From Methylorubrum populi (GTDB lineage: Bacteria; Pseudomonadota; Alphaproteobacteria; Rhizobiales; Beijerinckiaceae), in assembly GCF_002355515.1 (NCBI RefSeq), contig NZ_AP014809.1, positions 310,001-374,000 on the forward strand: a stretch of 64,000 bases of DNA, in the 5' to 3' direction. Position numbers and translations under genes: made by a program. The notes below the pieces were generated by a model, which saw only the letters and a program-made list of their open reading frames with translations, searched no databases and was not told the origin of the DNA. This document shows positions 1 to 64,000 of this stretch, piece after piece (positions within the stretch are counted from its first letter, which is position 1; each line of letters begins with the position of its first letter).

Positions 1-2
1 CG

Positions 3-563
3 CACGGCATGCTGATCCTCTCGCCGCGCGCCGTCGCGCGCCTGGAGAGCCACACGCCGGCCTGGCCGATCCCGAAGGTGTTCCGCCTGACCAAGGGCGG
101 CAAGCTGATCGAGGGCATCTTCAAGGGCGACACCATCAACACGCCCTCGATGCTGGCGGTCGAGGACTACCTCGACACCCTGAAATGGGCGCAGAGCATC
201 GGCGGCCTCGACGCGCTCCATGCGCGGGCGGACGCCAATGCCCGGGTGATCCATGACTGGGTGGCGCGCACCCCTTGGATCGGCCACCTCGCGGTGGATC
301 CGGCGACCTACTCGAACACGGGCGTCTGCCTCGTGATCACCGACCCGGACGTGCTCGCCAAGGGCGACGACGTGGTCAAGACCGTCGCCGCCGGCATCGT
401 CAGCCGCCTGGAGAAAGAGGGCGTCGCCTTCGACTTCGGCGCCTACCGCGATGCACCGGCCGGCCTGCGGATCTGGTGCGGGGCCATCGTCGAGGCTTCC
501 GACCTCGCGGCGCTCACCCCCTGGCTCGACTGGGCCTTCGCCCAGGAACAGCGACAGCTCTAG
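3..563 (+). CDS. serC: Phosphoserine aminotransferase, C-terminal part (5' end outside window)
   Basis: The reading frame is open at the left edge and ends at TAG 561-563, leaving about 186 residues. The sequence reads as the C-terminal half of the alphaproteobacterial SerC type, a PLP enzyme that converts 3-phosphohydroxypyruvate and glutamate to phosphoserine in serine synthesis. Recognisable stretches are [17 protein letters not shown] at the edge, which in this family follows the PLP-lysine segment closely, then [19 protein letters not shown] and the small C-terminal domain with [11 protein letters not shown]. The PLP lysine itself is not in the window. A methylotroph using the serine cycle also draws on serine metabolism, but this gene is ordinary biosynthesis. 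Identification rests on family recognition only. Confidence 0.88.
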
Positions 564-689
564 AGCGCCTTCCGGCGAAGAGATGCTGGGCCGGCCAGAG
601 AATGCGCATCGGGTCAACGCCCGAGACTGATCGAGCACATTTTGCGGCCTGAAAGGCTTGCGAAGCTAAAGTAAAAGGGGATCCCGAAA

Positions 690-1952
690 ATGCAGGATGC
701 GAAGATCTTCGATCAGGCGTTGGTACGCCTGGACGATGCCGCGCGGCATCTCGATCTCGATGCGGATGTGTTGGAGAAGCTCAAGTACCCTCGTGAGACA
801 ACCAAAGTCCGACTGATGATCCGCATGGATGACGGGTCACGGAAATCGTTCATGGCTTGGCGCTGCCGCTACGACGACACGCGCGGTCCGACGAAGGGGG
901 GCATCCGCTTTCATCCAGACGCGACAGCGGAGGAAGTGGAGACGCTCGCCTTCTGGATGACGTTCAAATGCGCCGTGATGGATCTGCCCTATGGCGGTGG
1001 AAAGGGTGCGGTCCGCGTCGACCCTCGAACCCTGTCGAAAACCGAGCTGGAGCGGCTTTCCCGAGCCTACATCCAGGCCTTCGCCAAGGTCATCGGGCCC
1101 GACCGCGACATCCCTGCGCCGGACGTCTACACGAACTCCATGGTCATGGGGTGGATGGCCGACGAATACGCCTCGATCATCGGCCAGCCGGCCCCTGCCG
1201 TGATCACCGGCAAGCCGATGGCGCTCGGCGGCTCGCTCGGGCGTGAGGACGCCACCGCACGCGGCGGCTACTACCTGGTCCGGCATCTCAAGGAGCGTCT
1301 GGGCCTGCCGTCTCGGGCGCGTGTCGCGGTGCAAGGCTTCGGCAACGCCGGACAGCACATCGCCCGCCTTTTTGCCGAGGATGGGCACAAGATCGTGGCG
1401 ATCTCAGACTCGCACGGAGCGGTCTATCGCTCGGACGGCATCGATCCGCGCGCTGCCGTCACGGCGAAGCGGGGCGGCAGCGTGACGGCAATCGCCGGCT
1501 CCGCGGGCGTCTCGGCTCTGGCGAGCGACGACCTCATCGCCGTGGATTGCGACCTGCTCGTTCCGGCCGCCCTGGAGGACATGATCCACGAGGGCAACGC
1601 CTCCCGGGTCAAGGCCGGCGTCGTCCTCGAGCTGGCGAACGGCCCCATGACGCCGGAGGCTGATGCGATCCTCGGCCGTCGCGGCATCGTGGTCCTGCCG
1701 GACATCCTGGCGAATGCGGGCGGAGTCACGGCCTCGTACTTCGAGTGGGTCCAGAACCGGCAGGGCTACTACTGGCCGATCGACGACGTGCATGCGCGCT
1801 TGCGGACGACGATGGAGCGTGAGGGCGACGCCATCTGGCGCTTGGCGCAGGAGCGCAACCTGACTCTCCGAAGCGCAGCCTACGTTCACGCGCTGGCCCG
1901 GCTCGCGAGCGCGATTGAGGCGCACGGGACGCAGCAATTCTTCACAAGCTGA
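690..1952 (+). CDS. gdhA: Glutamate dehydrogenase (Glu/Leu/Phe/Val dehydrogenase family)
   Basis: A 420-residue protein with the full family layout. The N-terminal dimerisation domain carries RGPTKGGIRFHP (65-76) and the catalytic-lysine motif PYGGGKGAV with K105. The Rossmann domain has GFGNAG from residue 216. Length and motifs fit a cytosolic hexameric glutamate dehydrogenase interconverting 2-oxoglutarate plus ammonia and glutamate. A leucine or phenylalanine dehydrogenase is a less likely alternative, because those enzymes are usually shorter (about 350 residues). The ATG at 690 has the purine-rich AGGGGA about 10 bases upstream. The gene stands alone: 126 bases separate it from serC, and the next gene starts 10 bases after its stop, so co-transcription with the pseudouridine synthase is possible. 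Confidence 0.9.
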   Translation: MQDAKIFDQALVRLDDAARHLDLDADVLEKLKYPRETTKVRLMIRMDDGSRKSFMAWRCRYDDTRGPTKGGIRFHPDATAEEVETLAFWMTFKCAVMDLPYGGGKGAVRVDPRTLSKTELERLSRAYIQAFAKVIGPDRDIPAPDVYTNSMVMGWMADEYASIIGQPAPAVITGKPMALGGSLGREDATARGGYYLVRHLKERLGLPSRARVAVQGFGNAGQHIARLFAEDGHKIVAISDSHGAVYRSDGIDPRAAVTAKRGGSVTAIAGSAGVSALASDDLIAVDCDLLVPAALEDMIHEGNASRVKAGVVLELANGPMTPEADAILGRRGIVVLPDILANAGGVTASYFEWVQNRQGYYWPIDDVHARLRTTMEREGDAIWRLAQERNLTLRSAAYVHALARLASAIEAHGTQQFFTS

Positions 1953-1962
1953 AGCGCTCGAT

Positions 1963-2925
1963 ATGTCCCTTTCCACTCCCGGCTCGCAGAACCGCGCGCG
2001 GGGGAGGTTCGCAGCTCACTCGAGCCCCCCTCCCGTCAGTCTGCCGCGCGTTCTCTCGAAATTCGGCTTTTGCTCACGACGCTTGGCGGAGGTCCTGATC
2101 GAGAGCGGGCGGGTCCGCGTCGACGGCCGTGTGGTCCGCAATGCGGGCGTGCGCGTGGATCCCCAGCGCGCCACGATCTGCGTCGATGGCCGCCGGCTTG
2201 TCTCCGCGGCAAAGGTCTACCTGCTGCTGAACAAGCCGCGCGGCTTGCTCACGACCTATGGCGACCCTCAAGGCCGCAAGACGGTCTACGACTGTCTCGC
2301 GGGACACGACTTGCCGTTCCTCGCGCCGGTCGGACGACTGGACTGCGCGAGTGAGGGCTTGCTGCTCATGACCAACGATACGCGGTGGGCGCATCGTCTT
2401 CTCGATCCAGCCTCCAACGTCGACAAGGTCTACCATGTGCAGATCGACCGCAGGCCGGACGAGGCCTTGCTGACCGGGTTGCGAGAAGGCGCGGCGCATG
2501 ATGGGGAGCGGCTTGCCGCTAAATCGGTGGCACCACTGCGTGTCGGGGAGCGCAACGCCTGGCTCGAAGTCGTCCTGAGCGCAGGCCGGAACCGTCAGAT
2601 CCGACGCATGATGGCGCTCAACGGGGCCGAGGTGCTTCGGCTCGTGCGCGTCGCGGTCGGCGGCCTCCGTCTCGGTGATGTGAGGAAGGGCGCGTTCCGC
2701 CACCTGACCAACGCCGAAAGAGCCTGCTTGGCGGCCGGTGGGAGGACCGACAGCATTCGCCGGTCGCCTACCGCCGGTCGCGCCGAGAATGGAAGGGAAA
2801 CCTTCTCGGCAGAGCGCTTGCTCCAGCGATCCGTTGCAACTTCTTCAATCCGTTCCGACACCGGGCGAGATCATCTGCGAATGCCGACAGAAGGCGGTGT
2901 CGCGCTTGGAAGGCATTTGATTTGA
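1963..2925 (+). CDS. Small-type rRNA pseudouridine synthase (RsuA/RluB/RluE/RluF family)
   Basis: The product is about 320 residues. After a basic disordered leader (1-30) comes an S4 RNA-binding domain ([20 protein letters not shown]), then the catalytic domain with [12 protein letters not shown], the catalytic aspartate D127 in [13 protein letters not shown], and [11 protein letters not shown]. These are the diagnostic motifs of enzymes that isomerise a single uridine in 16S or 23S rRNA; which uridine cannot be told from sequence. The ATG at 1963 was preferred to the in-frame ATG at 1915 because 1915 lies inside gdhA. The last 70 residues are low-complexity and unlike the family, so the stop at 2925 lies well beyond the folded domain and overlaps the start of ispF by four bases. 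Confidence 0.82.
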
Positions 2926-3458
2926 CACAATTCGTGACTCGCCTCGGCACCGGCTTCGACGTTCACGCCTTCACGGAGGGCGACCATGTCTGGCTCGGCG
3001 GCGTGAAGATCCCGGCTGATCGCGGCGTGCTCGCCCATTCCGACGGCGACGTGGCCCTCCACGCGCTCACCGATGCGCTGCTCGGCGCCATCGCTGACGG
3101 CGATATCGGCACGCATTTCCCGCCCTCCGACGAGAAGTGGCGCGGGGCGGCCTCCGACCAGTTCCTAGCCCATGCCTGCGAATTGGTGCGGGCGCGCGGT
3201 GGCAAGATCGACCATCTCGACGTGACCGTGCTGGCGGAGGCGCCGCGCATCGGCCAGCACCGCGAAGCGATCCGCGCCCGCATCGCCGAGGTGGCCGGCG
3301 TGCCAATCGCCTCGGTGTCGATCAAGGCGACGACCACGGAGAAGCTCGGCTTCGTCGGGCGGGCTGAGGGCTTCGCCGCCCAGGCCGCTGCCACGGTGCG
3401 GCTACCCGAACCGGGTCCTTCCGGAATTGGCGTGACTGCAGGGCGGACTGAAGACTGA
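2922..3458 (+). CDS. ispF: 2-C-methyl-D-erythritol 2,4-cyclodiphosphate synthase, stand-alone
   Basis: A complete IspF of 178 residues that closes the cyclic diphosphate in the MEP isoprenoid pathway. Metal-binding residues are visible in GTGFDVHAF (D13, H15) and in the [11 protein letters not shown] segment; [11 protein letters not shown] and [13 protein letters not shown] are family signatures. The start is a TTG at 2922 that overlaps the upstream stop. It is supported by GGAAGG at 2908-2913, about 8 bases away, whereas the next candidate (GTG at 2934) is too distant from it. Many alphaproteobacteria carry a fused IspDF instead; no IspD homology is visible upstream, where the frame encodes the tail of the pseudouridine synthase gene. 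It could be a second, single-domain copy. Confidence 0.85.
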
Positions 3459-3688
3459 ATCGACCTGTTCAAGACCGGCCACATTGGATGCTACGGCACG
3501 GCGGCAGCATTGAGCCGTGGAAAGGTCGGATCCGAAAGTCGAAGAGCGTGAGCGGCCGGTCGTTCGGATCGTCGATCCCGGTATGGGGTGGCACGGGTGC
3601 CGGACCAAGGGCCTGAGAACAGCACGGGGTGCAAACAGTCACGCCGCTGGCGCGAGCCTATTCGGGCCCGCGCGGAGAAGCGATAAGA

Positions 3689-4093
3689 TCAGTTTCTGGT
3701 CGTCGGACCCGCGTTGGGTGCTGCCGGAGCCGCGAGGCGGCCTTCTCCGGCCTTGTTGATGTACTGGCTGGCGACGAAGAGCCCCTTGAGCGGCCGGATG
3801 ACGGGCACGCAGGCCAGCAGGAGCAGCGGGAGTGTCACGACCGCATGGATCCAGAGCGGCGGATCGTAAGCCAATTCCAGCCAAATGCCGAAGGCTGTGA
3901 CGGGGAAGGCCATCGTCATCATGATGAAGAAGGCCGGCCCATCCGCTGGATCAGCGAAGCTGTAGTCAAGGCCGCACGCCTCGCAGCGCGGCTTCAGGGT
4001 GATAAAACCATCGAACAAGCGCCCTTCGCCGCAGCGTGGACAGCGGCAACGCAGCCCGACGGACAGCATCGATTGATCGGTCGTCCTTTGCAT
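3689..4093 (-). CDS. DUF983 family membrane protein
   Basis: About 134 residues. The N-terminal part has two CxxC pairs (CPRCGEG and CEACGLD) that look like a small zinc ribbon, and about 15 residues later two hydrophobic segments (FFIMMTMAFPVTAFGIWLEL and IHAVVTLPLLLLACVPVI) separated by a short polar turn. This is the DUF983 pattern; the function is not established. The ATG at 4093 was chosen over the upstream in-frame ATG at 4150 because homology begins just after it. The gene is divergent from the MocR-type regulator at 4291 and shares its 198-base upstream region, which carries two inverted repeats, so it may be a target of that regulator. Confidence 0.75.
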   Translation of the reverse strand: MQRTTDQSMLSVGLRCRCPRCGEGRLFDGFITLKPRCEACGLDYSFADPADGPAFFIMMTMAFPVTAFGIWLELAYDPPLWIHAVVTLPLLLLACVPVIRPLKGLFVASQYINKAGEGRLAAPAAPNAGPTTRN

Positions 4094-4158
4094 CGTCCAC
4101 TTTCCTGATCCACCCGCAATATCGAGCGGCACAAAAGTTGCGCCTTGCACGATCTAAA

Positions 4159-4181
4159 TGTATGGCACAAAAAGCCATACA
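4159..4181. promoter_or_regulatory. Inverted repeat TGTATGGC-N7-GCCATACA between DUF983 gene and MocR gene
   Basis: Perfect 8-base arms at 4159-4166 and 4174-4181 around a 7-base AT-rich spacer, in the divergent intergenic region. The TGTATG core recurs in the second palindrome at 4254-4267, which suggests one protein binding two related sites. The adjacent MocR-type regulator is the natural candidate; this is inference from position and symmetry. Confidence 0.5.
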
Positions 4182-4253
4182 ATGCGGGCACAGCTCATTT
4201 AGTCATGCGAGGTTTGATCTACGACACCAGATCTCGTACGGTCCTTAGGAACC

Positions 4254-4267
4254 ATGTATGCATACAT
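4254..4267. promoter_or_regulatory. Perfect 14-base palindrome ATGTATGCATACAT upstream of MocR gene
   Basis: The sequence is self-complementary over all 14 bases and lies 24 bases before the chosen start codon of the regulator. It shares TGTATG with the inverted repeat at 4159-4181. Its placement in the leader suggests an autoregulatory operator, though an in-frame ATG (4258) falls inside it. Confidence 0.5.
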
Positions 4268-4290
4268 CGTTGCGAGCACAGGGGTCAACG

Positions 4291-5679
4291 ATGGAGACAT
4301 GGAGCCCGACAATCTCTGGCGACACGGGGCCGAAATACCGCGCCATCGTCAAAGCGCTGGCCGAGGACATCCGCTCCGGCCGCCTTCCGCCGGGCGCACG
4401 ACTGCCGCCGCAGCGTGCTCTGGCCAAGCAACTCAATGTCGACCTCACCACAGTCACACGCGCCTTCAACGAGGCACGCCGGACGGGCTTGATCAATGCC
4501 ACGACCGGCAGGGGCAGCTTCGTTCGTGGACACGCGCCCAACCCCACGGAAATACGCAGGCCGGACCCGTCCGGGAGCGTCGACTTCAGCATGAACATGC
4601 CGCCCCAGCCAATCGTGGCGCGTCTGGCGGAGCGTATGGAGACGGGCCTGTCTCGCCTTGCCGGTTCGCCGGGCTTTCTCGACCGGATGCAGTACCAGGA
4701 TAGCGCCGGGAACATGGCTGACCGGGCCGCGGCGGCGCAGTGGCTCGGCCGACGGCTCGGGCCTCTTCCGGTGCACCGCGTCCTCGTGGGAGGAGGTGCC
4801 CAGGTCGTCCTCGCCGCCGTGCTTGCCGTCATTTTCAAGCCGGGAGATGCACTCTGCGTGCCTGCCCTGACCTATCCCGGTCTGCGCATGGCCGCCGAGC
4901 GCCGTGGCATTCGCCTCGTTCCGGTGGCCTGCGACGAGGACGGACTCGACCCGGAAGCGTTCCTCGAAAGCTGCAAAGCCGATCGACCGAGAGCCCTGTA
5001 TGTGGTGCCGACGCTCGACAATCCGACAACCGTGACGCTGCCGATGGCCCGTCGTGAGCAGATCGCCGAGGTCGCGCGCTCGCACGGCGTCGCGATCATT
5101 GAGGACGACGCGTACGGCGCGTTGCCGCCGGATGCTCCTGCTCCCATCGCGTCCCTCGCCGGGGATATCACCTGGCACGTCGCGACGCTGTCCAAGTGCG
5201 TCAGCCCGGGCCTGCGCATCGCCTACGTCGCGGTTCCGGGCACCAACGAGGCTGTCCGGCTCGCTGCGGAACTGCGGGCCATCAACATGATGGCCTCGCC
5301 GCTCACCGCCGCGCTCGCTTCGCAATGGATTGCGGACGGCGAGCTCGATGCGATCGTGGCCGCCATCCGGCAGGAGAACGGCCTCCGGCAGGCGGTTGTC
5401 CGGGAGACGCTGCAAGGTCTCGCCGTCCGGGCACATCCCTACGGGCATCATCTCTGGCTCCGGCTTCCGGAGCTATGGCGTCGCGGAGAGTTCGGTGCGC
5501 ATGCGCGTCAGCTCGGGCTGTCGGTCGTCGTGAGTGATGCCTTCTCCGTCGGACCAGCACCCGAGGCGATCCGTATCTCCCTGGGGGCGGCGTCGGACGC
5601 CGAGACCTTGCGGTACGGGCTGAGCCTCCTCGCGACACTCCTGGCACATCCGCCCGGCGCGATCACCACGGTCGTCTGA
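4291..5679 (+). CDS. MocR/PdxR-type regulator (GntR HTH fused to aminotransferase fold)
   Basis: A 462-residue fusion. Residues 10-80 are a GntR-type winged helix (YRAIVKALAEDIRSG, LPPQRALAKQLNVDLTTVTR). The rest is a fold-type I aminotransferase with the PLP-lysine segment TLSKCVSPGLR (K302). Members bind PLP and an amino compound and usually activate or repress a neighbouring gene, often in vitamin B6, GABA or taurine metabolism; the target here cannot be read from sequence. The ATG at 4291 is preferred over the in-frame ATG at 4258: AGGGG lies about 6 bases before it, the family usually begins just before a GPKYRAI-like motif, and 4258 falls inside a palindrome that looks like an operator. 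Confidence 0.85.
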   Translation: METWSPTISGDTGPKYRAIVKALAEDIRSGRLPPGARLPPQRALAKQLNVDLTTVTRAFNEARRTGLINATTGRGSFVRGHAPNPTEIRRPDPSGSVDFSMNMPPQPIVARLAERMETGLSRLAGSPGFLDRMQYQDSAGNMADRAAAAQWLGRRLGPLPVHRVLVGGGAQVVLAAVLAVIFKPGDALCVPALTYPGLRMAAERRGIRLVPVACDEDGLDPEAFLESCKADRPRALYVVPTLDNPTTVTLPMARREQIAEVARSHGVAIIEDDAYGALPPDAPAPIASLAGDITWHVATLSKCVSPGLRIAYVAVPGTNEAVRLAAELRAINMMASPLTAALASQWIADGELDAIVAAIRQENGLRQAVVRETLQGLAVRAHPYGHHLWLRLPELWRRGEFGAHARQLGLSVVVSDAFSVGPAPEAIRISLGAASDAETLRYGLSLLATLLAHPPGAITTVV

Positions 5680-5839
5680 GGTGCCTGACGTGGCGAACGC
5701 ATCCAGCAGCCGGGAGCATCCGGCTGGACCTCGGCGCCATTGTGTTCCGGCGTGCAACTTTGACCCCTTGATGGAGTGGGCCGCTGGAGGTGGACGGATT
5801 GGACAAGGCTGATTGACCGGCTGGCTGGGTCTTCGAAGG

Positions 5840-6199
5840 ATGAAGACCATGGCCCGACACCGTTCCCACAGCGTCGCGTTCAAGCGTCAGGTCGCGCAGG
5901 AGTACCTGTCGGGCGAGACCCTGCACGGCTTGGCCAAGCGCCACGATCTCTCGCGTAACCTCGTGCGCGTCTGGGTGCAGAAGTACGAGACGGGCGCGTT
6001 CGACGACGACGCGGCCGCCGCCGACACGATCCAGGCCTATGAGGCTCGCATCGCCGCGCTCGAACGGCTCGTCGGGCGGCAGGCGCTTGAGCTTGAGTTT
6101 TTAAAGGGGGCTCTGCGCAACGGACCGCCGCCGCGAAGCGGGCCTATGTCCGTGATCACCGGCCCGGCAGCCTCTCTGTCGCCGCGGGATGCCGGCTGA
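5840..6199 (+). CDS. IS3-family transposase OrfA
   Basis: About 119 residues. It has an N-terminal helix-turn-helix ([20 protein letters not shown] and [20 protein letters not shown]) followed by a leucine-zipper-like helix ([19 protein letters not shown]), the standard OrfA design for binding the terminal repeats and multimerising. The ATG at 5840 follows CGAAGG closely; an ATG nine bases later is possible. The stop overlaps the orfB ATG (ATGA-type junction at 6197-6201), but the functional transposase is probably made by a -1 frameshift at 6100-6106, after which the last 30 OrfA residues are replaced by OrfB sequence. Confidence 0.82.
6100..6106 (+). other. Slippery heptamer T TTA AAG for -1 frameshift between orfA and orfB
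   Basis: Read in the orfA frame the bases are T TTA AAG, an X XXY YYZ heptamer. The -1 frame is open without a stop from here to the orfB ATG at 6199 and encodes a typical OrfAB linker (including [21 protein letters not shown]). That open linker is strong support for a fused OrfAB transposase. Confidence 0.7.
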
Positions 6200-6996
6200 T
6201 GGGTCTGGCGCGCTCTACCTACTACGATGCCCCAACGCGGGCTGCCGACGACACCGCCCTCGTCGAGGCCATGGCCGCGGTCTGCGACGCGTTCGAAGCC
6301 TACGGCTGGCGCCGCGTCCAGGCGGCCCTGCGCCAGCAGGGCTGGCGGGTGAACTATAAGAAGGTCCGCCGCCTCATGCGGGAGCACGACCTGCAACCGC
6401 GCATCCGGCGCCGCTACGTCACGACCACCGACAGCGATCACGACAGCCCGATCTTCCCGAACCTGGCCCGAGACATCGTGCCGGACGGGCCCGACCAGCT
6501 CTGGGTCGCGGATCTGACCTACGTCGCGGTGACGGGCGGCTTCGTCTACGTCGCGATCATCCTGGATGCCTGGTCGCGGCGGGTGGTCGGCTACGCGCTC
6601 GGCCGGTCGATCGACGCCCGCCTGACCATCGCTGCTCTGCGCGCGGCGATCGAGCGGCGTCGGCCGGCGCCAGGACTGACCCACCACACGGACCGCGGCA
6701 GTCAATACGCTGCCGAGGCGTATCGAAAGGTGCTGGCCGAGCATGGTCTCGTCGGCTCGATGGGCCGGCGCGGCAATCCCTACGACAACGCCAAGGCCGA
6801 GAGCTTCATGAAGACGCTCAAGGTCGAGGGGGTATACCCGATGGCGTTCGAGACCTTCGCCGAGGTGGCGGCTGAGCTGCCGCACTTCATCGAAGAGGTC
6901 TATAACACCCGCCGCCTGCACTCCGCGCTCGGTTATCTGAGCCCCGTGCAGTTCGAGGAGCAGCACACCCGGCAGACGGTCAAAACCGCCGCCTGA
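6199..6996 (+). CDS. IS3-family transposase OrfB (DDE integrase domain)
   Basis: 265 residues. An N-terminal helical region ([20 protein letters not shown], the HTH_21-like domain) precedes the retroviral-integrase core. The DDE triad is visible in context: [19 protein letters not shown] (first Asp), [14 protein letters not shown] (second Asp) and [17 protein letters not shown] (Glu), followed by the usual [15 protein letters not shown] end. All catalytic residues are present and the frame is unbroken, so the element could still be active. Orf B is in the -1 frame relative to orfA and probably contributes to an OrfAB fusion made at the upstream slippery site. Confidence 0.88.
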
Positions 6997-7055
6997 TCGT
7001 GCCCACCGTCAGGGGCCCACTCCAATCCAGGGTCGATGTTCAACGCTGTTTGACA

Positions 7056-7591
7056 GCCCAACGGGGCTGCGAGCCGGCAGCGCTCACCGCACGGAGCCCA
7101 GCCATAGGGGCGCGCCATGTTGGTGGCAGCTGCCGTCTCATCCAGGAACACCAGCCGATCCGGATCGAGCTCGGGCTGTGCCTCGAACCACGCCTCGCGA
7201 GCAGCTCTTAGGTCCGCGCGCTCCTGCTCAGCTGCGTACATTGCCCCTTTTTCCAGCTGATCCCGTGGCGGGCAAAGAAGCGCGACAGCCCGCTCGTGCT
7301 GGTCTGGATGCCCTGCTCAGCCAGCCGATCGCGTAACTCGCGCAGGAAAAGACGCGGCTCCTGCTTGGAGATCCTCAGGATCAGCCCGGCATGCGCCTCT
7401 ATTCGCTTCGAGGTGTGATCGCCGCCCATCGGCTTGGAGGCGAGTTGGCCCTCGTGGCGGAAGCGCTCCGACCAGCGGCTGGCACTCGACACGCTGACCC
7501 AAAAGCGGGCTGCGGCGCGATGGCAGGAAGCCCCCGCCGCCACGGCAGCCACGACACGCTCGCGCAGGTCTACAGACAGGGGTGAAGGCAT
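7056..7591 (-). pseudogene. IS630-family transposase remnant, truncated at 3' end
   Basis: The minus strand from ATG 7591 encodes the N-terminal HTH part of an IS630-type transposase (LSVDLRERVVAAVAAGASCH, SRFFARHGISWKKGQ). The frame then changes by -1 at the AAAAAGGGG run (7244-7252) and continues with the start of the DDE domain (YAAEQERADLRAAREAWFEA, then DRLVFLDETAAATNM and GWAPCGERC). Homology stops around 7056, about 30 bases before the end of the neighbouring IS3-type element, so the C-terminal half with the remaining catalytic acids is missing. The frame change at an A-run could have been programmed in the parent element; the truncation certainly kills it. Confidence 0.72.
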
Positions 7592-7664
7592 GAGTAAACT
7601 CCTTCACCCACCAACGCGCTACCCGCAAACCCGTCTCAAGCGGCGCGGGACCGGCTCTAGCGCG

Positions 7665-7690
7665 CCCCAGCAGTCGTTCCACTGCTGGGG
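7665..7690 (-). terminator. Hairpin with 10-base perfect arms downstream of secreted-protein gene
   Basis: CCCCAGCAGT (7665-7674) pairs perfectly with ACTGCTGGGG (7681-7690) around a 6-base loop. It lies 45 bases past the stop of the minus-strand gene at 7735. There is no strong T-run, so termination is inferred from position and stem strength. Confidence 0.45.
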
Positions 7691-7734
7691 TGAACAGCGA
7701 GCTTGACGGGTCGGCGCAGGCGATCGTGCTTCTC

Positions 7735-8019
7735 TCAATTCGGGATCAGCTCCCGGGCGGGACCGCCCGTCTCTTGTCCTCGGCCGCGGGCGTAAGGCGG
7801 CAGGGCGGGGTTGTTGGCGTTGGCCGAGTCCGTGTCGGTCTCGAAAAAGTCGTTGCGCGGCGCTGCGCCGGCCGTCCAGGCGGAGGCGAGCGCGGACGTG
7901 CAGAGGACCGAACAAGCCCGCTCCGGCGCGATAGTCTTCGCGCTGGCGCCGCCGCTGGCCACGGCGAGAGCGCCGACGGCGACGAAAAGGGCGAGAGCTT
8001 TATGCTTGATGCTGTGCAT
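7735..8019 (-). CDS. Small secreted protein of unknown function, in the ECF sigma regulon
   Basis: 94 residues starting MHSIKHKALALFVAVGALAV, a clear Sec signal peptide with a likely cleavage after GGASA. The mature part begins KTIAPERACSVLCTSALASA (two cysteines four residues apart) and ends in a polar, Asn/Pro-rich tail. I do not recognise a family. The ATG at 8019 is chosen because AAGGAGCC sits 6 bases upstream and the signal peptide begins there; the longer in-frame ATG at 8109 would overlap the promoter. The gene is divergent from the ECF sigma operon and its upstream region carries the same GGAAT-N16-CGTCT element as the sigma gene, so the sigma factor probably transcribes it. Confidence 0.65.
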   Translation of the reverse strand: MHSIKHKALALFVAVGALAVASGGASAKTIAPERACSVLCTSALASAWTAGAAPRNDFFETDTDSANANNPALPPYARGRGQETGGPARELIPN

Positions 8020-8075
8020 GTCAGGCTCCTTGAATTGCTGACCGAACACTGGGCTCGGCCCGGGGACGACCTGAC

Positions 8076-8101
8076 AGACGCCGCTTTCCGCAGATAATTC
8101 C
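8076..8101 (-). promoter_or_regulatory. ECF-type promoter (GGAAT-N16-CGTCT) for the small secreted-protein gene
   Basis: On the minus strand GGAAT (8101-8097) and CGTCT (8080-8076) are separated by exactly 16 bases. The same pair with the same spacing lies upstream of the divergent sigma gene at 8181-8206. The -10-like element is 57 bases before the ATG at 8019. Confidence 0.65.
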
Positions 8102-8180
8102 CGGCGCATCTCGAAAAAATTACGGCCTCATCGTTCCGCGCCGGGCATGCGGTGCGACGAAGAAAAAACCCGGAGACCTT

Positions 8181-8206
8181 GGAATAAACCTCAAGAAACG
8201 GCGTCT
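8181..8206 (+). promoter_or_regulatory. ECF-type autoregulatory promoter (GGAAT-N16-CGTCT) for the sigma operon
   Basis: GGAAT (8181-8185) and CGTCT (8202-8206) with a 16-base spacer resemble the AAC/AAT-type -35 and CGT-type -10 recognised by ECF sigma factors. It lies 78 bases before the GTG of the sigma gene and is duplicated in the divergent direction, which makes chance unlikely. Confidence 0.65.
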
Positions 8207-8283
8207 CTGCTCCCATGCCGCTGCCGGGCGCCCTTTGCGGGTGGCTCGGCCTAGGAAAGTCCGCGCATGTCAGGAGACTGGCC

Positions 8284-8814
8284 GTGAGCGATATGGTCCG
8301 CCTCATCGAGCCGCTCATCCCGGCCCTTCGCCGCTATGCCCGCGCGCTTCTGCGCAATCCGACCGATGCCGACGATCTCGTGCAGGACTGCCTGGAGCGC
8401 GCCATCGGCCGCTGGCCTCAGCGCCGAGCGGACGGCGACGTGCGCACGTGGCTCTACGCCATCCTCCACAATCTCGCCGTGAGCCAGATGCGCCAGCGCG
8501 CCCGCCGCGGCACGTCCCTACCCGTCGAGGACGCCCCGGAGGCGGTCCTCGCGGTTGCCCCGAACCAGCACGAGGGACTGCTCCAGCGCGACCTGACGGC
8601 TGCGCTCGATGCGCTGCCCGAGGAGCAGCGCGGCGTGCTGCTGCTCGTGAGTGTGGAGGGGCTCTCCTACGCCGAGGCGGCCCAGGTGCTCGCCATCCCG
8701 ATCGGGACGGTGATGTCGCGCCTGGCCCGCGCCCGCGACCGGATGATCCAATTCATGGACGGGGAGCGCGCATCCGCCCCCGCCGCGCGCCCACTGCTCA
8801 GGAGGGTGAAGTGA
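8284..8814 (+). CDS. ECF-type RNA polymerase sigma factor
   Basis: A 176-residue group IV sigma factor with region 2 (RNPTDADDLVQDCLERAIGR and DVRTWLYAILHNLA) and region 4 (LPEEQRGVLLLVSVEGLSY, AIPIGTVMSRLARAR). The GTG at 8284 is chosen because AGGAG (8272-8276) is 7 bases upstream; an in-frame ATG at 8215 lacks a site and the ATG at 8293 is too far from it. The stop overlaps the anti-sigma GTG by four bases, the usual coupling of a sigma/anti-sigma pair. Downstream genes for a catalase-type peroxidase and a cytochrome b561 point to an oxidative or sulfite-related stress response; I recall similar gene sets in the ECF26 group. Confidence 0.88.
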   Translation: MSDMVRLIEPLIPALRRYARALLRNPTDADDLVQDCLERAIGRWPQRRADGDVRTWLYAILHNLAVSQMRQRARRGTSLPVEDAPEAVLAVAPNQHEGLLQRDLTAALDALPEEQRGVLLLVSVEGLSYAEAAQVLAIPIGTVMSRLARARDRMIQFMDGERASAPAARPLLRRVK

Positions 8815-9584
8815 CCGTGCGCCCAATCACCGAGGACGACATCCAGGCCTTCATCGATGACCGCCTGGAGGCGGCGCGCCGGGCCGAGGTCGAGGTGTAC
8901 CTCGCCAGCCATCCCGATCTCGGCCGTCGCGTCGAGCGCATGCGCGGGCTCGGCGACGCCTTGCGCGACGTCTTCGCGCCGGTGACCGCCGAGCCGGTCC
9001 CGGCCCAACTCAATCTCGCCCATCTCGTCGCGGCGCGGCGGCGCCCGCGTCTGCCGGCTTGGCAGGCGGCCGCCGCGGCCGTGCTGCTGGCACTTGGCGG
9101 CCTCGGTGGTTGGGGCCTGCGCGGCACGCTGTCGGCGCCCATGACCGGCGTCGATGCCCTGGCCCAGGAGGCGAGCGCGAACTACGCCGTCTATGCCCCT
9201 GACCGCCTCCGCCCGGTCGAACTCGCGGCGAGCGACGGTGACGAACTCGCCCGCTGGTTCTCCACCCGGCTCGACCGCCGCGTCGGCGTGCCGGACCTGA
9301 GCGCCTCCGGCTACCGGCTGATGGGCGGGCGCCTCGTCGCAACGCAGCACGGCCCGGCGGGCCTGCTGATGTACGACGACCCGCGCGGCACGCGGCTCGT
9401 CATGCTGATGCGGCCCATGGCCCAGCCGGGCGACGCGCCGATGCGCGAGCATCGGACGGGGGCGGCCACCGGCTACGCCTGGGCCCAGGACGGGCTCGGC
9501 TACAGCCTCGTCGGCGCGAGCGATCCCGCCATCCTGCATCCGCTCGCCAACGAAATCCGCCGCACGACCGCGACGAACACCTGA
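8811..9584 (+). CDS. Transmembrane anti-sigma factor
   Basis: 257 residues starting at a GTG coupled to the sigma stop (GTGA), with AGGAGGG about 5 bases upstream. The N-terminal 70 residues match the cytoplasmic anti-sigma domain pattern (DIQAFIDDRLEAARRAEVEV, YLASHPDLGRRVERMR) but have no HxxxCxxC zinc motif. One membrane helix follows (PAWQAAAAAVLLALGGLGGW, about 80-100), then a periplasmic domain of about 150 residues ending in the GYAWAQDGLGYSLVG region. It should hold the sigma factor at the membrane until a periplasmic signal arrives. The long reading frame reaching upstream over the sigma gene is a shadow and was not used. Confidence 0.85.
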   Translation: MTVRPITEDDIQAFIDDRLEAARRAEVEVYLASHPDLGRRVERMRGLGDALRDVFAPVTAEPVPAQLNLAHLVAARRRPRLPAWQAAAAAVLLALGGLGGWGLRGTLSAPMTGVDALAQEASANYAVYAPDRLRPVELAASDGDELARWFSTRLDRRVGVPDLSASGYRLMGGRLVATQHGPAGLLMYDDPRGTRLVMLMRPMAQPGDAPMREHRTGAATGYAWAQDGLGYSLVGASDPAILHPLANEIRRTTATNT

Positions 9585-9591
9585 GGCTTCC

Positions 9592-10704
9592 ATGACCCTG
9601 CTGCACCGACTGACCGGAGCTCCACCCGGAATGAGCCCGCGTGCCCTGATGCTGCGCGTCTGCGCCATCGGGGCGCTGCTCGCCGGCACGACCGGGGCCT
9701 TCGCCGTTGCGGGCGGCTGGCTGTCGCCGGCCGCGCTGACCCCGGCCCGCATCGTCGATCGCTTCGAGCAGGTGAACGGCCCGCATCCGGGCTTCCGGCG
9801 CAACCATGCCAAGGGCGTGTGTGTGGTCGGTGAATTTGCCGGCAACGGGGCCGGTATCGCCCTCTCGAAGGCGGGGGTGTTCGCGGCGGGCCGCGTGACG
9901 CCGGTCGAGGGACGGTTCGCGCTCGCGGGTGGGCAACCCTACGCGGCCGACGCCGCGACGACCGTGCGCAGCCTCGCTCTGCGGTTCCGGCTGCCGGACA
10001 GGGAGGAATGGCGCACGGGCATGAACGCCCTTCCGGTCTTTCCCGTGCGCACGCCCGAGGCGTTCTACGAGCAGTTGCTTGCGGGGAAGCCCGACCCGGC
10101 CACCGGCAAGCCCGACCCGGAGCGCATGAAGGCGTTCTTCGCCGCCCATCCGGAAAGCGCGAAGGCAGCCACCCTGATCAAGGCCCGCACGATCACCGCG
10201 GGCTTTGCCGACAGCACCTTCCGCAGCCTGAACGCCTTCCGGTTCGTGGCCGCCGACGGCCATGCCACTCCGGTGCGCTGGGCCCTCGTGCCCGAGCGGC
10301 CGGGGGTGCAGGAGACCGCCGCGCAAGCCGCGCGGACGGACAAGAACTACCTGTTCGACGACCTCATCGCGCAGCTTCAGCGGGAGCCCCTGCGCTGGCA
10401 CCTCGTCGTCACGATCAGTCGGGCGGACGATGCCACCACCGACCCGACCCTGCCCTGGCCCGCCGACCGCGAGAACGTGGACGTGGGCACCCTGACCCTC
10501 ACCGGCGCGACGCCTGAGGAGGCCGGCAATTGCCGGGACGTCAACTTCGATCCGCTCGTCCTGCCGGACGGCATCGCCCCGTCCGACGATCCGCTGCTGA
10601 GCGCCCGCTCGGCCGCCTATGCCCGCTCCTTCACCCGCCGGGCGGGCGAGGCGACGAGCCCCAGCGCCGTGGCCGCGACGGCCGACCCAGGAAACGCCCC
10701 GTGA
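9592..10704 (+). CDS. Catalase-related heme peroxidase (SrpA-like), membrane-anchored or exported
   Basis: 370 residues. An N-terminal hydrophobic helix (about 20-45) targets it to the periplasm. The rest has the minimal catalase fold: the distal-histidine region GPHPGFRRNHAKGVC, SLALRFRLPDREEWRTGMNA, and NAFRFVAADGHATPVRW. Proteins of this group are much shorter than true catalases, lack the usual C-terminal domains, and act as peroxidases with an organic or protein electron donor. The cytochrome b561 encoded directly after it (one-base overlap) is a plausible electron donor from the quinone pool. The gene is third in the ECF sigma operon. Confidence 0.85.
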   Translation: MTLLHRLTGAPPGMSPRALMLRVCAIGALLAGTTGAFAVAGGWLSPAALTPARIVDRFEQVNGPHPGFRRNHAKGVCVVGEFAGNGAGIALSKAGVFAAGRVTPVEGRFALAGGQPYAADAATTVRSLALRFRLPDREEWRTGMNALPVFPVRTPEAFYEQLLAGKPDPATGKPDPERMKAFFAAHPESAKAATLIKARTITAGFADSTFRSLNAFRFVAADGHATPVRWALVPERPGVQETAAQAARTDKNYLFDDLIAQLQREPLRWHLVVTISRADDATTDPTLPWPADRENVDVGTLTLTGATPEEAGNCRDVNFDPLVLPDGIAPSDDPLLSARSAAYARSFTRRAGEATSPSAVAATADPGNAP

Positions 10705-11255
10705 TGCAATCCACCCGCTTCAATGGACCGGCCCGCCTGCTGCACTGGAGCATGGCGGTACTGATCCTAGCCATGCTGTTCATCGGCGTCGCAATGGTAG
10801 CCTCGCTCGCCGATTACGGCACGCTGGTCGCGCTGCATCGCCCGCTCGGCATCCTGATCCTGATTCTGGCCGTCCTGCGCCTCGTCAACCGCTGGCGTCG
10901 CCCCCCACCGCCGCTGCCCGCGGATCTGCCCCCGTGGCAGCGGCGGGCCGCGCAGGTCTCGCATGTCGCCCTCTACGGGCTGATGCTGGCCATGCCGCTC
11001 GTCGGATGGGCGATGCTGTCGGCGGGGCGCCTCCCCGTCGCGGTGGTCGGGCCTATGGTGGTGCCGCCGATCCTGCCGCAGAGCCCAATGTTCTACGCGT
11101 GGCTGCGCGAACTCCACTCTATCCTGGCCTACGGGCTGTTTGGCCTGATCCTGGCGCATCTCGGGGCAGCCCTACTGCATGGACTGATCCGCCAGGATGG
11201 CGTCTTGAGCAGCATGGCGCCTTGGCGTTCGCGGCGCTCGGCTGGGAATTTATGA
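10704..11255 (+). CDS. Cytochrome b561 family protein
   Basis: 183 residues with four membrane helices. Candidate heme-ligating histidines sit in LLHWSMAVLIL, LHRPLGILIL, VSHVALYGLML and LHSILAYGLFGLILAHLG, as in the bacterial CybB/YceJ family of di-heme quinol oxidoreductases. The ATG at 10704 overlaps the last base of the peroxidase stop; a GTG three bases upstream is equally possible. As the last gene of the ECF operon it probably passes electrons from quinol to the periplasmic peroxidase. The C-terminal 20 residues are basic and cytoplasmic. Confidence 0.88.
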   Translation: MQSTRFNGPARLLHWSMAVLILAMLFIGVAMVASLADYGTLVALHRPLGILILILAVLRLVNRWRRPPPPLPADLPPWQRRAAQVSHVALYGLMLAMPLVGWAMLSAGRLPVAVVGPMVVPPILPQSPMFYAWLRELHSILAYGLFGLILAHLGAALLHGLIRQDGVLSSMAPWRSRRSAGNL

Positions 11256-11469
11256 GCAGCGACCTCTAACAGGTCTCGCTTACTTCGGCTGTCCTGCAAC
11301 AAGCTGACATCCGAGGTGCACCCACCGTAGGTCCGGATCGGGTCGTAAGCAGCGATCCAAGCCCGCCGGCGCCAACATCGGCTTGTGCCGCGGAGAGCCG
11401 TCATTCGACATTGGGCTCAGCGGCAGCATTGGGTTTCTCATGGCGGGCTCCTCAACCCAGGAGCCTGTC

Positions 11470-12099
11470 ATGCCCGAGGTCGTCACTGTTCCCACCAGCA
11501 CACGTGTTCCCTGGAACCGCGGCCGTATCGTCGGCCCAAAACCGCCGCTGAAGCCGAAGCACATCTGGGCCCTACGCACGCGCCTACAGCTCGCTAACTG
11601 GACGCGAGACCTTGCCCTGTTCAACCTTGCCGTCGACAGCAAGCTGCGCGGGTGTGATCTCGTCGGCCTGCGCGTGAGCGACATCTACTTGGGCGACGCC
11701 GTACGTCTTCGAGCGACCGTCTGCCAGCGCAAGTCCGGCAGGCCGGTTCCGTTCGAGATCACCGAGCCGACGCGCGAGGCTCTCGCGGCTTGGCTGACGA
11801 CGCGCAGGTTGAAAGCCGGCGACTGGTTGTTTCCCAGCCGGAGTCGACATGGAGAGCATCTAACGACGCGGCACTACAGTCGGCTGGTAGACCGCTGAGT
11901 TGCCCTGATCGGCCTGGACCCTTCGGCGTTCGGCACGCACAGCCTGCGCCGCACGAAGGTCGCGCTAGTCTACAAACGCACCGGCAATATCCGAGCCTGC
12001 CAGTTGCTCATTGGCCATACCAAGCTGGAGAGCACGGTTCGCTACCTCGGCATTGAGGTTGACGACGCACTGATCCTCTCAGAGCAGACCGAGATCTGA
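11470..12099 (+). pseudogene. Tyrosine recombinase/integrase interrupted by a single in-frame TGA
   Basis: From ATG 11470 (with CAGGAG 6 bases upstream) the frame encodes the start of a short site-specific integrase: LRTRLQLANWTRDLALFNLA, then SKLRGCDLVGLRVSD, the first catalytic-Arg box. It stops at TGA 11896-11898 after SRLVDR. Reading on in the same frame gives a perfect C-terminal half: GTHSLRRTKVALVYKRTGNI (HxxR), then LLIGHTKLESTVRYLG (His and Tyr), ending at TGA 12097-12099. So only one codon is wrong, and TGG (Trp) to TGA is the simplest explanation. No tRNA or attachment repeat is visible beside it. Confidence 0.8.
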
Positions 12100-12429
12100 A
12101 CCGGACATCGCGGTCGAAAGGGCCGCGGTGTACCAGTAGGATGGTCGCCCCCAGGTTGCCGAATGACCCAAAGCACGCGCTGAGAAGGTTCGCTTCAGGA
12201 CAGTCTGATGGGTTACCCAGGCGACTGATGTCGGACGGAAGTGGACTGTCCGCTTGCTCACGTCTGTAGGGAGCAGATCCCTGTGGAACTCTGCCCTGCC
12301 CACGCAAGCCCAGCACGACGGTCACGTCGGACCAGGCACGCAGCGCCGTGCCGCTACACTGTGTTACGAAGACTGGCTCGCCCGCGGGCACCCATCGCGC
12401 TATCCGATGAAGCACGCTGGGGGCTGACC
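12100..12429. other. Gene-free interval before the two-component system
   Basis: About 330 bases between the broken integrase and the response regulator. Several short frames exist on both strands, but none has a ribosome site, codon bias or a recognisable product. It presumably contains the promoter of the two-component operon; I see no clear -35/-10 pair. Confidence 0.4.
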
Positions 12430-13173
12430 GTGGATCACATCGACCATGTCCTGATCGTCGACGACGACCGAGAAATCCGCGACTTGCTGTCGAACTACCT
12501 CAGGAAAAACGGCCTCCGCGTGACGCTGGCCGCGGACGGGCGGCAGATGCGCGCGTTCCTCGACGCCGACCGGGTCGACCTCGTCGTGCTCGACATCATG
12601 ATGCCGGGCGATGACGGTCTCGTCCTGTGCCGAGAGCTGCGCTCGGGCAGGCACAAGGCCACCCCGGTCCTGATGCTGACGGCCCGCAGCGACGAGACGG
12701 ACCGGATCGTTGGCCTGGAGATGGGTGCGGACGACTACCTGGTGAAGCCGTTCGCGGCCCGGGAACTCCTCGCGCGGATCAAGGCCGTGCTCCGCCGTAC
12801 CCGGATGCTGCCTCCCAACCTCCAGGTGACCGAGGCAGGCCGGCTTCTCGCCTTCGGGGCGTGGCAGCTCGACACCACCGCCCGTCACCTGATCGATGCG
12901 ACAGGAACGGTCGTCCCCCTCAGCGGCGCGGAGTACCGGCTTCTGCGTGTGCTGCTCGATCACCCGCAGCGGGTCCTGTCGCGCGACCAGTTGCTCAACC
13001 TGACACAGGGCCGTGATGCCGAACTGTTCGACCGATCCGTCGACCTGCTCGTCAGCCGCCTGCGGCAGCGGCTGAAGGACGATGCCCGCGAGCCCGCCTA
13101 CATCAAGACGGTGCGTAGCGAAGGCTATGTCTTTGCCATGCCCATTACCATCGCGCAGGCGCGCGAGGGATGA
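12430..13173 (+). CDS. OmpR-family response regulator
   Basis: 247 residues. The receiver domain has VLIVDDDREIRDLL, the phospho-acceptor D55 in VVLDIMMPGDDG, TARSDE and the conserved lysine in DYLVKPF. The C-terminal winged helix has LSGAEYRLLRVLLDHPQRVL and RSVDLLVSRLRQRLKDD and ends with the conserved IKTVRSEGYVF. The GTG at 12430 is preferred because the receiver begins four residues later and a G-rich stretch lies just upstream; the longer frame starting at 12241 has no family similarity in its extra 63 residues. It is translationally coupled to the kinase (ATGATG overlap at 13170). Confidence 0.88.
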   Translation: MDHIDHVLIVDDDREIRDLLSNYLRKNGLRVTLAADGRQMRAFLDADRVDLVVLDIMMPGDDGLVLCRELRSGRHKATPVLMLTARSDETDRIVGLEMGADDYLVKPFAARELLARIKAVLRRTRMLPPNLQVTEAGRLLAFGAWQLDTTARHLIDATGTVVPLSGAEYRLLRVLLDHPQRVLSRDQLLNLTQGRDAELFDRSVDLLVSRLRQRLKDDAREPAYIKTVRSEGYVFAMPITIAQAREG

Positions 13174-14471
13174 TGGCACCCCTTCTGGTTTGGCCGGGCA
13201 GCCTGCGGGGCCGCCTGTTCCTGATCCTGCTCGCAGGTCTCCTGAGCGCTCAGCTGCTCTCGTTTGCGGTCACGAGAGCCGAGCGGGACCAGACGGCGCG
13301 CGCCGTCATGCTGACGACGCTCCAGCGCGACGTCGTCGTCGCGGTCGCGCTGCTCGATCGCCTGCCGGCCGCCGAGCGGTCCGAATGGCTCCCGCTCCTC
13401 GAAAGGCCGACCTATCGCTTCGCGCTCGGCTCCGGTTCGCCGGGGACTGCGGCGCTCTCGTCCCGTCTGACAATGATCGCGGACGAGATACGCGCCGCGT
13501 TGGAGCCGCGCTTCCCCGTTCGGTTCGATGCGGTGTCCGGGTCGCCGGTGCGACTGCAGGGGCACGTCGCCCTGAGTGACGGCTCGGCCCTCACCATCGC
13601 GGTCCAGCCGACCCTGCGGCCCGTGGCATCGTGGCTGCCCGTCGCGCTGGCCCTGCAGCTGCTCGTGCTCGTCGCCTGCGTCTGGTTCGCCGTGCGGCTC
13701 GCCGTCCGGCCGCTGACGCGCTTCGCGCAGGCCGCCGACGCGCTGGAGCCGGGGCGACCGGCCACGCCTTTCGCGGAGGCAGGGCCCGATGAGGTCGCGC
13801 GCGCCGCGCGAGCCCTCAACGCGATGCAGGAACGGGTGTCCCGCCACCTCGACGAACGCGTCCGCATCCTCGCGGCGATCTCCCACGATCTCCAGACACC
13901 GATCACCCGGATGCGGTTGCGCGTGGAGACAGGCGTCGAGGGCCTCGAACAGGACCGGATCCTCGGCGATCTCGAGGCGATCGAGACGCTCGTCCGCGAG
14001 GGGATCGCCTACGCCCGCAGCGTGCACGGAAACGTCGAGCCACCCACCCGCCTCGATCTGCGCGCCTTTCTCGAGAGCATCGCCTTCGACTACCAGGACA
14101 CAGGGTGCGATGTCGCTGTCTCCGTCCTGCCGGAGGTGACGATCGTGACGCGCCCGCAAGCCCTGCGCCGGATCCTGACGAACCTGATCGACAACGCGAT
14201 CCGATATGCCAACCGGGCAGAGCTCGATCTGCAGGTCGTCCAGGGAAGGATCACCATCGCGGTACTGGATCGTGGACCCGGCATCCCCGCGGACAAGCTC
14301 GATGCCGTGCTGCTTCCCTTCGTCCGGCTGGAGGGATCGCGCAGCCGTGAGACCGGCGGCACCGGACTCGGCCTCGCCATCGCCGATCAGCTTGCCGCCG
14401 CGATCGGCGGACGGCTCAGGCTCAGCAACCGCCCGGGCGGCGGCCTGGAGGCGGCCGTCACGCTCTCGTGA
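13170..14471 (+). CDS. EnvZ-type sensor histidine kinase
   Basis: 433 residues: a first membrane helix (LRGRLFLILLAGLLSAQLLS), a periplasmic sensor of roughly 120 residues, a second helix (WLPVALALQLLVLVACVWFA), HAMP, then the H-box AAISHDLQTPITRMRLRVE with H239, the N-box LTNLIDNAIRYA, the G1 box DRGPGIP and G2 TGGTGLGLAIADQL. All catalytic elements are intact. It overlaps the response regulator gene by four bases, so the two form one operon. The signal and targets are unknown; the convergent ABC-F gene on the other strand is not obviously linked. Confidence 0.87.
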   Translation: MMAPLLVWPGSLRGRLFLILLAGLLSAQLLSFAVTRAERDQTARAVMLTTLQRDVVVAVALLDRLPAAERSEWLPLLERPTYRFALGSGSPGTAALSSRLTMIADEIRAALEPRFPVRFDAVSGSPVRLQGHVALSDGSALTIAVQPTLRPVASWLPVALALQLLVLVACVWFAVRLAVRPLTRFAQAADALEPGRPATPFAEAGPDEVARAARALNAMQERVSRHLDERVRILAAISHDLQTPITRMRLRVETGVEGLEQDRILGDLEAIETLVREGIAYARSVHGNVEPPTRLDLRAFLESIAFDYQDTGCDVAVSVLPEVTIVTRPQALRRILTNLIDNAIRYANRAELDLQVVQGRITIAVLDRGPGIPADKLDAVLLPFVRLEGSRSRETGGTGLGLAIADQLAAAIGGRLRLSNRPGGGLEAAVTLS

Positions 14472-14500
14472 CGCGGGTCCGGCGCGGCTCGCACGACCGA

Positions 14501-16102
14501 TCAACCGGACTTGTCGGCGAGATCGTCGAGGGCGAGCCACCGCGTAATGCCCAGCGCGCGGAGAAAAGCCTCGTCGTGACTGACGACCAGAAGAGCGCCG
14601 TCATAGGAAGCGAGCCCGGCCTCGACCGCCTCGACGGCTTCGAGGTCGAGGTGATTGGTCGGCTCGTCGAGAAGCAGGAGTTGCGGCGGGACCGCATTCC
14701 CGAGCACGCAGGCCAGGGCGGCTCGAACTTGCTGACCGCCGCTCAACGCCGAGACAGGCCGATCCGCGGCGGCAGACCTGAACTGGAAGCGCGCCAGGGC
14801 CGCCCGGCATCCGTTCGCACCTTCCTCCGGATTGAGGCGGGCGAAGTTCTCCACCACGGTCTGGTTATGGTCGAGGGCGGTGAGACCCTGGTCGAGGCGT
14901 GCCGTGCGCACGCCGACCGACACCCGCCCCGACCAGGGGCTGAGGCGGCCCTCGATGAGGTCAAGGAGCGTCGACTTCCCCGCCCCGTTGCGCCCGGAGA
15001 TCGCGATGCGCTCCGGTCCGGTCACGGAAAGCGACACATCCTCCAGAATGGGCTGACCCGGCCGATGGCCGACGGTCGCCCGCTCGATCGACACGACGGA
15101 CTTCGCAGCGTGGAGGCCGCAGGACGGGATCGTGACTGAGACTGCCTACACGGCCTCGATCCGGCTGCGGGCGTCCTCGAGCTTCTGGTGAGCCTCGGAA
15201 CGCAGTCGCTCCGCCGCGCGTGCACTGCCGCCGGCCGTCTTCTCCGCATTGTCTCGGCGGGCGCCGACGAGGATCCGGGGAAGGTCGCCGCGGGCACCCC
15301 GGCGATGTCCGGCCGCATCGCGCTGCTGCTGGCGTTCGACGGTGTCCCGGGTCCTTCGTGCAAGGTCCGCCGTTCGCTTCTCGGCCACAGCGAGGTCATG
15401 CTCAGCCGCAGCGATCCGAACCGCCTTGGCCTCCAGATACGCGTCGAAGTTCCCCGGATAGCGGCTCACCCCAGAGGGTCCGAGCTCCACGATGGCGTCC
15501 ATGGCGTCGAGCAAGGATCGGTCGTGGCTGACCACGATTGCCCCCCCGCGCCAGTTCCGCAGAGCTGCGCACACGGCGGACCGCCCTTCGCGATCTAGGT
15601 CATTGGTCGGTTCGTCAAGCAGCAGGAAATCCGGTCCTGCAAACATCGCCGCCGCGAGTGCCGCGCGAGCGCGCTGCCCGCCGGAGAGGCAACACAGACG
15701 TGTCGCGGGGCTCACCGGTACACCCATCCGGTCCAGGGCCTCCGTGAGGCGCTCCTCCAGAGTCCAGTCGGCCTCGGCGAGCTCGTCGGCCGTGGCAGCA
15801 CCGATCTCGGCGCGACGCAGCAGTGCCAGCTTGGCGGTCGCACCGAAGAGATCGGCAACCGTCTCGGTAGGCGGGATGCTCGCGAACTGGCGCAACAACG
15901 CCACCGTACCCTCGACGATGATGCTGCCGCTTGTCGGCCTCAGGCGACCGGCCACGAGGTTCAGGAATGTGCTCTTCCCGGCGCCGTTCCGGCCGACGAT
16001 GCCGGTTCGCTCCTGCGTGAAGCCGGCGCTGATGTCGGAGAGGACGGTGCGCCCGTCAGGCGCGGTCCACGTGATGTTCAGAAGGGAGAGATGCGCTGGC
16101 AT
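14501..16102 (-). pseudogene. ABC-F family ATPase split by an in-frame TAG codon
   Basis: The minus strand encodes both ATPase halves of an ABC-F protein of about 533 residues, in one frame. Half one (from ATG 16102) has GRNGAGKSTFLNLVAGRL, LSGGQRARAAL and LLLDEPTNDLD; it ends in a charged linker at TAG 15148-15146 after SRIEAV. Reading through gives AVSVTIPSCGLHAAKSVV and then half two with GRNGAGKSTLLDLIEGRL, LSGGQQVRAAL and LLLDEPTNHLD, ending at 14501. A GTG at 15094 could restart translation, so two half-proteins are conceivable. ABC-F proteins act on the ribosome in translation or antibiotic protection. CAG to TAG would be a one-base change. No frameshift is present. Confidence 0.75.
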
Positions 16103-16300
16103 GCGTTGAGAGATCCCTGGCGGCAAGGCGGTTCGGCATTGCGGTCAGGGACAGTCTCATCGGCGTCGCGGCTCCATCCGGCGGCCCTTCGATAACCTCG
16201 ACAGGGGCCGGGCGTCCATCATTTCGCGCGGGCGCCGAGCCGGCCGGGGACGACAGGGCGGGATCCGCCACAGTCCGGGACGAGGCCCGCGGAACATCGC

Positions 16301-16316
16301 ATGAGCATACGCTCAT
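16301..16316. promoter_or_regulatory. TetR-like operator candidate ATGAGC-N4-GCTCAT
   Basis: Perfect 6-base inverted arms with a 4-base spacer, in the 375-base interval between the ABC-F gene (transcribed left) and the hydrolase gene (transcribed right). The TGAGC/GCTCA symmetry is typical of TetR-family operators, but no regulator gene lies next to it, so the assignment is tentative. Confidence 0.4.
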
Positions 16317-16478
16317 CTCGCGACCCAGCACTTTGTAAGCCTCTGTATCGAGCCTCGGCCCGGCATACAGATCCTCACATTGGGCCGCCCCGAGGCACAC
16401 AGAGGAGACACGCCGCGTCCTCATCCATCGCGACATCCGCACCATCACAGCGTGAACGTCATCAAGGAGAATCATGAC

Positions 16479-17504
16479 ATGCCCGAGCAGAGTCACTTGA
16501 CGCGTCGGCACTGGATGAAGACCGCTGGCGCTCTCCTGGTGACGGGACCGGCCATGGCGGCGGAAGCGGTGGCCGCGCAGCCGGCCGGTCCGGCGGCCTC
16601 GCAGGCGTCCTTCGGGCCTTTGAAGCAGATCGTCACCAGCGACCTGACCGTCGCCTACGTCGAGGCCGGGCCCCCGACCGGGCAACCGGTCCTGCTTCTC
16701 CACGGCTGGCCCTACGACATCCATAGCTACGTCGACGTCGCTCCGGTCCTCGCCGCCGCGGGCTATCGCGTCCTGATCCCTTACCTCCGCGGCTATGGTG
16801 CGACGCGCTTCCTCTCGGACACCACGCCGCGCAACGGCCAGCAGGCCGCCCTCGCCAACGACGCACTAGAGTTCCTGAACGCGCTGAAAATCGAGACGGC
16901 GCTCGTCGCGGGCTACGACTGGGGCGCGCGCACCGCCTGCATCTTGGCTGCGCTCTGGCCCGATCGCTGCAGGGGTTTGGTCTCTGTCAGTGGCTACCTG
17001 ATCGGCAGCCAAGCCGCGAACGCGATGCCGTTGCCGCCCAGAGCCGAGCTGCAATGGTGGTACCAGTTCTACTTCGCAACCGAGCGGGGCCGCGAGGGTT
17101 ACGCGCGCTACACGAAGGACTTCGCCCGGCTGATCTGGCAGCTTGCCTCACCCAAATGGCAGTTCAGCGACGACACCTTCGCCCGTTCGGCCCAGGCTTT
17201 CGAGAACCCCGACCACGTCGCGGTCTCGATCCACAACTATCGCTGGCGTCTGAAGCTTGCGGAGGGTGAGGCCCGCTTCGACGAGACCGAGCGCAAACTG
17301 GCGGCCTTCCCGACCATTGCCGTCCCGACGATCACCATGGAGGGCGACGCGAACGGGGCGCCGCACCCCGAGCCCGCGACCTATGCCAAGAAGTTCACGG
17401 GCCGGTACGAGCACCGCCTGATCAGCGGTGGCATCGGGCACAATCTCCCGCAAGAGGCACCGCAGGCCTTCGCTCAGGCGGTGATTGATGTCGATGGTTT
17501 CTGA
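16479..17504 (+). CDS. Tat-exported alpha/beta hydrolase, epoxide hydrolase/dehalogenase type
   Basis: 341 residues. The N-terminus TRRHWMKTAGALLVTGPAMA resembles a twin-arginine signal, so the enzyme probably acts in the periplasm. The fold shows the oxyanion motif LLHGWPYDIHSY, a nucleophile elbow GYDWGART in which the nucleophile is aspartate (D147), and the catalytic histidine H321 in GIGHNLPQEAP. An Asp nucleophile separates it from esterases and points to epoxide hydrolase or haloalkane dehalogenase chemistry; the substrate is unknown. The ATG at 16479 follows AAGGAGA by 9 bases. Its stop lies inside the start of the cytochrome P460 gene, so the two are coupled. Confidence 0.82.
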   Translation: MPEQSHLTRRHWMKTAGALLVTGPAMAAEAVAAQPAGPAASQASFGPLKQIVTSDLTVAYVEAGPPTGQPVLLLHGWPYDIHSYVDVAPVLAAAGYRVLIPYLRGYGATRFLSDTTPRNGQQAALANDALEFLNALKIETALVAGYDWGARTACILAALWPDRCRGLVSVSGYLIGSQAANAMPLPPRAELQWWYQFYFATERGREGYARYTKDFARLIWQLASPKWQFSDDTFARSAQAFENPDHVAVSIHNYRWRLKLAEGEARFDETERKLAAFPTIAVPTITMEGDANGAPHPEPATYAKKFTGRYEHRLISGGIGHNLPQEAPQAFAQAVIDVDGF

Positions 17505-18009
17505 TCTCCGCCCGCGCCGGCGTCTGTTGATCCCAGTCGCCGCCCTCGCCCTGGGACTCGCGCTCACGGCGACCGCTCAGGAAGCCGGCAAGCCGGCCTC
17601 GCCGATCTTCGGAGTCACCGTCCCGGACGGTTACCGGGCCTGGCAGCTCATCGCCCCTGCTCTGGAGGGGGAGCCGCTCAACGAGTTGCGCGCTGTCGTC
17701 GGCAACGACGTCGCGGTGAAGGCCTACACCAGCGGTACCCTGCCGTTTTCCGATGGGACGGTCCTGGTGAAGCTCGCTTGGCAACACGTGCCCTTGCCCG
17801 AGTTCGAGCCGGCCACCGTGCCGGGCCGGGCCACCACCGTGCAGGTGATGGTGAAGGACGTCAAACGCTATGCGAAGACGGGCGGGTGGGGATTCGGACG
17901 CTTCGTCGACGGCAAGCCGGTCGACGAGGCTCAGCACCAGACCTGCTTCGCCTGTCACGAGGCCCGCGTGAAGGACCGCGACTACGTCTTCACGCGCTAT
18001 GCCCGCTGA
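17488..18009 (+). CDS. Cytochrome P460 family periplasmic protein
   Basis: 173 residues with an N-terminal signal peptide (RRRLLIPVAALALGLALTAT). The mature part has VPDGYRAWQLIAPALEG, then VKDVKRYAKTGGWGFGRFVD and the heme-attachment motif CFACH near residue 155, close to the C-terminus as in cytochromes P460 and c'-beta. Family members bind or oxidise small nitrogen compounds such as hydroxylamine or NO, though many have unknown roles. The gene overlaps the end of the hydrolase gene and the start of the cyclase gene. An ATG at 17494 or a TTG at 17485 are alternative starts; AGGCGG about 6 bases upstream favours 17488. Confidence 0.83.
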   Translation: MSMVSDLRPRRRLLIPVAALALGLALTATAQEAGKPASPIFGVTVPDGYRAWQLIAPALEGEPLNELRAVVGNDVAVKAYTSGTLPFSDGTVLVKLAWQHVPLPEFEPATVPGRATTVQVMVKDVKRYAKTGGWGFGRFVDGKPVDEAQHQTCFACHEARVKDRDYVFTRYAR

Positions 18010-19126
18010 CGCCCCGACCGCCGGACGTGTCCAGTCCGGCGGCTTGGTATACCATGGCCCCATGCCTCCGTTCCGAGCCGGCTTCTGGATCGTGGCACCC
18101 GTCATAGGAATGCTGGCGGACCTGCTCTACGGTCTCATCTTCCATGTCGAGCTGCTGGTCTCCGGCATTCGTGGCGCCTTTATCGGCGCGCCCGTCCTCC
18201 TGTACGAGCGTGGCCTGCTGTTCCAGGCTTGGCGCGACTTGATCCGACGAGCTGCGACTCCCATTTTCGTGGCGGCGACGCTCGCCACCTACATCGCGAT
18301 GATCGCGGCCGGGAATGCCGGTGCTGGTACGGTTCTGCACCACGCGTTCGGCTACATGCCGAACCCGCGCGTCGCGATGTTGATGTCCGATGCTGGGCTC
18401 GCTTACGCCCTCGGAATCTCCGCCTTGTCGGCCTTCGTCTTCCGCGTCCGGGATCTGATCGGGCCCCGCGTCTTCGCGAACCTGCTGATCGGGCGCTACC
18501 ATCGACCGATCAGCGAGGAGCGCATCTTTCTCTTCCTCGACGTTGCAGGCTCGACTCGCTTCGCTGAGCAGCACGGCGACTTGGCGGCTCAGCGGTATCT
18601 TGGCGCGATCTTCAGCGCGCTCGCCTTGCCGGTACACCGCGCGCGCGGCTCCATCGACGATTATGTCGGTGACATGGCCCTCGTGAGCTGGACGATGAAA
18701 CGAGGAACGCGAGATGCAGCGTGTCTGCGGTGCGTTTTCGATTTCGCACAGGTGATCGCCGACGACGCCGAGCGCTGGGTGGCAGAGTTCGGCCAAGTTC
18801 CGGGCTTCCGCGCCGTACTTCACTGCGGCTCGGTCGTGACCGCTGAAATCGGACTTGAACGACACAAGATTGCCTATTTTGGTGACACGCTGAACACCAC
18901 GGGCCGTCTTGAATCTGTCGCGAAGGAACTCGGCGTCTCGATCCTCATCTCGGGCGACCTGCTTGATCGGCTCGGTACGCTGCCAAGCGGCATCATCGTC
19001 GAGGATCTGGGCTCGCGTACTGTCCGTGGACGCCATGAGCCACTTCGCATCGCAGCCGTTCACAATGGCTTCGGGCTGAGTTCCACGTCGCAGGCCTCCG
19101 CGAGGCACGGTGCCGAAACGGGCTGA
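17999..19126 (+). CDS. Membrane-anchored class III adenylate/guanylate cyclase
   Basis: Up to 375 residues. Three or four hydrophobic segments occupy the first 160 residues (for example WIVAPVIGMLADLLYGLIF and PIFVAATLATYIAMIAAG). The C-terminal half is a class III nucleotidyl cyclase domain: the first metal-binding Asp in FLFLDVAGSTRFAE, the second in DDYVGDMALVSW, and the end motif IAYFGDTLNTTGRLES. Both metal ligands are present, so it should be active; adenylate is the default guess. The ATG at 17999 overlaps the P460 stop by 11 bases; ATG 18062 is a plausible shorter start because homology begins near it. Neither has a strong ribosome site. Confidence 0.8.
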   Translation: MPADAPTAGRVQSGGLVYHGPMPPFRAGFWIVAPVIGMLADLLYGLIFHVELLVSGIRGAFIGAPVLLYERGLLFQAWRDLIRRAATPIFVAATLATYIAMIAAGNAGAGTVLHHAFGYMPNPRVAMLMSDAGLAYALGISALSAFVFRVRDLIGPRVFANLLIGRYHRPISEERIFLFLDVAGSTRFAEQHGDLAAQRYLGAIFSALALPVHRARGSIDDYVGDMALVSWTMKRGTRDAACLRCVFDFAQVIADDAERWVAEFGQVPGFRAVLHCGSVVTAEIGLERHKIAYFGDTLNTTGRLESVAKELGVSILISGDLLDRLGTLPSGIIVEDLGSRTVRGRHEPLRIAAVHNGFGLSSTSQASARHGAETG

Positions 19127-19421
19127 CCCAAGCCCCTCATTTCGCAACGGTCGACCGGAAAAATCCCTACGATAACTCCTCCAGTCGGTGGGCGCGGTCT
19201 TCGATTATGGCGCCATCATGATGGTCCGACCGTTCGCACAGCCTATGCGCAGAGTCCGCTTCCTAGCTTGGGGCGAAGGTCTGGAAGTGACCCCAAGCGG
19301 CCATTCGAGACGCTTCAGCCGATGGTTCGAATGGGGTGGTAAGCCGATGTTGAGATGACCGCTCAGGATCGCTGCTCGGGACCAGTGAGTCGTGGAAGAG
19401 TTACCACCCCTCTCGCCTGCA
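19127..19421. other. Gene-free interval downstream of the cyclase gene
   Basis: About 295 bases on both strands without a convincing frame, ribosome site or terminator. It precedes a decayed frame at 19422 and looks like degraded DNA. Confidence 0.35.
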
Positions 19422-19685
19422 ATGATTATTCAGCCGGTTGATCCGCGCTTCGACCTACTCGGATAATGGTCTGACCGTGCCGACGGAACGTGGTCGTTCC
19501 GGTTCCGCGCACGTCTCTTGGTGCCCGCCAGCGAGCACATGCCCGATTGGTCCGACTGGCACTTGTTGGTGTCGGAGCCGGAGTCCTTCAAAATCGACGT
19601 CCATTCGGACGCGGCGAACCGTGTGACGGCAAACTTTTCCACACCAGAGCTACAGCCTGCAACTCTGCAAACACCGCTCGCTGGA
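19422..19685 (+). pseudogene. Small unrecognised frame interrupted by one TAA
   Basis: From ATG 19422 the frame reads MIIQPVDPRFDLLG, a TAA stop (19464-19466), then 72 further codons with protein-like composition (DGTWSFRFRARLLVPASEH, MPDWSDWHLLVSEPESFKID) to a TGA at 19683-19685. Aromatic and charged residues alternate as in a small beta-rich domain. I do not recognise the family. With the stop repaired it would give about 87 residues. No good ribosome site precedes the ATG. It may be a dead small gene or chance; the 95-residue frame on the opposite strand in the same region is less convincing. Confidence 0.3.
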
Positions 19686-19966
19686 TGAGAACCGCGCCCA
19701 CTTGGCCATCAGGCGCAACGAAGCGCACATCAGCCCAGAGATCAATAAATCCAAAATACAGACATGCGGCCACATCGAGCCTAATCTTCTTCGATATCGG
19801 CGAATGAGGACGAGATTCGTTCACAGCTCGACATCGCGAGGCCTCCCGAAGACGAACCCCCTGCCTGCGAGGCAATTATTTTCTTCATTCGCCTCCCGCC
19901 CGACTGTCTAACGCCGGATGTCGGGCCGGCCTCTGCAGAGTCCCGGCCTTGGCGAGGAGGACGGAC

Positions 19967-20449
19967 ATGGGGGCGATCCCGCGCGAAATCAGGCTCACCG
20001 AGGTCCGGCAGAAGGCCCTGCGCAGCCTCGGCCGCCTGAAAGTTCGCCGCGCGGTGCCGATCATGGTCATTGCCCTCTCCGAGGAGATGGCAGGCCTGCG
20101 CAAAGAGGCTGCCGCGGCGCTTGGTGAAATCGCCCACCCAGCGGCGCGGGTGGGGCTGGAGGGGCTCGTGAACGACCCCGATCCGAACGTGCGCAAGACG
20201 GCGCGCTGGGCATTGGCGAAGCTGGCAGTCTACCGCATCATTCTGGATATCGGATCCAGGATGATGCGCTCCCCTCTCGTCTCGGCATCGACCTTTTCCC
20301 GAAAGCCGGGTGCCACCTCTCGGGACGCTGGCCTGGTTCTTCGCCGCCTCACCCCTCCGTCAGAACGATCTCCTGCAGCCGAGCGGGCTGCATCAGGCGG
20401 ATATGCGCCCGGTCGATGGAGACGATACCATCGCGTTGGAAGCGCTTGA
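19967..20449 (+). CDS. HEAT-repeat (PBS-lyase-like) protein, probably a fragment
   Basis: The ATG at 19967 is supported by GAGGAGG about 7 bases upstream. Residues 1-85 form two to three HEAT/PBS-lyase repeats (VRRAVPIMVIALSEEMAG, LRKEAAAALGEIAHPAARVG and VNDPDPNVRKTARWALAKL), a helical scaffold for protein-protein contacts. After residue 90 the frame runs through a strong hairpin (20235-20267) and into the 3' end of the Crp/Fnr gene on the other strand, and the sequence loses any domain character, so the genuine protein has probably lost its original end. Homologous proteins are usually longer, with more repeats. Confidence 0.55.
   Translation: MGAIPREIRLTEVRQKALRSLGRLKVRRAVPIMVIALSEEMAGLRKEAAAALGEIAHPAARVGLEGLVNDPDPNVRKTARWALAKLAVYRIILDIGSRMMRSPLVSASTFSRKPGATSRDAGLVLRRLTPPSERSPAAERAASGGYAPGRWRRYHRVGSA
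20235..20267. repeat. Long inverted repeat (14-base arms, 5-base loop)
   Basis: GCATCATTCTGGAT (20235-20248) faces ATCCAGGATGATGC (20254-20267), with one mismatch that can pair as G-U in RNA. It lies at the end of the HEAT-repeat homology and about 80 bases past the stop of the Crp/Fnr gene on the other strand, so it may act as a terminator or belong to a dispersed palindromic repeat family. Confidence 0.55.
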
Positions 20450-21113
20450 GCATCATCGTCACCCACTGGCGGGTCGAGCCAACCAGGGCGGCGAGTTCGT
20501 CGTGGGTGATGCGGCGGCGGATGATGACCGTGCCGTTCTCGGGCGTGCCGTAGAGGTCGCCGAGATTGAGCAGCAGTTGCGCCAGCCGCTCGATGACCGA
20601 GCGTGTGCCGAGCATCTGCGCCATCGCGGTGTAGCAGCGGCCCTTCGCTTCCAGCGCGGCGATGAGGCAGAGCGCGAAGCCCGGCATCTGGCGGATCAAC
20701 CCGCGGAGCGTCGCGCTCGACAGAACGGTGACCCGCACCGGCTCGATCGCCACGCCCGACCATTGGTGGCAGCCGCCGCCATAGATGCTCGGGCCGCCGA
20801 TGAAGTGACCCGGCGTCCAGTAGGCCAGCGTCACCTGTCGACCCGAAGGCCCCGAGTAGTAGACGCGCACGCGTCCCTCTTCGATCAGAAAGATGCCTTC
20901 GTGCGGTGCCCCTTGCGTGAATACGCTCTCGCCGGGAGCGAGGCTGACGCTGCGCCCGGCCGCGCGCACTCGGGCGACTTCGGCCGAGGTGAGGCCGTCG
21001 AGGAAGCCGGCGCCGTCGTCGAGTCCCTCCACCGTCTCGCAGAGGAAGAGCGCGCTGGCGATCAGGGGCGCCGGGCGGCGGGGTTCAGGAAAGGCGAGCG
21101 ATACCGATGACAT
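20349..21113 (-). CDS. Crp/Fnr-family transcriptional regulator
   Basis: 254 residues from ATG 21113, with GAGG a few bases upstream; an in-frame start at 21299 would add residues without family similarity. The N-terminal cyclic-nucleotide-type beta barrel is clear (LAPGESVFTQGAPHEGIFLI, EEGRVRVYY, PGHFIGG) and the C-terminal winged helix contains THDELAALVGSTRQWVTMML. No cluster of four cysteines typical of true FNR is seen at the N-terminus, so oxygen sensing by an Fe-S cluster is unlikely. The gene is divergent from a sulfonate/nitrate-type ABC transporter operon and shares a 298-base control region containing a TTGATATATCAA palindrome, so it probably regulates that operon. Confidence 0.83.
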   Translation of the reverse strand: MSSVSLAFPEPRRPAPLIASALFLCETVEGLDDGAGFLDGLTSAEVARVRAAGRSVSLAPGESVFTQGAPHEGIFLIEEGRVRVYYSGPSGRQVTLAYWTPGHFIGGPSIYGGGCHQWSGVAIEPVRVTVLSSATLRGLIRQMPGFALCLIAALEAKGRCYTAMAQMLGTRSVIERLAQLLLNLGDLYGTPENGTVIIRRRITHDELAALVGSTRQWVTMMLKRFQRDGIVSIDRAHIRLMQPARLQEIVLTEG

Positions 21114-21265
21114 GGGGACCTCGGGGAAACGGCCGCGCACGAGGCCATGAGCCTGATCCGTCCTCCGCTTTCGATTATCGGTGCTGGCCGTTTGAGAGCA
21201 ATTCCAAATCAGAATGTCAGCGGAACAGATCCTTCTCTCTCCGCGTGTAGTTTGAGAAGATATTT

Positions 21266-21277
21266 TTGATATATCAA
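21266..21277. promoter_or_regulatory. FNR-like palindrome TTGATATATCAA
   Basis: A perfect 12-base palindrome in the divergent region between the Crp/Fnr gene and the ABC operon. It contains both FNR half-sites (TTGAT and ATCAA) but with a 2-base rather than the usual 4-base spacer, so the neighbouring regulator could recognise a variant site. Confidence 0.45.
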
Positions 21278-21411
21278 GAACAGCCGTTCGAATGCGCAAA
21301 ACTCATCTTTCCGATGAAATTAATTGCTCGTCGTCGTGTCCGTCGAGCGGCACATCCGTGAGATCGCCGCCCTCGTAAGCGGTCGAAACACCTGCCCCAC
21401 GGAGCCGTCCG

Positions 21412-22866
21412 GTGCCTCACCCTTCCCCGCTCATCCGCCGCTTCGCCACCCTCCTCCTGACGGCGACGACGCTGGGCGCGATGACGCCCGGCCCGGCCCA
21501 GGCCGAGACCATCCGAGTCGCCGTCGGCACGCAGGACACCACGATCAACTGCGCTACCGGCGGGCTGCTGATCCGCGAGCTGAAGCTCCTCGAAAAGTAC
21601 CTGCCGCGGGACGGCAAGTACCGTGACGCGACCTACGACATCCAGTGGCGCAACTTCACCAGCGGCGCGCCGCTGACCAACGAGATGGTGGCCGGCAAGC
21701 TCGATCTCGGGGCGATGGCCGACTTCCCCGGTTCGCTGAACGGCTACGCCTTCGCCAAGGCCGGGCGCCGCTCGCTGTTCATCTCGGTGCTCTCTGGCAG
21801 CGTGCGCGGCAGCGGCAACGGCATCGTCGTGCCGAAGGAGTCGCCGGTGCAGTCGCTGGCCGAACTCAAGGGCAAGACAATCTCGGTGCCGTTCGCCTCG
21901 ACCTCGCACGGGCTGCTCCTGCGGGCGGTGAAAGCGCAGGGCTGGGAGCCGGGCCGCGACGTCACCATTATCACCCAGGCGCCGGAGGTGGCGGGTGCCG
22001 CGCTTCTCGCCAACAAGATCGAGGCGCATGCCGACTTCGTGCCCTTCGCCGAGCTGTTCCCCTGGCGGGGCTTTGCCCGCAAGATCTACGACGGCGCCCA
22101 GGCCAACGCCCCGACCTTCCACGGCGCTCTGGCCGACGGCGACTACGCCGAGAAGTATCCAGAGATCGTCACCGCCTATCTGCGCGCGGCGATCGAAGCG
22201 GACCGGTTGATCGCTGCCGAGCCGGAAAAGTACTCCGAACTGATCGAGCGCGTGACGGGGATCGAGGCGGAGGTCGCCTACCTGTTCCACGGTCCGCTGG
22301 GCCTTCAAACCCGGGATCTCACCTGGAAGCCCGAATACCGGCAGGCGGTGAAGACCTCGTTCGAGACGCTGAAGCTCCTGAAGAAGGCCGATTCCGACAT
22401 CGACCTCGACCGCTTCGTCGATGACCGCTTCATCCGTGCGGCCACGACGCAAGCCGGCCTCGACTACGAGGCGCGCCTGAAGGACTACGCGCCGCTGCCG
22501 CTCACGGCCAACGACGCCGCCTCCGGCCAGCCGATCACCGATCCCTCCCGCGTGGCGCAGCTCTGGATCCGCGGCGAGGACCATGTTCGCCATTACGCCT
22601 CGCCCGAGGCGGCGCTCGCCGCGCTCCGCGCGCTCGAAGGCCAGGGCCGCGAGGCACGCGCCTTCTACGCTCAGGACCGGGACAGCGGGATCAAGCTGCT
22701 CGCCAACCAGGCCTGGTTCGTACGCGACGCGAAGGGCGGCCTCAGCGCCTTCCTGCTCAAGGGCGACGCGCAGGCCCACGCCGCGGCGCAGGGCGGCGAG
22801 GTGCTCGACTTCGCCGCTGTCCGAAGCGGCGCCGCGCGCCTCCCGGCGCGAGAGGCCGCCCGGTGA
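21412..22866 (+). CDS. ABC transporter substrate-binding protein (sulfonate/nitrate class) with extra C-terminal domain
   Basis: 484 residues, well above the 320-350 usual for SsuA/TauA. A signal peptide (FATLLLTATTLGAMTPGPAQ) precedes the periplasmic binding fold (ETIRVAVGTQDTTINC, VAGKLDLGAMADFPGS, LAELKGKTISVPFASTSHG). The last 100 residues (about 380-475) form a separate segment with AWFVRDAKGGLSAFLLKG and QGGEVLDFAAV, which resembles the NosL fold in pattern but lacks its metal-binding Met/Cys residues. The GTG at 21412 has GGAG 7 bases upstream. It is coupled to the permease gene by a GTGA overlap. The ligand is probably an organosulfur compound given the neighbours, but nitrate or another oxyanion cannot be excluded. 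Confidence 0.82.
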   Translation: MPHPSPLIRRFATLLLTATTLGAMTPGPAQAETIRVAVGTQDTTINCATGGLLIRELKLLEKYLPRDGKYRDATYDIQWRNFTSGAPLTNEMVAGKLDLGAMADFPGSLNGYAFAKAGRRSLFISVLSGSVRGSGNGIVVPKESPVQSLAELKGKTISVPFASTSHGLLLRAVKAQGWEPGRDVTIITQAPEVAGAALLANKIEAHADFVPFAELFPWRGFARKIYDGAQANAPTFHGALADGDYAEKYPEIVTAYLRAAIEADRLIAAEPEKYSELIERVTGIEAEVAYLFHGPLGLQTRDLTWKPEYRQAVKTSFETLKLLKKADSDIDLDRFVDDRFIRAATTQAGLDYEARLKDYAPLPLTANDAASGQPITDPSRVAQLWIRGEDHVRHYASPEAALAALRALEGQGREARAFYAQDRDSGIKLLANQAWFVRDAKGGLSAFLLKGDAQAHAAAQGGEVLDFAAVRSGAARLPAREAAR

Positions 22867-23732
22867 GCGCGTCGGCGATCGAGACAGCGCCCCCGATCCG
22901 CGCCCAGCGCGGACGGGCGGTCCGGGCGACGGTCCTGGGCGCGCTGCCGCGAAAACGCCCGTTCGGTCGCCTAGCGTTGCGTGGGGCCGCCCTGGGCTTG
23001 AGCCTGCTCGCGTGGCACCTCGCGGCGAGCAGCCAGCTCGACCTCGGCCTCGTCACTTTCCGCAACGTGCCGACTCCGGCAGCGGCGGCGCAGGCGGCCT
23101 GGGCGCTGCTCCACGCGCCTGCACTCCCGACCCATCTCGGCGCCAGCCTCGCGCGTGTGCTCTCGGGCTTCCTCGCCGCGCTGGGGGTGGGCGTCGCCCT
23201 CGGCCTCGCCATCGGCCGCTCTCGCATCGCCCGCGACCTGCTGCTGCCGCCGCTCGAAGTGCTGCGCCCGATCCCGGCAGTGGCCTGGATCCCACTCGCG
23301 ATCCTGATGTTCCCCTCCTCCGAGGTCTCGATGGCCTTCATTACCTTCACGGGCGCGCTGTTCCCGATCCTCCTCAACACCGTGCACGGGGTGGAATCGG
23401 TGCATCCGCGCCTCGTGGCCGCCGCCCGCAGCCTCGGCGCGGGCGATGCCGCGATCCTGCGCGAGGTGATCCTGCCCGGCGCCACGCCCAGCATCGTGAC
23501 GGGCGCGGCGATCGGCATGGGCACCGCGTGGTTCTGCCTCGTGACCGCCGAGATGATCTCCGGCCAGTATGGGATCGGCTACTTCACCTGGGAGTCCTAC
23601 ACGCTGCAGAACTACGACGACATCGTCGTCGGCATGCTGTTGATCGGCGTCCTGGGGATGGGATCGAGTCTCGTCGTGCGCTGGCTCGGCGCCCGGGCGA
23701 CGCCGTGGGTCGGCGCGGGGAGCCAGCGATGA
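22863..23732 (+). CDS. ABC transporter permease (SsuC/TauC type)
   Basis: 289 residues with about six membrane helices and the binding-protein-dependent transport signature ARSLGAGDAAILREVILPGA, which contacts the ATPase. The N-terminus is basic and cytoplasmic. It starts at a GTG overlapping the binding-protein stop and ends in an ATGA overlap with the ATPase gene, so the three are one transcript. The family is the NitT/TauT class importing nitrate, sulfonates, taurine and related anions; the genomic setting favours an organosulfur substrate. Confidence 0.88.
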   Translation: MSASAIETAPPIRAQRGRAVRATVLGALPRKRPFGRLALRGAALGLSLLAWHLAASSQLDLGLVTFRNVPTPAAAAQAAWALLHAPALPTHLGASLARVLSGFLAALGVGVALGLAIGRSRIARDLLLPPLEVLRPIPAVAWIPLAILMFPSSEVSMAFITFTGALFPILLNTVHGVESVHPRLVAAARSLGAGDAAILREVILPGATPSIVTGAAIGMGTAWFCLVTAEMISGQYGIGYFTWESYTLQNYDDIVVGMLLIGVLGMGSSLVVRWLGARATPWVGAGSQR

Positions 23733-24580
23733 GCGCGGGAACGGCACCGGCGGATCTCCAGGCCGGCAATGATCCTCATGCCGACGGCCAAGTAGCGATC
23801 CGGGACGGCGCGATCCGGCTCGGGCGGGGCGATGCCGCCTTCGATGTCGTGGAGGACATCGCCCTCGACATTCCAGGCCGCCAGTTCGTCTGCATTCTCG
23901 GACCCTCGGGCTGCGGGAAATCGACCCTGCTCGGCGCGGTGGCAGGCCACCTCGCCCTGTCGCGCGGCAGCGTCAGCCTCGACGGGCGGCCGATCGCGGG
24001 GCCGCACCCGGATCGCGGCATCGTCTTCCAGCAGCACACCCTCTTCCCCTGGCTCAGCGTCCTCGACAACGTCGCCTTCGGCTTGAAGATGAGGGGCGTT
24101 GGCGGGCGCGAGCGCCGGGCGCGCGCCCGGGCACTGCTGGCGCAGGTCGGCCTGTCTGACTTCGCCGCGCGCTACCCCGCCGAGTTGTCCGGGGGCATGC
24201 AGCAGCGGGTGGAGATCGCCCGTGCCCTCATCAACTGCCCCCGCGTCCTGCTGATGGACGAGCCCTTCGGCGCACTCGACGCGCAGACGCGGTTGACGAT
24301 GCAGGAGTTGCTCCTCGACATCTGGACACGGCATCGCACCACGATCCTGTTCGTCACGCACGACATCGACGAGGCCCTGTTCCTCGCCGACAGGCTCATC
24401 GTCATGACGCCGCGCCCGGGGCGCATCCTCGACGACATCCCCCTCGATTTCGGCCGGCCCCGGGATCGCGGCCTGATCACCGATCCGCACTTCACGGCGA
24501 TCAAGCAGCGCTGTCTCACACTCCTCCAGGGCGCGCCCGGCGGGGTGCCGCTCGCGCGGCTGAGCCCGATCGGGGTATGA
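23729..24580 (+). CDS. ABC transporter ATP-binding protein (SsuB/TauB type)
   Basis: 283 residues. Walker A GPSGCGKSTLLGAVAG, Q-loop VFQQHTLFPW, signature LSGGMQQRVEIARAL, Walker B VLLMDEPFGALD and the H-loop FVTHDIDEAL are all intact. The ATG at 23729 overlaps the permease stop; the much longer open frame upstream is a shadow of the permease and binding-protein genes. It powers import for the NitT/TauT-type system and could also serve the two orphan binding proteins encoded in the minus-strand operon nearby, which have no permease or ATPase of their own. Confidence 0.9.
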   Translation: MSAGTAPADLQAGNDPHADGQVAIRDGAIRLGRGDAAFDVVEDIALDIPGRQFVCILGPSGCGKSTLLGAVAGHLALSRGSVSLDGRPIAGPHPDRGIVFQQHTLFPWLSVLDNVAFGLKMRGVGGRERRARARALLAQVGLSDFAARYPAELSGGMQQRVEIARALINCPRVLLMDEPFGALDAQTRLTMQELLLDIWTRHRTTILFVTHDIDEALFLADRLIVMTPRPGRILDDIPLDFGRPRDRGLITDPHFTAIKQRCLTLLQGAPGGVPLARLSPIGV

Positions 24581-24636
24581 ACCGCTCCAATCCCACGCAA
24601 TGAAGGATCGGCCGGCCTCAAGCCGGTCGCACACCG

Positions 24637-25305
24637 TTGGTGCCGCCCGTGACCATCCAGGCTTCCTCGACGCCGACCGTCGAGTACTACTTCAGCTTCC
24701 TCTCGCTGTGGTCCTATGTCGGGAGCCGCGCCTTCCGCGCGCTCACGGAGCGCACCGGCGCGGAGATCGTCTACAAGCCGGTCGATCTAATGGCCGTCTT
24801 CGCGGCCGGCGGCGGCAAGCCCGTCAAGGAGCGACCCCTGCAGCGGCAGGCCTACCGTCTCGTCGAGATGCAGCGCTGGCGCCGCATCCGCGGCATCCCG
24901 CTGGTGTTGCACCCGAAGTTCTATCCGGCCGATCCCTCGCTCGCCCACCGCGTCCTGCTCGCCGCCCTCGACGAGGGCCGCGCGGTCGCCGACTTCGTCC
25001 ATGCGGGCCTCAGCGCCGTCTGGGCGGACGAACTCGACATCGCCGATCCCGGCACGATCGTCGGCCTCGCTGAGGACGCCGGGCTAGACGGCGAGCGGCT
25101 GCTTGCCCGGGCCGACGAGCCCGCTCACCGCGCGACGGAGGCAGCGCTGACCCGTGAGGCGATCGGGCGGCAGGTGTTCGGAGCGCCGTTCTATTTCTAT
25201 CGCGACGAGCCGTTCTGGGGTCAGGACCGGCTCGACCTGATGGAGGCGGCGATCTCGGGCTCGGAGGCACCGATCCCGTCGCCGGACCTCTCCGCCTTGG
25301 GCTGA
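24637..25305 (+). CDS. DsbA-fold 2-hydroxychromene-2-carboxylate isomerase family protein
   Basis: About 222 residues with the thioredoxin-like kappa-class fold: VEYYFSFLSLWSYVGSRAF at the N-terminus (serine where DsbA has its CxxC cysteine), KPVDLMAVFAAGG, and the C-terminal VFGAPFYFYRDEPFWGQDRL. Members are glutathione-dependent isomerases of aromatic breakdown or kappa-class glutathione transferases. The start is uncertain: TTG 24637, GTG 24640 and GTG 24649 are all in frame without a clear ribosome site. It lies 56 bases after the transporter ATPase, probably in the same transcript, and its 3' end overlaps the convergent permease gene by 85 bases. Its role in a sulfur island is unclear. 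Confidence 0.78.
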   Translation: MVPPVTIQASSTPTVEYYFSFLSLWSYVGSRAFRALTERTGAEIVYKPVDLMAVFAAGGGKPVKERPLQRQAYRLVEMQRWRRIRGIPLVLHPKFYPADPSLAHRVLLAALDEGRAVADFVHAGLSAVWADELDIADPGTIVGLAEDAGLDGERLLARADEPAHRATEAALTREAIGRQVFGAPFYFYRDEPFWGQDRLDLMEAAISGSEAPIPSPDLSALG

Positions 25306-26630
25306 GCTCGGGTCTGCCCGAGCAGGGCGTTGAGAAGAATGGCCGCGATCGCAGTGAGCAGGATCGGGTCCTTGACGATCGGCGAGAGCGCGTCCGGCAC
25401 GGCCCGGAAGAAGAGCGGCTGCACGATCGGGATCAAGCCGATCCCCAGCGAGGCGGCGATGATGAGTGCGTCGCGGCTGCCCGCCCGGGCGTAATCGACC
25501 TGGGCCAGGATGCGGATGCCGGTCGCCGCCACCATGCCGAACATCACCAGGGCCGCCCCGCCGAGCACCGGCTGCAGGATCGAGGCCGCGAGATAGGCGA
25601 CCTTCGGCACGAGGCCGAGCAACAGCATGATCGCGCCGGCCGCCGCGCAGACCCAGCGGCTGTGCACGCCGGTGAGCCCGACGAGGCCGACATTCTGCGA
25701 GTAGGACAGGTAGGGGAAGGTGTTGAGCAGGCCGCCGATCAGCGTACCGAGCGCGTCGGCGCGCAGGCCCCGCCGGATGTCCTCCGTCCCGACCTTTCGC
25801 CCGGTCATGACGCCGAGCGCCAGGAACATGCCGGTCGCCTCGATGAAGACGATGGTCATCACGAGGCACAGGATCAGGCAGGGCACGAGGTGGAAAGTGG
25901 GCGCCCCGAACTGCAGCGGCAGCACCACCCGCAGCCACGGCTCGGCGCCGAGGCCTTCGAAGCTCGTCCAGCCGAGCGCCAGGGTGACGCCGTAGCCGAG
26001 CGCGATCCCGAGAAGCACGGCGATGCGCCCGACGAAGCCCGGACCGAACCGGGCGATCAGGAGCGTCGCGGAGAGGACGCCGGCCGCCACCGCGACCGTT
26101 CCGGGAGCGCCGAAACCGGCGCTACCCGCGCCCCCGCCCGCCCAGCCGACGGCGACGCGGGTGAGCGCGATGCCGATCATCAGGAGGATCGTGCCGGTCA
26201 CGACCGGCGGGAAGAACCGCATCACCCGACCGATGAAGGGCGTGACGAGAAGCCCGTAGAGGCCGCCGACGATCACCGCGCCGTAGATGCCGGTGAGCCC
26301 GACCCCGGGCATCGCCGCGATGGCGAGAAGCGGCTGGATCGCCACCGCGGTCACACCCATGATGACGGGGAGCCGGATCCCGAACGGGCCGATGCCCACG
26401 GTCTGGATCAGCGTGGCGATGCCGCAGGCGAACAGGTCGGCGTTGATGAGGAGCGCGATCTGATCCTTGGGCAACTGCAGCGCCCCGCCGACGATGAGCG
26501 GGACCGCGATGGCGTTGGCGTACATGACGAGCACGTGCTGGAGCCCCAGCACGAACAGGCGCGGCGCGGGCGGCACCGCATCGACGCTGTCACCGACCGC
26601 GCCGCCGGGAATCGGCTCGACCGGCCTCAT
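25221..26630 (-). CDS. NCS2-family nucleobase:cation symporter
   Basis: 469 residues with about 12-14 membrane helices and the diagnostic nucleobase-ascorbate signature QNVGLVGLTG. The family imports xanthine, uric acid or uracil with protons or sodium. It is the last gene of a minus-strand operon whose other members deal with organosulfur compounds, and it overlaps the upstream monooxygenase gene by four bases, so the link is not accidental. It may carry a different ligand, or supply a purine-like substrate or product. The final 30 residues are polar and overlap the 3' end of the convergent isomerase gene. Confidence 0.85.
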   Translation of the reverse strand: MRPVEPIPGGAVGDSVDAVPPAPRLFVLGLQHVLVMYANAIAVPLIVGGALQLPKDQIALLINADLFACGIATLIQTVGIGPFGIRLPVIMGVTAVAIQPLLAIAAMPGVGLTGIYGAVIVGGLYGLLVTPFIGRVMRFFPPVVTGTILLMIGIALTRVAVGWAGGGAGSAGFGAPGTVAVAAGVLSATLLIARFGPGFVGRIAVLLGIALGYGVTLALGWTSFEGLGAEPWLRVVLPLQFGAPTFHLVPCLILCLVMTIVFIEATGMFLALGVMTGRKVGTEDIRRGLRADALGTLIGGLLNTFPYLSYSQNVGLVGLTGVHSRWVCAAAGAIMLLLGLVPKVAYLAASILQPVLGGAALVMFGMVAATGIRILAQVDYARAGSRDALIIAASLGIGLIPIVQPLFFRAVPDALSPIVKDPILLTAIAAILLNALLGQTRAQPKAERSGDGIGASEPEIAASIRSSRS

Positions 26631-27673
26631 CCCCGCACCCGCGGAAACACCTGCTCGGCGAAGCGGGCCATCTCCGCCTCAAATGGCTGGAACTGCAGCA
26701 TGAAAAGCTCGATCCCGGCTGCGTGGAAGGCGCGGATGCGATCCGCTACGGTATCGTAGCTGCCGACGAGCCCGGCCGCCGTGCCGCCGTTGGTGCCGAC
26801 ATGGTGCGAGGCCGCCGCGTCGGTCTTGGCGAACATCACGCTCGCGACATCCGTGCGCGCTCGGGTCTCGTTCCGAAGTGCCTCGTCGCGGCGGCTCAGG
26901 CTCAGCAGGCGCGCGAACTCGGCCTCCGCCTCCCCGTCGGTCTCACGGGCGATCACGAAGGCCGAAAGGCCGTAACGCAGCCGGCCCACCGCCGCCGGGC
27001 GGTGGGCCACGTCGGCGATGAGGTCGGCGACCGCTGCGATCGGCTGTCCGTTGATGAACCAGACGTCGCCGTGATCGGCGACCAGCGCGCGGGCCGGCTC
27101 GGACTCGCCGCCGACATAGATGGTCGGCCGCGCCCGGTAGGTGCCGGCCGGTTTGAGCTGATAATCCTCGACGCGGAAATGCCGGCCCTCGAAACAGACC
27201 CGCTCGCCCCGCAGCAGCCGGTCGACGAGGTCGATCCATTCGCGGCCGTAGGCGTAGCGCTCGTCATGGGCCGGAAACGGCAGGCCGGCCCGCTCGAATT
27301 CGGCGCGGTTCCAGGCGTTGACGAGGTTGAGACTGAAGCGTCCCTGGCTCACGTGCTCGATCTGCAGCGCCATCTTGGCGAGCACGACCGGGTGGTAGAG
27401 CCCCGGCTTGATCGCCGCGATGAGTTCGATCCGCTGCGTCAGCGCCGCGAGGGCGGCCGAGGCCGTCCAGGCCTCCAGCTGGTCGCGGGTCTCGTCGTAG
27501 GGGTTCACCGTGTGCTGGGCGACGAGGACAGAATCGTAGCCGAGGCGTTCAGCCGCGAGCACGAGGGCGCGGTTGCGGGCCCAGGAGGCGTCGTGCGGCT
27601 CGTCCGGATCGTGGCGGGCGGCGCGGGAGCCGTGGACTGGGGCCCAGACGCCGAAGCGGAGCGGATGGCTCAT
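26627..27673 (-). CDS. Flavin-dependent monooxygenase, LLM class (SfnG/SsuD-like)
   Basis: 348 residues with a bacterial-luciferase-like barrel throughout: FGVWAPVHGSRAARHDPD, ELIAAIKPGLYHPVVLAKMA, GRFSLNLVNAWNRAEFERAG, HDERYAYGREWIDLVDRLL and PTIYVGGESEPAR. The pattern is closest in my reading to FMNH2-dependent dimethylsulfone and alkanesulfonate monooxygenases, which cleave C-S bonds oxidatively and release sulfinate or sulfite. No NAD(P)H:FMN reductase partner is encoded in the operon, so reduced flavin must come from elsewhere. It is flanked by a sulfonate-type binding-protein gene upstream (4-base gap) and by the NCS2 permease gene downstream (ATGA overlap). Confidence 0.83.
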   Translation of the reverse strand: MSHPLRFGVWAPVHGSRAARHDPDEPHDASWARNRALVLAAERLGYDSVLVAQHTVNPYDETRDQLEAWTASAALAALTQRIELIAAIKPGLYHPVVLAKMALQIEHVSQGRFSLNLVNAWNRAEFERAGLPFPAHDERYAYGREWIDLVDRLLRGERVCFEGRHFRVEDYQLKPAGTYRARPTIYVGGESEPARALVADHGDVWFINGQPIAAVADLIADVAHRPAAVGRLRYGLSAFVIARETDGEAEAEFARLLSLSRRDEALRNETRARTDVASVMFAKTDAAASHHVGTNGGTAAGLVGSYDTVADRIRAFHAAGIELFMLQFQPFEAEMARFAEQVFPRVRG

Positions 27674-27677
27674 CGGC

Positions 27678-28646
27678 TCACCCCCGTCCGGCCGGCGGTT
27701 GCCAGAGCCGCACGGCGGTGGCGTCGAGCCGGCGCGGGATCAGCCCGGCTTCCAGAAAGGTGTCGGCGATAGGCTGCTGCTCGGAGAGCGCTGCCCGGTC
27801 GACCGCCCGCACGGCGTAGGAGCGCCGCTCGTTGACCGTGGCGACGACCTCCGGCGGCAGGTCGCCCCAGATCGGCGCCAGGAGGGACACAGCCGCCGAC
27901 GGGTTGGCCTTGACCCATTGCCCCGCCTCGACCAGCGCGGCGAAGACGGTCGCCACCACCTCCGGCTGCTCCGCGGCGAAGCTGTCGTTGACCGTGTAGT
28001 AGCGATTGTAGCTCGACAGGCCGGTGGCGTCGGCGAGCACCCGCACCGGGCGCTTGGCCTGGACAATGGCGAGGAACGGGTTCCAGATCGCCCACGCCTC
28101 GATCCCGCCCCGCTCGAACGCGGCGAGCCCGTCGGGCGCCTCCAGATAGGCCGGGCGGATGTCGGCGAATCGCAGTCCCTCGCGCCTCAGCGCGCCCGCG
28201 AGGATGAAGTGGCAGCCCGATCCCTTCGAGACGCCGACCGTGCGGCCCTTGAGATCGGCGAGCGTGCGGATCGGCGACTCGTCGGGGACGATGATCGCCT
28301 CGGCCCGCGGCGAGGCGCCCTCCATGGCGTAAAAGGTCAAGGCTGCGCCCGCCGACTGAGTGAAGACCGGCACCGCGTCGGCCACGTCCGCGTGGACGTC
28401 GACCGCGCCGGTGTTCATCGGTTCGAGAACCTTGGTGAAGAGGTGCCAGCTCACGCCGAAACCTTGCCGGCCGAGCCGTTCCTCCAGAGTGCCCCGCGCC
28501 TTCAAGACGGTGAGGAGGGTCGAGGAGCGCTGGTAGCTGAACTTCACCGTCCGGCCGGCGCGGGCCGGGCCGGATCGGCCCAAGGCGAGGCCGGTCGCGA
28601 GGCCGGCGGCCAGCGCGCCGGTGACGTGGCGTCGAGTCAGGGTCAT
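27678..28646 (-). CDS. Sulfonate-type ABC substrate-binding protein (Tat-like signal)
   Basis: 322 residues. The N-terminus LTRRHVTGALAAGLATGLAL resembles a twin-arginine or Sec signal. The binding fold has GRTVKFSYQRSSTLLTVLKA, SPIRTLADLKGRTVGVSKGS, GIEAWAIWNPFLAI and AAEQPEVVATVFAALVEAGQ, typical of SsuA-type aliphatic sulfonate binding proteins. It starts in a four-base overlap with the cytochrome c stop and is followed after four bases by the monooxygenase. No permease or ATPase is encoded in this operon, so it may dock to the NitT/TauT-type transporter on the opposite strand. Confidence 0.82.
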   Translation of the reverse strand: MTLTRRHVTGALAAGLATGLALGRSGPARAGRTVKFSYQRSSTLLTVLKARGTLEERLGRQGFGVSWHLFTKVLEPMNTGAVDVHADVADAVPVFTQSAGAALTFYAMEGASPRAEAIIVPDESPIRTLADLKGRTVGVSKGSGCHFILAGALRREGLRFADIRPAYLEAPDGLAAFERGGIEAWAIWNPFLAIVQAKRPVRVLADATGLSSYNRYYTVNDSFAAEQPEVVATVFAALVEAGQWVKANPSAAVSLLAPIWGDLPPEVVATVNERRSYAVRAVDRAALSEQQPIADTFLEAGLIPRRLDATAVRLWQPPAGRG

Positions 28647-29215
28647 CGGGCTTCCGTGCGCTCGGCGGGGCGGGGTGCTGGGTTCGGGGGCGGGACGTCG
28701 GGCCGCGGGTCGGCGGTGAAGCCGTCGCGGTTCGGCATGGCGACCCGTGGCAGGGACGCGGCGTCGAGGCTCGCCTCCTCCGGCAGCAGGCCGTTGAGAT
28801 GCAGCACGTAGGCGCTGACCGCGTAGGTCTCGTTCGCGGTGAGCGATTGCGGCGCGTCGAACGGCATGGCCCGGCGCACGTAGTCGAACAGGGTCGTGGC
28901 GTAGGGCCAGAAGCTGCCGACCGTGCGCAGGGGCTTGGCGCTCGCGAGGCTGCCCTGGCCGCCGGCCAGAGCCTCCGCGGCCGCCCCCTCGCCGCGGGCG
29001 CCGTGGCAGGCGGCGCAGCGCGCCGCGTAGAGGCTCGCGCCATCGCGCACGCTGCCGTGGCCGGGCGGCAAACCCCGGCCATCGGGACGCACGTCGATGT
29101 CCCAGGCCGCGATGGTTTCCGGAGTGGCCGAGCGGCCGATGCCGAGCGGCTCGGCCGCAGCGGCCCCGGTGAGAGCGAGGCTCAGGACGAGCGGAAGGAG
29201 CGCCTCACGCCGCAT
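28643..29215 (-). CDS. Cytochrome c subunit of sulfite dehydrogenase (SorB-like)
   Basis: 190 residues with a signal peptide (ALLPLVLSLALTGAAAAEPL) and one class I heme c site, C67-A-A-C70-H71; a likely distal Met is in YVRRAMPFDAPQSLT. The C-terminal 40 residues are proline-rich. It starts inside the last 11 bases of the molybdopterin subunit gene, the arrangement expected for a heterodimeric periplasmic sulfite dehydrogenase in which the cytochrome takes electrons from the Mo centre and passes them to the respiratory chain. The pairing is inferred from gene order and class; a SoxD-type cytochrome is the alternative. Confidence 0.83.
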   Translation of the reverse strand: MRREALLPLVLSLALTGAAAAEPLGIGRSATPETIAAWDIDVRPDGRGLPPGHGSVRDGASLYAARCAACHGARGEGAAAEALAGGQGSLASAKPLRTVGSFWPYATTLFDYVRRAMPFDAPQSLTANETYAVSAYVLHLNGLLPEEASLDAASLPRVAMPNRDGFTADPRPDVPPPNPAPRPAERTEAR

Positions 29216-30425
29216 AGGTCACTGCTCCGTCCGGCCCGATGCTCCAGCCGAACACCGCGTTGTTGTGATAGAAGGAGCGGGTGCCGCGCACCGCGACGAG
29301 AGCCTCGCGCGATGGCTGCACGTAGCCGGTCTCGTCCCGCGCCCGGCTCAGGAGCCGCGCCGGCCCGCCCTCCCAGCGCCAGGGCAGACGGAAGCGGGTG
29401 AAGCAGCGCGGCAGCACCGGTCCTTCCAGACGCGCCTCCCGCCAGGAGACGCCGCCATCGGTCGAGACCTCGACGCCGGAGATCCGTCCGCGCCCGGTCC
29501 AGGCGAGCCCGCGGATCTCGTGGAAGCCGGGCTCCTGAAGCCGCTGGCCGCCCGACGGCGCAGTGATGACGGATTTGGCCTCCATCACGAAGGTGAACTG
29601 GCGCGCGCTGCCATCCGGCATCAGGTCGGTGTATTTTGAGGTCTCCTCGCGGGTCTGGAACGGGCGGTCGCCGACCTTGATGCGGCGCAGCCACTTGATG
29701 CTGAGGTTGCCCTCCAGGCCCGGCAGGAACAGCCGCAAGGGATAGCCCTGCTCCGGGCGCAGCCGCTCGCCGTTCTGGGCGTAGGCGAGGATCGCCCCGT
29801 CGAGCGCGTCCAGGGGAACCGAGCGGGTCATGGCGCAGGCATCCGCTCCCTCCGCCAGGATCCAGGCCGCCCCCGGCTTCAGGCCGACCTCGGCCAGCAA
29901 GGTTGAGAGCTCGACGCCGGTCCACTCGGCGCAGGAGATCAGGCCGTGGCTGTCCTGCACCGTCCAGTCGGGCTTGGCCCCGAGCCAGGGCGTGTTGCCC
30001 GAGCATTCGAGGACATGCAGCCGCGAGACCGTGGGGAAACGGACGATGTCGTCCATCGTCAGGGTCAGCGGGCGCTCGACGAGGCCGTGCACGGCGAGGC
30101 GGTGCCGATCCGGGTCGATCGCCGGAATGCCGGCGTGGTGGCGCTCGAAATGCAGGCCGTTCGGAGTCAGGATGCCGTGCAGACCCTGGAGCGGCGTCAC
30201 CGTGGACGAGGCCCCGGGGAAGCGCGGCGGCAGCCGCGGATAGCGCGCGAGCGTCTCATTCGGGGCGGGCCGGCCGTAGCCGGGGGCGGTGGCGCCCTGC
30301 TCGCGGGTCCAAGGCGGCACGTCGAGGGGGCTCGCCTCCGCGAGCGCCCCGGTGGCGACGCCCGCTCCGGCAAGCGAGCCGGCCATGCGCAGGAAGCCGC
30401 GCCGGTTCTCCATCCGCTTGCCCAT
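29205..30425 (-). CDS. Molybdopterin sulfite dehydrogenase (SorA/SoxC-like)
   Basis: 406 residues. A twin-arginine signal is visible (ENRRGFLRMAGSLAGAGVAT). The molybdopterin domain has HGILTPNGLHFERHHAGIP, the Mo-ligating cysteine C141 in HVLECSGNTPW, SLPL-like SVPLDALDGAILAYAQNGE and GYPLRLFLPGLEGNLSIKW. The C-terminal dimerisation domain has GLAWTGRGRISGVEVSTDGG. These are sulfite oxidase family hallmarks; SorA and SoxC both fit. The ATG at 30425 is one base after the upstream binding-protein stop; the in-frame ATG at 30413 is an alternative. It would oxidise sulfite released by desulfonation to sulfate in the periplasm. Confidence 0.86.
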   Translation of the reverse strand: MGKRMENRRGFLRMAGSLAGAGVATGALAEASPLDVPPWTREQGATAPGYGRPAPNETLARYPRLPPRFPGASSTVTPLQGLHGILTPNGLHFERHHAGIPAIDPDRHRLAVHGLVERPLTLTMDDIVRFPTVSRLHVLECSGNTPWLGAKPDWTVQDSHGLISCAEWTGVELSTLLAEVGLKPGAAWILAEGADACAMTRSVPLDALDGAILAYAQNGERLRPEQGYPLRLFLPGLEGNLSIKWLRRIKVGDRPFQTREETSKYTDLMPDGSARQFTFVMEAKSVITAPSGGQRLQEPGFHEIRGLAWTGRGRISGVEVSTDGGVSWREARLEGPVLPRCFTRFRLPWRWEGGPARLLSRARDETGYVQPSREALVAVRGTRSFYHNNAVFGWSIGPDGAVTYAA

Positions 30426-30426
30426 G

Positions 30427-31458
30427 CTACTTCGCGCTCGCCTCGGCCTGGGCCGCCTCGAAGAAGCGGGGGTCGAACAGTCCGTCCGTGGGCGGGGTCT
30501 TCTCGCTGATGCCGAGGGTGGTCTGGAAGGACAGCATCGCGCCCGTCGCCGCCACGATGCTGCGCGGATCGGCGACGTACTGGGTCGCGGGCGAGGTGAG
30601 CGCGTTGCGCAAGGTGGCGGCGCTGACGATGCCTTTGCCGAGCGCCGCCTCGACCGCCGGGAGCGCCCGTTCCGGCTCGCGCTTGAGTAGATCGACGGCC
30701 CGTACGATCGCCGAGACGAGCGTGCGCACGGCCTCCGGGTTCTGCTCAAGGAAGGCGCCGCGCACCGCCACCACCGTTCCGGGCTGGCCCGGGAAGAGGT
30801 CGTTGCCGCCCGCGACTAGGCGGATCTGCGGGTTGCGCTCGCGGATGATGCTGAGGCCCGGCTCGCGCACCGTCGCGGCCTCGACCGCCCCGGCCAGGAT
30901 CGCCTGCTGGGCCGCGTCGATGCCGAGCGTCACGATCTGCACGTCGGCCGGATCGACCTTGTGCACCTCGCGCAGCCAGTAGGACAGGTTGGTGTAGGGG
31001 ATCGAGCCGAGCGGCTGGGTCGCGATCTTGGCGGGCCGTCCGTTCTCCTCGCGGAAGCGCCGGAAGGCCGCCGCCGGCGCCGTGCCGTCGGTGAGCGGGC
31101 CGGCGAGCTTGGTGCCGGCCACGAGCACGTTCTCGCCGACCGCGGTGGCCGCCACCACCCGCAGATCGACACTCCGGGTCCGGCCGATCGCCACCGGCGT
31201 GATCCCGGCGACGTAGACATCGAGCGTCCCGCTCGCCGCCGCTTGCACGGCATTCGGCCCGGAATCGAACAGCGTCACCGCGGGCTTCAGGCCGCCGGCG
31301 CCAAGCCAGCCTTCCCGCTCCGCCACGAACAAAGGTGCCGCGCCGAGCACCGGAATCGCCCCGATCCGCACGGGCAGCGGCTGCGTCTGCGCCTTCGCCG
31401 CGCAGGTCCCAAGAGTCACGAAGAGAAGAATCGCCCACCAGATGGATCGAGATAACAT
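30427..31458 (-). CDS. Sulfonate/taurine-type ABC substrate-binding protein
   Basis: 343 residues from ATG 31458; the longer frame to 31575 begins with a TTG and lacks a signal. The signal peptide is IWWAILLFVTLGTCAAKA. The binding fold has PVRIGAIPVLGAAPLFVAER, AASGTLDVYVAGITPVAIGR, LGSIPYTNLSYWLREVHKVD and GGNDLFPGQPGTVVAVRGAF. First gene of the six-gene minus-strand operon. Codons near the start are AT-richer than the rest and the promoter region to 31604 is AT-rich. It differs enough from the second binding protein at 27678 to suggest a different ligand. Confidence 0.82.
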   Translation of the reverse strand: MLSRSIWWAILLFVTLGTCAAKAQTQPLPVRIGAIPVLGAAPLFVAEREGWLGAGGLKPAVTLFDSGPNAVQAAASGTLDVYVAGITPVAIGRTRSVDLRVVAATAVGENVLVAGTKLAGPLTDGTAPAAAFRRFREENGRPAKIATQPLGSIPYTNLSYWLREVHKVDPADVQIVTLGIDAAQQAILAGAVEAATVREPGLSIIRERNPQIRLVAGGNDLFPGQPGTVVAVRGAFLEQNPEAVRTLVSAIVRAVDLLKREPERALPAVEAALGKGIVSAATLRNALTSPATQYVADPRSIVAATGAMLSFQTTLGISEKTPPTDGLFDPRFFEAAQAEASAK

Positions 31459-31604
31459 GATCGTTCTTTTATTTAGAGCAGAAAGATAAGATCCATTCAG
31501 ATCTATCTGCATTATGGACAATTCAATCGAGCGCGCAAGACATGACATAAAATGGAGGCTATAGACCCGTGGCAAGACGGTACGTTGCGAAGGAATGATC
31601 GGCG

Positions 31605-34052
31605 ATGCAGGACAAGACCGAGGGCCGGGCGCGGCTGGGCGAGCACGTCGCGCCGGCCGGGCTCTACCAGGCGATCAAGGCGCGTCCCTTCCTCGGCAGC
31701 ATCCATTGCAGCCACGACCGGCTGGTGGCGGGCAGCTGGCACGAGATCGTGCTGACCTACGAGGTCGGCGCCTGCGGCATCGCCGACGGGGCCACCTTCA
31801 AGGCGACCTTTAAGTTCTACTCCGACTGGGCCCTGTTCCAGACCGCGGAGCCGGGCGCGGCCAACTACGTCAGCGCGGAGTACGAGGCCGGCCCGCTAGT
31901 GCCGGGGCAGTCGCCCGCCACCGTGCAGTCGCTGAGCGTGCGCTTCGACCAGAAGGGCCACGAGCGCCCGTTCCAGAAGGCGGTGATCGTTGACGTGGTC
32001 GACGGCTATCTCAACGCCGGCGACCGCATCGTCATCCGGCTGGGCGACCGGCGCGCCGGGGGGCCCGGCACCCGCGTCCAGACCTTCGTCGAGGACGGCT
32101 TCCGCTTCCGCTGCTACGTCGATCCGCTCGGCACCTCCCGCTACGTTGCGGTGCCGGGCGATCCGGTCATCGCGATCGTCGCGGGACCGCCGGCGCGGAT
32201 TCAGCTCGGCGCTCCCCGCTTCGTGGCCGAGGGCGTCGCGCCGCCCCTGACGCTGGCGCTGCTCGACCGCTGGGGCAACGTCGCCCGCGACCTCGGCGGG
32301 TCCGTCGAGATCGCGGCATCACAGGACGGCGGTGAGGCGTACCGGCGCGACCACGCCGTGCCGGATACGGGCTGGGCGGTGCTGCGGGTCGAGGATCTGC
32401 CGCCGGCTTCGGGCGAACTGCACATCGCCGTCGCGCGTCCCGGCGCCCGCGACGTCGCACCGGGCGAGGCCTTCGTCACGGGCCTTCCCGACGCGCCGGT
32501 TCCGCGCGCGCTCTACGGCGACCTCCACGTCCATGCCCACGACACGGTCGGCACCAACAGCCCAACCTACAACGCGGCCTATGCCCGCGACGTGGCCGGC
32601 GTCGACGTCTACGGCTACACTGCCAACGACTTCCAGATCACCGACGAGGGCTGGCGCGAGGGCGTGGCGGTGACTGCCGGCTTCGACGCGCCGGGGCGCT
32701 TCGTCGCCTATTCGGTGCAGGAATGGTGCGGCAGCTCGACCGCGGGCGGCGACCATCAGGTGCTGTTCCTCGGCGACGATCCCCCCGGCTTTCCCTTCAA
32801 CGAGCGGGGAGAGCACAACCGCACCTTCCTCTGGAACGAGAGCATGGGCGGCACGGGGGTCGAGGTCGGACGCTGGCCGGTCGAGGATCTCTGGGCGGCC
32901 TACGCGCACGATCCCGAACATCACCTCGTCATCCCGCATGTCGGCGGACGCCGCTACATTCCGGACTGGCACCATCCCGAGCTGGAGCGGCTGGTCGAGA
33001 TCGCCTCGGCCTGGGGCCAGTTCGACTGGCTCTACCGGGACGTGATCGCCCGCGGCTACCAGCTCGGCGTCTGCGCCAACGGCGACGAACATCGCGGACG
33101 GCCCGGGGGCGGCGCGCCGGGTGTGCAGGTTTTCGGGGTGCGCGGCGGCCTGACCGGCATCCTCGCCGACACGCTCGACCGCCGCGCGGTCGGCCGGGCG
33201 CTCCGAGCGCGCCACACCTTCGCGACCACGGGTGAGCGCAGCGCGCTGCTCGTGCGCTGCGGCCCGCATCGCCAGGGCGACGCCTTCGTCCACGAGGGGC
33301 CGGCACAGCTCGACTACCGCTTCCTCGGCGAGGCCGGATGGGAGGCATTGACCGCCCACGACCACAGCGGCGAGATCTGGCGGCGCGACCTCCACGCCGA
33401 ACTCGGTTTCTCGGAGCGCTTGGTGCGCCTGCGCTTCGGCGGCGCGCGCATCCGCGACCGCTACCGCTGGGCCGCCTGGGAGGGCCGCATCCGCATTCTC
33501 AACGGCACGATCCGGCGGGTCACGCCCCAGGGCTTCGAGCATCCCGAGGAGACTGCGTGGCGCGCAGGCCCGACCGAGATCGCCTTCCGCTCCGAGACCT
33601 ACGGCGACAGCGACACCATCGAGATCGATATCGGCGACCTTGGCGCCTGCCGCATTCTCGTCGAGGGGACGATCGGCGGCTTCGTGAAGGTCGGCGACCC
33701 TCGCCGGCCCGCGTCCTTCGTCCATGCCCCGGACTTCTCCTGGGAGATCACCGGCCGCGACTTGATCGAGGCCGGCGCGCTGCGGCGCGATCTCGGCGGG
33801 GCCGGGCTGTTCCTGGCACTGGAGCGCCTGACGGAGCAGCCGCTGCCGCGGGATCTGGCCGGCCATATCGTCGTCGAGGCGGACAACGCCGCGTTCGGCT
33901 TCCGGCCGGTCTACTTCTCGGGCCGCCAGCGCGACGGCAGCCGCGTCTGGTCCTCGGCGCAGTTCATCACCTTCGCGGACAGGCAAGGAGCGCGGAAAAG
34001 TGCGACCAGATGGCCGTCAATGGCTGATGATCGGCCGTCGGAGCTTCGGTGA
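31605..34052 (+). CDS. DUF3604 family protein (PHP-like metal-dependent domain)
   Basis: 815 residues, no signal peptide. Residues 1-300 form beta-rich domains; then comes LYGDLHVHAHDTVGTNS with H308, H310 and H312, the start of a PHP-like metal-binding region continued by AHDPEHHLVIPHVGGRRY, then LGVCANGDEHRGRPGGG and LRARHTFATTGERSALLV. This is the DUF3604 pattern; histidines and acidic residues look suited to bind two or three divalent metals, so a hydrolase is likely but no substrate is established. It is divergent from the organosulfur operon and shares its AT-rich promoter region, which suggests a role in the same pathway. The last 20 residues are atypical. The ATG at 31605 has AAGGA upstream. 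Confidence 0.75.
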   Translation: MQDKTEGRARLGEHVAPAGLYQAIKARPFLGSIHCSHDRLVAGSWHEIVLTYEVGACGIADGATFKATFKFYSDWALFQTAEPGAANYVSAEYEAGPLVPGQSPATVQSLSVRFDQKGHERPFQKAVIVDVVDGYLNAGDRIVIRLGDRRAGGPGTRVQTFVEDGFRFRCYVDPLGTSRYVAVPGDPVIAIVAGPPARIQLGAPRFVAEGVAPPLTLALLDRWGNVARDLGGSVEIAASQDGGEAYRRDHAVPDTGWAVLRVEDLPPASGELHIAVARPGARDVAPGEAFVTGLPDAPVPRALYGDLHVHAHDTVGTNSPTYNAAYARDVAGVDVYGYTANDFQITDEGWREGVAVTAGFDAPGRFVAYSVQEWCGSSTAGGDHQVLFLGDDPPGFPFNERGEHNRTFLWNESMGGTGVEVGRWPVEDLWAAYAHDPEHHLVIPHVGGRRYIPDWHHPELERLVEIASAWGQFDWLYRDVIARGYQLGVCANGDEHRGRPGGGAPGVQVFGVRGGLTGILADTLDRRAVGRALRARHTFATTGERSALLVRCGPHRQGDAFVHEGPAQLDYRFLGEAGWEALTAHDHSGEIWRRDLHAELGFSERLVRLRFGGARIRDRYRWAAWEGRIRILNGTIRRVTPQGFEHPEETAWRAGPTEIAFRSETYGDSDTIEIDIGDLGACRILVEGTIGGFVKVGDPRRPASFVHAPDFSWEITGRDLIEAGALRRDLGGAGLFLALERLTEQPLPRDLAGHIVVEADNAAFGFRPVYFSGRQRDGSRVWSSAQFITFADRQGARKSATRWPSMADDRPSELR

Positions 34053-34290
34053 GGACGACGCGTGCCTGAGACCGGGAGAACGGTGTTCCCTCCCATGTCG
34101 AGGCGCAGGAAATCCACTCCTCCGGATCAATTACCGGAGAGCCGTGATTTCCAAAAGTGCGGCCCAACGCAAGTAATCGAGCCGTTCTTGTTGAGCTCAG
34201 GCCAAGAATTGTCGATTCCATGGACAGGCCGCAGCCCGAGGCCGCACTCGCGGTCCGGTTCGGCGGCGGGCAGCGGAGGATGACCGGACG

Positions 34291-35514
34291 ATGTCGCAGA
34301 TCGATGCGGGCTGGGGTGGCGGTCCGAGCGGACGCTACGAGGATCTCGCGGCAGGCTTCAGGCCGGTCTTCGCCGAGATCCGCGCCACCGCCGTCGGGCG
34401 GGACGCCGAGCGCGGACTGCCCCATGCCGAACTCGGCTGGCTGAGGGAAGCGCGATTCACCGCGCTGCGCCTGCCGCTTCAGGCGGGAGGACACGGCGCG
34501 AGCCTGCCGGAACTCTTCAACCTATTGATCGAGCTGTCGGCGGCAGATTCCAACGTCACCAACGCCCTGCGCGCCCATTTCGGCTTCACCGAGGATGTGC
34601 TAACCGCTGCCTCGCCCGAGTGGCGCGCCCGCTGGACCGCCCGGCTCGCCGCGGGCGAGACGGTCGGCAGCGGCGTGTCCGAGACCGGACCGGCCAAGGT
34701 CGGGCAGTTCGACACGGTGCTGCGCCGACGCGGCGACGAGCGGGTGGTGGATGGCCAAAAGTTCTACACGACGGGCGCACTGTTCGCCGACTGGATCCAC
34801 CTCTCGGCCCAGGACGAGGCGGGCGCGCCAGTGGTCGCCGCGGTGCCGACCCGCGCGCCCGGCGTCACGATCGAGGACGATTGGGACGGCTTCGGACAGG
34901 CGCTCACCGCGAGCGGCACCGCGCGCTTCGACGGCGTCGTGCTCGCGCCGGAGCTGATCAAGCCGGAAACCGTGCGCTTCCCTTACGCCATGGCCTTCTT
35001 CCAGCTCGTGCATCTGGCCACGCTGGCGGGGATCGGCCGGGCGGCAGCGGAGGACGCGGCTGGGCTCGTCGCGGCCCGCGCCCGGGTCTACAGCCACGGC
35101 AATGCCGGGCGCCCTGCCGACGACCCGCAGGTCCAGGCGGTGGTTGGCCGGGTGCGCGGCAACGCCTATGCCGCGGGCGCCATCGTGCTGAAGGCGGCCG
35201 AGGGCGTCCAGCGCGCCGCCGAAGCTGCACAAGGGCAAGGGCGGGCGGCGGCCGAGCCGGCCTGCGCCCTCGCCGACGTCGAGGTCAACCAAGCCGTGAC
35301 CGTGGTGACGAACCTCGTCCTGGAGGCGACGACCGTGCTGTTCGACGCGCTCGGCGCCTCCGCTACGAAGGCCGAGCACGGGCTCGACCGCCACTGGCGC
35401 AACGCCCGCACGCTGACCTCGCACAATCCGCGGATCTACCGCGAGCGCAGCGTCGGCGACTTCGCGATCAACGGCACCAGGCCGCCCCGCGAGTACCGCG
35501 TCGGAACGGCCTGA
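34291..35514 (+). CDS. Acyl-CoA dehydrogenase-fold flavoprotein (SfnB/DszC-like)
   Basis: 407 residues with the acyl-CoA dehydrogenase fold: helical N-terminus (LRLPLQAGGHGASLPELFNL), a middle beta domain (GQKFYTTGALFADWIHLSAQ, TRAPGVTIEDDWDGFGQ) and a C-terminal helical domain ending RHWRNARTLTSHNPRIYRER. The catalytic glutamate of true acyl-CoA dehydrogenases is not evident, and the C-terminal RNART.TSHNP pattern is typical of the DszC/SfnB monooxygenase-like branch, which acts on sulfur compounds with reduced flavin. Together with its place next to the DUF3604 gene and a DszA-type remnant this argues for organosulfur metabolism. Confidence 0.8.
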   Translation: MSQIDAGWGGGPSGRYEDLAAGFRPVFAEIRATAVGRDAERGLPHAELGWLREARFTALRLPLQAGGHGASLPELFNLLIELSAADSNVTNALRAHFGFTEDVLTAASPEWRARWTARLAAGETVGSGVSETGPAKVGQFDTVLRRRGDERVVDGQKFYTTGALFADWIHLSAQDEAGAPVVAAVPTRAPGVTIEDDWDGFGQALTASGTARFDGVVLAPELIKPETVRFPYAMAFFQLVHLATLAGIGRAAAEDAAGLVAARARVYSHGNAGRPADDPQVQAVVGRVRGNAYAAGAIVLKAAEGVQRAAEAAQGQGRAAAEPACALADVEVNQAVTVVTNLVLEATTVLFDALGASATKAEHGLDRHWRNARTLTSHNPRIYRERSVGDFAINGTRPPREYRVGTA

Positions 35515-35515
35515 G

Positions 35516-35790
35516 GTGCCTGCCAAGTCCCGCCGCGACCGGATGGGTCTAGGTGCCTTCCTTTGTCCGGGCAGCCGTCACGTCGCCGCCTGGCTCCGCC
35601 CCTCGTCGCAGGTCGATGCCGGCCTCAACGCCGCGCATCACCGGCACTCGCCCGAACGGCGGGGGCGGCGGGCTTCAATCTGCTGTTCCTGGCGGATGGA
35701 GTCAGCATCCGCGGCGACGACCCCGACGCCCTGAGCCGCACCGCGATCCGCTACATCGGTCAGTTTGAGCCGCCGGCGTTGCTTTCCTAA
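35516..35790 (+). pseudogene. 5' remnant of a DszA/NtaA/SnaA-type flavin monooxygenase, frameshifted and truncated
   Basis: Two overlapping frames give one protein start: in the first, RRDRMGLGAFLCPGSRHVAA and SSQVDAGLNAAHH; then a shift near 35640 to the second, GFNLLFLADGVSIRGDDPDA and LSRTAIRYIGQFEPPALLS, ending at a stop at 35790. This is the N-terminal quarter of a long LLM-class monooxygenase (usual length about 440 residues). The rest is missing, so the gene is dead. It directly follows the DszC-like gene, the position where the partner monooxygenase would be expected. Confidence 0.7.
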
Positions 35791-36060
35791 CCTCGCGGCG
35801 GCCGAGCGGATCGGCCGCGCGGCGACCGCTCGACCACCTACATGGAACCCTTGACTTGGTCCCGCTGTGCGATGCGGGTGACGCCTAATCTATGTCAACG
35901 AGGCACAAGCCTCCTCTGTCACTTGAAGCGGACATTTCACGTCATGATGGCGAGGGTCCGCTGCTGGCGCGATGCAGCCCGACGGCCAGGGACTCCAGCG
36001 CACGAAAATCAACGCGGGATCATCTCGACCACCGGAGCGTTGCGCTTCGGCACCAGCGCG

Positions 36061-36885
36061 ATGGCGAGCGGGACGGAACCGATGATGGGAGTGCGTGAGT
36101 GCAAGGGACTGGCGGTGGTGACGGGCGCCTCCAGCGGCATCGGGCTGGAACTGGCGAAGCTGTTTGCAGCCGATAGCTACGATCTTCTGATTGCCGCCCG
36201 CGGCGAGCACGTCGATGCGGTGGCCGCCCGGATGCGCGAGGCTGGAACGTCGGTCGAATCTTGTCGAGCCGACCTGTCGACCCCGGCGGGCGTCGAAACA
36301 CTGCATGCGGCGATCCAAGCCGCTAAGCGGCCCCTTGAGGCCATCGCCATCAACGCCGGTGTCGGCCTCGGCGGTCCCTTCGTCGAGAACCGCTGGGAGG
36401 ACGAACTGAACCTCATGCGGGTCAACGTCATCGAGACCGTTCACCTCGCCAAGCTCGTTGTGCCCGGTATGGTCGCCCGGGGCCGAGGGCGCGTCCTATT
36501 CACGTCCTCGATCTCGGGCACCACACCGGTGCCGTTCGAGGCCGTCTACGGCGCCTCCAAGGCGTTCGTTCTCTCATTCGCCGAAGCCATCCGCAACGAG
36601 CTGCGCGACACCGGCGTCACCGTAACGGCCCTCTTGCCTGGTCAGACCGAGACCAACTTCTTCCATCACGCCGGCATGGATGACACCAGCATCGGAGCGG
36701 GTCCGAAGAGTGACCCGGCCGATGTGGCAAAGGCGGGCTACGAAGCGATGATGGCGGGTCGGGAGAAGGTCGTAGCTGGTAGCATCGCGACGCAGTTCGA
36801 AGCTGCGGTGCTGAACCGCATCCTGCCCGACTCGATGAAGGCGGAGCGGCACAGGAAGATGTCCGAGCCAGGCGGCGCAGAGTAG
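36061..36885 (+). CDS. Short-chain dehydrogenase/reductase
   Basis: About 274 residues. The cofactor-binding glycine motif VVTGASSGIGLELAKLF opens the Rossmann fold; INAGVGLGGPFVE replaces the usual NNAG; the catalytic Ser-Tyr-Lys set is visible in FTSSISGTTP and YGASKAFVLSFAEA; PGQTETNFF follows. The set is intact, so the enzyme should be an active NAD(P)-dependent oxidoreductase of unknown substrate. The start is uncertain: ATG 36061, 36082 and 36085 are all in frame, and the last two have GGGACGG upstream; the frame from 35842 has no family similarity before 36061. It lies between the organosulfur island and an insertion sequence. Confidence 0.8.
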   Translation: MASGTEPMMGVRECKGLAVVTGASSGIGLELAKLFAADSYDLLIAARGEHVDAVAARMREAGTSVESCRADLSTPAGVETLHAAIQAAKRPLEAIAINAGVGLGGPFVENRWEDELNLMRVNVIETVHLAKLVVPGMVARGRGRVLFTSSISGTTPVPFEAVYGASKAFVLSFAEAIRNELRDTGVTVTALLPGQTETNFFHHAGMDDTSIGAGPKSDPADVAKAGYEAMMAGREKVVAGSIATQFEAAVLNRILPDSMKAERHRKMSEPGGAE

Positions 36886-37027
36886 CGGGGGCCTTCGGAA
36901 GCCGTTGCCCAGATCCTGCTTATCGATAGCGGGTGAGTTCCTGAGCCTTTGCGGACCCTCCGCGCTACCTATTCGCATGTCCGCTTGGAAGGCGATCTGG
37001 CCTGCTGCCGGTTTGGTGGACCCCGTC

Positions 37028-37888
37028 CTAAGCTAATCGGGCTCGGTTTTCGAACTCGACAGGGCTGAGGTAGCCCAAGGTCGAGTGCCGCCGCGCCGGG
37101 TTGTAGAAGCGCGCGATGTAATCGAACACGTCGGCCCGGGCTTCATCCCGCGTGCGATAGGTCCGCCGGGCGGTGCGCTCGGTCTTCAGCGACGAGAAGA
37201 AGCTCTCCATCGCCGCGTTGTCCCAGACGTTGCCCGACCGGCTCATCGAGCAGGTCACGCCATGCTCGGCCATCAGACGCTGGAAGGCTTCACTCGTGTA
37301 TTGCGATCCCTGATCCGAGTGATGCAGCAAGGCATCCGGCTTGCCCCTGCGCCAGATTGCCATGACGAGCGCATCCGTGACGAGTTGAGCCGTCATGCTG
37401 GCCTGCATCGACCAACCTACGACGCGGCGCGAGAACAAATCGATGACGGCGGCGACGTAGAGCCAGCCCTCGACCGTCCAGATATACGTGAAGTCGGCGA
37501 TCCATTTCCGGTTCGGGGCGTCGGCCGCGAACCGCCGATCCAGAAGATTGGGCGAGGCAGCGGCCCGCTCGCCCTCGTCCTTCGGCAGCCCTCGTCGGCG
37601 AGGTCGTGCCCGCAAGGCGTTCTCGCGCATGATCCGCTCGATGCGGTGCAGCCCGCACGAGACACCCTCGGCCAACACATCGCGCCAGACGCGCCTTGCG
37701 CCGTAGGTGCGGTCGCTGGCAACAAAGCTCGCGTGGGCCTTGCTCAGGATGGCTTCGTCGTCCCGTGTGCGTTGGCTGGGCTGCCGGATGAGCCAAGCGT
37801 GGAAGCCGGAGCGCGAGCCACCCAGCGCCGCGCACATCCAAGCAACCGGCCAGACAGCGCGATGCTTTGCGATGAACGCGAACTTCAT
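37028..37888 (-). CDS. IS3-family transposase OrfB (DDE integrase domain)
   Basis: 286 residues: HTH_21-like N-terminus (YGARRVWRDVLAEGVSCGLH) and the catalytic core with the DDE residues in DFTYIWTVEGWLYVAAVID, HHSDQGSQYTSEAF and GNVWDNAAMESFFSSLKTER, ending RHSTLGYLSPVEFENRA. It lies in the -1 frame relative to orfA and overlaps its stop (ATGA-type junction at 37885-37888), so an OrfAB fusion by frameshift at the run CTAAAAATGG just upstream is possible. The frame is intact. Confidence 0.88.
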   Translation of the reverse strand: MKFAFIAKHRAVWPVAWMCAALGGSRSGFHAWLIRQPSQRTRDDEAILSKAHASFVASDRTYGARRVWRDVLAEGVSCGLHRIERIMRENALRARPRRRGLPKDEGERAAASPNLLDRRFAADAPNRKWIADFTYIWTVEGWLYVAAVIDLFSRRVVGWSMQASMTAQLVTDALVMAIWRRGKPDALLHHSDQGSQYTSEAFQRLMAEHGVTCSMSRSGNVWDNAAMESFFSSLKTERTARRTYRTRDEARADVFDYIARFYNPARRHSTLGYLSPVEFENRARLA

Positions 37889-38175
37889 ATCGCGTCCCTC
37901 GCAAAGTAGGCGGCGGCCATTTTTAGGATATCACGCTCCGCCTTTAGACGAGCGACCTCCTTGCGCAGGCGATCGATCTCGATCTGCTCGGGCTTCATCT
38001 GCCCCTGACCGGGAAAGGCGTGCCGCGGATCGGCCGCCGCCTGCTTCACCCACCGGTGCAGCATCGTCGCGTGAACATCGAGATCGCGCGCGGCCTGCGC
38101 GACACTGACACCCCGTTCCCGAACCAGTCGAACCGCCTCGATCTTGAACTCACGTCCGAACTTGCGACGCTGCAT
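37885..38175 (-). CDS. IS3-family transposase OrfA
   Basis: 96 residues. A helix-turn-helix (FKIEAVRLVRERGVSVAQAA, DLDVHATMLHRWVKQA) is followed by a leucine-zipper-like segment (IEIDRLRKEVARLKAERDIL) and the family end KMAAAYFARD. This is the standard DNA-binding partner of OrfB. The ATG at 38175 lies about 60 bases inside the right end of the element, as expected for the promoter-proximal frame. Confidence 0.87.
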   Translation of the reverse strand: MQRRKFGREFKIEAVRLVRERGVSVAQAARDLDVHATMLHRWVKQAAADPRHAFPGQGQMKPEQIEIDRLRKEVARLKAERDILKMAAAYFARDAI

Positions 38176-38365
38176 GGAGCACCTCCGGCTTCACCATCAC
38201 ACCTAAACCGGGTGTCCGTGAAACCGGCAGCAGGCCAATCTGGCGCAGCTTCAGCACCACCTACTCCGCGCTCGTCTTCTGTCCTTGCCGCATGTTCGAC
38301 TCCTTCGGTCCTGGCTGATCCTCTCAATCAGCCCGGTCCAAAACCAGCCGGTCAGGTCAGTTCTT

Positions 38366-38497
38366 GCCGTTAGCCGACGCGAGGAGCAAGATCGAGACGT
38401 GGCGGCGGCACTACAACGAGAGCCGTCCTCACACCGCCCAGGGGGGCGAAGGCCCCAGGAAATTGCCCTGGCGGCGGCCCTGCAGGCCGCCGAATAA
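38366..38497 (+). pseudogene. 3' remnant of a second IS3-type orfB, frameshifted
   Basis: One frame gives LADARSKIETWRRHYNESRP, then HTAQGG, the conserved end of an IS3-family OrfB; a frame change follows in the GGGGGG run near 38440 and the other frame supplies PQEIALAAALQAAE and a stop at 38495-38497. Only the last 45 residues survive. It lies about 130 bases right of the complete IS element and is of a different subgroup. Confidence 0.6.
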
Positions 38498-39011
38498 GAT
38501 CCGGAAGCTCACCTTCCGGCCGGACCAAAATCCGGCTTACCGCCTTGAGGTCTGCTCTTCTCTTGCGAGCGGGCATTCGGACCAGCAGGCTGGAAGGTCT
38601 GCAAGGGGTCGAGAGCGGTGGCTTAGCCTCTGCCGGCCCAATGTCTGTCGCGGCATGAGCGGGCGGCGCGCTGGACGCGAAAAATGTAGCTGGTGTGAGG
38701 ACACAGAAGCTCACTTGCTGTGGCCCGCACGGAACACCCGAGTTTGCCGTCCGGTTGCCCTTGCGAGGCTCCACCCAAGGCTGACCGCCGGCTGCCGCGC
38801 GGGCGACGTGCTGCCGCCCCGGCACTGGAGCGGTTTAATCGCGCAGACGGTTGCGGCGGACGGACTTGCAGCCGGCGACGGGAACAGGTCCGACTCTCGG
38901 CTCAACGGACGGACGCGCCGCAAGCAGGTCCACGAGGTGCCTGAGCGCATCTCTGACCTTTCCCGACCGGGCAGCTCGTGAGGCTGACCCTCCACCGATG
39001 CGAGGGCCACC
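38498..39011. other. Gene-free interval between IS relic and antiporter gene
   Basis: About 510 bases. Short frames exist on both strands but none has a ribosome site or a recognisable product, and they overlap each other in the way expected of high-GC noise. Probably degraded mobile DNA plus the antiporter promoter. Confidence 0.35.
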
Positions 39012-40298
39012 ATGATTTCGATCTTCGACCTCGCCGCCCTGCTGCTGACGCTCTCGGCCCTGTTCAGCTGGCTCAACCGGCGCTTCCTGCCGCTCCCGCA
39101 CGCCATTGGCCTCCTCATCCTGGGGCTGCTCGCGTCGCTGGTGCTCGTTGCAGTCGACCTCGCCTTCCCGCAGCGGCACCTCTACGACGCGCTCACGACG
39201 GCGCTCCAGCAGATCGACTTCACCGAGGTCGTAATGAACGGCATGCTGGCCTTCCTGCTGTTCGCCGGCGCGCTTAATCTCAACCTGCAGGCGCTGCGAG
39301 AGCGGGCTTGGCCGGTCGCGACCCTGGCGCTGGTCGGTACGGCGGTCTCGACCGCGGTGGTGGGGCTCGCTGTCTGGGGCGTGAGTCAGGCACTCGGCCA
39401 CGCCCTACCGCTCGTCTGGGCCTTAGTCTTCGGCGCTCTGATCAGTCCGACCGACCCGGTCGCGGTCCTCGCCACGCTCAAGAACGTGCAGGTGCCGCAG
39501 GCCTTGGAGGTCGAAATGCAGGGGGAGGCGCTGTTCAACGACGGCGTCGGCGTGGTGCTGTTCACCGCATTCCTTGGGTTTGCTGCTGCTACTGGTGGCG
39601 GCGAGCGAGGCGCGCTCGGCATCGTCGAGTTGCTATTGGTGGAGGCGGGTGGTGGCATCTTGCTCGGCCTCGTCACCGGCTACATCGCTTACCGGTCCAT
39701 GCGTGCCATTGACGACTTTTCCGTCGAGGTGCTGATCACGCTCGCGCTCGTGACCGGCACCTACGCACTGGCGCAGAAGCTCGGCACCAGCGGACCGCTC
39801 GCCGTGGTTGCGGCCGGGTTGCTGGTGGGAGAGCGGGGCCCTCGCGACGCGATGAGCAAGCGCACCCAAGGCTACGTCTCTGCGCTATGGACGCTCATCG
39901 ACGAGGTGCTGAACTCGGTGCTGTTCTTGCTGATCGGCCTGGAGGTGCTCGTCCTGCGCTTCGATGCATCGGCGCTCTGGCTGGCCGCTGCCGCCGTACC
40001 CCTCGTCATCCTCGGGCGCGGCGTAGCGGTCTCGGTTTCCCTGCTCCTACTTCGTTGGAGCGACGACTCCCTCTCGGCGCGGAACGTGCCGTTCCTGACC
40101 TGGGCGGGCGTGCGCGGCGGCATCTCGGTGGCGTTAGCGCTCACCGTGCCTGAGGGCGAGCACAAGCCGGCGCTGCTCGCCGCGACCTATGCCGTCGTGC
40201 TGTTCTCGATCATCGTTCAGGGCTTGACCCTTGGCATCGTCGCCCGTCGCACGGTCAATGGTGCGAAAGGCAGTCACAACACACCAGCGCCTTTATGA
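39012..40298 (+). CDS. CPA1-type Na+(K+)/H+ antiporter, NhaP-like
   Basis: 428 residues with about 12 membrane helices. Family signatures: LISPTDPVAVLATLK in the ion-binding helix, MQGEALFNDGVGVVLFTAF with the paired acidic residues, EVLNSVLFLLIGLEVL and FLTWAGVRGGISVALALTV. Such antiporters expel Na+ or K+ in exchange for protons and help with pH and salt stress. The ATG at 39012 has GAGGG about 5 bases upstream. The C-terminus is short, without a cytoplasmic regulatory domain. It sits alone between mobile remnants and may be cargo of the old island. Confidence 0.86.
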   Translation: MISIFDLAALLLTLSALFSWLNRRFLPLPHAIGLLILGLLASLVLVAVDLAFPQRHLYDALTTALQQIDFTEVVMNGMLAFLLFAGALNLNLQALRERAWPVATLALVGTAVSTAVVGLAVWGVSQALGHALPLVWALVFGALISPTDPVAVLATLKNVQVPQALEVEMQGEALFNDGVGVVLFTAFLGFAAATGGGERGALGIVELLLVEAGGGILLGLVTGYIAYRSMRAIDDFSVEVLITLALVTGTYALAQKLGTSGPLAVVAAGLLVGERGPRDAMSKRTQGYVSALWTLIDEVLNSVLFLLIGLEVLVLRFDASALWLAAAAVPLVILGRGVAVSVSLLLLRWSDDSLSARNVPFLTWAGVRGGISVALALTVPEGEHKPALLAATYAVVLFSIIVQGLTLGIVARRTVNGAKGSHNTPAPL

Positions 40299-40495
40299 CC
40301 GATAGGTTGACGTCCGCAGCATCAGCATCCGCCGCGCCGGCAGAAGACGACATCCAATAACTTGAGGTTGAAAGTACAGTTAAGCAAGCGAGGAGCCAAC
40401 TCCTGCCTCATTGCGAACATTCGGCCCATTTTTGGCGAAGGTCCGGATGGGCTGGCTTGCAGACGTTCAAGACAGCGGCGGGTGAACTGCCACAG

Positions 40496-40696
40496 CTACA
40501 AGCGCGCACGCGACATGATGCGGTAGCCAATGACTGTCATCGCCAAGCCCGGCAGCGTCACTTGCCAGTTGTCTTCGAAAATAATGGCGAGAGTCCGACG
40601 GTCACTTTCTAGACCGTCAATCATAACGATAGCTACGTAAAGCAGCAGAACGGCGCCAGCAGTCCAGATTGATACACCGAGTGTGAAGCGTCTCAT
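40496..40696 (-). CDS. Small two-helix membrane protein of unknown function
   Basis: 66 residues. Two hydrophobic segments, VSIWTAGAVLLLYVAIVMID and VTLPGLAMTVIGYRIM, flank a charged loop with DGLESDRRT. No family recognised. No clear ribosome site precedes the ATG at 40696. It lies in gene-poor, less GC-rich DNA near the decayed integrase, so it may be island cargo; a chance frame cannot be ruled out, although two well-formed helices are unusual for noise in this DNA. Confidence 0.4.
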   Translation of the reverse strand: MRRFTLGVSIWTAGAVLLLYVAIVMIDGLESDRRTLAIIFEDNWQVTLPGLAMTVIGYRIMSRARL

Positions 40697-41035
40697 TATC
40701 AGCGATGTAGCGGCACGCAGTTAACGCGGCGCTGCACCTGCGTCCGAGAAGGGTCGAGAGCGGCGTTTCTGCGCGTGTCAGCCGGAGGTCAGCTCATGGC
40801 GCCTTGTGGACCTTCGGCATGCTTCAGAGCGACCTGCGTGAGCGAGAGGGCGATGCCTTACAGCCGCCTGTGGATGGCCAGAGGGCGCCCTTGGCAGTGA
40901 GCGCAGGATCGTATCCACTGCGTGTGCACACGAAGCTAAGGCGCCTGCAATTGCAATAACTTAGCTGATGCCCTCTGTTGAGGTCATGCTGAGTGAGAAT
41001 CCTGGCGCCCCAGCCATGTCGCCGAGAATAAATTT
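40697..41035. other. Gene-free interval downstream of decayed integrase
   Basis: About 340 bases, visibly poorer in GC than the chromosome average (for example the stretch after 41020). No supported frame. Consistent with island DNA. Confidence 0.35.
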
Positions 41036-42716
41036 TTATCCTAGTCCGCTCGGCACAGGTAGTTTTCTGATTTCTACCGATAGCGTCGAAATCCAATATT
41101 CTTCACCATAGAGTTCGCTGGCTTCGCCACTGCTGTGACCTATCAGCCTGTCTCTCATCTCGGGCGGGACGTTAAAGTTCTTACACAAGGTTGAAAATCT
41201 GTGCCTAAAGGAATGACTTGGGCTGATACGCGGATCCGTTATCTCTAGCTTTTCCCTTACCCAACGGCTGATCACCTTCGTTGCATTGCCGCCGCGATTC
41301 CCAAAGCGATCCGGCGTCGCGTCAGAAAATAGATCATTGTCTTTGCAAGCGGCAACAAAATCCAGAAAGCCTTCTTCGATCGATCTCGGATGTATGGGAA
41401 TGAACCGCTTCGAGCTGTGGTTCTTAAGGTTTTTTTCGCTTTCTTCGCTTCCGAGATCTGGGACTCCTCGCCCTCGCTGTCATACTCGGTGGTCATCCGG
41501 AAATAGTGGTTGCCCTTCGATGATACGATGTCGGATCGCTCCAGCTGACAGATCTCCGAGATGCGGGCGCCAGTGAAGCAGGCCATCCATGGGACCCAAC
41601 GCCCATAGCCTCTCCGGTCTCGTGCTGCGGTGAGGACGCGTACGGCTTCCTCGTCGGTGAAATCGCGCTTCGTGGATCGCCGCTGACCTTTGACGGCGGC
41701 CCGAGGCTGCTTCAGCCCGGAGAAGGGGTGGACCGGTCATTTCCCATTCGCCACGGCCCACCCGTAGATCGCTTTGACAGCGTAGAGATCGTTCGAGACG
41801 CTCTTCGCCGATCGCTCGACGAGCGAGGCGATCTTCCAATCAGACGCATCCGACAGGCTGGCCCTATCGCACGTGACATTACGCTCCGCGAGGAAGGCGG
41901 TCCACCGGCGCACCTTGCTCGAGAAGGTGTAGAACGCTTTCTCGGTCGGCGTCTGGTCGCGCTTCCAACCTTCAAGAATCTGTTCAGGGGTCGGTCCATC
42001 CGCCTTCTCGGGCTTTGGCCGAGAAGGGCACTACTGACTTCGAGGATGGTCGCTCACGGTCAGCACCGGTGTCGGTCCGTCGCCCCGCTTTGCCGATCCC
42101 TGATGATGGTCATCACCTCGAGTTCGGCTTCGACGAACGCCAGATAGAGGCGTCGATCCGCAGGTGACCCGAACGCGATGTTCAATCCGGCATCGAGGAC
42201 GGTCATCATCGCATCGATATCGAAGTGGGTGGCAGCACAGTCGCCGCGCGTGTTGGCGTCACGCAACTCGGCCTCCCTTGCAGCGATCTCCTGCCCGAGA
42301 GCGTCGAATGCCTCACGACACAGGGGTTCAGCGCCGCGTCGCCGAGCTTCATCCGCAGCGAGCTTGCGATGGCGGAAGGTCGTGACCAAGCCCTGAATGG
42401 CCGTATCGTCGAGTTCAGAGATTTTCGGCTTGGCGCTGAGTGTGATGTGGCGCTTGGCAACGCGAATCAGTGCGTCGGCTTCGCCGTCCAGCCTGCGAGC
42501 CCGGCTTCGTGCCTCATCCTCATCGCGGGTTGCAAGGCTGACCCGGAACTCCCGGCCCGCTCGGCTCCGTTTCAGCGAGACAGGAGCGCTCTCATCGAAG
42601 ATCCCAGGCCCTGCCGTTCCGAGCACAGCCGGCATGCCGGCGCGCAGCGCTTCCGGGATGGTACGACGGAAATAGAAGATGCCCCGAAGCTGGACCAAAC
42701 CCACCATCTGCCTCAT
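41036..42716 (-). pseudogene. Decayed tyrosine integrase next to tRNA-Ser
   Basis: The N-terminal part (42716 to 42060) reads MVGLVQLRGIFYFRRTIPEA and SLATRDEDEARSRARRLDGE, the SAM-like start of a phage-type integrase. Further down the minus strand, PEQILEGWKRDQTPTEKAFY, then WMACFTGARISEICQLERSD (first catalytic Arg) and finally SHSFRHRFSTLCKNFN and RLIGHSSGEASELYG (HxxR, His, Tyr region) complete the enzyme. The path is broken at least four times: a stop at 42060, an in-frame TAG near 42030, a TGA near 41737 and a frameshift near 41410. It lies 90 bases from the 3' end of tRNA-Ser and would have integrated there. Confidence 0.78.
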
Positions 42717-42805
42717 GGCTTCGTAGCACTCCTTCGTAGCAGGAGCGCGCTCAGAAGCCTACGGAATCAAAAAGATACCGTTATCGCATGGACTTGGGGA
42801 CGACT

Positions 42806-42895
42806 TGGCGGAGAGGGGGGGATTCGAACCCCCGATGGGCTTGCACCCATGCCGCATTTCGAGTGCGGTGCATTCAACCGCTCTGCCACCTCTCC
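42806..42895 (-). tRNA. tRNA-Ser (anticodon CGA)
   Basis: The minus strand folds as a class II tRNA. Acceptor stem GGAGAGG pairs with CCTCTCC, discriminator G, CCA encoded; T-arm GGGGGTTCGAATCCCCC; a long variable arm with CATGGGTGCAAGCCCATC; anticodon loop CTCGAAA giving anticodon CGA. The long variable arm and anticodon both indicate serine (UCG codons). The decayed integrase lies just beyond its 3' end. Confidence 0.93.
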
Positions 42896-43028
42896 GCAGA
42901 GGTGTCGTATCGACGGGACGCGCCCTAGCATGCGGCGCGCGGTCCCACAAGCCGGCTCAGCGTGGGAAGTGAGCATCCGGCCTTCAAGGCTCTTGCGGAT
43001 GGAGCGGGCTGCGGTGTTGATGCCACGC

Positions 43029-44342
43029 ATGTCCGACCTGTTCGTTTCCGCCGGCCTCGAGACGGGCGCCCCCCGGCCCCTCGCGGATCGTCTGCGCCCG
43101 CGCCGTCTCGCCGACGTCGTGGGGCAGGAGCATCTGACCGGGCCCGATGGGGCGCTGACGCGGCTGCTGGCATCGCGCTCGCTCGGCTCGCTGGTGTTCT
43201 GGGGTCCGCCCGGCACGGGCAAGACGACCGTGGCGCGGCTTCTCGCTCATGAAACCGCCCTGCATTTCGAACAGATCTCCGCGATTTTCTCCGGCATCGC
43301 CGACCTGCGGAAGGTGTTCGAGGCAGCCCGTCGGCGCCGGTCTACGGGTCAGGGTACGCTGCTGTTCGTCGATGAGATCCACCGCTTCAACCGTGCGCAG
43401 CTCGATGCCTTCCTGCCGGTCATGGAGGACGGGACCGTCACGCTCGTTGGCGCGACGACGGAAAACCCATCGTTCGAACTGAACGCCGCCCTTCTCTCGC
43501 GCGCCCGGGTGCTGCTGTTCCGTGCCCTGGACGCGGCGGCCCTGGCCCGGCTGCTCGCACGGGCCGAGGCGATGGACGGCCAGCCCCTCCCCCTCGACGA
43601 GGAGGCGCGCGCCGCGCTGATCCGTATGGCCGACGGGGACGGGCGCGCCGCATTGACGCTCGCGGAGGAAGTCTGGCGCTCGGCACGCCCCGGCGAGACC
43701 CTCGACGCGGAAACGCTCCAGACCCTCGTGCAGCGACGGGCGCCGATCTACGACAAGGCGCAGGAGGGACATTACAACCTCATCTCCGCTCTGCATAAGA
43801 CCGTACGCGGCTCGGATCCGGATGCGGCCCTGTACTATCTCTGTCGGATGCTGGATGCGGGCGAGGACCGGCTGTTCATCGCCCGGAGGCTCGTGCGGAT
43901 GGCGGTGGAGGATATCGGGCTCGCCGACCCTCAGGCCCTGGTCGTGGCGAACGCTGCCAAGGACGCGTTCGACTTCCTCGGCTCGCCCGAGGGCGAACTC
44001 GCTCTGGCGCAGGTCACCGTCTATCTCGCCTGTGCGCCGAAATCGAACGCCGTCTACACTGCCTATAAAGCGGCGACGCGGGTGGCGAAGGCCGCCGGAT
44101 CGCTCGCGCCGCCGCGCACCATCCTGAACGCCCCTACGGGACTGATGAAGCGGATCGGCTACGGCGAGGGTTACCGCTACGATCACGATGAGCCCGAGGC
44201 TTTCTCGGGTCAGGATTACTGGCCGGAAGCCCTCGGGCGCCAGCACTTCTACGAGCCGACCGATCGGGGCATGGAGACTCGCTACCGGGACCGGCTCGCC
44301 TACTGGGAACGGCTGCGGCAGGAGCGCCGCGGCGAGGACTGA
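43029..44342 (+). CDS. rarA: Replication-associated recombination protein A (RarA/MgsA ATPase)
   Basis: 437 residues. AAA+ core with Walker [18 protein letters not shown], the segment [16 protein letters not shown], Walker [21 protein letters not shown] and sensor 1 [19 protein letters not shown]-terminal tetramerisation domain with [19 protein letters not shown] and [17 protein letters not shown]. RarA acts at stalled replication forks. The open frame extends far upstream across the tRNA and integrase region, which is a shadow. Homologs begin with MSDLF-like residues, hence ATG 43029; ATG 43020 and ATG 42999 are in-frame alternatives without better ribosome sites. Confidence 0.88.
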
Positions 44343-44378
44343 CCCTCAAGGGCGAACACCGGGAGATCTCGACCGATC

Positions 44379-45875
44379 ATGCAGGCTTACACGACGCTCA
44401 CCACCACCTTCGCCCGCCTCGGCGCTCTGGAGGATGCGAGCGGAATCCTCGGCTGGGACACGCAGACCCAGATGCCGGATGGCGCCTCCGAGACTCGGGG
44501 GGAGCAGATGGCGGTGCTGAGCGTGCTCGCCCACGAGATCCTCACCGATCCCCGAAACGCCGAGTGGTTCGATGCGGCGGAGACCGAGACCGAGCTCGGT
44601 GAATGGGAGCGGGCAAATTTGCGCGAGATGCGCCGAGCCTATGCCCATGCGGCGGCGGTGCCGGGAGATCTCGTCGCCGCGGCCTCGAAGGCGACGACGC
44701 GCTGCGAGATGATCTGGCGTGAGGCGCGGCGCGATTCGGACTTCGCCCGGCTGCGCCCGCATCTCGAGGAGGTGCTGCGGCTGCAGCGTCTCGTCGGCGA
44801 AGCCAAGGGCGCCGCGCTTGGGCTCGATCCCTACGACGCGCTGCTGGATGGCTACGATCCCGGCATGCGGCGCGGGCGCATCGATCCGATCTTCGCGGAG
44901 TTGCGCGGGGTATTGCCGGAACTCGTCGTCGCGGTGCGCGAGCGGCAGGCGGCGGAAGCCCCTCCCCTGCCGCTGCCCGGACCGTTTTCGGTCGGGGTCC
45001 AGAGGCAGATCGGTCTGCAGCTGATGCGAGCCGTCGGGTTCGACTTCACGCGCGGGCGGCTCGATGTCAGCCTGCACCCGTTCTGCGGCGGCGCAACCGA
45101 CGACGTACGCATCACCACCCGCTACGACGAGGCGAGCGCCACCGGCGCGCTGATGGGCGTGCTGCACGAGACCGGCCATGCCCTCTACGAGCAGGGCCGC
45201 CCGGCCGCGTGGCGTCACCAGCCGGTCGGCCGGGCCCGCGGCATGAGTCTGCACGAGAGTCAGTCACTGCTCGTCGAGATGCAGGCCTGCCGCTCGGCCG
45301 AATTCTGCGCCTATCTCGCGCCGACCCTGCGCCAGGCCTTCGGCGGCGCGGGTCCGGCCTGGCATGCGGAGAATCTGCACCGCCTGTACACCCGCGTCGA
45401 GCCCGGCTTCATCCGGGTGGATGCCGACGAGGTGACCTACCCGGCCCACATTCTGCTGCGCTATCGCCTGGAGACGGCGATGATCGCGGGCGACCTCGCC
45501 GTGGCCGACCTGCCCGCCGCCTTCAACGACGGGATGAGGGAGTTGCTGGGGCTGACCGTACCCGACGATCGGCACGGCTGTCTTCAGGACATCCACTGGC
45601 CCGGCGGAAGCTTCGGCTACTTCCCGACCTACACCCTCGGAGCGCTGGCCGCCGCACAGCTCTTCAAGGCCGCCTGCGCCGCGCATCCCGGCATCCGTCC
45701 GGCCCTGGCGGAGGGCGACTTCTCGCGATTGCGCGATTGGCTGCGGGAGAACGTCCATGCCCGTGCGAGCCTGCTGGAAACCGACGAATTGCTGATCGCC
45801 GCAACCGGAAAGCCGCTCGGTGCGGAAGATTTCCTGGCGCATTTGCGCCGCCGCTATCTCGGCTCGGGGAGATGA
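44379..45875 (+). CDS. M32-family metallocarboxypeptidase
   Basis: 498 residues, the usual length for thermostable carboxypeptidase 1 of family M32. The zinc site is GVLHETGHALYEQG (H263, E264, H267), with the downstream acidic ligand in SLHESQSLLVEMQ. Other signatures are LGWDTQTQMPDGAS near the N-terminus and HPFCGGATDDVRITTRYDE before the zinc site. It trims amino acids from peptide C-termini in the cytoplasm. It starts 36 bases after rarA with GGAG about 14 bases upstream and may be co-transcribed with it. Confidence 0.9.
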   Translation: MQAYTTLTTTFARLGALEDASGILGWDTQTQMPDGASETRGEQMAVLSVLAHEILTDPRNAEWFDAAETETELGEWERANLREMRRAYAHAAAVPGDLVAAASKATTRCEMIWREARRDSDFARLRPHLEEVLRLQRLVGEAKGAALGLDPYDALLDGYDPGMRRGRIDPIFAELRGVLPELVVAVRERQAAEAPPLPLPGPFSVGVQRQIGLQLMRAVGFDFTRGRLDVSLHPFCGGATDDVRITTRYDEASATGALMGVLHETGHALYEQGRPAAWRHQPVGRARGMSLHESQSLLVEMQACRSAEFCAYLAPTLRQAFGGAGPAWHAENLHRLYTRVEPGFIRVDADEVTYPAHILLRYRLETAMIAGDLAVADLPAAFNDGMRELLGLTVPDDRHGCLQDIHWPGGSFGYFPTYTLGALAAAQLFKAACAAHPGIRPALAEGDFSRLRDWLRENVHARASLLETDELLIAATGKPLGAEDFLAHLRRRYLGSGR

Positions 45876-45974
45876 GGATCGGGCCGTCGGTGTAGCGGAT
45901 CGGGGATTGCGCTCGGCGGTCTGGGACCGTAACGGGGCCGCCCTCCCCTTGAGCATCCAAGCGATCCGGTCCCC

Positions 45975-47222
45975 ATGGCGGCCTGCGGCCTCGATTTCGG
46001 CACGTCCAACACCACCCTCGGGATCGGCGCGGGAAACCGTCCGGTCCTCGTACCGCTTGAGGGTGCGCACCGAACACTCCCGAGCGCGATCTTCTTCGCG
46101 CCCGGCCGCGAACCGCAGATCGGGCGGGCGGCGATCGAGGCCTATGTCGAGGGCACGCCGGGTCGGCTGATGCGGGCGCTCAAATCGGTGCTCGGCTCAC
46201 CCCTGATTGAGGAAACCACGCCGGTCGGGCGCGAGCGCATCCGGTTCCGCGATGTCATCGCCCGCTACCTCACCCTGGTGAAGGCGCGCGGCGAGGCGGA
46301 GGCCGGCGTCGAACTCGATACGGTGGTCCATGGTCGCCCGGTCCACTTCGTCGACAACGATCCGGCCGGCGATCGCAAGGCGGAGGACACGCTTCGGCAG
46401 ATCGCCGAGGGCATCGGCTTCCGCCACGTCCGATTCCAGTATGAGCCGATCGCTGCGGCGCTCGATTACGAGCGCACGGTCACGACGGAGGAGATCGCGC
46501 TGATTGCCGATATCGGCGGCGGCACCTCGGACTTCTCCATCGTCCGGCTCTCGCCCGAGCGACATCGGCGCGACGAGCGGGCCGACGATATCCTGGCCAA
46601 TGATGGCATCCGCATCGGCGGCACCGATTTTGACCGTTCCTTGAGCCTCGGTGCGGTCATGCCGCTCCTCGGGCTCGGGAGCCCGATGAAGCGGGCCGAC
46701 CTCGCCGTGCCGAACGCCTATTTCCACGACCTCGCCACGTGGTCGAGCATCAACAGGCTCTACAATTCCAAGACCCTGCGTGAGATCGACGAAGTCGTGC
46801 GTGACGCGGCCCGGCCGGAACTCGTCGGCCGTCTGCGCACCGTCGTGGAGGCGGAACGCGGGCACTCGCTCGCCATGGCGGTGGAGGGCGCCAAGATCGC
46901 GGCCTCCGACGCCGGGACCGGCACGGTCGATCTCGATTGGGTCGAGGCAGGCCTCTCCGCCGACGTCGATCGCAGCCGGCTGGCCGGGCACACCGACGAA
47001 CTCGCGCGCCGGATGGCGCAGCGGATCGATCGCTGCCTCGATCAGGCGGGGCTGTCCGCTGACCGGATCGATGCGCTGTTCCTCACCGGCGGTTCGACCG
47101 GTTTGCCGCATGTGCGCGCGGCGCTGACCGCCTGCGTGCCGGCGGCGCGGGTCGTCGATGGCGACACGTTCGGCTCGGTCGGGCTCGGCCTCACCCTGGA
47201 GGCAGCGCGGCTCGCGGCCTGA
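45975..47222 (+). CDS. Hsp70-family ATPase, YegD-like
   Basis: 415 residues: the nucleotide-binding domain of an Hsp70 without the substrate-binding domain, as in YegD. Phosphate-binding motifs are GLDFGTSNTTLGIG at the N-terminus and IADIGGGTSDFSIV in the middle; the adenosine motif is FLTGGSTGLPHVRAAL. The function of the group is uncertain, with a chaperone-like or regulatory ATPase role suspected. The ATG at 45975 is 100 bases past the carboxypeptidase stop, with no strong ribosome site, but homology starts immediately. Confidence 0.86.
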   Translation: MAACGLDFGTSNTTLGIGAGNRPVLVPLEGAHRTLPSAIFFAPGREPQIGRAAIEAYVEGTPGRLMRALKSVLGSPLIEETTPVGRERIRFRDVIARYLTLVKARGEAEAGVELDTVVHGRPVHFVDNDPAGDRKAEDTLRQIAEGIGFRHVRFQYEPIAAALDYERTVTTEEIALIADIGGGTSDFSIVRLSPERHRRDERADDILANDGIRIGGTDFDRSLSLGAVMPLLGLGSPMKRADLAVPNAYFHDLATWSSINRLYNSKTLREIDEVVRDAARPELVGRLRTVVEAERGHSLAMAVEGAKIAASDAGTGTVDLDWVEAGLSADVDRSRLAGHTDELARRMAQRIDRCLDQAGLSADRIDALFLTGGSTGLPHVRAALTACVPAARVVDGDTFGSVGLGLTLEAARLAA

Positions 47223-47317
47223 CGCGACCGCTCCGACGCGGAACATTCACCCGCGATCCGCACATGTCCCGGAACCTTTCCGGTGGGTATCGCCCACCTT
47301 CCAAGGCGAGCTTCCGC

Positions 47318-47674
47318 ATGTCCGCGACACCGACCACGATCCGTCCGACCTTTCGCCGACGGACCGGCTTGGCCTTTTCCGCACTGCTGCTGATGACCGC
47401 ACCGGGCGCCGCACTCGCTCAGTCCGCGGGCGATCCCGCGGGTCCGGCCAGTTCGCGCACAAGCGGGAGCGGCTCGAACGGCAGTGCCCAGGGCGCGGCC
47501 GCGGGCTCAGTCGGCGGGGCGGGACAGGCGCCGGGCAGCGGTTCGGAGACCGGCCAGGGCGGCAGCACCGCCGGGCGCAGCAGCGGCTCGGCCGGTGCCG
47601 GAGAGACCGGAACCGGCATGGGCGGCCCGACCGGCGCCGGAATGTCCCGCGGCGGCGGCAGCACCGGACGCTGA
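47318..47674 (+). CDS. Exported Gly/Ser-rich low-complexity protein
   Basis: 118 residues. The N-terminus has a basic stretch and a hydrophobic signal (FRRRTGLAFSALLLMTAPGA, then ALAQ), after which nearly all residues are Gly, Ser, Ala, Thr and Gln (for example GSGSETGQGGSTAGRSSGSA). No domain. Such low-complexity exported proteins are common in Methylobacterium and of unknown role. ATG 47318 is preferred to ATG 47264 because it places the signal peptide closer to the start. It could be a cell-surface linker or simply disordered. Confidence 0.5.
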   Translation: MSATPTTIRPTFRRRTGLAFSALLLMTAPGAALAQSAGDPAGPASSRTSGSGSNGSAQGAAAGSVGGAGQAPGSGSETGQGGSTAGRSSGSAGAGETGTGMGGPTGAGMSRGGGSTGR

Positions 47675-47776
47675 GGCTTCTCGACTCAGCGTCGCGTGCG
47701 AGTCGCGGGCGGTGAATCTGCCCCGTAATCCTCCGCCGCGCTTTGCGCCGTCATCTCAGGATGATAGCAGCGGCGC

Positions 47777-49132
47777 ATGAAGGGACGTCCTCCACATCGC
47801 GGGTCCGGCGCGAAACGCGGACCCGGCGGCTACGCACCGCGCCCCGGCACGGGGCCGCGCACCTCCGCCAAGGACGCCGCGCAACGCGCCGCGCGCAACC
47901 GCGGCGAGGATGTCAGCGACCGCTCGCCCTGGGATGACGGCGCGGCTCCCGAGAGCCCGCCGCGCCCGCAGCGTGCGCCGAGAGCCCCCGCGGCGAAGCC
48001 GGACGCACCGCGCGCCCGCACGAAGCCGCCGGCTTCCACGGGGCCTGGCACCAGGGCCGCGCGCTCCGAGGCCCCTGCCCCGCCCGCCGGTCCGACCCGG
48101 CGCGAGCAGCGTGCCGCCGCCTCGGCGACGCTGGCGAGCGGCGTCCAGACCCTGACCGTCGCCCCCGACGAGGCCGGGATGCGCATCGACCGCTTTCTGA
48201 GCGCGCGCTTTCCCCAGCTGCCTTTCACCCGCGTGCAGAGCATCGTCCGCAAGGGTGAGTTGCGGGTCGACGGAAAGCGGGCGAAGCCGAACGATCGCCT
48301 CGAGCCGGGTTCGAGCGTGCGGGTACCGCCGCTCAAGCTGGAGCAGCCGGCGGATCGGCCGCGCAGCGCCGCCAAGGCCGCCGGCGATGCCGAGTTCCTG
48401 CGTTCGCTGATCCTCTACGAGGATGCGGACATGATGATCCTCAACAAGCCGTTCGGGCTGGCGGTGCAGGGCGGTTCGGGCACGGTGCGCCACGTCGACG
48501 GCCTCCTGGAGGCGCTGACCGGGCCGGACGGGCAACGCCCGCGCCTCGTCCACCGCCTCGACAAGGACACGGCCGGCTGCCTGATCATCGCCAAGACGCG
48601 GCTTGCTGCGGCGACCCTGGCCAAGAGCTTCCGCTCCCGCGCCGCGCGCAAGATCTACTGGGCGCTGGTGGCGGGCGTGCCCCGTACACGGCAGGGCCGG
48701 GTCTCGACCTATCTCGTCAAGGACGAGCCGACCGACGCCGATGCGCGCATGCGGGTGGCCAAGCACGGCGACGAGGGCGCGAGCCACGCCCTCACCTACT
48801 ACGCCACCGTCGATCAGGCGGCGCAGAAGCTCGCTTGGCTCTCGCTGAAGCCCGTGACGGGCCGGACGCACCAGTTGCGCGCCCACGCCGCGCATATCGG
48901 CCACCCCATCGTCGGCGACCCGAAATACTTCGACGTGGAGAATTGGGAGCTTCCCGGCGGCATCCAGAACCGCCTGCACCTCCTCGCCCGCCGCATCGTG
49001 ATCCCGCATCCGCGCAGCGGCCAGCCGATCGACGTCAGCGCGCCGCTGCCCCCGCATATGGCGCAGAGCTGGAATCTGCTCGGCTTCGACGCCGCCCGCT
49101 ACGATCCGATCGTCGAGGCGCCGGAAGCCTGA
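47777..49132 (+). CDS. RluA-family 23S rRNA pseudouridine synthase (RluC/RluD type)
   Basis: 451 residues. The first 120 are a basic, proline- and arginine-rich extension without structure. Then an S4 domain (GMRIDRFLSARFPQLPFTRV) and the catalytic domain: ILNKPFGLAVQGGSGT, the catalytic D262 in LVHRLDKDTAGCLIIAKT, and TGRTHQLRAHAAHIGHPIVG. RluC and RluD modify helices of 23S rRNA; RluC is slightly favoured by the S4 domain. It heads a run of same-strand genes (PsiF-like, HAD, ATP12), of which HAD and ATP12 often follow it in alphaproteobacteria. Confidence 0.85.
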   Translation: MKGRPPHRGSGAKRGPGGYAPRPGTGPRTSAKDAAQRAARNRGEDVSDRSPWDDGAAPESPPRPQRAPRAPAAKPDAPRARTKPPASTGPGTRAARSEAPAPPAGPTRREQRAAASATLASGVQTLTVAPDEAGMRIDRFLSARFPQLPFTRVQSIVRKGELRVDGKRAKPNDRLEPGSSVRVPPLKLEQPADRPRSAAKAAGDAEFLRSLILYEDADMMILNKPFGLAVQGGSGTVRHVDGLLEALTGPDGQRPRLVHRLDKDTAGCLIIAKTRLAAATLAKSFRSRAARKIYWALVAGVPRTRQGRVSTYLVKDEPTDADARMRVAKHGDEGASHALTYYATVDQAAQKLAWLSLKPVTGRTHQLRAHAAHIGHPIVGDPKYFDVENWELPGGIQNRLHLLARRIVIPHPRSGQPIDVSAPLPPHMAQSWNLLGFDAARYDPIVEAPEA

Positions 49133-49369
49133 CCGGCTCGCGGGCACTTCACGAAAGCGCGGAGCGCCTTGGAAGACGTGTCTCCTGCCATACGTCTGGC
49201 ATCGTAAGCCTTCCGCGTGGACGGGAGCACGGTGAGGTGCTTCAATCGCCCCGCGTCCGATCCGGCGAAGCCGGTGACCGACGCGCGGAACGACGGGGCG
49301 CGGGATGTCGCCGGGCCTGTCGGATGTCATCCTCCCGCCGGCGGACGGTGCAACGAGGTTCAGGATCGC

Positions 49370-49759
49370 ATGAGGGCCGTCACGCTGTTCTCCGTCGCGC
49401 TAGCCGGCCTGCTCTGTGCCGTCGCGCCGGCCGGCGCGGCGCCGCCCGGCGAAGGGGCACAAGGCCCGTCTCAGTCGCAGCCGCAGGCTCAGGGGCAAAC
49501 GCAAGGACAGTCCCAACCTCTGCCCCAGAGTCAGACCCAACCTGCCGCACCGCCGGCTCAGGCGGCGCCCGCAGCGCGGTCGCCGAGCCAGGGCGCACGG
49601 GCCGCGGAGCGCCGCCGCCGCATCTCTTACGCGGCCTGCAACCGCGAATCGCATCGCCGCAAGCTCTCCGGCGGCGCCCGCCGCCGCTTCCTCGTCCGCT
49701 GCCGTCTCGGTTACGAGCGCCGCCCGGCCTCGCAGCCGGCACCCGCCCGCCGGCCTTGA
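49370..49759 (+). CDS. Exported Gln/Pro-rich protein with PsiF-like C-terminal motif
   Basis: 129 residues from ATG 49370. A signal peptide (AVTLFSVALAGLLCAVAPAG) is followed by about 45 residues rich in Gln, Ser and Pro, then a compact basic end: YAACNRESHRRKLSGGARRR and FLVRCRLGYERR. Its spacing of CN, L-x-G-x-A-R, F and C matches the PsiF repeat found in phosphate-starvation proteins. PsiF function is unknown. ATG 49217 is an in-frame alternative but gives no signal peptide. The stop overlaps a possible TTG start of the HAD gene. Confidence 0.55.
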   Translation: MRAVTLFSVALAGLLCAVAPAGAAPPGEGAQGPSQSQPQAQGQTQGQSQPLPQSQTQPAAPPAQAAPAARSPSQGARAAERRRRISYAACNRESHRRKLSGGARRRFLVRCRLGYERRPASQPAPARRP

Positions 49760-49779
49760 GCCTCCGGGACTCCGCCATC

Positions 49780-50481
49780 GTGCTCAAGCTGATCGTCTTC
49801 GATGTCGACGGCACTCTGGTCGACAGTCAGCATCTGATCGTTGAAGCCCAGCGGCGTGCCTTCTCCGAGCATGGTCTGGAGGCGCCTGCGCGCAAGGAGG
49901 CCCTCTCCGTCGTCGGTCTGTCATTGCCCGACGCATTCCGCCGTCTCGTCGGCGAGGCCGGACCGATCGAGTCGCTCTCCCACAGCTATCGCAAGGCGTT
50001 CCAGGCGCTGCGTGTCGATCCCGACTACGAAGAGCCGCTCTTCCCGGGAATGGCCGAGCTGGTCGAGCGGCTGCATCGCCGCGACGACATCCAACTCGGC
50101 ATCGCAACGGGCAAGTCGCGCCGCGGCGTCGATCATCTCGTGGACAAGCACGGCTGGGAAAGCTGGTTCGCCACGATCCAGACCGCCGACGACGCCCCGT
50201 CCAAGCCGGACCCGGCCATGCTGCTGCAGGCGATGGCGGAGGCCGGCGCCGAACCGTCGATGACGGTGATGATCGGCGACACGACCTACGACATGATGAT
50301 GGCCAGAGACGCCGGTGTGGCGGCCATCGGCGTCGGGTGGGGTTACCACGCGCCCGGTGCCCTTTTCAGCGCCGGCGCCGTCACCGTGGTCGATTCGGCC
50401 ACCGCCTTGAGCGACCTGTTTTCCGGCCCGCTCGACGGCTCCCGAGCCGGGCCGGTCACGCCGCGGCTCCCTGCTTCGTAG
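49780..50481 (+). CDS. HAD-family phosphatase (Gph/PGPase-like)
   Basis: 233 residues. HAD motif I is FDVDGTLVDS with nucleophile D8 and D10; motif II is IATGKSRRG; motif III lysine is SKPDP; motif IV is MIGDTTYDMMMARDAG. The cap domain lies between motifs I and II. Substrate not predictable; phosphoglycolate-type phosphatases are nearest. The GTG at 49780 begins just before motif I; TTG 49756 is an alternative. It sits between RluA-type and ATP12 genes, an order common in alphaproteobacteria. Confidence 0.85.
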   Translation: MLKLIVFDVDGTLVDSQHLIVEAQRRAFSEHGLEAPARKEALSVVGLSLPDAFRRLVGEAGPIESLSHSYRKAFQALRVDPDYEEPLFPGMAELVERLHRRDDIQLGIATGKSRRGVDHLVDKHGWESWFATIQTADDAPSKPDPAMLLQAMAEAGAEPSMTVMIGDTTYDMMMARDAGVAAIGVGWGYHAPGALFSAGAVTVVDSATALSDLFSGPLDGSRAGPVTPRLPAS

Positions 50482-50556
50482 ATCGATCGAGCTTCGCCGG
50501 CAGCCCGACCGCAGGGGAGACTCGCACGCGGCTTCGAGACGTCCTATCTGCGAGCC

Positions 50557-51360
50557 ATGAGCACCTCAGGCGACGACGTGACCCGCGACTGGCTGGGCGA
50601 GCCCGGCGGCGATTCAGCATCTGATCCCATCAGAGCGGCCCGCGCGAGCACGGCACCGACGCTGCCCAAGCGCTTCTACGCACAGGCCGGTGTCGCACCG
50701 GTCGAGGGCGGGTTCCGCCTCGTCCTCGATGGGCGCGGCGCCAACACGCCGGGCCGCCGGCCGCTCGTCGTCCCCGACCTCGGGCTCGGCGAAGCGCTCG
50801 CGGCGGAATGGGGGGCGCAGGACGCGGTAATCGATCCGCGCACGATGCCGCTGACCCGTCTCGTCAACACGACCATCGATGGCGTCGTCGAACGCCGGGC
50901 CGCGGTTGCCGAGGATCTCGGCGCCTTCGCCGGCACCGACCTCGTGGCTTATCGCGCCGGCACACCGGAACGCCTCGTGGCCGAACAGGCCGCCGCATGG
51001 GATCCGTTGGTGAATTGGGCTGCGCAAGCGCTGGGCGCGCGGCTATTCCTTGCCGAGGGGGTGATGCATGTCGAGCAGCCGGAGGGCTCCGTGGCGGCAC
51101 TTCGCGCCGCGATCGATGCGGTCGACGATCCTTTCCGGCTGGCGGCGCTTCACGCTCTGACGACGCTGACCGGCTCCCTCGTGATCGCGCTGGCGGTGCT
51201 GCACAGGCACCTGAGCGCGAGCGAGGCCTGGGCGGCGGCGCATGTCGACGAGAGCTATCAGGCGAGTATCTGGGGCCGCGATGCGGAGGCCGAGGCCAGA
51301 CTCGCCCACCGCCGGAAGGAGTTCGAGGCCGCCGCCGTCATCGCCCAGCGGACGGCTTGA
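50557..51360 (+). CDS. ATP12-family F1-ATPase assembly chaperone
   Basis: 267 residues. A disordered leader of about 35 residues precedes the conserved domain: LPKRFYAQAGVAPVEGGFRL, VLDGRGANTPGRRPLVVP, then RTMPLTRLVNTTIDGV and the C-terminal helical part with LGARLFLAEGVMHVEQPEGS and LTGSLVIALAVLHRHLS. Bacterial relatives of mitochondrial Atp12 bind the ATPase alpha subunit during F1 assembly. The ATG at 50557 follows the HAD gene by 75 bases and is probably in the same transcript. Confidence 0.85.
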   Translation: MSTSGDDVTRDWLGEPGGDSASDPIRAARASTAPTLPKRFYAQAGVAPVEGGFRLVLDGRGANTPGRRPLVVPDLGLGEALAAEWGAQDAVIDPRTMPLTRLVNTTIDGVVERRAAVAEDLGAFAGTDLVAYRAGTPERLVAEQAAAWDPLVNWAAQALGARLFLAEGVMHVEQPEGSVAALRAAIDAVDDPFRLAALHALTTLTGSLVIALAVLHRHLSASEAWAAAHVDESYQASIWGRDAEAEARLAHRRKEFEAAAVIAQRTA

Positions 51361-51530
51361 GAACGGCACTGCACATCGCCTGGACTTTCGCGATCACTCG
51401 ATCAGCATCATGCTTGTTCTTAGAGCAATGAAATTGTAATTCAATTTTTAAGTATCGGTGTCGCTTCCCTGCACTATCGGATCGGCTTGCTCGCGCTCCA
51501 ATCTCGCTTCGTCTGACTTTGGAGACGAAC

Positions 51531-51668
51531 GTGCCGACTCGACGTACCAGCATCCGGCAGGTCACCCTTGCCACCATCGCCGCCGTGCTCGCCTTGAGCG
51601 CTGCCGCCTGCGCCACCAAGCCTCCGCCTGCACCGCCCGAGCCCACGCCGCTCGTCAAGAAGGGGTGA
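51531..51668 (+). CDS. Small exported lipoprotein-like peptide
   Basis: 45 residues, starting at GTG 51531 with GGAG 6 bases upstream. The product is basic start TRRTSIRQ, hydrophobic segment [18 protein letters not shown] with a cysteine in a weak lipobox (AAAC), then a proline-rich tail ([16 protein letters not shown]) and TGA. The layout matches small entericidin-like or lipid-anchored peptides of alphaproteobacteria. Not recognised as a named family. A second argument is the AT-rich promoter-like stretch at 51410-51450 just upstream in otherwise GC-rich DNA. Confidence 0.5.
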
Positions 51669-51898
51669 GCCCGCCGCCTCGTCCGCACGAGGCCCTTCGA
51701 AAGCAGGTGGCCGCGGTCTCCGGACCGGGGCCACCGCGCCCGCGGCGAGGCGCGAGATTTGACTTCGTTCGGCTCATGCCGGGCCGTTCCCGAGGGCGGG
51801 AACGCGTGCTAAGGGCGACGGATCGGTGCAAGGTCAAGCTCTTACGCTCTGATCTGCATTCAAAAAACGATTTGATTGCCAGGGAGTCTCGCCGAGTC

Positions 51899-53431
51899 AT
51901 GAAGGATATTCTTGAGAAGCTTGAGGAGCGTCGTGCCCAAGCCCGGCTCGGTGGCGGGGAGAAGCGGCTCGAGGCACAGCACAAGCGCGGCAAGCTCACG
52001 GCGCGGGAGCGCATCGAACTTCTGCTCGACCACGGGTCGTTCGAGGAGTTCGACATGTTCGTCCAGCACCGCTCGACCGATTTCGGGATGGAGAAGCAGA
52101 AGATCCCCGGCGACGGCGTCGTGACCGGCTGGGGCACGGTGAACGGGCGCACGGTCTTCCTGTTCTCGAAGGACTTCACGGTGTTCGGCGGCTCGCTCTC
52201 CGAGGCGCACGCGGCCAAGATCGTGAAGGTGCAGGACATGGCACTGAAGATGCGCGCGCCGATCATCGGCATCTTCGACGCCGGCGGCGCCCGCATCCAG
52301 GAGGGTGTGGCGGCGCTCGGCGGCTACGGGGAAGTCTTCCGGCGCAACGTGGCGGCCTCGGGCGTCATCCCGCAGATCTCGGTCATCATGGGGCCCTGCG
52401 CCGGCGGCGACGTCTACTCGCCGGCCATGACGGACTTCATCTTCATGGTGCGCGACACGAGCTACATGTTCGTGACCGGCCCGGACGTGGTGAAGACCGT
52501 CACCAACGAGGTCGTCACCGCCGAGGAACTCGGCGGCGCCAAGGTCCACACCAGCAAGTCGTCGATCGCCGACGGCTCGTTCGAGAACGATGTCGAGGCG
52601 ATCCTGCAGATCCGCCGCCTGCTCGACTTCCTTCCCGCCAACAACATCGAGGGCGTGCCGGAGATCGAGAGCTTCGACGACGTCAACCGCCTCGACAAGT
52701 CGCTCGACACCCTGATCCCGGACAACCCGAACAAGCCCTACGACATGGGCGAGTTGATCCGCCGGGTCGTGGACGAGGGCGACTTCTTCGAGATCCAGGC
52801 GGCGTACGCCCGCAACATCATCACCGGCTTCGGCCGGATCGAGGGCCGCACCGTCGGCTTCGTCGCCAACCAGCCGCTGGTTCTGGCCGGCGTGCTCGAC
52901 TCGGACGCCTCCCGCAAGGCGGCGCGCTTCGTTCGCTTCTGCAACGCCTTCTCGATCCCGATCGTCACCTTCGTCGACGTGCCGGGCTTCCTGCCCGGAA
53001 CCGCGCAGGAATATGGTGGCCTGATCAAGCACGGTGCCAAGCTGCTCTTCGCCTATTCGCAGGCGACCGTGCCGCTCGTCACCATCATCACCCGCAAGGC
53101 CTTCGGCGGCGCCTACGACGTCATGGCATCGAAGCATGTCGGCGCCGACCTCAACTACGCCTGGCCGACGGCGCAGATCGCGGTGATGGGCGCCAAGGGC
53201 GCGGTCGAGATCATCTTCCGGGCGGAGATCGGTGACGAGGAGAAGATTGCCGAGCGCACGAAGGAATACGAGGATCGCTTCCTCTCGCCCTTCGTGGCGG
53301 CCGAGCGCGGCTACATCGACGAGGTGATCATGCCCCATTCCACCCGCAAGCGGATCGCGCGGGCGCTGGGGATGCTGCGCACCAAGGAGATGGAGCAGCC
53401 CTGGAAGAAGCACGACAACATCCCGCTCTGA
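51899..53431 (+). CDS. pccB: Propionyl-CoA carboxylase beta subunit
   Basis: 510 residues, full length for a biotin-dependent carboxyltransferase. Signatures: [40 protein letters not shown] (acyl-CoA oxyanion site), [16 protein letters not shown], then [15 protein letters not shown] and [20 protein letters not shown] in the carboxybiotin half. PCC carboxylates propionyl-CoA to methylmalonyl-CoA, a step of the ethylmalonyl-CoA pathway when glyoxylate is regenerated; ccr and ecm lie within 12 kb. Acetyl-CoA carboxylases of this fold are possible but context favours propionyl-CoA. The ATG at 51899 has AGGGAG about 12 bases upstream; upstream frame extension is a shadow. Confidence 0.92.
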
Positions 53432-53464
53432 GCCGGGAGGGGTGTGAAAATGTGGTCCGGCGCC

Positions 53465-53779
53465 TCAGGCGTCGGGCTTCATCGGAATGCCGTAGATGAT
53501 GAAGGCACAGCCGTCCGACAGGGCGCTCTCCGCGGCCGCTCGGACGGTGTCGTCCGTGATGTGGTCGGTCGCGTTCGACATCACCTTGCTGCGCAGAAGG
53601 TCGACGTGGAGCCAGCCTTCGGCCGTCACCTGCTCCACGGCCATCCGCGCCGCCCGCTCCGCATCAGGCGCGGTGGCAAAGACGAGCAGGGCGTGTCGAG
53701 CGCCCGCCCGGTAGGACAAGTTCTCGCCCGCCACCGCCTGCGCCGTGAACACGAACAGCTCTGCTTCCGATGCGAGCAC
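53465..53779 (-). CDS. Conserved-looking small protein of unknown function
   Basis: 104 residues from GTG 53779: LASEAELFVFTAQAVAGENL, then SYRAGARHALLVFATAPDAE, VEQVTAEGWLHVDLLRSKVM and DGCAFIIYGIPMKPDA. Alternating strands and helices suggest a compact alpha/beta fold. I do not recognise the family. The longer in-frame extension to 54025 covers the neighbouring gene and is a shadow. The start lies 9 bases after the stop of the upstream membrane protein gene, so both are one transcript. Confidence 0.6.
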   Translation of the reverse strand: MLASEAELFVFTAQAVAGENLSYRAGARHALLVFATAPDAERAARMAVEQVTAEGWLHVDLLRSKVMSNATDHITDDTVRAAAESALSDGCAFIIYGIPMKPDA

Positions 53780-53787
53780 AGCGCCGC

Positions 53788-54393
53788 TCAGTTGAAATGG
53801 CCGGCGCGGTTCGTCGCGAGAGCCGGCTTTCCGCCGGCGAGCCGCCGCTTGAGTCGCACCAGCGCCTCGCGCTGCAATTCGCTGGGCGCGGAATGGGCCG
53901 AGGCGACCTTGGTCAGCATGTCCACAAGCTGCATCCGCTCGGCTTCCGTCAGCTTCTCGCGAAACAGCGGCAGCAGCGGATCGGCGACGAGCGAGAAGGG
54001 GCGCCGCTCCTGCGTGTAGCGCCAAGCCCGCTCGAAGGTCGCGGAGATCGACTGGATCTCCAGCGGATTCTCCATCAGTTCGAGGATGCGGGTCTTCTCA
54101 GAGGCAGTTACCGGGGAGCCGGTGCGCACGATCTGGATCATGAGGATCACGGCGGCGAGGCGTACATCGTTCACTCGCTGAAGCGGGGTGCCGACGATGC
54201 TCTCGAACACAGATCTCGCCCGCCGCTGCAGCCCCTTGGTGTCCTGATCGACCTCTTTGAGCTGCTTGACCGTGTAATGGGCCCGCAGGAGCCAGAACAA
54301 CACGCCGCTGATGACGGCAGCGATGAGGATGAGGGCCGGCAAATGTGTCTCCGCTCGGTCGCAAGGGGTGCGAATCGGGGCGAAGATCACCAC
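53788..54393 (-). CDS. Membrane-anchored helical protein, TerB-like, unknown function
   Basis: Up to 201 residues. One N-terminal helix (LPALILIAAVISGVLFWLL) anchors a cytoplasmic all-helical domain: RARSVFESIVGTPLQRVNDV, RLAAVILMIQIVRTGSPVTA and LTEAERMQLVDMLTKVASAH, ending RLKRRLAGGKPALATNRAGH. Helix pattern and motifs recall the TerB/DjlA N-terminal domain. Function unknown. The GTG at 54393 may be too long: the anchor begins 18 residues later, so a start further in is possible. It ends 9 bases before a second small gene and starts 70 bases from tRNA-Val. Confidence 0.55.
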   Translation of the reverse strand: MVIFAPIRTPCDRAETHLPALILIAAVISGVLFWLLRAHYTVKQLKEVDQDTKGLQRRARSVFESIVGTPLQRVNDVRLAAVILMIQIVRTGSPVTASEKTRILELMENPLEIQSISATFERAWRYTQERRPFSLVADPLLPLFREKLTEAERMQLVDMLTKVASAHSAPSELQREALVRLKRRLAGGKPALATNRAGHFN

Positions 54394-54465
54394 GCAGCCG
54401 GCGAGGGGTCAAACCCATGCAACCGACAAAGCGGACAAGATCGAGTTTGAAAAAAGTGGAGGGCG

Positions 54466-54540
54466 TGGTGGGCGCGACAGGGATCGAACCTGTGACCCTT
54501 CGCGTGTGAAGCGAATGCTCTCCCGCTGAGCTACGCACCC
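54466..54540 (-). tRNA. tRNA-Val (anticodon CAC)
   Basis: The minus strand gives a 75-base class I tRNA. Acceptor GGGTGCG pairs with CGCGCCC (one T-G), discriminator A, CCA encoded; D-arm TAGCTCAGCGGGAGAGCA; anticodon stem TTCGC/GCGAA around loop TTCACAC, anticodon CAC (valine GUG codons); T-arm CACAGGTTCGATCCCTGT. All canonical. Confidence 0.93.
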
Positions 54541-54727
54541 GAGCCCCACTGTGCCGCCTGCGGAAGCGCGGCACGGGCGTCGCCGTGGCGACGGAGGGCC
54601 GTATACGCTGAGGCCGTGCGCTCGGCAAGCGGCTTCCGCACGGTCGCGACAGAATCGTGACGGGGACACCGACGGCGGAATATGAAGCCGTCGCCTTGCC
54701 GCGTCGGATCGGGTCGTTTAGGAGAGC

Positions 54728-54741
54728 GTACCGTACGGTAC
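54728..54741. promoter_or_regulatory. TetR operator candidate: perfect palindrome GTACCGTACGGTAC
   Basis: A 14-base perfect palindrome, continued on its right by a further CGGTAC so that GTAC is repeated every five to six bases (54728-54747). It lies 22 bases before the ATG of the TetR-family gene, the usual place for an autoregulatory operator that blocks the promoter. Confidence 0.6.
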
Positions 54742-54762
54742 GGTACTGTTCATCATCGGATC

Positions 54763-56462
<1,700 letters not shown>

Positions 56463-56511
56463 TTGCGAATTGGGAGGCCGTGCTTCGCTCGGCCTCTTCC
56501 GTTGAGCAAGA

Positions 56512-56545
56512 GGGCCGGTTCGCGCGAGCGTGACCGGCCTTTTTC
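56512..56545 (+). terminator. Rho-independent terminator after ilvC
   Basis: GGCCGGT (56513-56519) pairs with ACCGGCC (56533-56539) and is followed by TTTTT. A weaker hairpin GAGGCCG/CGGCCTC at 56474-56496 precedes it. Confidence 0.8.
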
Positions 56546-56627
56546 ATGGCCCCGTTTGCGCCCTCGCGACTTTGCCTTAAACGCTGTCCGAGGAGGCCCG
56601 AGGCAACGGGCCCCGCAGGAGACGCTG

Positions 56628-57281
56628 ATGGCATCGCTCTATTCGGAGGCGCATCGCGCGCTCCAAGAGGAATTCGGCACGACCAAGCTCGCCGTGCGCC
56701 TCGACGAGGACTGGGTGCACGAGACGGTCCAGCCGGAGGAAGCGGCCTTCATCGGCTCGCGCGACATGTTCTTCCTGTCCACCGTCGATCCCGACGGCAT
56801 GCCGACCGTCTCCTACAAGGGCGGCCCGACCGGCTTCGTGAAGGTGGTCGACGGCTCGACCCTGGTCTTCCCCGGCTTCGACGGCAACGGGATGTTCTAC
56901 TCGGTCGGCAACATCGCCGGACAGGCCAAGGTCGGCCTCCTGTTCATCGACTTCGAGACGCCGCACCGCATCCGCGTGCAGGGCCACGCCTCGCTGCTGC
57001 GCGATGATCCGCTGATGTCCGAGTACACGGAAGCGAAGTACCTCGTGAAGGTCGATGTGACCAAGATCTGGGTCAACTGCCCGCGCTACATCCACAAGTA
57101 CAAGAAGCTCGAGCAGAACAAGTACGTGCCCCGCCCCGACCGCGAGACGCCGCTTGCGGCCTGGAAGCGGCTCGACCTCGCCGGCGACGTGATCAGCGAC
57201 GAGGACAAGGCGCGGGTCGCGAGGGAAGGCCGCCTCGAAGTCTCCGAATACGAGGCGCTCGTCGCCCGCGGCGAGGCCTGA
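56628..57281 (+). CDS. PPOX-class flavin-binding protein (pyridoxamine 5'-phosphate oxidase-like)
   Basis: 217 residues. The split-barrel flavin-binding fold is recognisable in AAFIGSRDMFFLSTVDPDGM, PTVSYKGGPTGFVKVVDG, then VGLLFIDFETPHRIRVQGHA and KVDVTKIWVNCPRYIHKYKK. Members are FMN- or F420-linked reductases or unknown; true PdxH motifs are absent. The ATG at 56628 has CAGGAGA 8 bases upstream. It is isolated from ilvC by a strong terminator, so it has its own promoter. Confidence 0.82.
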   Translation: MASLYSEAHRALQEEFGTTKLAVRLDEDWVHETVQPEEAAFIGSRDMFFLSTVDPDGMPTVSYKGGPTGFVKVVDGSTLVFPGFDGNGMFYSVGNIAGQAKVGLLFIDFETPHRIRVQGHASLLRDDPLMSEYTEAKYLVKVDVTKIWVNCPRYIHKYKKLEQNKYVPRPDRETPLAAWKRLDLAGDVISDEDKARVAREGRLEVSEYEALVARGEA

Positions 57282-57585
57282 GGTCGAACGGCAGGCCGCT
57301 CGCCGCACCTCTCGCGATCGTTCGATCCGGCCGGCTTTACGAGGCGTGCCGGGTCGTGCTCGCGGCCTCGAACAACGCGCAGGCCGCCTCACGGCATCAC
57401 GCTCCTCGGACGGACTCCGCAGAACCACCCGCAGATCAAGCGGGCGATCGCATCCGTCGCCAGGTCGGCAGGTCTGTTCCGCGACAGCCCGGCCAACGAC
57501 TTCTGCCGCGAACGGATAGAGGTGAGGACGCGCGGTGGCGACGCCTTCTCGAAGCTGTTCTACCGCTGGGTGTGTCCTCAAACGA
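57282..57585. other. Gene-free interval downstream of PPOX gene
   Basis: About 300 bases with short overlapping frames only, no ribosome site and no recognisable product, ending at the strong hairpin that closes the ccr gene on the other strand. Confidence 0.35.
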
Positions 57586-57623
57586 AAGAAGCCCGCGCAT
57601 CCACCGGGATGCGCGGGCTTCTT
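57586..57623 (-). terminator. Very strong hairpin terminator after ccr
   Basis: 17-base perfect arms (AAGAAGCCCGCGCATCC at 57586-57602 and its complement at 57607-57623) around a 4-base loop, 18 bases past the ccr stop. On the minus strand it runs into a T-rich stretch (CTTCTTTCGTTT). The symmetry allows it to work in both directions. Confidence 0.8.
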
Positions 57624-57641
57624 CGTGTCACGTAGGCCGGC

Positions 57642-58940
57642 TTACATCGCCTTGAGCGGACCGGCCTCGATCACGTCCTCGACCGTGCGCAGACCGGCGC
57701 GGGTCGAGTTGACGAGCACCGCCATGTTGCCCGGCGGGTGCTGGTTCTTCCACATCTTGGTGTGCGCGGCCGGGATCTTGTCCCAGGGGAACACCTCGCT
57801 CATGCAGGGATCGACCCGCCGGTCCATGACGAACTGGTTGGCGGCCGAGGCCTGCTTGAGGTGGGCGAAGTGCGAGCCCTGGATCCGCTTCTGGCGCATC
57901 CAGACGTAGCGGGCGTCGAAGGTGATGTTGAAGCCGGTCGTGCCGGCGCAGAACACCACCATGCCGCCGCGCTTCACCACCAGCGACGAGACCGGGAAGG
58001 TCGCTTCACCCGGATGCTCGAACACGATGTCGACGTCGTTGCCCTTGCCGGTGATGTCCCAGATCGCCTTGCCGAACCGCCGGGCTTCCTTGAGCCAGGT
58101 GTTGTACTCCGGGCTGTTCACCTTCGGCAGCTGGCCCCAGCACTCGAAGTCCTTGCGGTTGATCACGCCCTTGGCGCCGAGGCTCATGACGTAGTCGCGC
58201 TTCGACTCGTCGGAGATCACCGCGATGGCGTTGGCGCCCGAGGCCGCGCAGAGCTGCACGCCGAACACGCCGAGGCCGCCCGAGGCGCCCCAGATCAGCA
58301 CGTTCTGGCCCGGACGCACGGTGTGCGGCGCGTGGCCGAACAGCATGCGGTAGGCGGTGGCGAGCGTCAGCGTGTAGCAGGCGGCCTCTTCCCAGGTGAG
58401 GTGCTTCGGACGCTGCATCAGCTGGCGCGACTGCACCCGGCAGAACTGGGCGAAGGAGCCGTCGCCGGTCTCGTAGCCCCAGATGCGCTGGGTCGGCGAG
58501 AACATCGGATCGCCGCCGTTGCACTCCTCGTCGTCGCCGTCGTCCTGATTGCAGTGGACAATGACCTCATCGCCGACCTTCCAGCGCTTCACCTTGGCGC
58601 CGACCTTCCAGACGATGCCCGAGGCGTCCGATCCGGCGATGTGGTACTCGCCCTTATGCACGTCGAAGGGCGAGATCGGCTCGCCGAGGCCGGCCCAGAC
58701 GCCGTTGTAGTTCACGCCCGCCGCCATGACGTAGACGAGCACCTCGTCGTCGCCGATGTCCCACACGGGAAGCACTTCGAGCTGGTGCGACTGCTCCGGC
58801 GGCCCATGGCGCTCGCGGCGGATCGCCCAGGCGTACATCTTGGCAGGCACGTGGCCGAGCGGGGGGATCTCACCGAGCTCGTAAAGGTCCTTGGCTTCCG
58901 CCGTCTGCCCGGTCCAGGCCGGCGCTGCGCTTGCAGCCAT
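57642..58940 (-). CDS. ccr: Crotonyl-CoA carboxylase/reductase
   Basis: 432 residues from ATG 58940, with GGGAGTG upstream; the extra 45 codons of the longer frame have no family character. Medium-chain reductase fold with NADPH-binding VLIWGASGGLGVFGVQLCAA and CCR-specific segments: AMAAGVNYNGVWAGLGEPIS-like VMAAGVNYNGVWAGLGEPIS, HCNQDDGDDEECNGGDPMFS, FEHPGEATFPVSSLVVKRGG and GSHFAHLKQASAANQFV. It reductively carboxylates crotonyl-CoA to ethylmalonyl-CoA, the committing step of the ethylmalonyl-CoA pathway. Ecm, which acts later, starts 4 kb away on the other strand. Confidence 0.95.
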   Translation of the reverse strand: MAASAAPAWTGQTAEAKDLYELGEIPPLGHVPAKMYAWAIRRERHGPPEQSHQLEVLPVWDIGDDEVLVYVMAAGVNYNGVWAGLGEPISPFDVHKGEYHIAGSDASGIVWKVGAKVKRWKVGDEVIVHCNQDDGDDEECNGGDPMFSPTQRIWGYETGDGSFAQFCRVQSRQLMQRPKHLTWEEAACYTLTLATAYRMLFGHAPHTVRPGQNVLIWGASGGLGVFGVQLCAASGANAIAVISDESKRDYVMSLGAKGVINRKDFECWGQLPKVNSPEYNTWLKEARRFGKAIWDITGKGNDVDIVFEHPGEATFPVSSLVVKRGGMVVFCAGTTGFNITFDARYVWMRQKRIQGSHFAHLKQASAANQFVMDRRVDPCMSEVFPWDKIPAAHTKMWKNQHPPGNMAVLVNSTRAGLRTVEDVIEAGPLKAM

Positions 58941-59062
58941 CGTGGCACTCCCTGTTGTCCTGGCACGCGCGTGACGAACCGCGCGACCTTGGCCGACGCT
59001 ATAAGCACGATGTTTCCGGCCTTCCAAGTGGCCTAAAAGACAAGGCTTCCCCGCATCCGCAC

Positions 59063-59095
59063 AAAAAAGAGGCACCGACGGAAGCCGGAACCTCT
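59063..59095 (-). terminator. Rho-independent terminator after katA
   Basis: On the minus strand AGAGG and CCTCT pair, with an inner CCG/CGG stem, followed by TTTTTT (59063-59068). It separates katA from ccr, so ccr needs its own promoter in 58941-59062. Confidence 0.6.
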
Positions 59096-59119
59096 GTATT
59101 CAAAATAAACTTGATTTTA

Positions 59120-60592
59120 CTACTCGGCGGCGGCCCGCGCAGAGTCGATCCCGAGCCCCTGGGCGACGCCGCGGCCGAAATCCTCGTGCACCTTGAACCA
59201 GTGGGCGATCATCCGCTCCTGGATGTGGCGCGGGCTGTCGCCCATGGAGGTGACGATGTTCTCGATGAGCCGCTTGCGGCCGCCCTCGTCGAGCACCTTG
59301 GTCCAGAACAGCTTCGGCTGTCCGTAGAGGTCCTCGTCGTCGCCGGGCCAGCCGTAGCGGCCGGCATCGCCCTTGATGCGCAGCGGCGGCTCGCTGAACG
59401 AGGGATCCTGCTTCGGCCCGCCGAACGAGTTCGGCTCGTAATCGACCTGAGCGCCGTGATTACCGTCGGTCCGCATCGCCCCGTCGCGGTGATAGGTTTG
59501 CACCGAGGCATTCTTGGCCTGGTTCACCGGGATCTGCTGATAGTTCACGCCGAGCCGGTAGCGGTGGGCGTCGGCGTAGGACAGCACCCGGTTCTGCAGC
59601 ATCTTGTCCGGCGAGAAGCCGATGCCCGGCACCACGTTCGAGGGCTCGAAAGCCGATTGCTCGATCTCGGCGAAGTAGTTGTCGGGATTGCGGTTCAGCT
59701 CCATCTCGCCGATCTCGATCAGCGGGTAGTCGCTATGCGGCCAGACCTTGGTGAGGTCGAACGGGTTGATGCGGTAGGTGTCGGCCTCCAGCTCGGGCAT
59801 GATCTGAACCGAGACCTTCCATTTCGGGAAGTCGCCCTGCTCGATGGCGTTGGAGAGGTCGGCGGACGAGAAATCCGGGTCCTTACCCGCGATCTCATCG
59901 GCCTCGTCGGCCGAAAAATTCTGAATGCCCTGCTTGGTGTGGAAGTGGAACTTCACCCAGTAGCGCTCGCCGCGGTCGTTCCAGAGCGAGAAGGTGTGCG
60001 AGCCGTAGCCGTTCATGAAGCGGGCCGATTTCGGCGTGCCGCGATCCGAGTACAGGAACATCACCTGATGGATCGCCTCCGGCGACAGGCTCCAGAAGTC
60101 CCAGCGGCGCCAGTGCGGCTTCAGGTGGGTACGCGGGTCGCGTTTCTGGGTGCGGATGAAGTCGGAGAACTTGATCGCGTCGCGCACGAAGAAGATCGGC
60201 GTGTTGTTGCCGACGAGATCCCAATTGCCCTCCTCGGTGTAGAACTTGAGGGCGAAGCCGCGCGGGTCGCGGGCGGTGTCGGCCGAGCCGGACTCGCCGC
60301 CCACGGTCGAGAAGCGGGCCACCATCGGCACCTCCTTGCCGACCTCGGTCAGCACCTTGGCGCGCGTGTACTGGCTGAGCGACTTGGTCAGCCGGAAGGT
60401 GCCGTAGGCGCCGTATCCCTTCGCGTGCACCACCCGCTCCGGGATCCGCTCACGGTTGAAGTGCGCCATCTTCTCGATGAGGTGATAGTCCTGCATCAGC
60501 ACCGGGCCGCGCGGGCCGGCAGTGAGCGAGTTCTGATTGTCGGATATCGGGTTGCCGAAGGCCGTGGTCAGGCGTGGGCTGTGATCTGCCAT
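59120..60592 (-). CDS. katA: Monofunctional heme catalase (small subunit type)
   Basis: 490 residues from ATG 60592 with GGAGAG 8 bases upstream; the longer frame to 60928 covers noncoding DNA. Catalytic H56 is in [12 protein letters not shown], the Asn in [17 protein letters not shown], and the proximal heme-tyrosine segment is [34 protein letters not shown] is the family signature. It decomposes hydrogen peroxide in the cytoplasm. It stands between ccr and the Hint-domain protease gene, an order I associate with M. extorquens. Confidence 0.94.
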
Positions 60593-60904
60593 CGCTGTGT
60601 CTCTCCATCTGCGGCCGGCGGTGCGATCAGAGCTCCTCGCACCAAACGCCCGCAGACGGTGCACCGGCCGCCGCCCCTCAACGCACGATTCGGGGTTTGG
60701 AGCCGTTCGAAACGGCGATTCACCTCGCCGCCTCCGCCGATGGCGTCGATCGCTCGGTCTCGAGGCCACGAAGGGGAAGCGACTGCGCCTTCGGCGCGTC
60801 GGCGGGACCGGTAACGCGCCGCGTGTCAATTTTCGTGCCTCGTTCGACAAACCGAGGAGCACCTCTCGGTGCGCGCTTCGAGTTCGAGGACGAGACAGGC
60901 GGAC
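60593..60904. other. Divergent intergenic region katA / metalloprotease
   Basis: About 310 bases that should hold both promoters. No OxyR-like or other clear operator recognised, and no supported frame. Confidence 0.35.
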
Positions 60905-62839
60905 ATGGCGGATCTGACGACAGGCCAAAGGGACGAGCTGACGTTTCTGACCGGCATCGACGGGAACGGAGCCATCGCCGCCAACACGTACTTCACCTGG
61001 AGCGTGGGAGAGGATCTTGGCCGGGCTTGGCTCTCCAAATTCAACAATGACGGGGATGGCGTGGTGCGCTCCGCATCAAGTCCGGCGGGCACGGGGGCCG
61101 GCACCGTCACCTATGCTTTCGCATCGGGCCTCTCGGAGCAGGAGAAGGCGGCGTACGCGGCGGCCCTCAATCTCTGGTCCGATGTCGCGAACATCCAATT
61201 TCGACAAACCGACAGCATCGCATCCGCCGGCATCCGTTTCGAGCCGACGAACGAGGGGGCCGGGATCACCTTCGTACCCAGCAACGGCGCCTCCGCCACG
61301 GGGAGAGGGGTCACTGCGATTCCATCACAGAATTCCCCCGATTCGCGAGGCGGACAACTCCACGTCAGCATCAATGCGCCGGATCAGAACTTCGACAGCT
61401 TCTCTCCGGATGCCGCCTACACCCTCAGCACGGTGATCCATGAAACGGGTCATGCGTTGGGCCTCGGCCATGCGGGTCGATACAACGGCGCGGACTTTTC
61501 GGCGCAATCGGGCGTCTACGACAGCCAACTCTGGTCGGTGATGTCGTATGTGAAGCCGGATGATCCCTCGGGCGCGTTCAACGCGTTGAGTCCGGTTAAG
61601 GGCACCAACTGGTCAACCAATAATTCCGGCGAGATCTATGAGCTTCACTCCCAAACGCCGATGATGCTCGACATTCTCGGCATGCAGCGCATCTACGGTG
61701 CCTCGACAAGCAACACTTTCGCAGGCGGCCAGACATACGGATTCAACACGAACATCGCGGGCACATCCCGCCAATTCTACGACTTCACAAACAACCTCGA
61801 TCCCGTCCTAACGATCTACAATCGCGGGATTGGCAACACGCTCGACGTTTCGGGATTCAGGACAAACAGTACGATCAACCTGGCCCCAGGAACATTCAGC
61901 AGCGCGAGCGAGAACGGAACCCTGGTCAACAACATCGGCATCGCCCTCGACACGCGGATCGACAAGGCCATCGGCGGCAGCGGAAACGATACATTCTTCA
62001 CGAACGGGAACGGCAACACGATCAACGGCGGTTCCGGATCCGATACGGTCTACCTTGCCGGCACCGCCAGTGACTTCGCGATCTCGCGAGGCCCGGACGG
62101 TGCGACCCTCGCCGTGAACAAGCTGACCGGCGCAACCGACCGCCTGACAAACATCGAGGCGATCGAGTTTTCCGGGCCTCCGGTCTGCTTCACCACAGGT
62201 ACCCGGATCGCTCTGATGCGCGACGGCGGTCCCGTCGAGGTCCCGGTCGAATGCTTGCGCGTCGGCGACATCGCCCTGACTGCGGGAGGCGGACGCCGCG
62301 TCATCCGCTGGATCGGGCATCGGCAGCTCGGCTCGCCCGACAGGCCCATCGCGCCGGATCAGGCCCCGATCCGCATTCGCACGGGCGCCTTCGGCTGGAA
62401 CGGCGAAGGCCACCCGCGTCCTAGGCGCGATCTTCTCCTCTCACCCGGCCACCCCGTCCTGATCGAGGCGGCCGATGGAAGCGAGGCGCTCGTGCCGATC
62501 CTCTGCCTGATCAACGGCACCACCATCCGGCGAGAGACAGTGACCGATATCGCCTACTGGCATGTCGAGCTCGATGCGCATGACATCCTGCTCGCGGAAG
62601 GTCTGGCGGCGGAGAGCTACCTTGATGGCGGAGATCGCAGCTTCTTCGCCGAGGCCTCCGACCACGCGCTCCACAACCCCGATTTAATACCGCCGGGATG
62701 GCGCGGACGCTGCCGGGCCGTCCATTTCGACGGTCCGCTCGTGGAGGCGGAACGCATCCGTTTGAATGCAGTATTCGCTTATCGACTCGAACAAGCCTGC
62801 CTCTGGAGCACAAGCGCTCTCGCGGCCCCTTCGACGTGA
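60905..62839 (+). CDS. Serralysin-like M10 metalloprotease fused to a C-terminal Hint domain
   Basis: 644 residues from ATG 60905; the in-frame ATG at 60869 adds a polar stretch. No N-terminal signal. Residues 70-200 are the metzincin domain: zinc site [15 protein letters not shown] near 178-192 (HExxHxxGxxH) and Met-turn SVMSYV near 212. Next comes a beta region with RTX-like repeats ([24 protein letters not shown], about 355-380), then from about 427 a Hint/Hedgehog-intein domain: [67 protein letters not shown]. Type I secretion is likely from the repeats. The Hint Cys and the SPGH His are present, so self-cleavage is conceivable. Confidence 0.82.
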
Positions 62840-63003
62840 GGGATATCCAAATCCGCTTCACGCCTCTTCAAGTTTTTCCAACGGCAAGGCCGTCGATCGT
62901 GGACCTTTCTCCCAGATGACGCGACGCGACGGCTTCGCTACGGTGCCGGCCAACAGCCGCGCCTCAAGGCGCGCGATCGCATCGGATCAGGGAGTCGAGT
63001 GGG

Positions 63004-64000
63004 ATGAGCGCGCAAGCGAGCGTCACCGAGGTCAAGCGCGACAAGCCGTGGATCATCCGCACCTATGCGGGCCATTCCACGGCGGCGGAATCGAACAAGC
63101 TCTATCGCGGCAACCTCGCCAAGGGTCAGACCGGCCTCTCGGTCGCCTTCGATCTGCCGACCCAGACCGGATACGACCCCGACCATGAACTCGCCCGCGG
63201 CGAAGTCGGCAAGGTCGGCGTCTCGATCGCGCATCTGGGCGACATGCGGACCCTGTTCGACCAGATTCCGCTGGCGCAGATGAACACGTCGATGACGATC
63301 AACGCCACGGCGCCGTGGCTGCTGTCGCTCTACCTCGCGGTGGCGGAGGAGCAGGGCGCGCCGATCGCTGCCCTTCAGGGCACGACGCAGAACGACATCA
63401 TCAAGGAATATCTGTCGCGCGGCACCTACGTCTTCCCGCCTGCGCCCTCGCTGCGGCTGACCAAGGACGTGATCCTGTTCACGACCAAGAACGTGCCGAA
63501 GTGGAATCCGATGAACGTCTGCTCCTACCACCTGCAGGAGGCGGGAGCGACGCCGGTTCAGGAACTCTCCTACGCGCTGGCCATCGCCATGGCCGTGCTC
63601 GACACGGTGCGCGACGATCCCGATTTCGACGAGGCCAGCTTCTCGGACGTCTTCAGCCGCATCTCGTTCTTCGTGAATGCCGGGATGCGGTTCGTCACCG
63701 AGATCTGCAAGATGCGGGCGTTCGCCGAACTGTGGGACGAGATCGCCCAGCAGCGCTACGGCATCACCGATGCCAAGAAGCGGATCTTTCGCTACGGCGT
63801 CCAGGTGAATTCCCTCGGGCTCACCGAGCAGCAGCCCGAGAACAACGTCCATCGCATCCTCATCGAGATGCTGGCGGTGACGCTCTCCAAGCGCGCCCGC
63901 GCCCGCGCGGTGCAGCTCCCGGCCTGGAACGAGGCGCTCGGCCTGCCCCGGCCCTGGGACCAACAATGGTCGATGCGGATGCAGCAGATCCTGGCCTTCG
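63004..64000 (+). CDS. ecm: Ethylmalonyl-CoA mutase, N-terminal part (3' end outside window)
   Basis: The frame starts at ATG 63004 (MSAQASVTEVKRDKPWIIRT) and stays open to the edge, giving 332 residues. It is a B12-dependent acyl-CoA mutase substrate domain: YAGHSTAAESNKLYRGNLAK, GLSVAFDLPTQTGYDPDHEL, then NTSMTINATAPWLLSLYLAV and GTTQNDIIKEYLSRGTYVFP, and HRILIEMLAVTLSKRARARA. The B12 domain lies beyond the window. The related methylmalonyl-CoA mutase cannot be excluded on motifs alone, but the N-terminal sequence and the ccr neighbourhood fit Ecm, which converts ethylmalonyl-CoA to methylsuccinyl-CoA. Confidence 0.9.
   Translation, partial: MSAQASVTEVKRDKPWIIRTYAGHSTAAESNKLYRGNLAKGQTGLSVAFDLPTQTGYDPDHELARGEVGKVGVSIAHLGDMRTLFDQIPLAQMNTSMTINATAPWLLSLYLAVAEEQGAPIAALQGTTQNDIIKEYLSRGTYVFPPAPSLRLTKDVILFTTKNVPKWNPMNVCSYHLQEAGATPVQELSYALAIAMAVLDTVRDDPDFDEASFSDVFSRISFFVNAGMRFVTEICKMRAFAELWDEIAQQRYGITDAKKRIFRYGVQVNSLGLTEQQPENNVHRILIEMLAVTLSKRARARAVQLPAWNEALGLPRPWDQQWSMRMQQILAF

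What the first reader, a model, noticed from the sequence alone, without database searches (positions are those of the whole stretch)
8076..8206. Twin divergent ECF promoters define a small regulon
The same element, GGAAT-N16-CGTCT, with identical spacing occurs on both strands of the 264-base interval between the ECF sigma gene and the small secreted-protein gene. Two matches of 10 fixed bases at equal spacing in one intergenic region, each pointing at a gene start, is hard to explain by chance. It predicts autoregulation and adds the secreted protein to the regulon.
Basis: seen in the sequence. Interest (0 to 1): 0.72.

Follow-up and report, generated by a model that had tools for sequence, protein, structure and literature searches.

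The report
Paired stress-sigma promoters beside secreted-protein gene
Between a stress-response sigma factor gene and a small secreted-protein gene lie two back-to-back copies of a known kind of promoter; both are kept in related Methylobacterium species, so the sigma factor very likely switches on itself and the secreted protein.

Summary
GGAAT-N16-CGTCT lies at 8076-8101(-) and 8181-8206(+), the only matches in the window. The 5.94 Mb genome holds 9 others, 7 of them inside predicted ORFs.

In 21 of 21 examined loci with both sigma gene and small gene, both divergent sites are present. In 9 loci with a sigma but no detected small gene, the small-side site is absent (0 of 9) and the sigma-side site present in 7. 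The small-side -10 box ends 56 nt before the ATG in 20 of 20 named loci. The element equals the published ECF26 consensus, -35 GGAAT / -10 CGTC (PMC6527743), so the promoter type is known. The sigma gene runs on into an anti-sigma, a catalase-related protein and a cytochrome b561.

New here: the secreted protein belongs to a family, found almost only in this genus, with a C-terminal GRGQ(E/Q)TGGPAR signature. Another class of the family carries EcfG general-stress promoters (GGAAC-N16/17-CGTT) in 20 of 21 loci. Transcription was not tested, a few further target sites cannot be excluded, and ECF26 membership by tree was inconclusive.

The parts
8076..8101 (-). Promoter of the small secreted-protein gene: -35 GGAAT (8097-8101), 16-base spacer, -10 CGTCT (8076-8080), followed by GTCAGG
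   Evidence: Exact match; present in 21 of 21 examined loci that have sigma and small gene, 0 of 9 loci with sigma but no detected small gene; 56 nt to ATG in 20 of 20 named loci
8181..8206 (+). Promoter of the sigma operon: -35 GGAAT(AA) (8181-8185), 16-base spacer, -10 CGTCT (8202-8206)
   Evidence: Exact match; GGAAT-N16-CGTC kept in 21 of 21 loci with both genes and in 7 of 9 with sigma only
7735..8019 (-). Small secreted protein, 94 aa: Sec-type signal peptide (by eye), then a C-terminal signature NNPALPPYARGRGQETGGPARELIPN
   Evidence: ORF and signal-like N-terminus; family alignments; no Pfam family above cut-off; AlphaFold2 gives no confident fold, mean pLDDT 53
8284..8814 (+). ECF sigma factor (sigma2 and sigma4 domains), likely start GTG 8284; a longer ORF is open from ATG 8215
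   Evidence: Pfam PF22029, PF04542, PF08281; orthologs; start region
8811..9584 (+). Anti-sigma factor: N-terminal domain, one hydrophobic segment, C-terminal domain taken to be periplasmic; overlaps the sigma stop
   Evidence: Sub-cut-off matches to two anti-sigma models; orthologs 63-93% identical in the genus beside the sigma; two loci, L084 and L097, show an anti-sigma relative without a detected sigma
9592..10704 (+). Catalase-related haem protein with an N-terminal hydrophobic segment (by eye)
   Evidence: PF00199, E 4.8e-30
10701..11255 (+). Cytochrome b561, overlaps the catalase-related gene by 4 bases
   Evidence: PF01292, E 6.5e-31

Best explanation
The interval holds two divergent, independent promoters of the ECF26 type. 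At rest the membrane anti-sigma factor (8811-9584) holds the sigma factor. A periplasmic stress signal, unknown but probably oxidative judging by the catalase-related protein and cytochrome b561, releases it. Sigma-RNA polymerase then fires rightward, making sigma, anti-sigma, the catalase-related protein and the cytochrome b561 (positive feedback, with the co-made anti-sigma ending the pulse), and leftward, making a small exported protein with a leader of constant length. The small protein is the class A member of a Methylobacterium family whose class B members sit under EcfG-type general-stress promoters. Shown here: the sites, their conservation, their co-occurrence with the small gene, the gene order, and the family with its two promoter types. 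Inferred: actual transcription, co-transcription, which sigma acts, the signal, and the protein's role.
For: Exact sites. Genome rarity. Both sites in 21 of 21 loci with both genes; the small-side site is missing in 9 of 9 loci with sigma but no detected small gene. Constant 56 nt from -10 box to ATG: 21 of 21 loci (scored as 53 nt to the codon before ATG) and 20 of 20 named loci (17 directly, 3 after allowing for a match that began inside the protein); these two sets largely overlap. The distance between the two sites varies from 76 to 113 bases, which fits two separate promoters rather than one palindrome. In 111 congeneric genomes GGAATAA-N14-CGTCTGTC gives 22 hits, all at class A small genes (the pattern was derived from such loci). 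The motif equals the ECF26 consensus -35 GGAAT / -10 CGTC (PMC6527743 passages) and cross-species GGAATA/GT (PMC6180224, section 7 and section 6 part 1). Of eight S. meliloti promoters that I picked from that paper's table, six have GGAAT with a 16 or 17 spacer before a -10 box and two differ in the first base; four have exactly CGTCT. Relatives of this sigma carry GGAAT-N16/17-CGT(C/T) within 500 bases upstream in 13 of 27 loci L015-L041, counted by me.
Against: There is no transcription data. The tree does not group this sigma with the one ECF26 reference I could fetch, RpoE6, and in a search of this genome with RpoE6 the window sigma ranks only fourth. A second, 58%-identical sigma (2189138) could recognise the same sites. 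In the window the small-side -35 reads GGAATT, while the other aligned loci have GGAATA, so this copy may be weaker; the tightened pattern misses the own genome and G241. Two relatives from other genera (L045, L046) have no such site beside their sigma. Catalase-related genes without a detected sigma neighbour show no such motif within 700 bases upstream (0 of 24 loci), so the link to catalase is through gene order only. Intergenic matches elsewhere with open frames downstream (L007, L231, L271, L272) and a site before a gpmA-like gene (L229) leave the regulon size open.
Confidence: 0.86

Rival explanations
1. The sites are real ECF promoters, but the acting sigma is (also) the paralogue at G000:C1:2189138 or another ECF with overlapping specificity.
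For: The paralogue is 58% identical; cross-activation among RpoE1, RpoE4 and RpoE6 targets is documented in S. meliloti (PMC6180224, section 7).
Against: The small-side site goes with the small gene beside this sigma in 21 of 21 loci. No GGAAT-N15-17-CGT(C/T) site was found in the 12 kb around the own-genome paralogue (L047).
Confidence: 0.2
2. The two sites are one operator, an inverted repeat bound by a repressor or activator, and not two promoters.
For: They are an inverted repeat on opposite strands.
Against: The distance between them varies from 76 to 113 bases; the sigma-side site stands alone in 7 of the 9 loci without a detected small gene; spacing inside each site is fixed at 16, as for a -35/-10 pair; the sequence equals mapped ECF26 promoters.
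Confidence: 0.03
3. Chance match of a 10-base pattern.
For: Nine other exact matches occur in the genome, two of them outside predicted ORFs.
Against: Two facing sites in one interval are conserved in 21 of 21 loci with both genes.
Confidence: 0.01

Closest known systems
ECF26 sigma factors RpoE4/RpoE1 of Sinorhizobium meliloti and SigE/RpoE1 of Starkeya novella, with the sorT/sorA, rpoE4 and SMc01418-rpoE1 promoters (PMC6527743, PMC3511301, PMC6180224)
   Same: Promoter consensus -35 GGAAT / -10 CGTC; small target set; anti-sigma with a membrane segment encoded next to sigma; autoregulation of RpoE1 and RpoE4; RpoE1 also drives a signal-peptide protein gene (SMc01418).
   Different: Targets there include sulfite oxidase genes; here the gene cluster holds a catalase-related protein, a cytochrome b561 and a small exported protein. 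SMc01418 lies in the same operon as rpoE1; here the small gene is divergent. SMc01418 was not compared in sequence.
rpoE6/SMa0142 divergent locus on pSymA (ECF26)
   Same: A target gene divergent from the sigma gene with an ECF26-type promoter, GGAATA...CGTTC, at the sigma gene's 5' side.
   Different: The target is a serine protease, and the published table gives rpoE6 itself a promoter with RpoD/RpoH-like motifs.
EcfG (ECF15) general stress response of Methylobacterium extorquens (PMC4814048)
   Same: Two-box ECF promoter with a 16/17 spacer; class B relatives of the small protein carry this kind of promoter.
   Different: Consensus GAAC-N16,17-C/GGTT; controlled by PhyR/NepR; the window's sites are GGAAT/CGTCT.

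Membership tests
ECF sigma factor | sigma2 and sigma4 domains only, about 175 aa | tested here: met
   PF04542 and PF08281
ECF26 regulon | Promoter consensus -35 GGAAT / -10 CGTC | tested here: met
   against the consensus in PMC6527743 and PMC6180224
ECF26 regulon | Sigma groups with ECF26 references in a tree or group model | tested here: inconclusive
   Only RpoE6 could be fetched; it did not group with the window sigma and finds it only fourth in this genome. Both score best on NCBIfam PRK12511 below its cut-off, RpoE6 by only 0.4 bits over the next model, while an EcfG-like own sigma scores best on PRK12547
ECF26 regulon | Adjacent anti-sigma with a membrane segment and periplasmic domain | tested here: met
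   ORF 8811-9584 overlaps the sigma stop; hydrophobic stretch near residues 81-103 by eye; sub-cut-off anti-sigma model hits; co-transcription and topology not tested
ECF15 / EcfG regulon | Promoter GGAAC-N16/17-CGTT | tested here: not met
   No match in the window on either strand
ECF26 regulon | Transcription dependent on the sigma factor | not testable with these tools
   Needs RNA data

The most novel reading that the evidence does not exclude
The small exported protein belongs to an apparently lineage-restricted family (Methylobacteriaceae) whose members have been placed under two different stress sigma systems: class A under the ECF26-type promoter with a leader of constant length, class B under EcfG promoters. 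The nearly invariant C-terminal signature GRGQ(E/Q)TGGPAR is a shared recognition element for one periplasmic partner, making the family a common output of, or a feedback link between, two envelope-stress regulons.
Probability: 0.3. Interest if true: 0.6.

Novelty: new member of a known kind. Interest (0 to 1): 0.42.

Why it matters
It turns a two-site guess into a candidate regulon of five genes with strong comparative support in plant-associated methylotrophs: an ECF26-type sigma, its anti-sigma, a likely periplasmic catalase-related/b561 pair, and a secreted protein of unknown role. The secreted family carries promoters of two stress sigma classes, so it offers a compact readout to test how ECF26-type and general stress responses divide envelope stress in this genus. 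The listings of my searches of the open paper library named no paper on this locus or protein family; most subscription papers are not in that library.

Tried and rejected
Tested whether catalase-related/b561 genes without a detected sigma neighbour carry GGAAT or GGAAC promoters: 0 of 24 loci within 700 bases upstream; two of these (L084, L097) still show an anti-sigma relative. Looked for further regulon members in the own genome: GGAATA-N15-CGTC gives 10 sites, one of them ours. Of the other nine, seven lie inside predicted ORFs, and two do not: L231, and L229 between genes that look by eye like dapB and gpmA, in a promoter-like position; I treat L229 as likely chance. The ORF scorer missed the window's own small gene in its control. 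A recheck for any open frame downstream shows that L007, L231, L271 and L272 have frames of 200 codons or more within 250 bases, some perhaps shadows of genes on the other strand, so extra targets are not excluded. AlphaFold2 of the small protein gave no confident fold, so no fold search was made. A tree to place the sigma in ECF26 was inconclusive. In one search, class C and other named members that are neither class A nor class B-like show neither motif upstream (0 of 18). L202 was labelled 'other' by the script but is class A. L221 (Enterovirga) was also labelled 'other' but is class B-like: it has no forward EcfG motif, only one on the reverse strand. Pfam has no family for the small protein; the UbiA hit at E 0.022 is below its cut-off.

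Full report
What is there. The window lies in a Methylobacterium/Methylorubrum genome (5.94 Mb; the window is C1:310001-374000). The genus is inferred from the named relatives of the small protein and the best plasmid-collection hit of the sigma, Methylobacterium bullatum. GGAAT-N16-CGTCT occurs exactly twice in the window, at 8076-8101(-) and 8181-8206(+). The sites point outwards from the 264-base interval between a small secreted-protein gene (7735-8019, -) and an ECF sigma gene (8284-8814, +). The sigma gene is followed, overlapping or within a few bases, by an anti-sigma factor, a catalase-related protein (PF00199) and a cytochrome b561 (PF01292).

Is it more than chance? The genome has 11 exact matches against 1 for the reversed pattern. 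Among the 9 others, 7 are inside predicted ORFs and 2 are not. With a 17-base spacer there are 7, of which 5 are inside ORFs. The ORF scorer is crude: in its control it missed the window's own small gene. A recheck found open frames of 200 codons or more within 250 bases of some intergenic sites (L007, L231, L271, L272), so the regulon may have a few more members. The pair in this interval is nevertheless unusual, and the real test is conservation.

Comparison. The catalase-related protein was searched in all 111 genomes held for the genus. I examined 50 stretches around its better matches (not every match; several of 43-46% identity and one split match were left out), 5 stretches from an earlier sigma search, and the window: 56 loci. 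Thirty-two have a related sigma next door, and two of these (L113, L119) are cut by contig ends. Of the remaining 30, 21 have the small gene and all 21 have both motifs. The other 9 have no detected small gene: 0 of 9 have the small-side motif and 7 of 9 the sigma-side motif (the two misses, L045 and L046, are from other genera). Some loci are near-identical (for example L115 and L116), so these are not fully independent events. The 24 loci without a detected sigma neighbour show no such motif before the catalase-related gene. The distance from the small-side -10 box to the ATG is constant at 56 nt: 21 of 21 (scored as 53 to the preceding codon) and 20 of 20 named class A loci, two sets that largely overlap. 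The distance between the two promoters varies from 76 to 113. In a base-by-base comparison the boxes are more conserved than spacer or flanks, but those rows were picked by the motif, so that comparison is partly circular; the co-occurrence counts above are not.

A scan with the tightened small-side element GGAATAA-N14-CGTCTGTC over 111 genomes gave 22 hits in 20 genomes. I compared each place with the small-protein places, and all 22 lie just upstream of a class A small gene (reversed control: 1 hit). The pattern was derived from such loci, so finding them again is expected; that nothing else was found is the result. The window's own site reads GGAATT and G241's reads GGAATAC, so neither is caught by that pattern.

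Relation to known systems. PMC6527743 (passages read) gives -35 GGAAT / -10 CGTC for ECF26 sigma factors from 5'RACE and reporter assays; PMC6180224 (passages; section 7 and section 6 part 1) gives GGAATA/GT and lists mapped promoters. Of eight that I picked from its table, six contain GGAAT with a spacer of 16 or 17 before the -10 box; the other two differ in the first base; four have exactly CGTCT. The S. meliloti sorT promoter is itself GGAAT-N16-CGTCT. The element is therefore of a known type. The sigma itself could be compared only with RpoE6. The tree did not group them, RpoE6 finds the window sigma only fourth in this genome, and NCBIfam ranks both highest on the same sub-threshold model (RpoE6 by only 0.4 bits) and an EcfG-like own sigma on another. 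I therefore call it ECF26-type by promoter and layout, with phylogenetic membership open.

The secreted protein. It has a Sec-type signal peptide by eye, no Pfam family and no confident fold (mean pLDDT 53), but a nearly invariant C-terminus. A congeneric class A query found relatives in 84 of 111 genus genomes at E up to 0.01. An order-wide profile search matched 9 of 397 genomes, all of the genus, scoring only a limited number of candidates per genome. The named-species scan returned 43 loci, 42 Methylobacterium/Methylorubrum and one Enterovirga MAG. The large protein database could not be asked, so absence elsewhere is not shown. Three classes stand out, assigned by me from the sequences. 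Class A sits by the sigma under the GGAAT element. Class B (RRPELPYYQQGRGQQTGGPARNLLPDDGLH) has GGAAC-N16/17-CGTT within 200 bases upstream in 20 of 21 fetched loci, against 0 of 21 on the reverse strand. Of five named class B or B-like loci, four have it; the Enterovirga one has it only on the reverse strand. That is the EcfG consensus of M. extorquens (PMC4814048 passages). The remaining named members have neither motif (0 of 18). The fetched paralogue loci were 40 chosen from the longer list: 21 class B, 1 class A and 18 others without either motif. The own genome has one class A and one class B copy (G000:C1:4617106, L140).

Mechanism. Most likely an anti-sigma-controlled, self-amplifying switch with two outputs: a periplasmic haem enzyme with its cytochrome partner, and a small exported protein. 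The signal is unknown. Redox stress is favoured by the gene content (inference); sulfite or related sulfur compounds are the alternative, known for other ECF26 members (PMC3511301 passages).

Noticed in passing
7735-8019 (-) and G000:C1:4617106-4617345 (L140): The small secreted protein is one of a family with C-terminal GRGQ(E/Q)TGGPAR; class B copies carry EcfG-type promoters in 20 of 21 fetched loci, class C copies neither motif.
   Followed up: partly
L044 7080-7474 (-): In a more distant congener a different small, apparently exported protein lies between two co-directional GGAATAA...CGTCT sites upstream of the related sigma, resembling the SMc01418-rpoE1 layout of S. meliloti.
   Followed up: partly
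G008:C1:3031584, G083:C29:241531, G130:C15:20970, G147:C44:268750: Class C small-protein genes lie about 6.5-7.4 kb from the gene of a paralogous sigma in these four genomes, without either promoter motif.
   Followed up: no
5813-7591: Transposase genes next to the small gene: an IS3-like pair (5813-6996; integrase core PF00665) and, from the ORF sequence by eye, an IS630-like element on the minus strand (7208-7591).
   Followed up: no
11383-11898: Fragment that looks, by eye, like a phage-type integrase, downstream of the cytochrome b561; a response regulator/histidine kinase pair follows at 12433-14468.
   Followed up: no
L229 1501-1525 (-) = G000:C1:2872854-2872878: GGAATA-N15-CGTC site between genes that look by eye like dapB and gpmA, about 82 bases before the gpmA-like start; possible extra target or chance.
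   Followed up: partly
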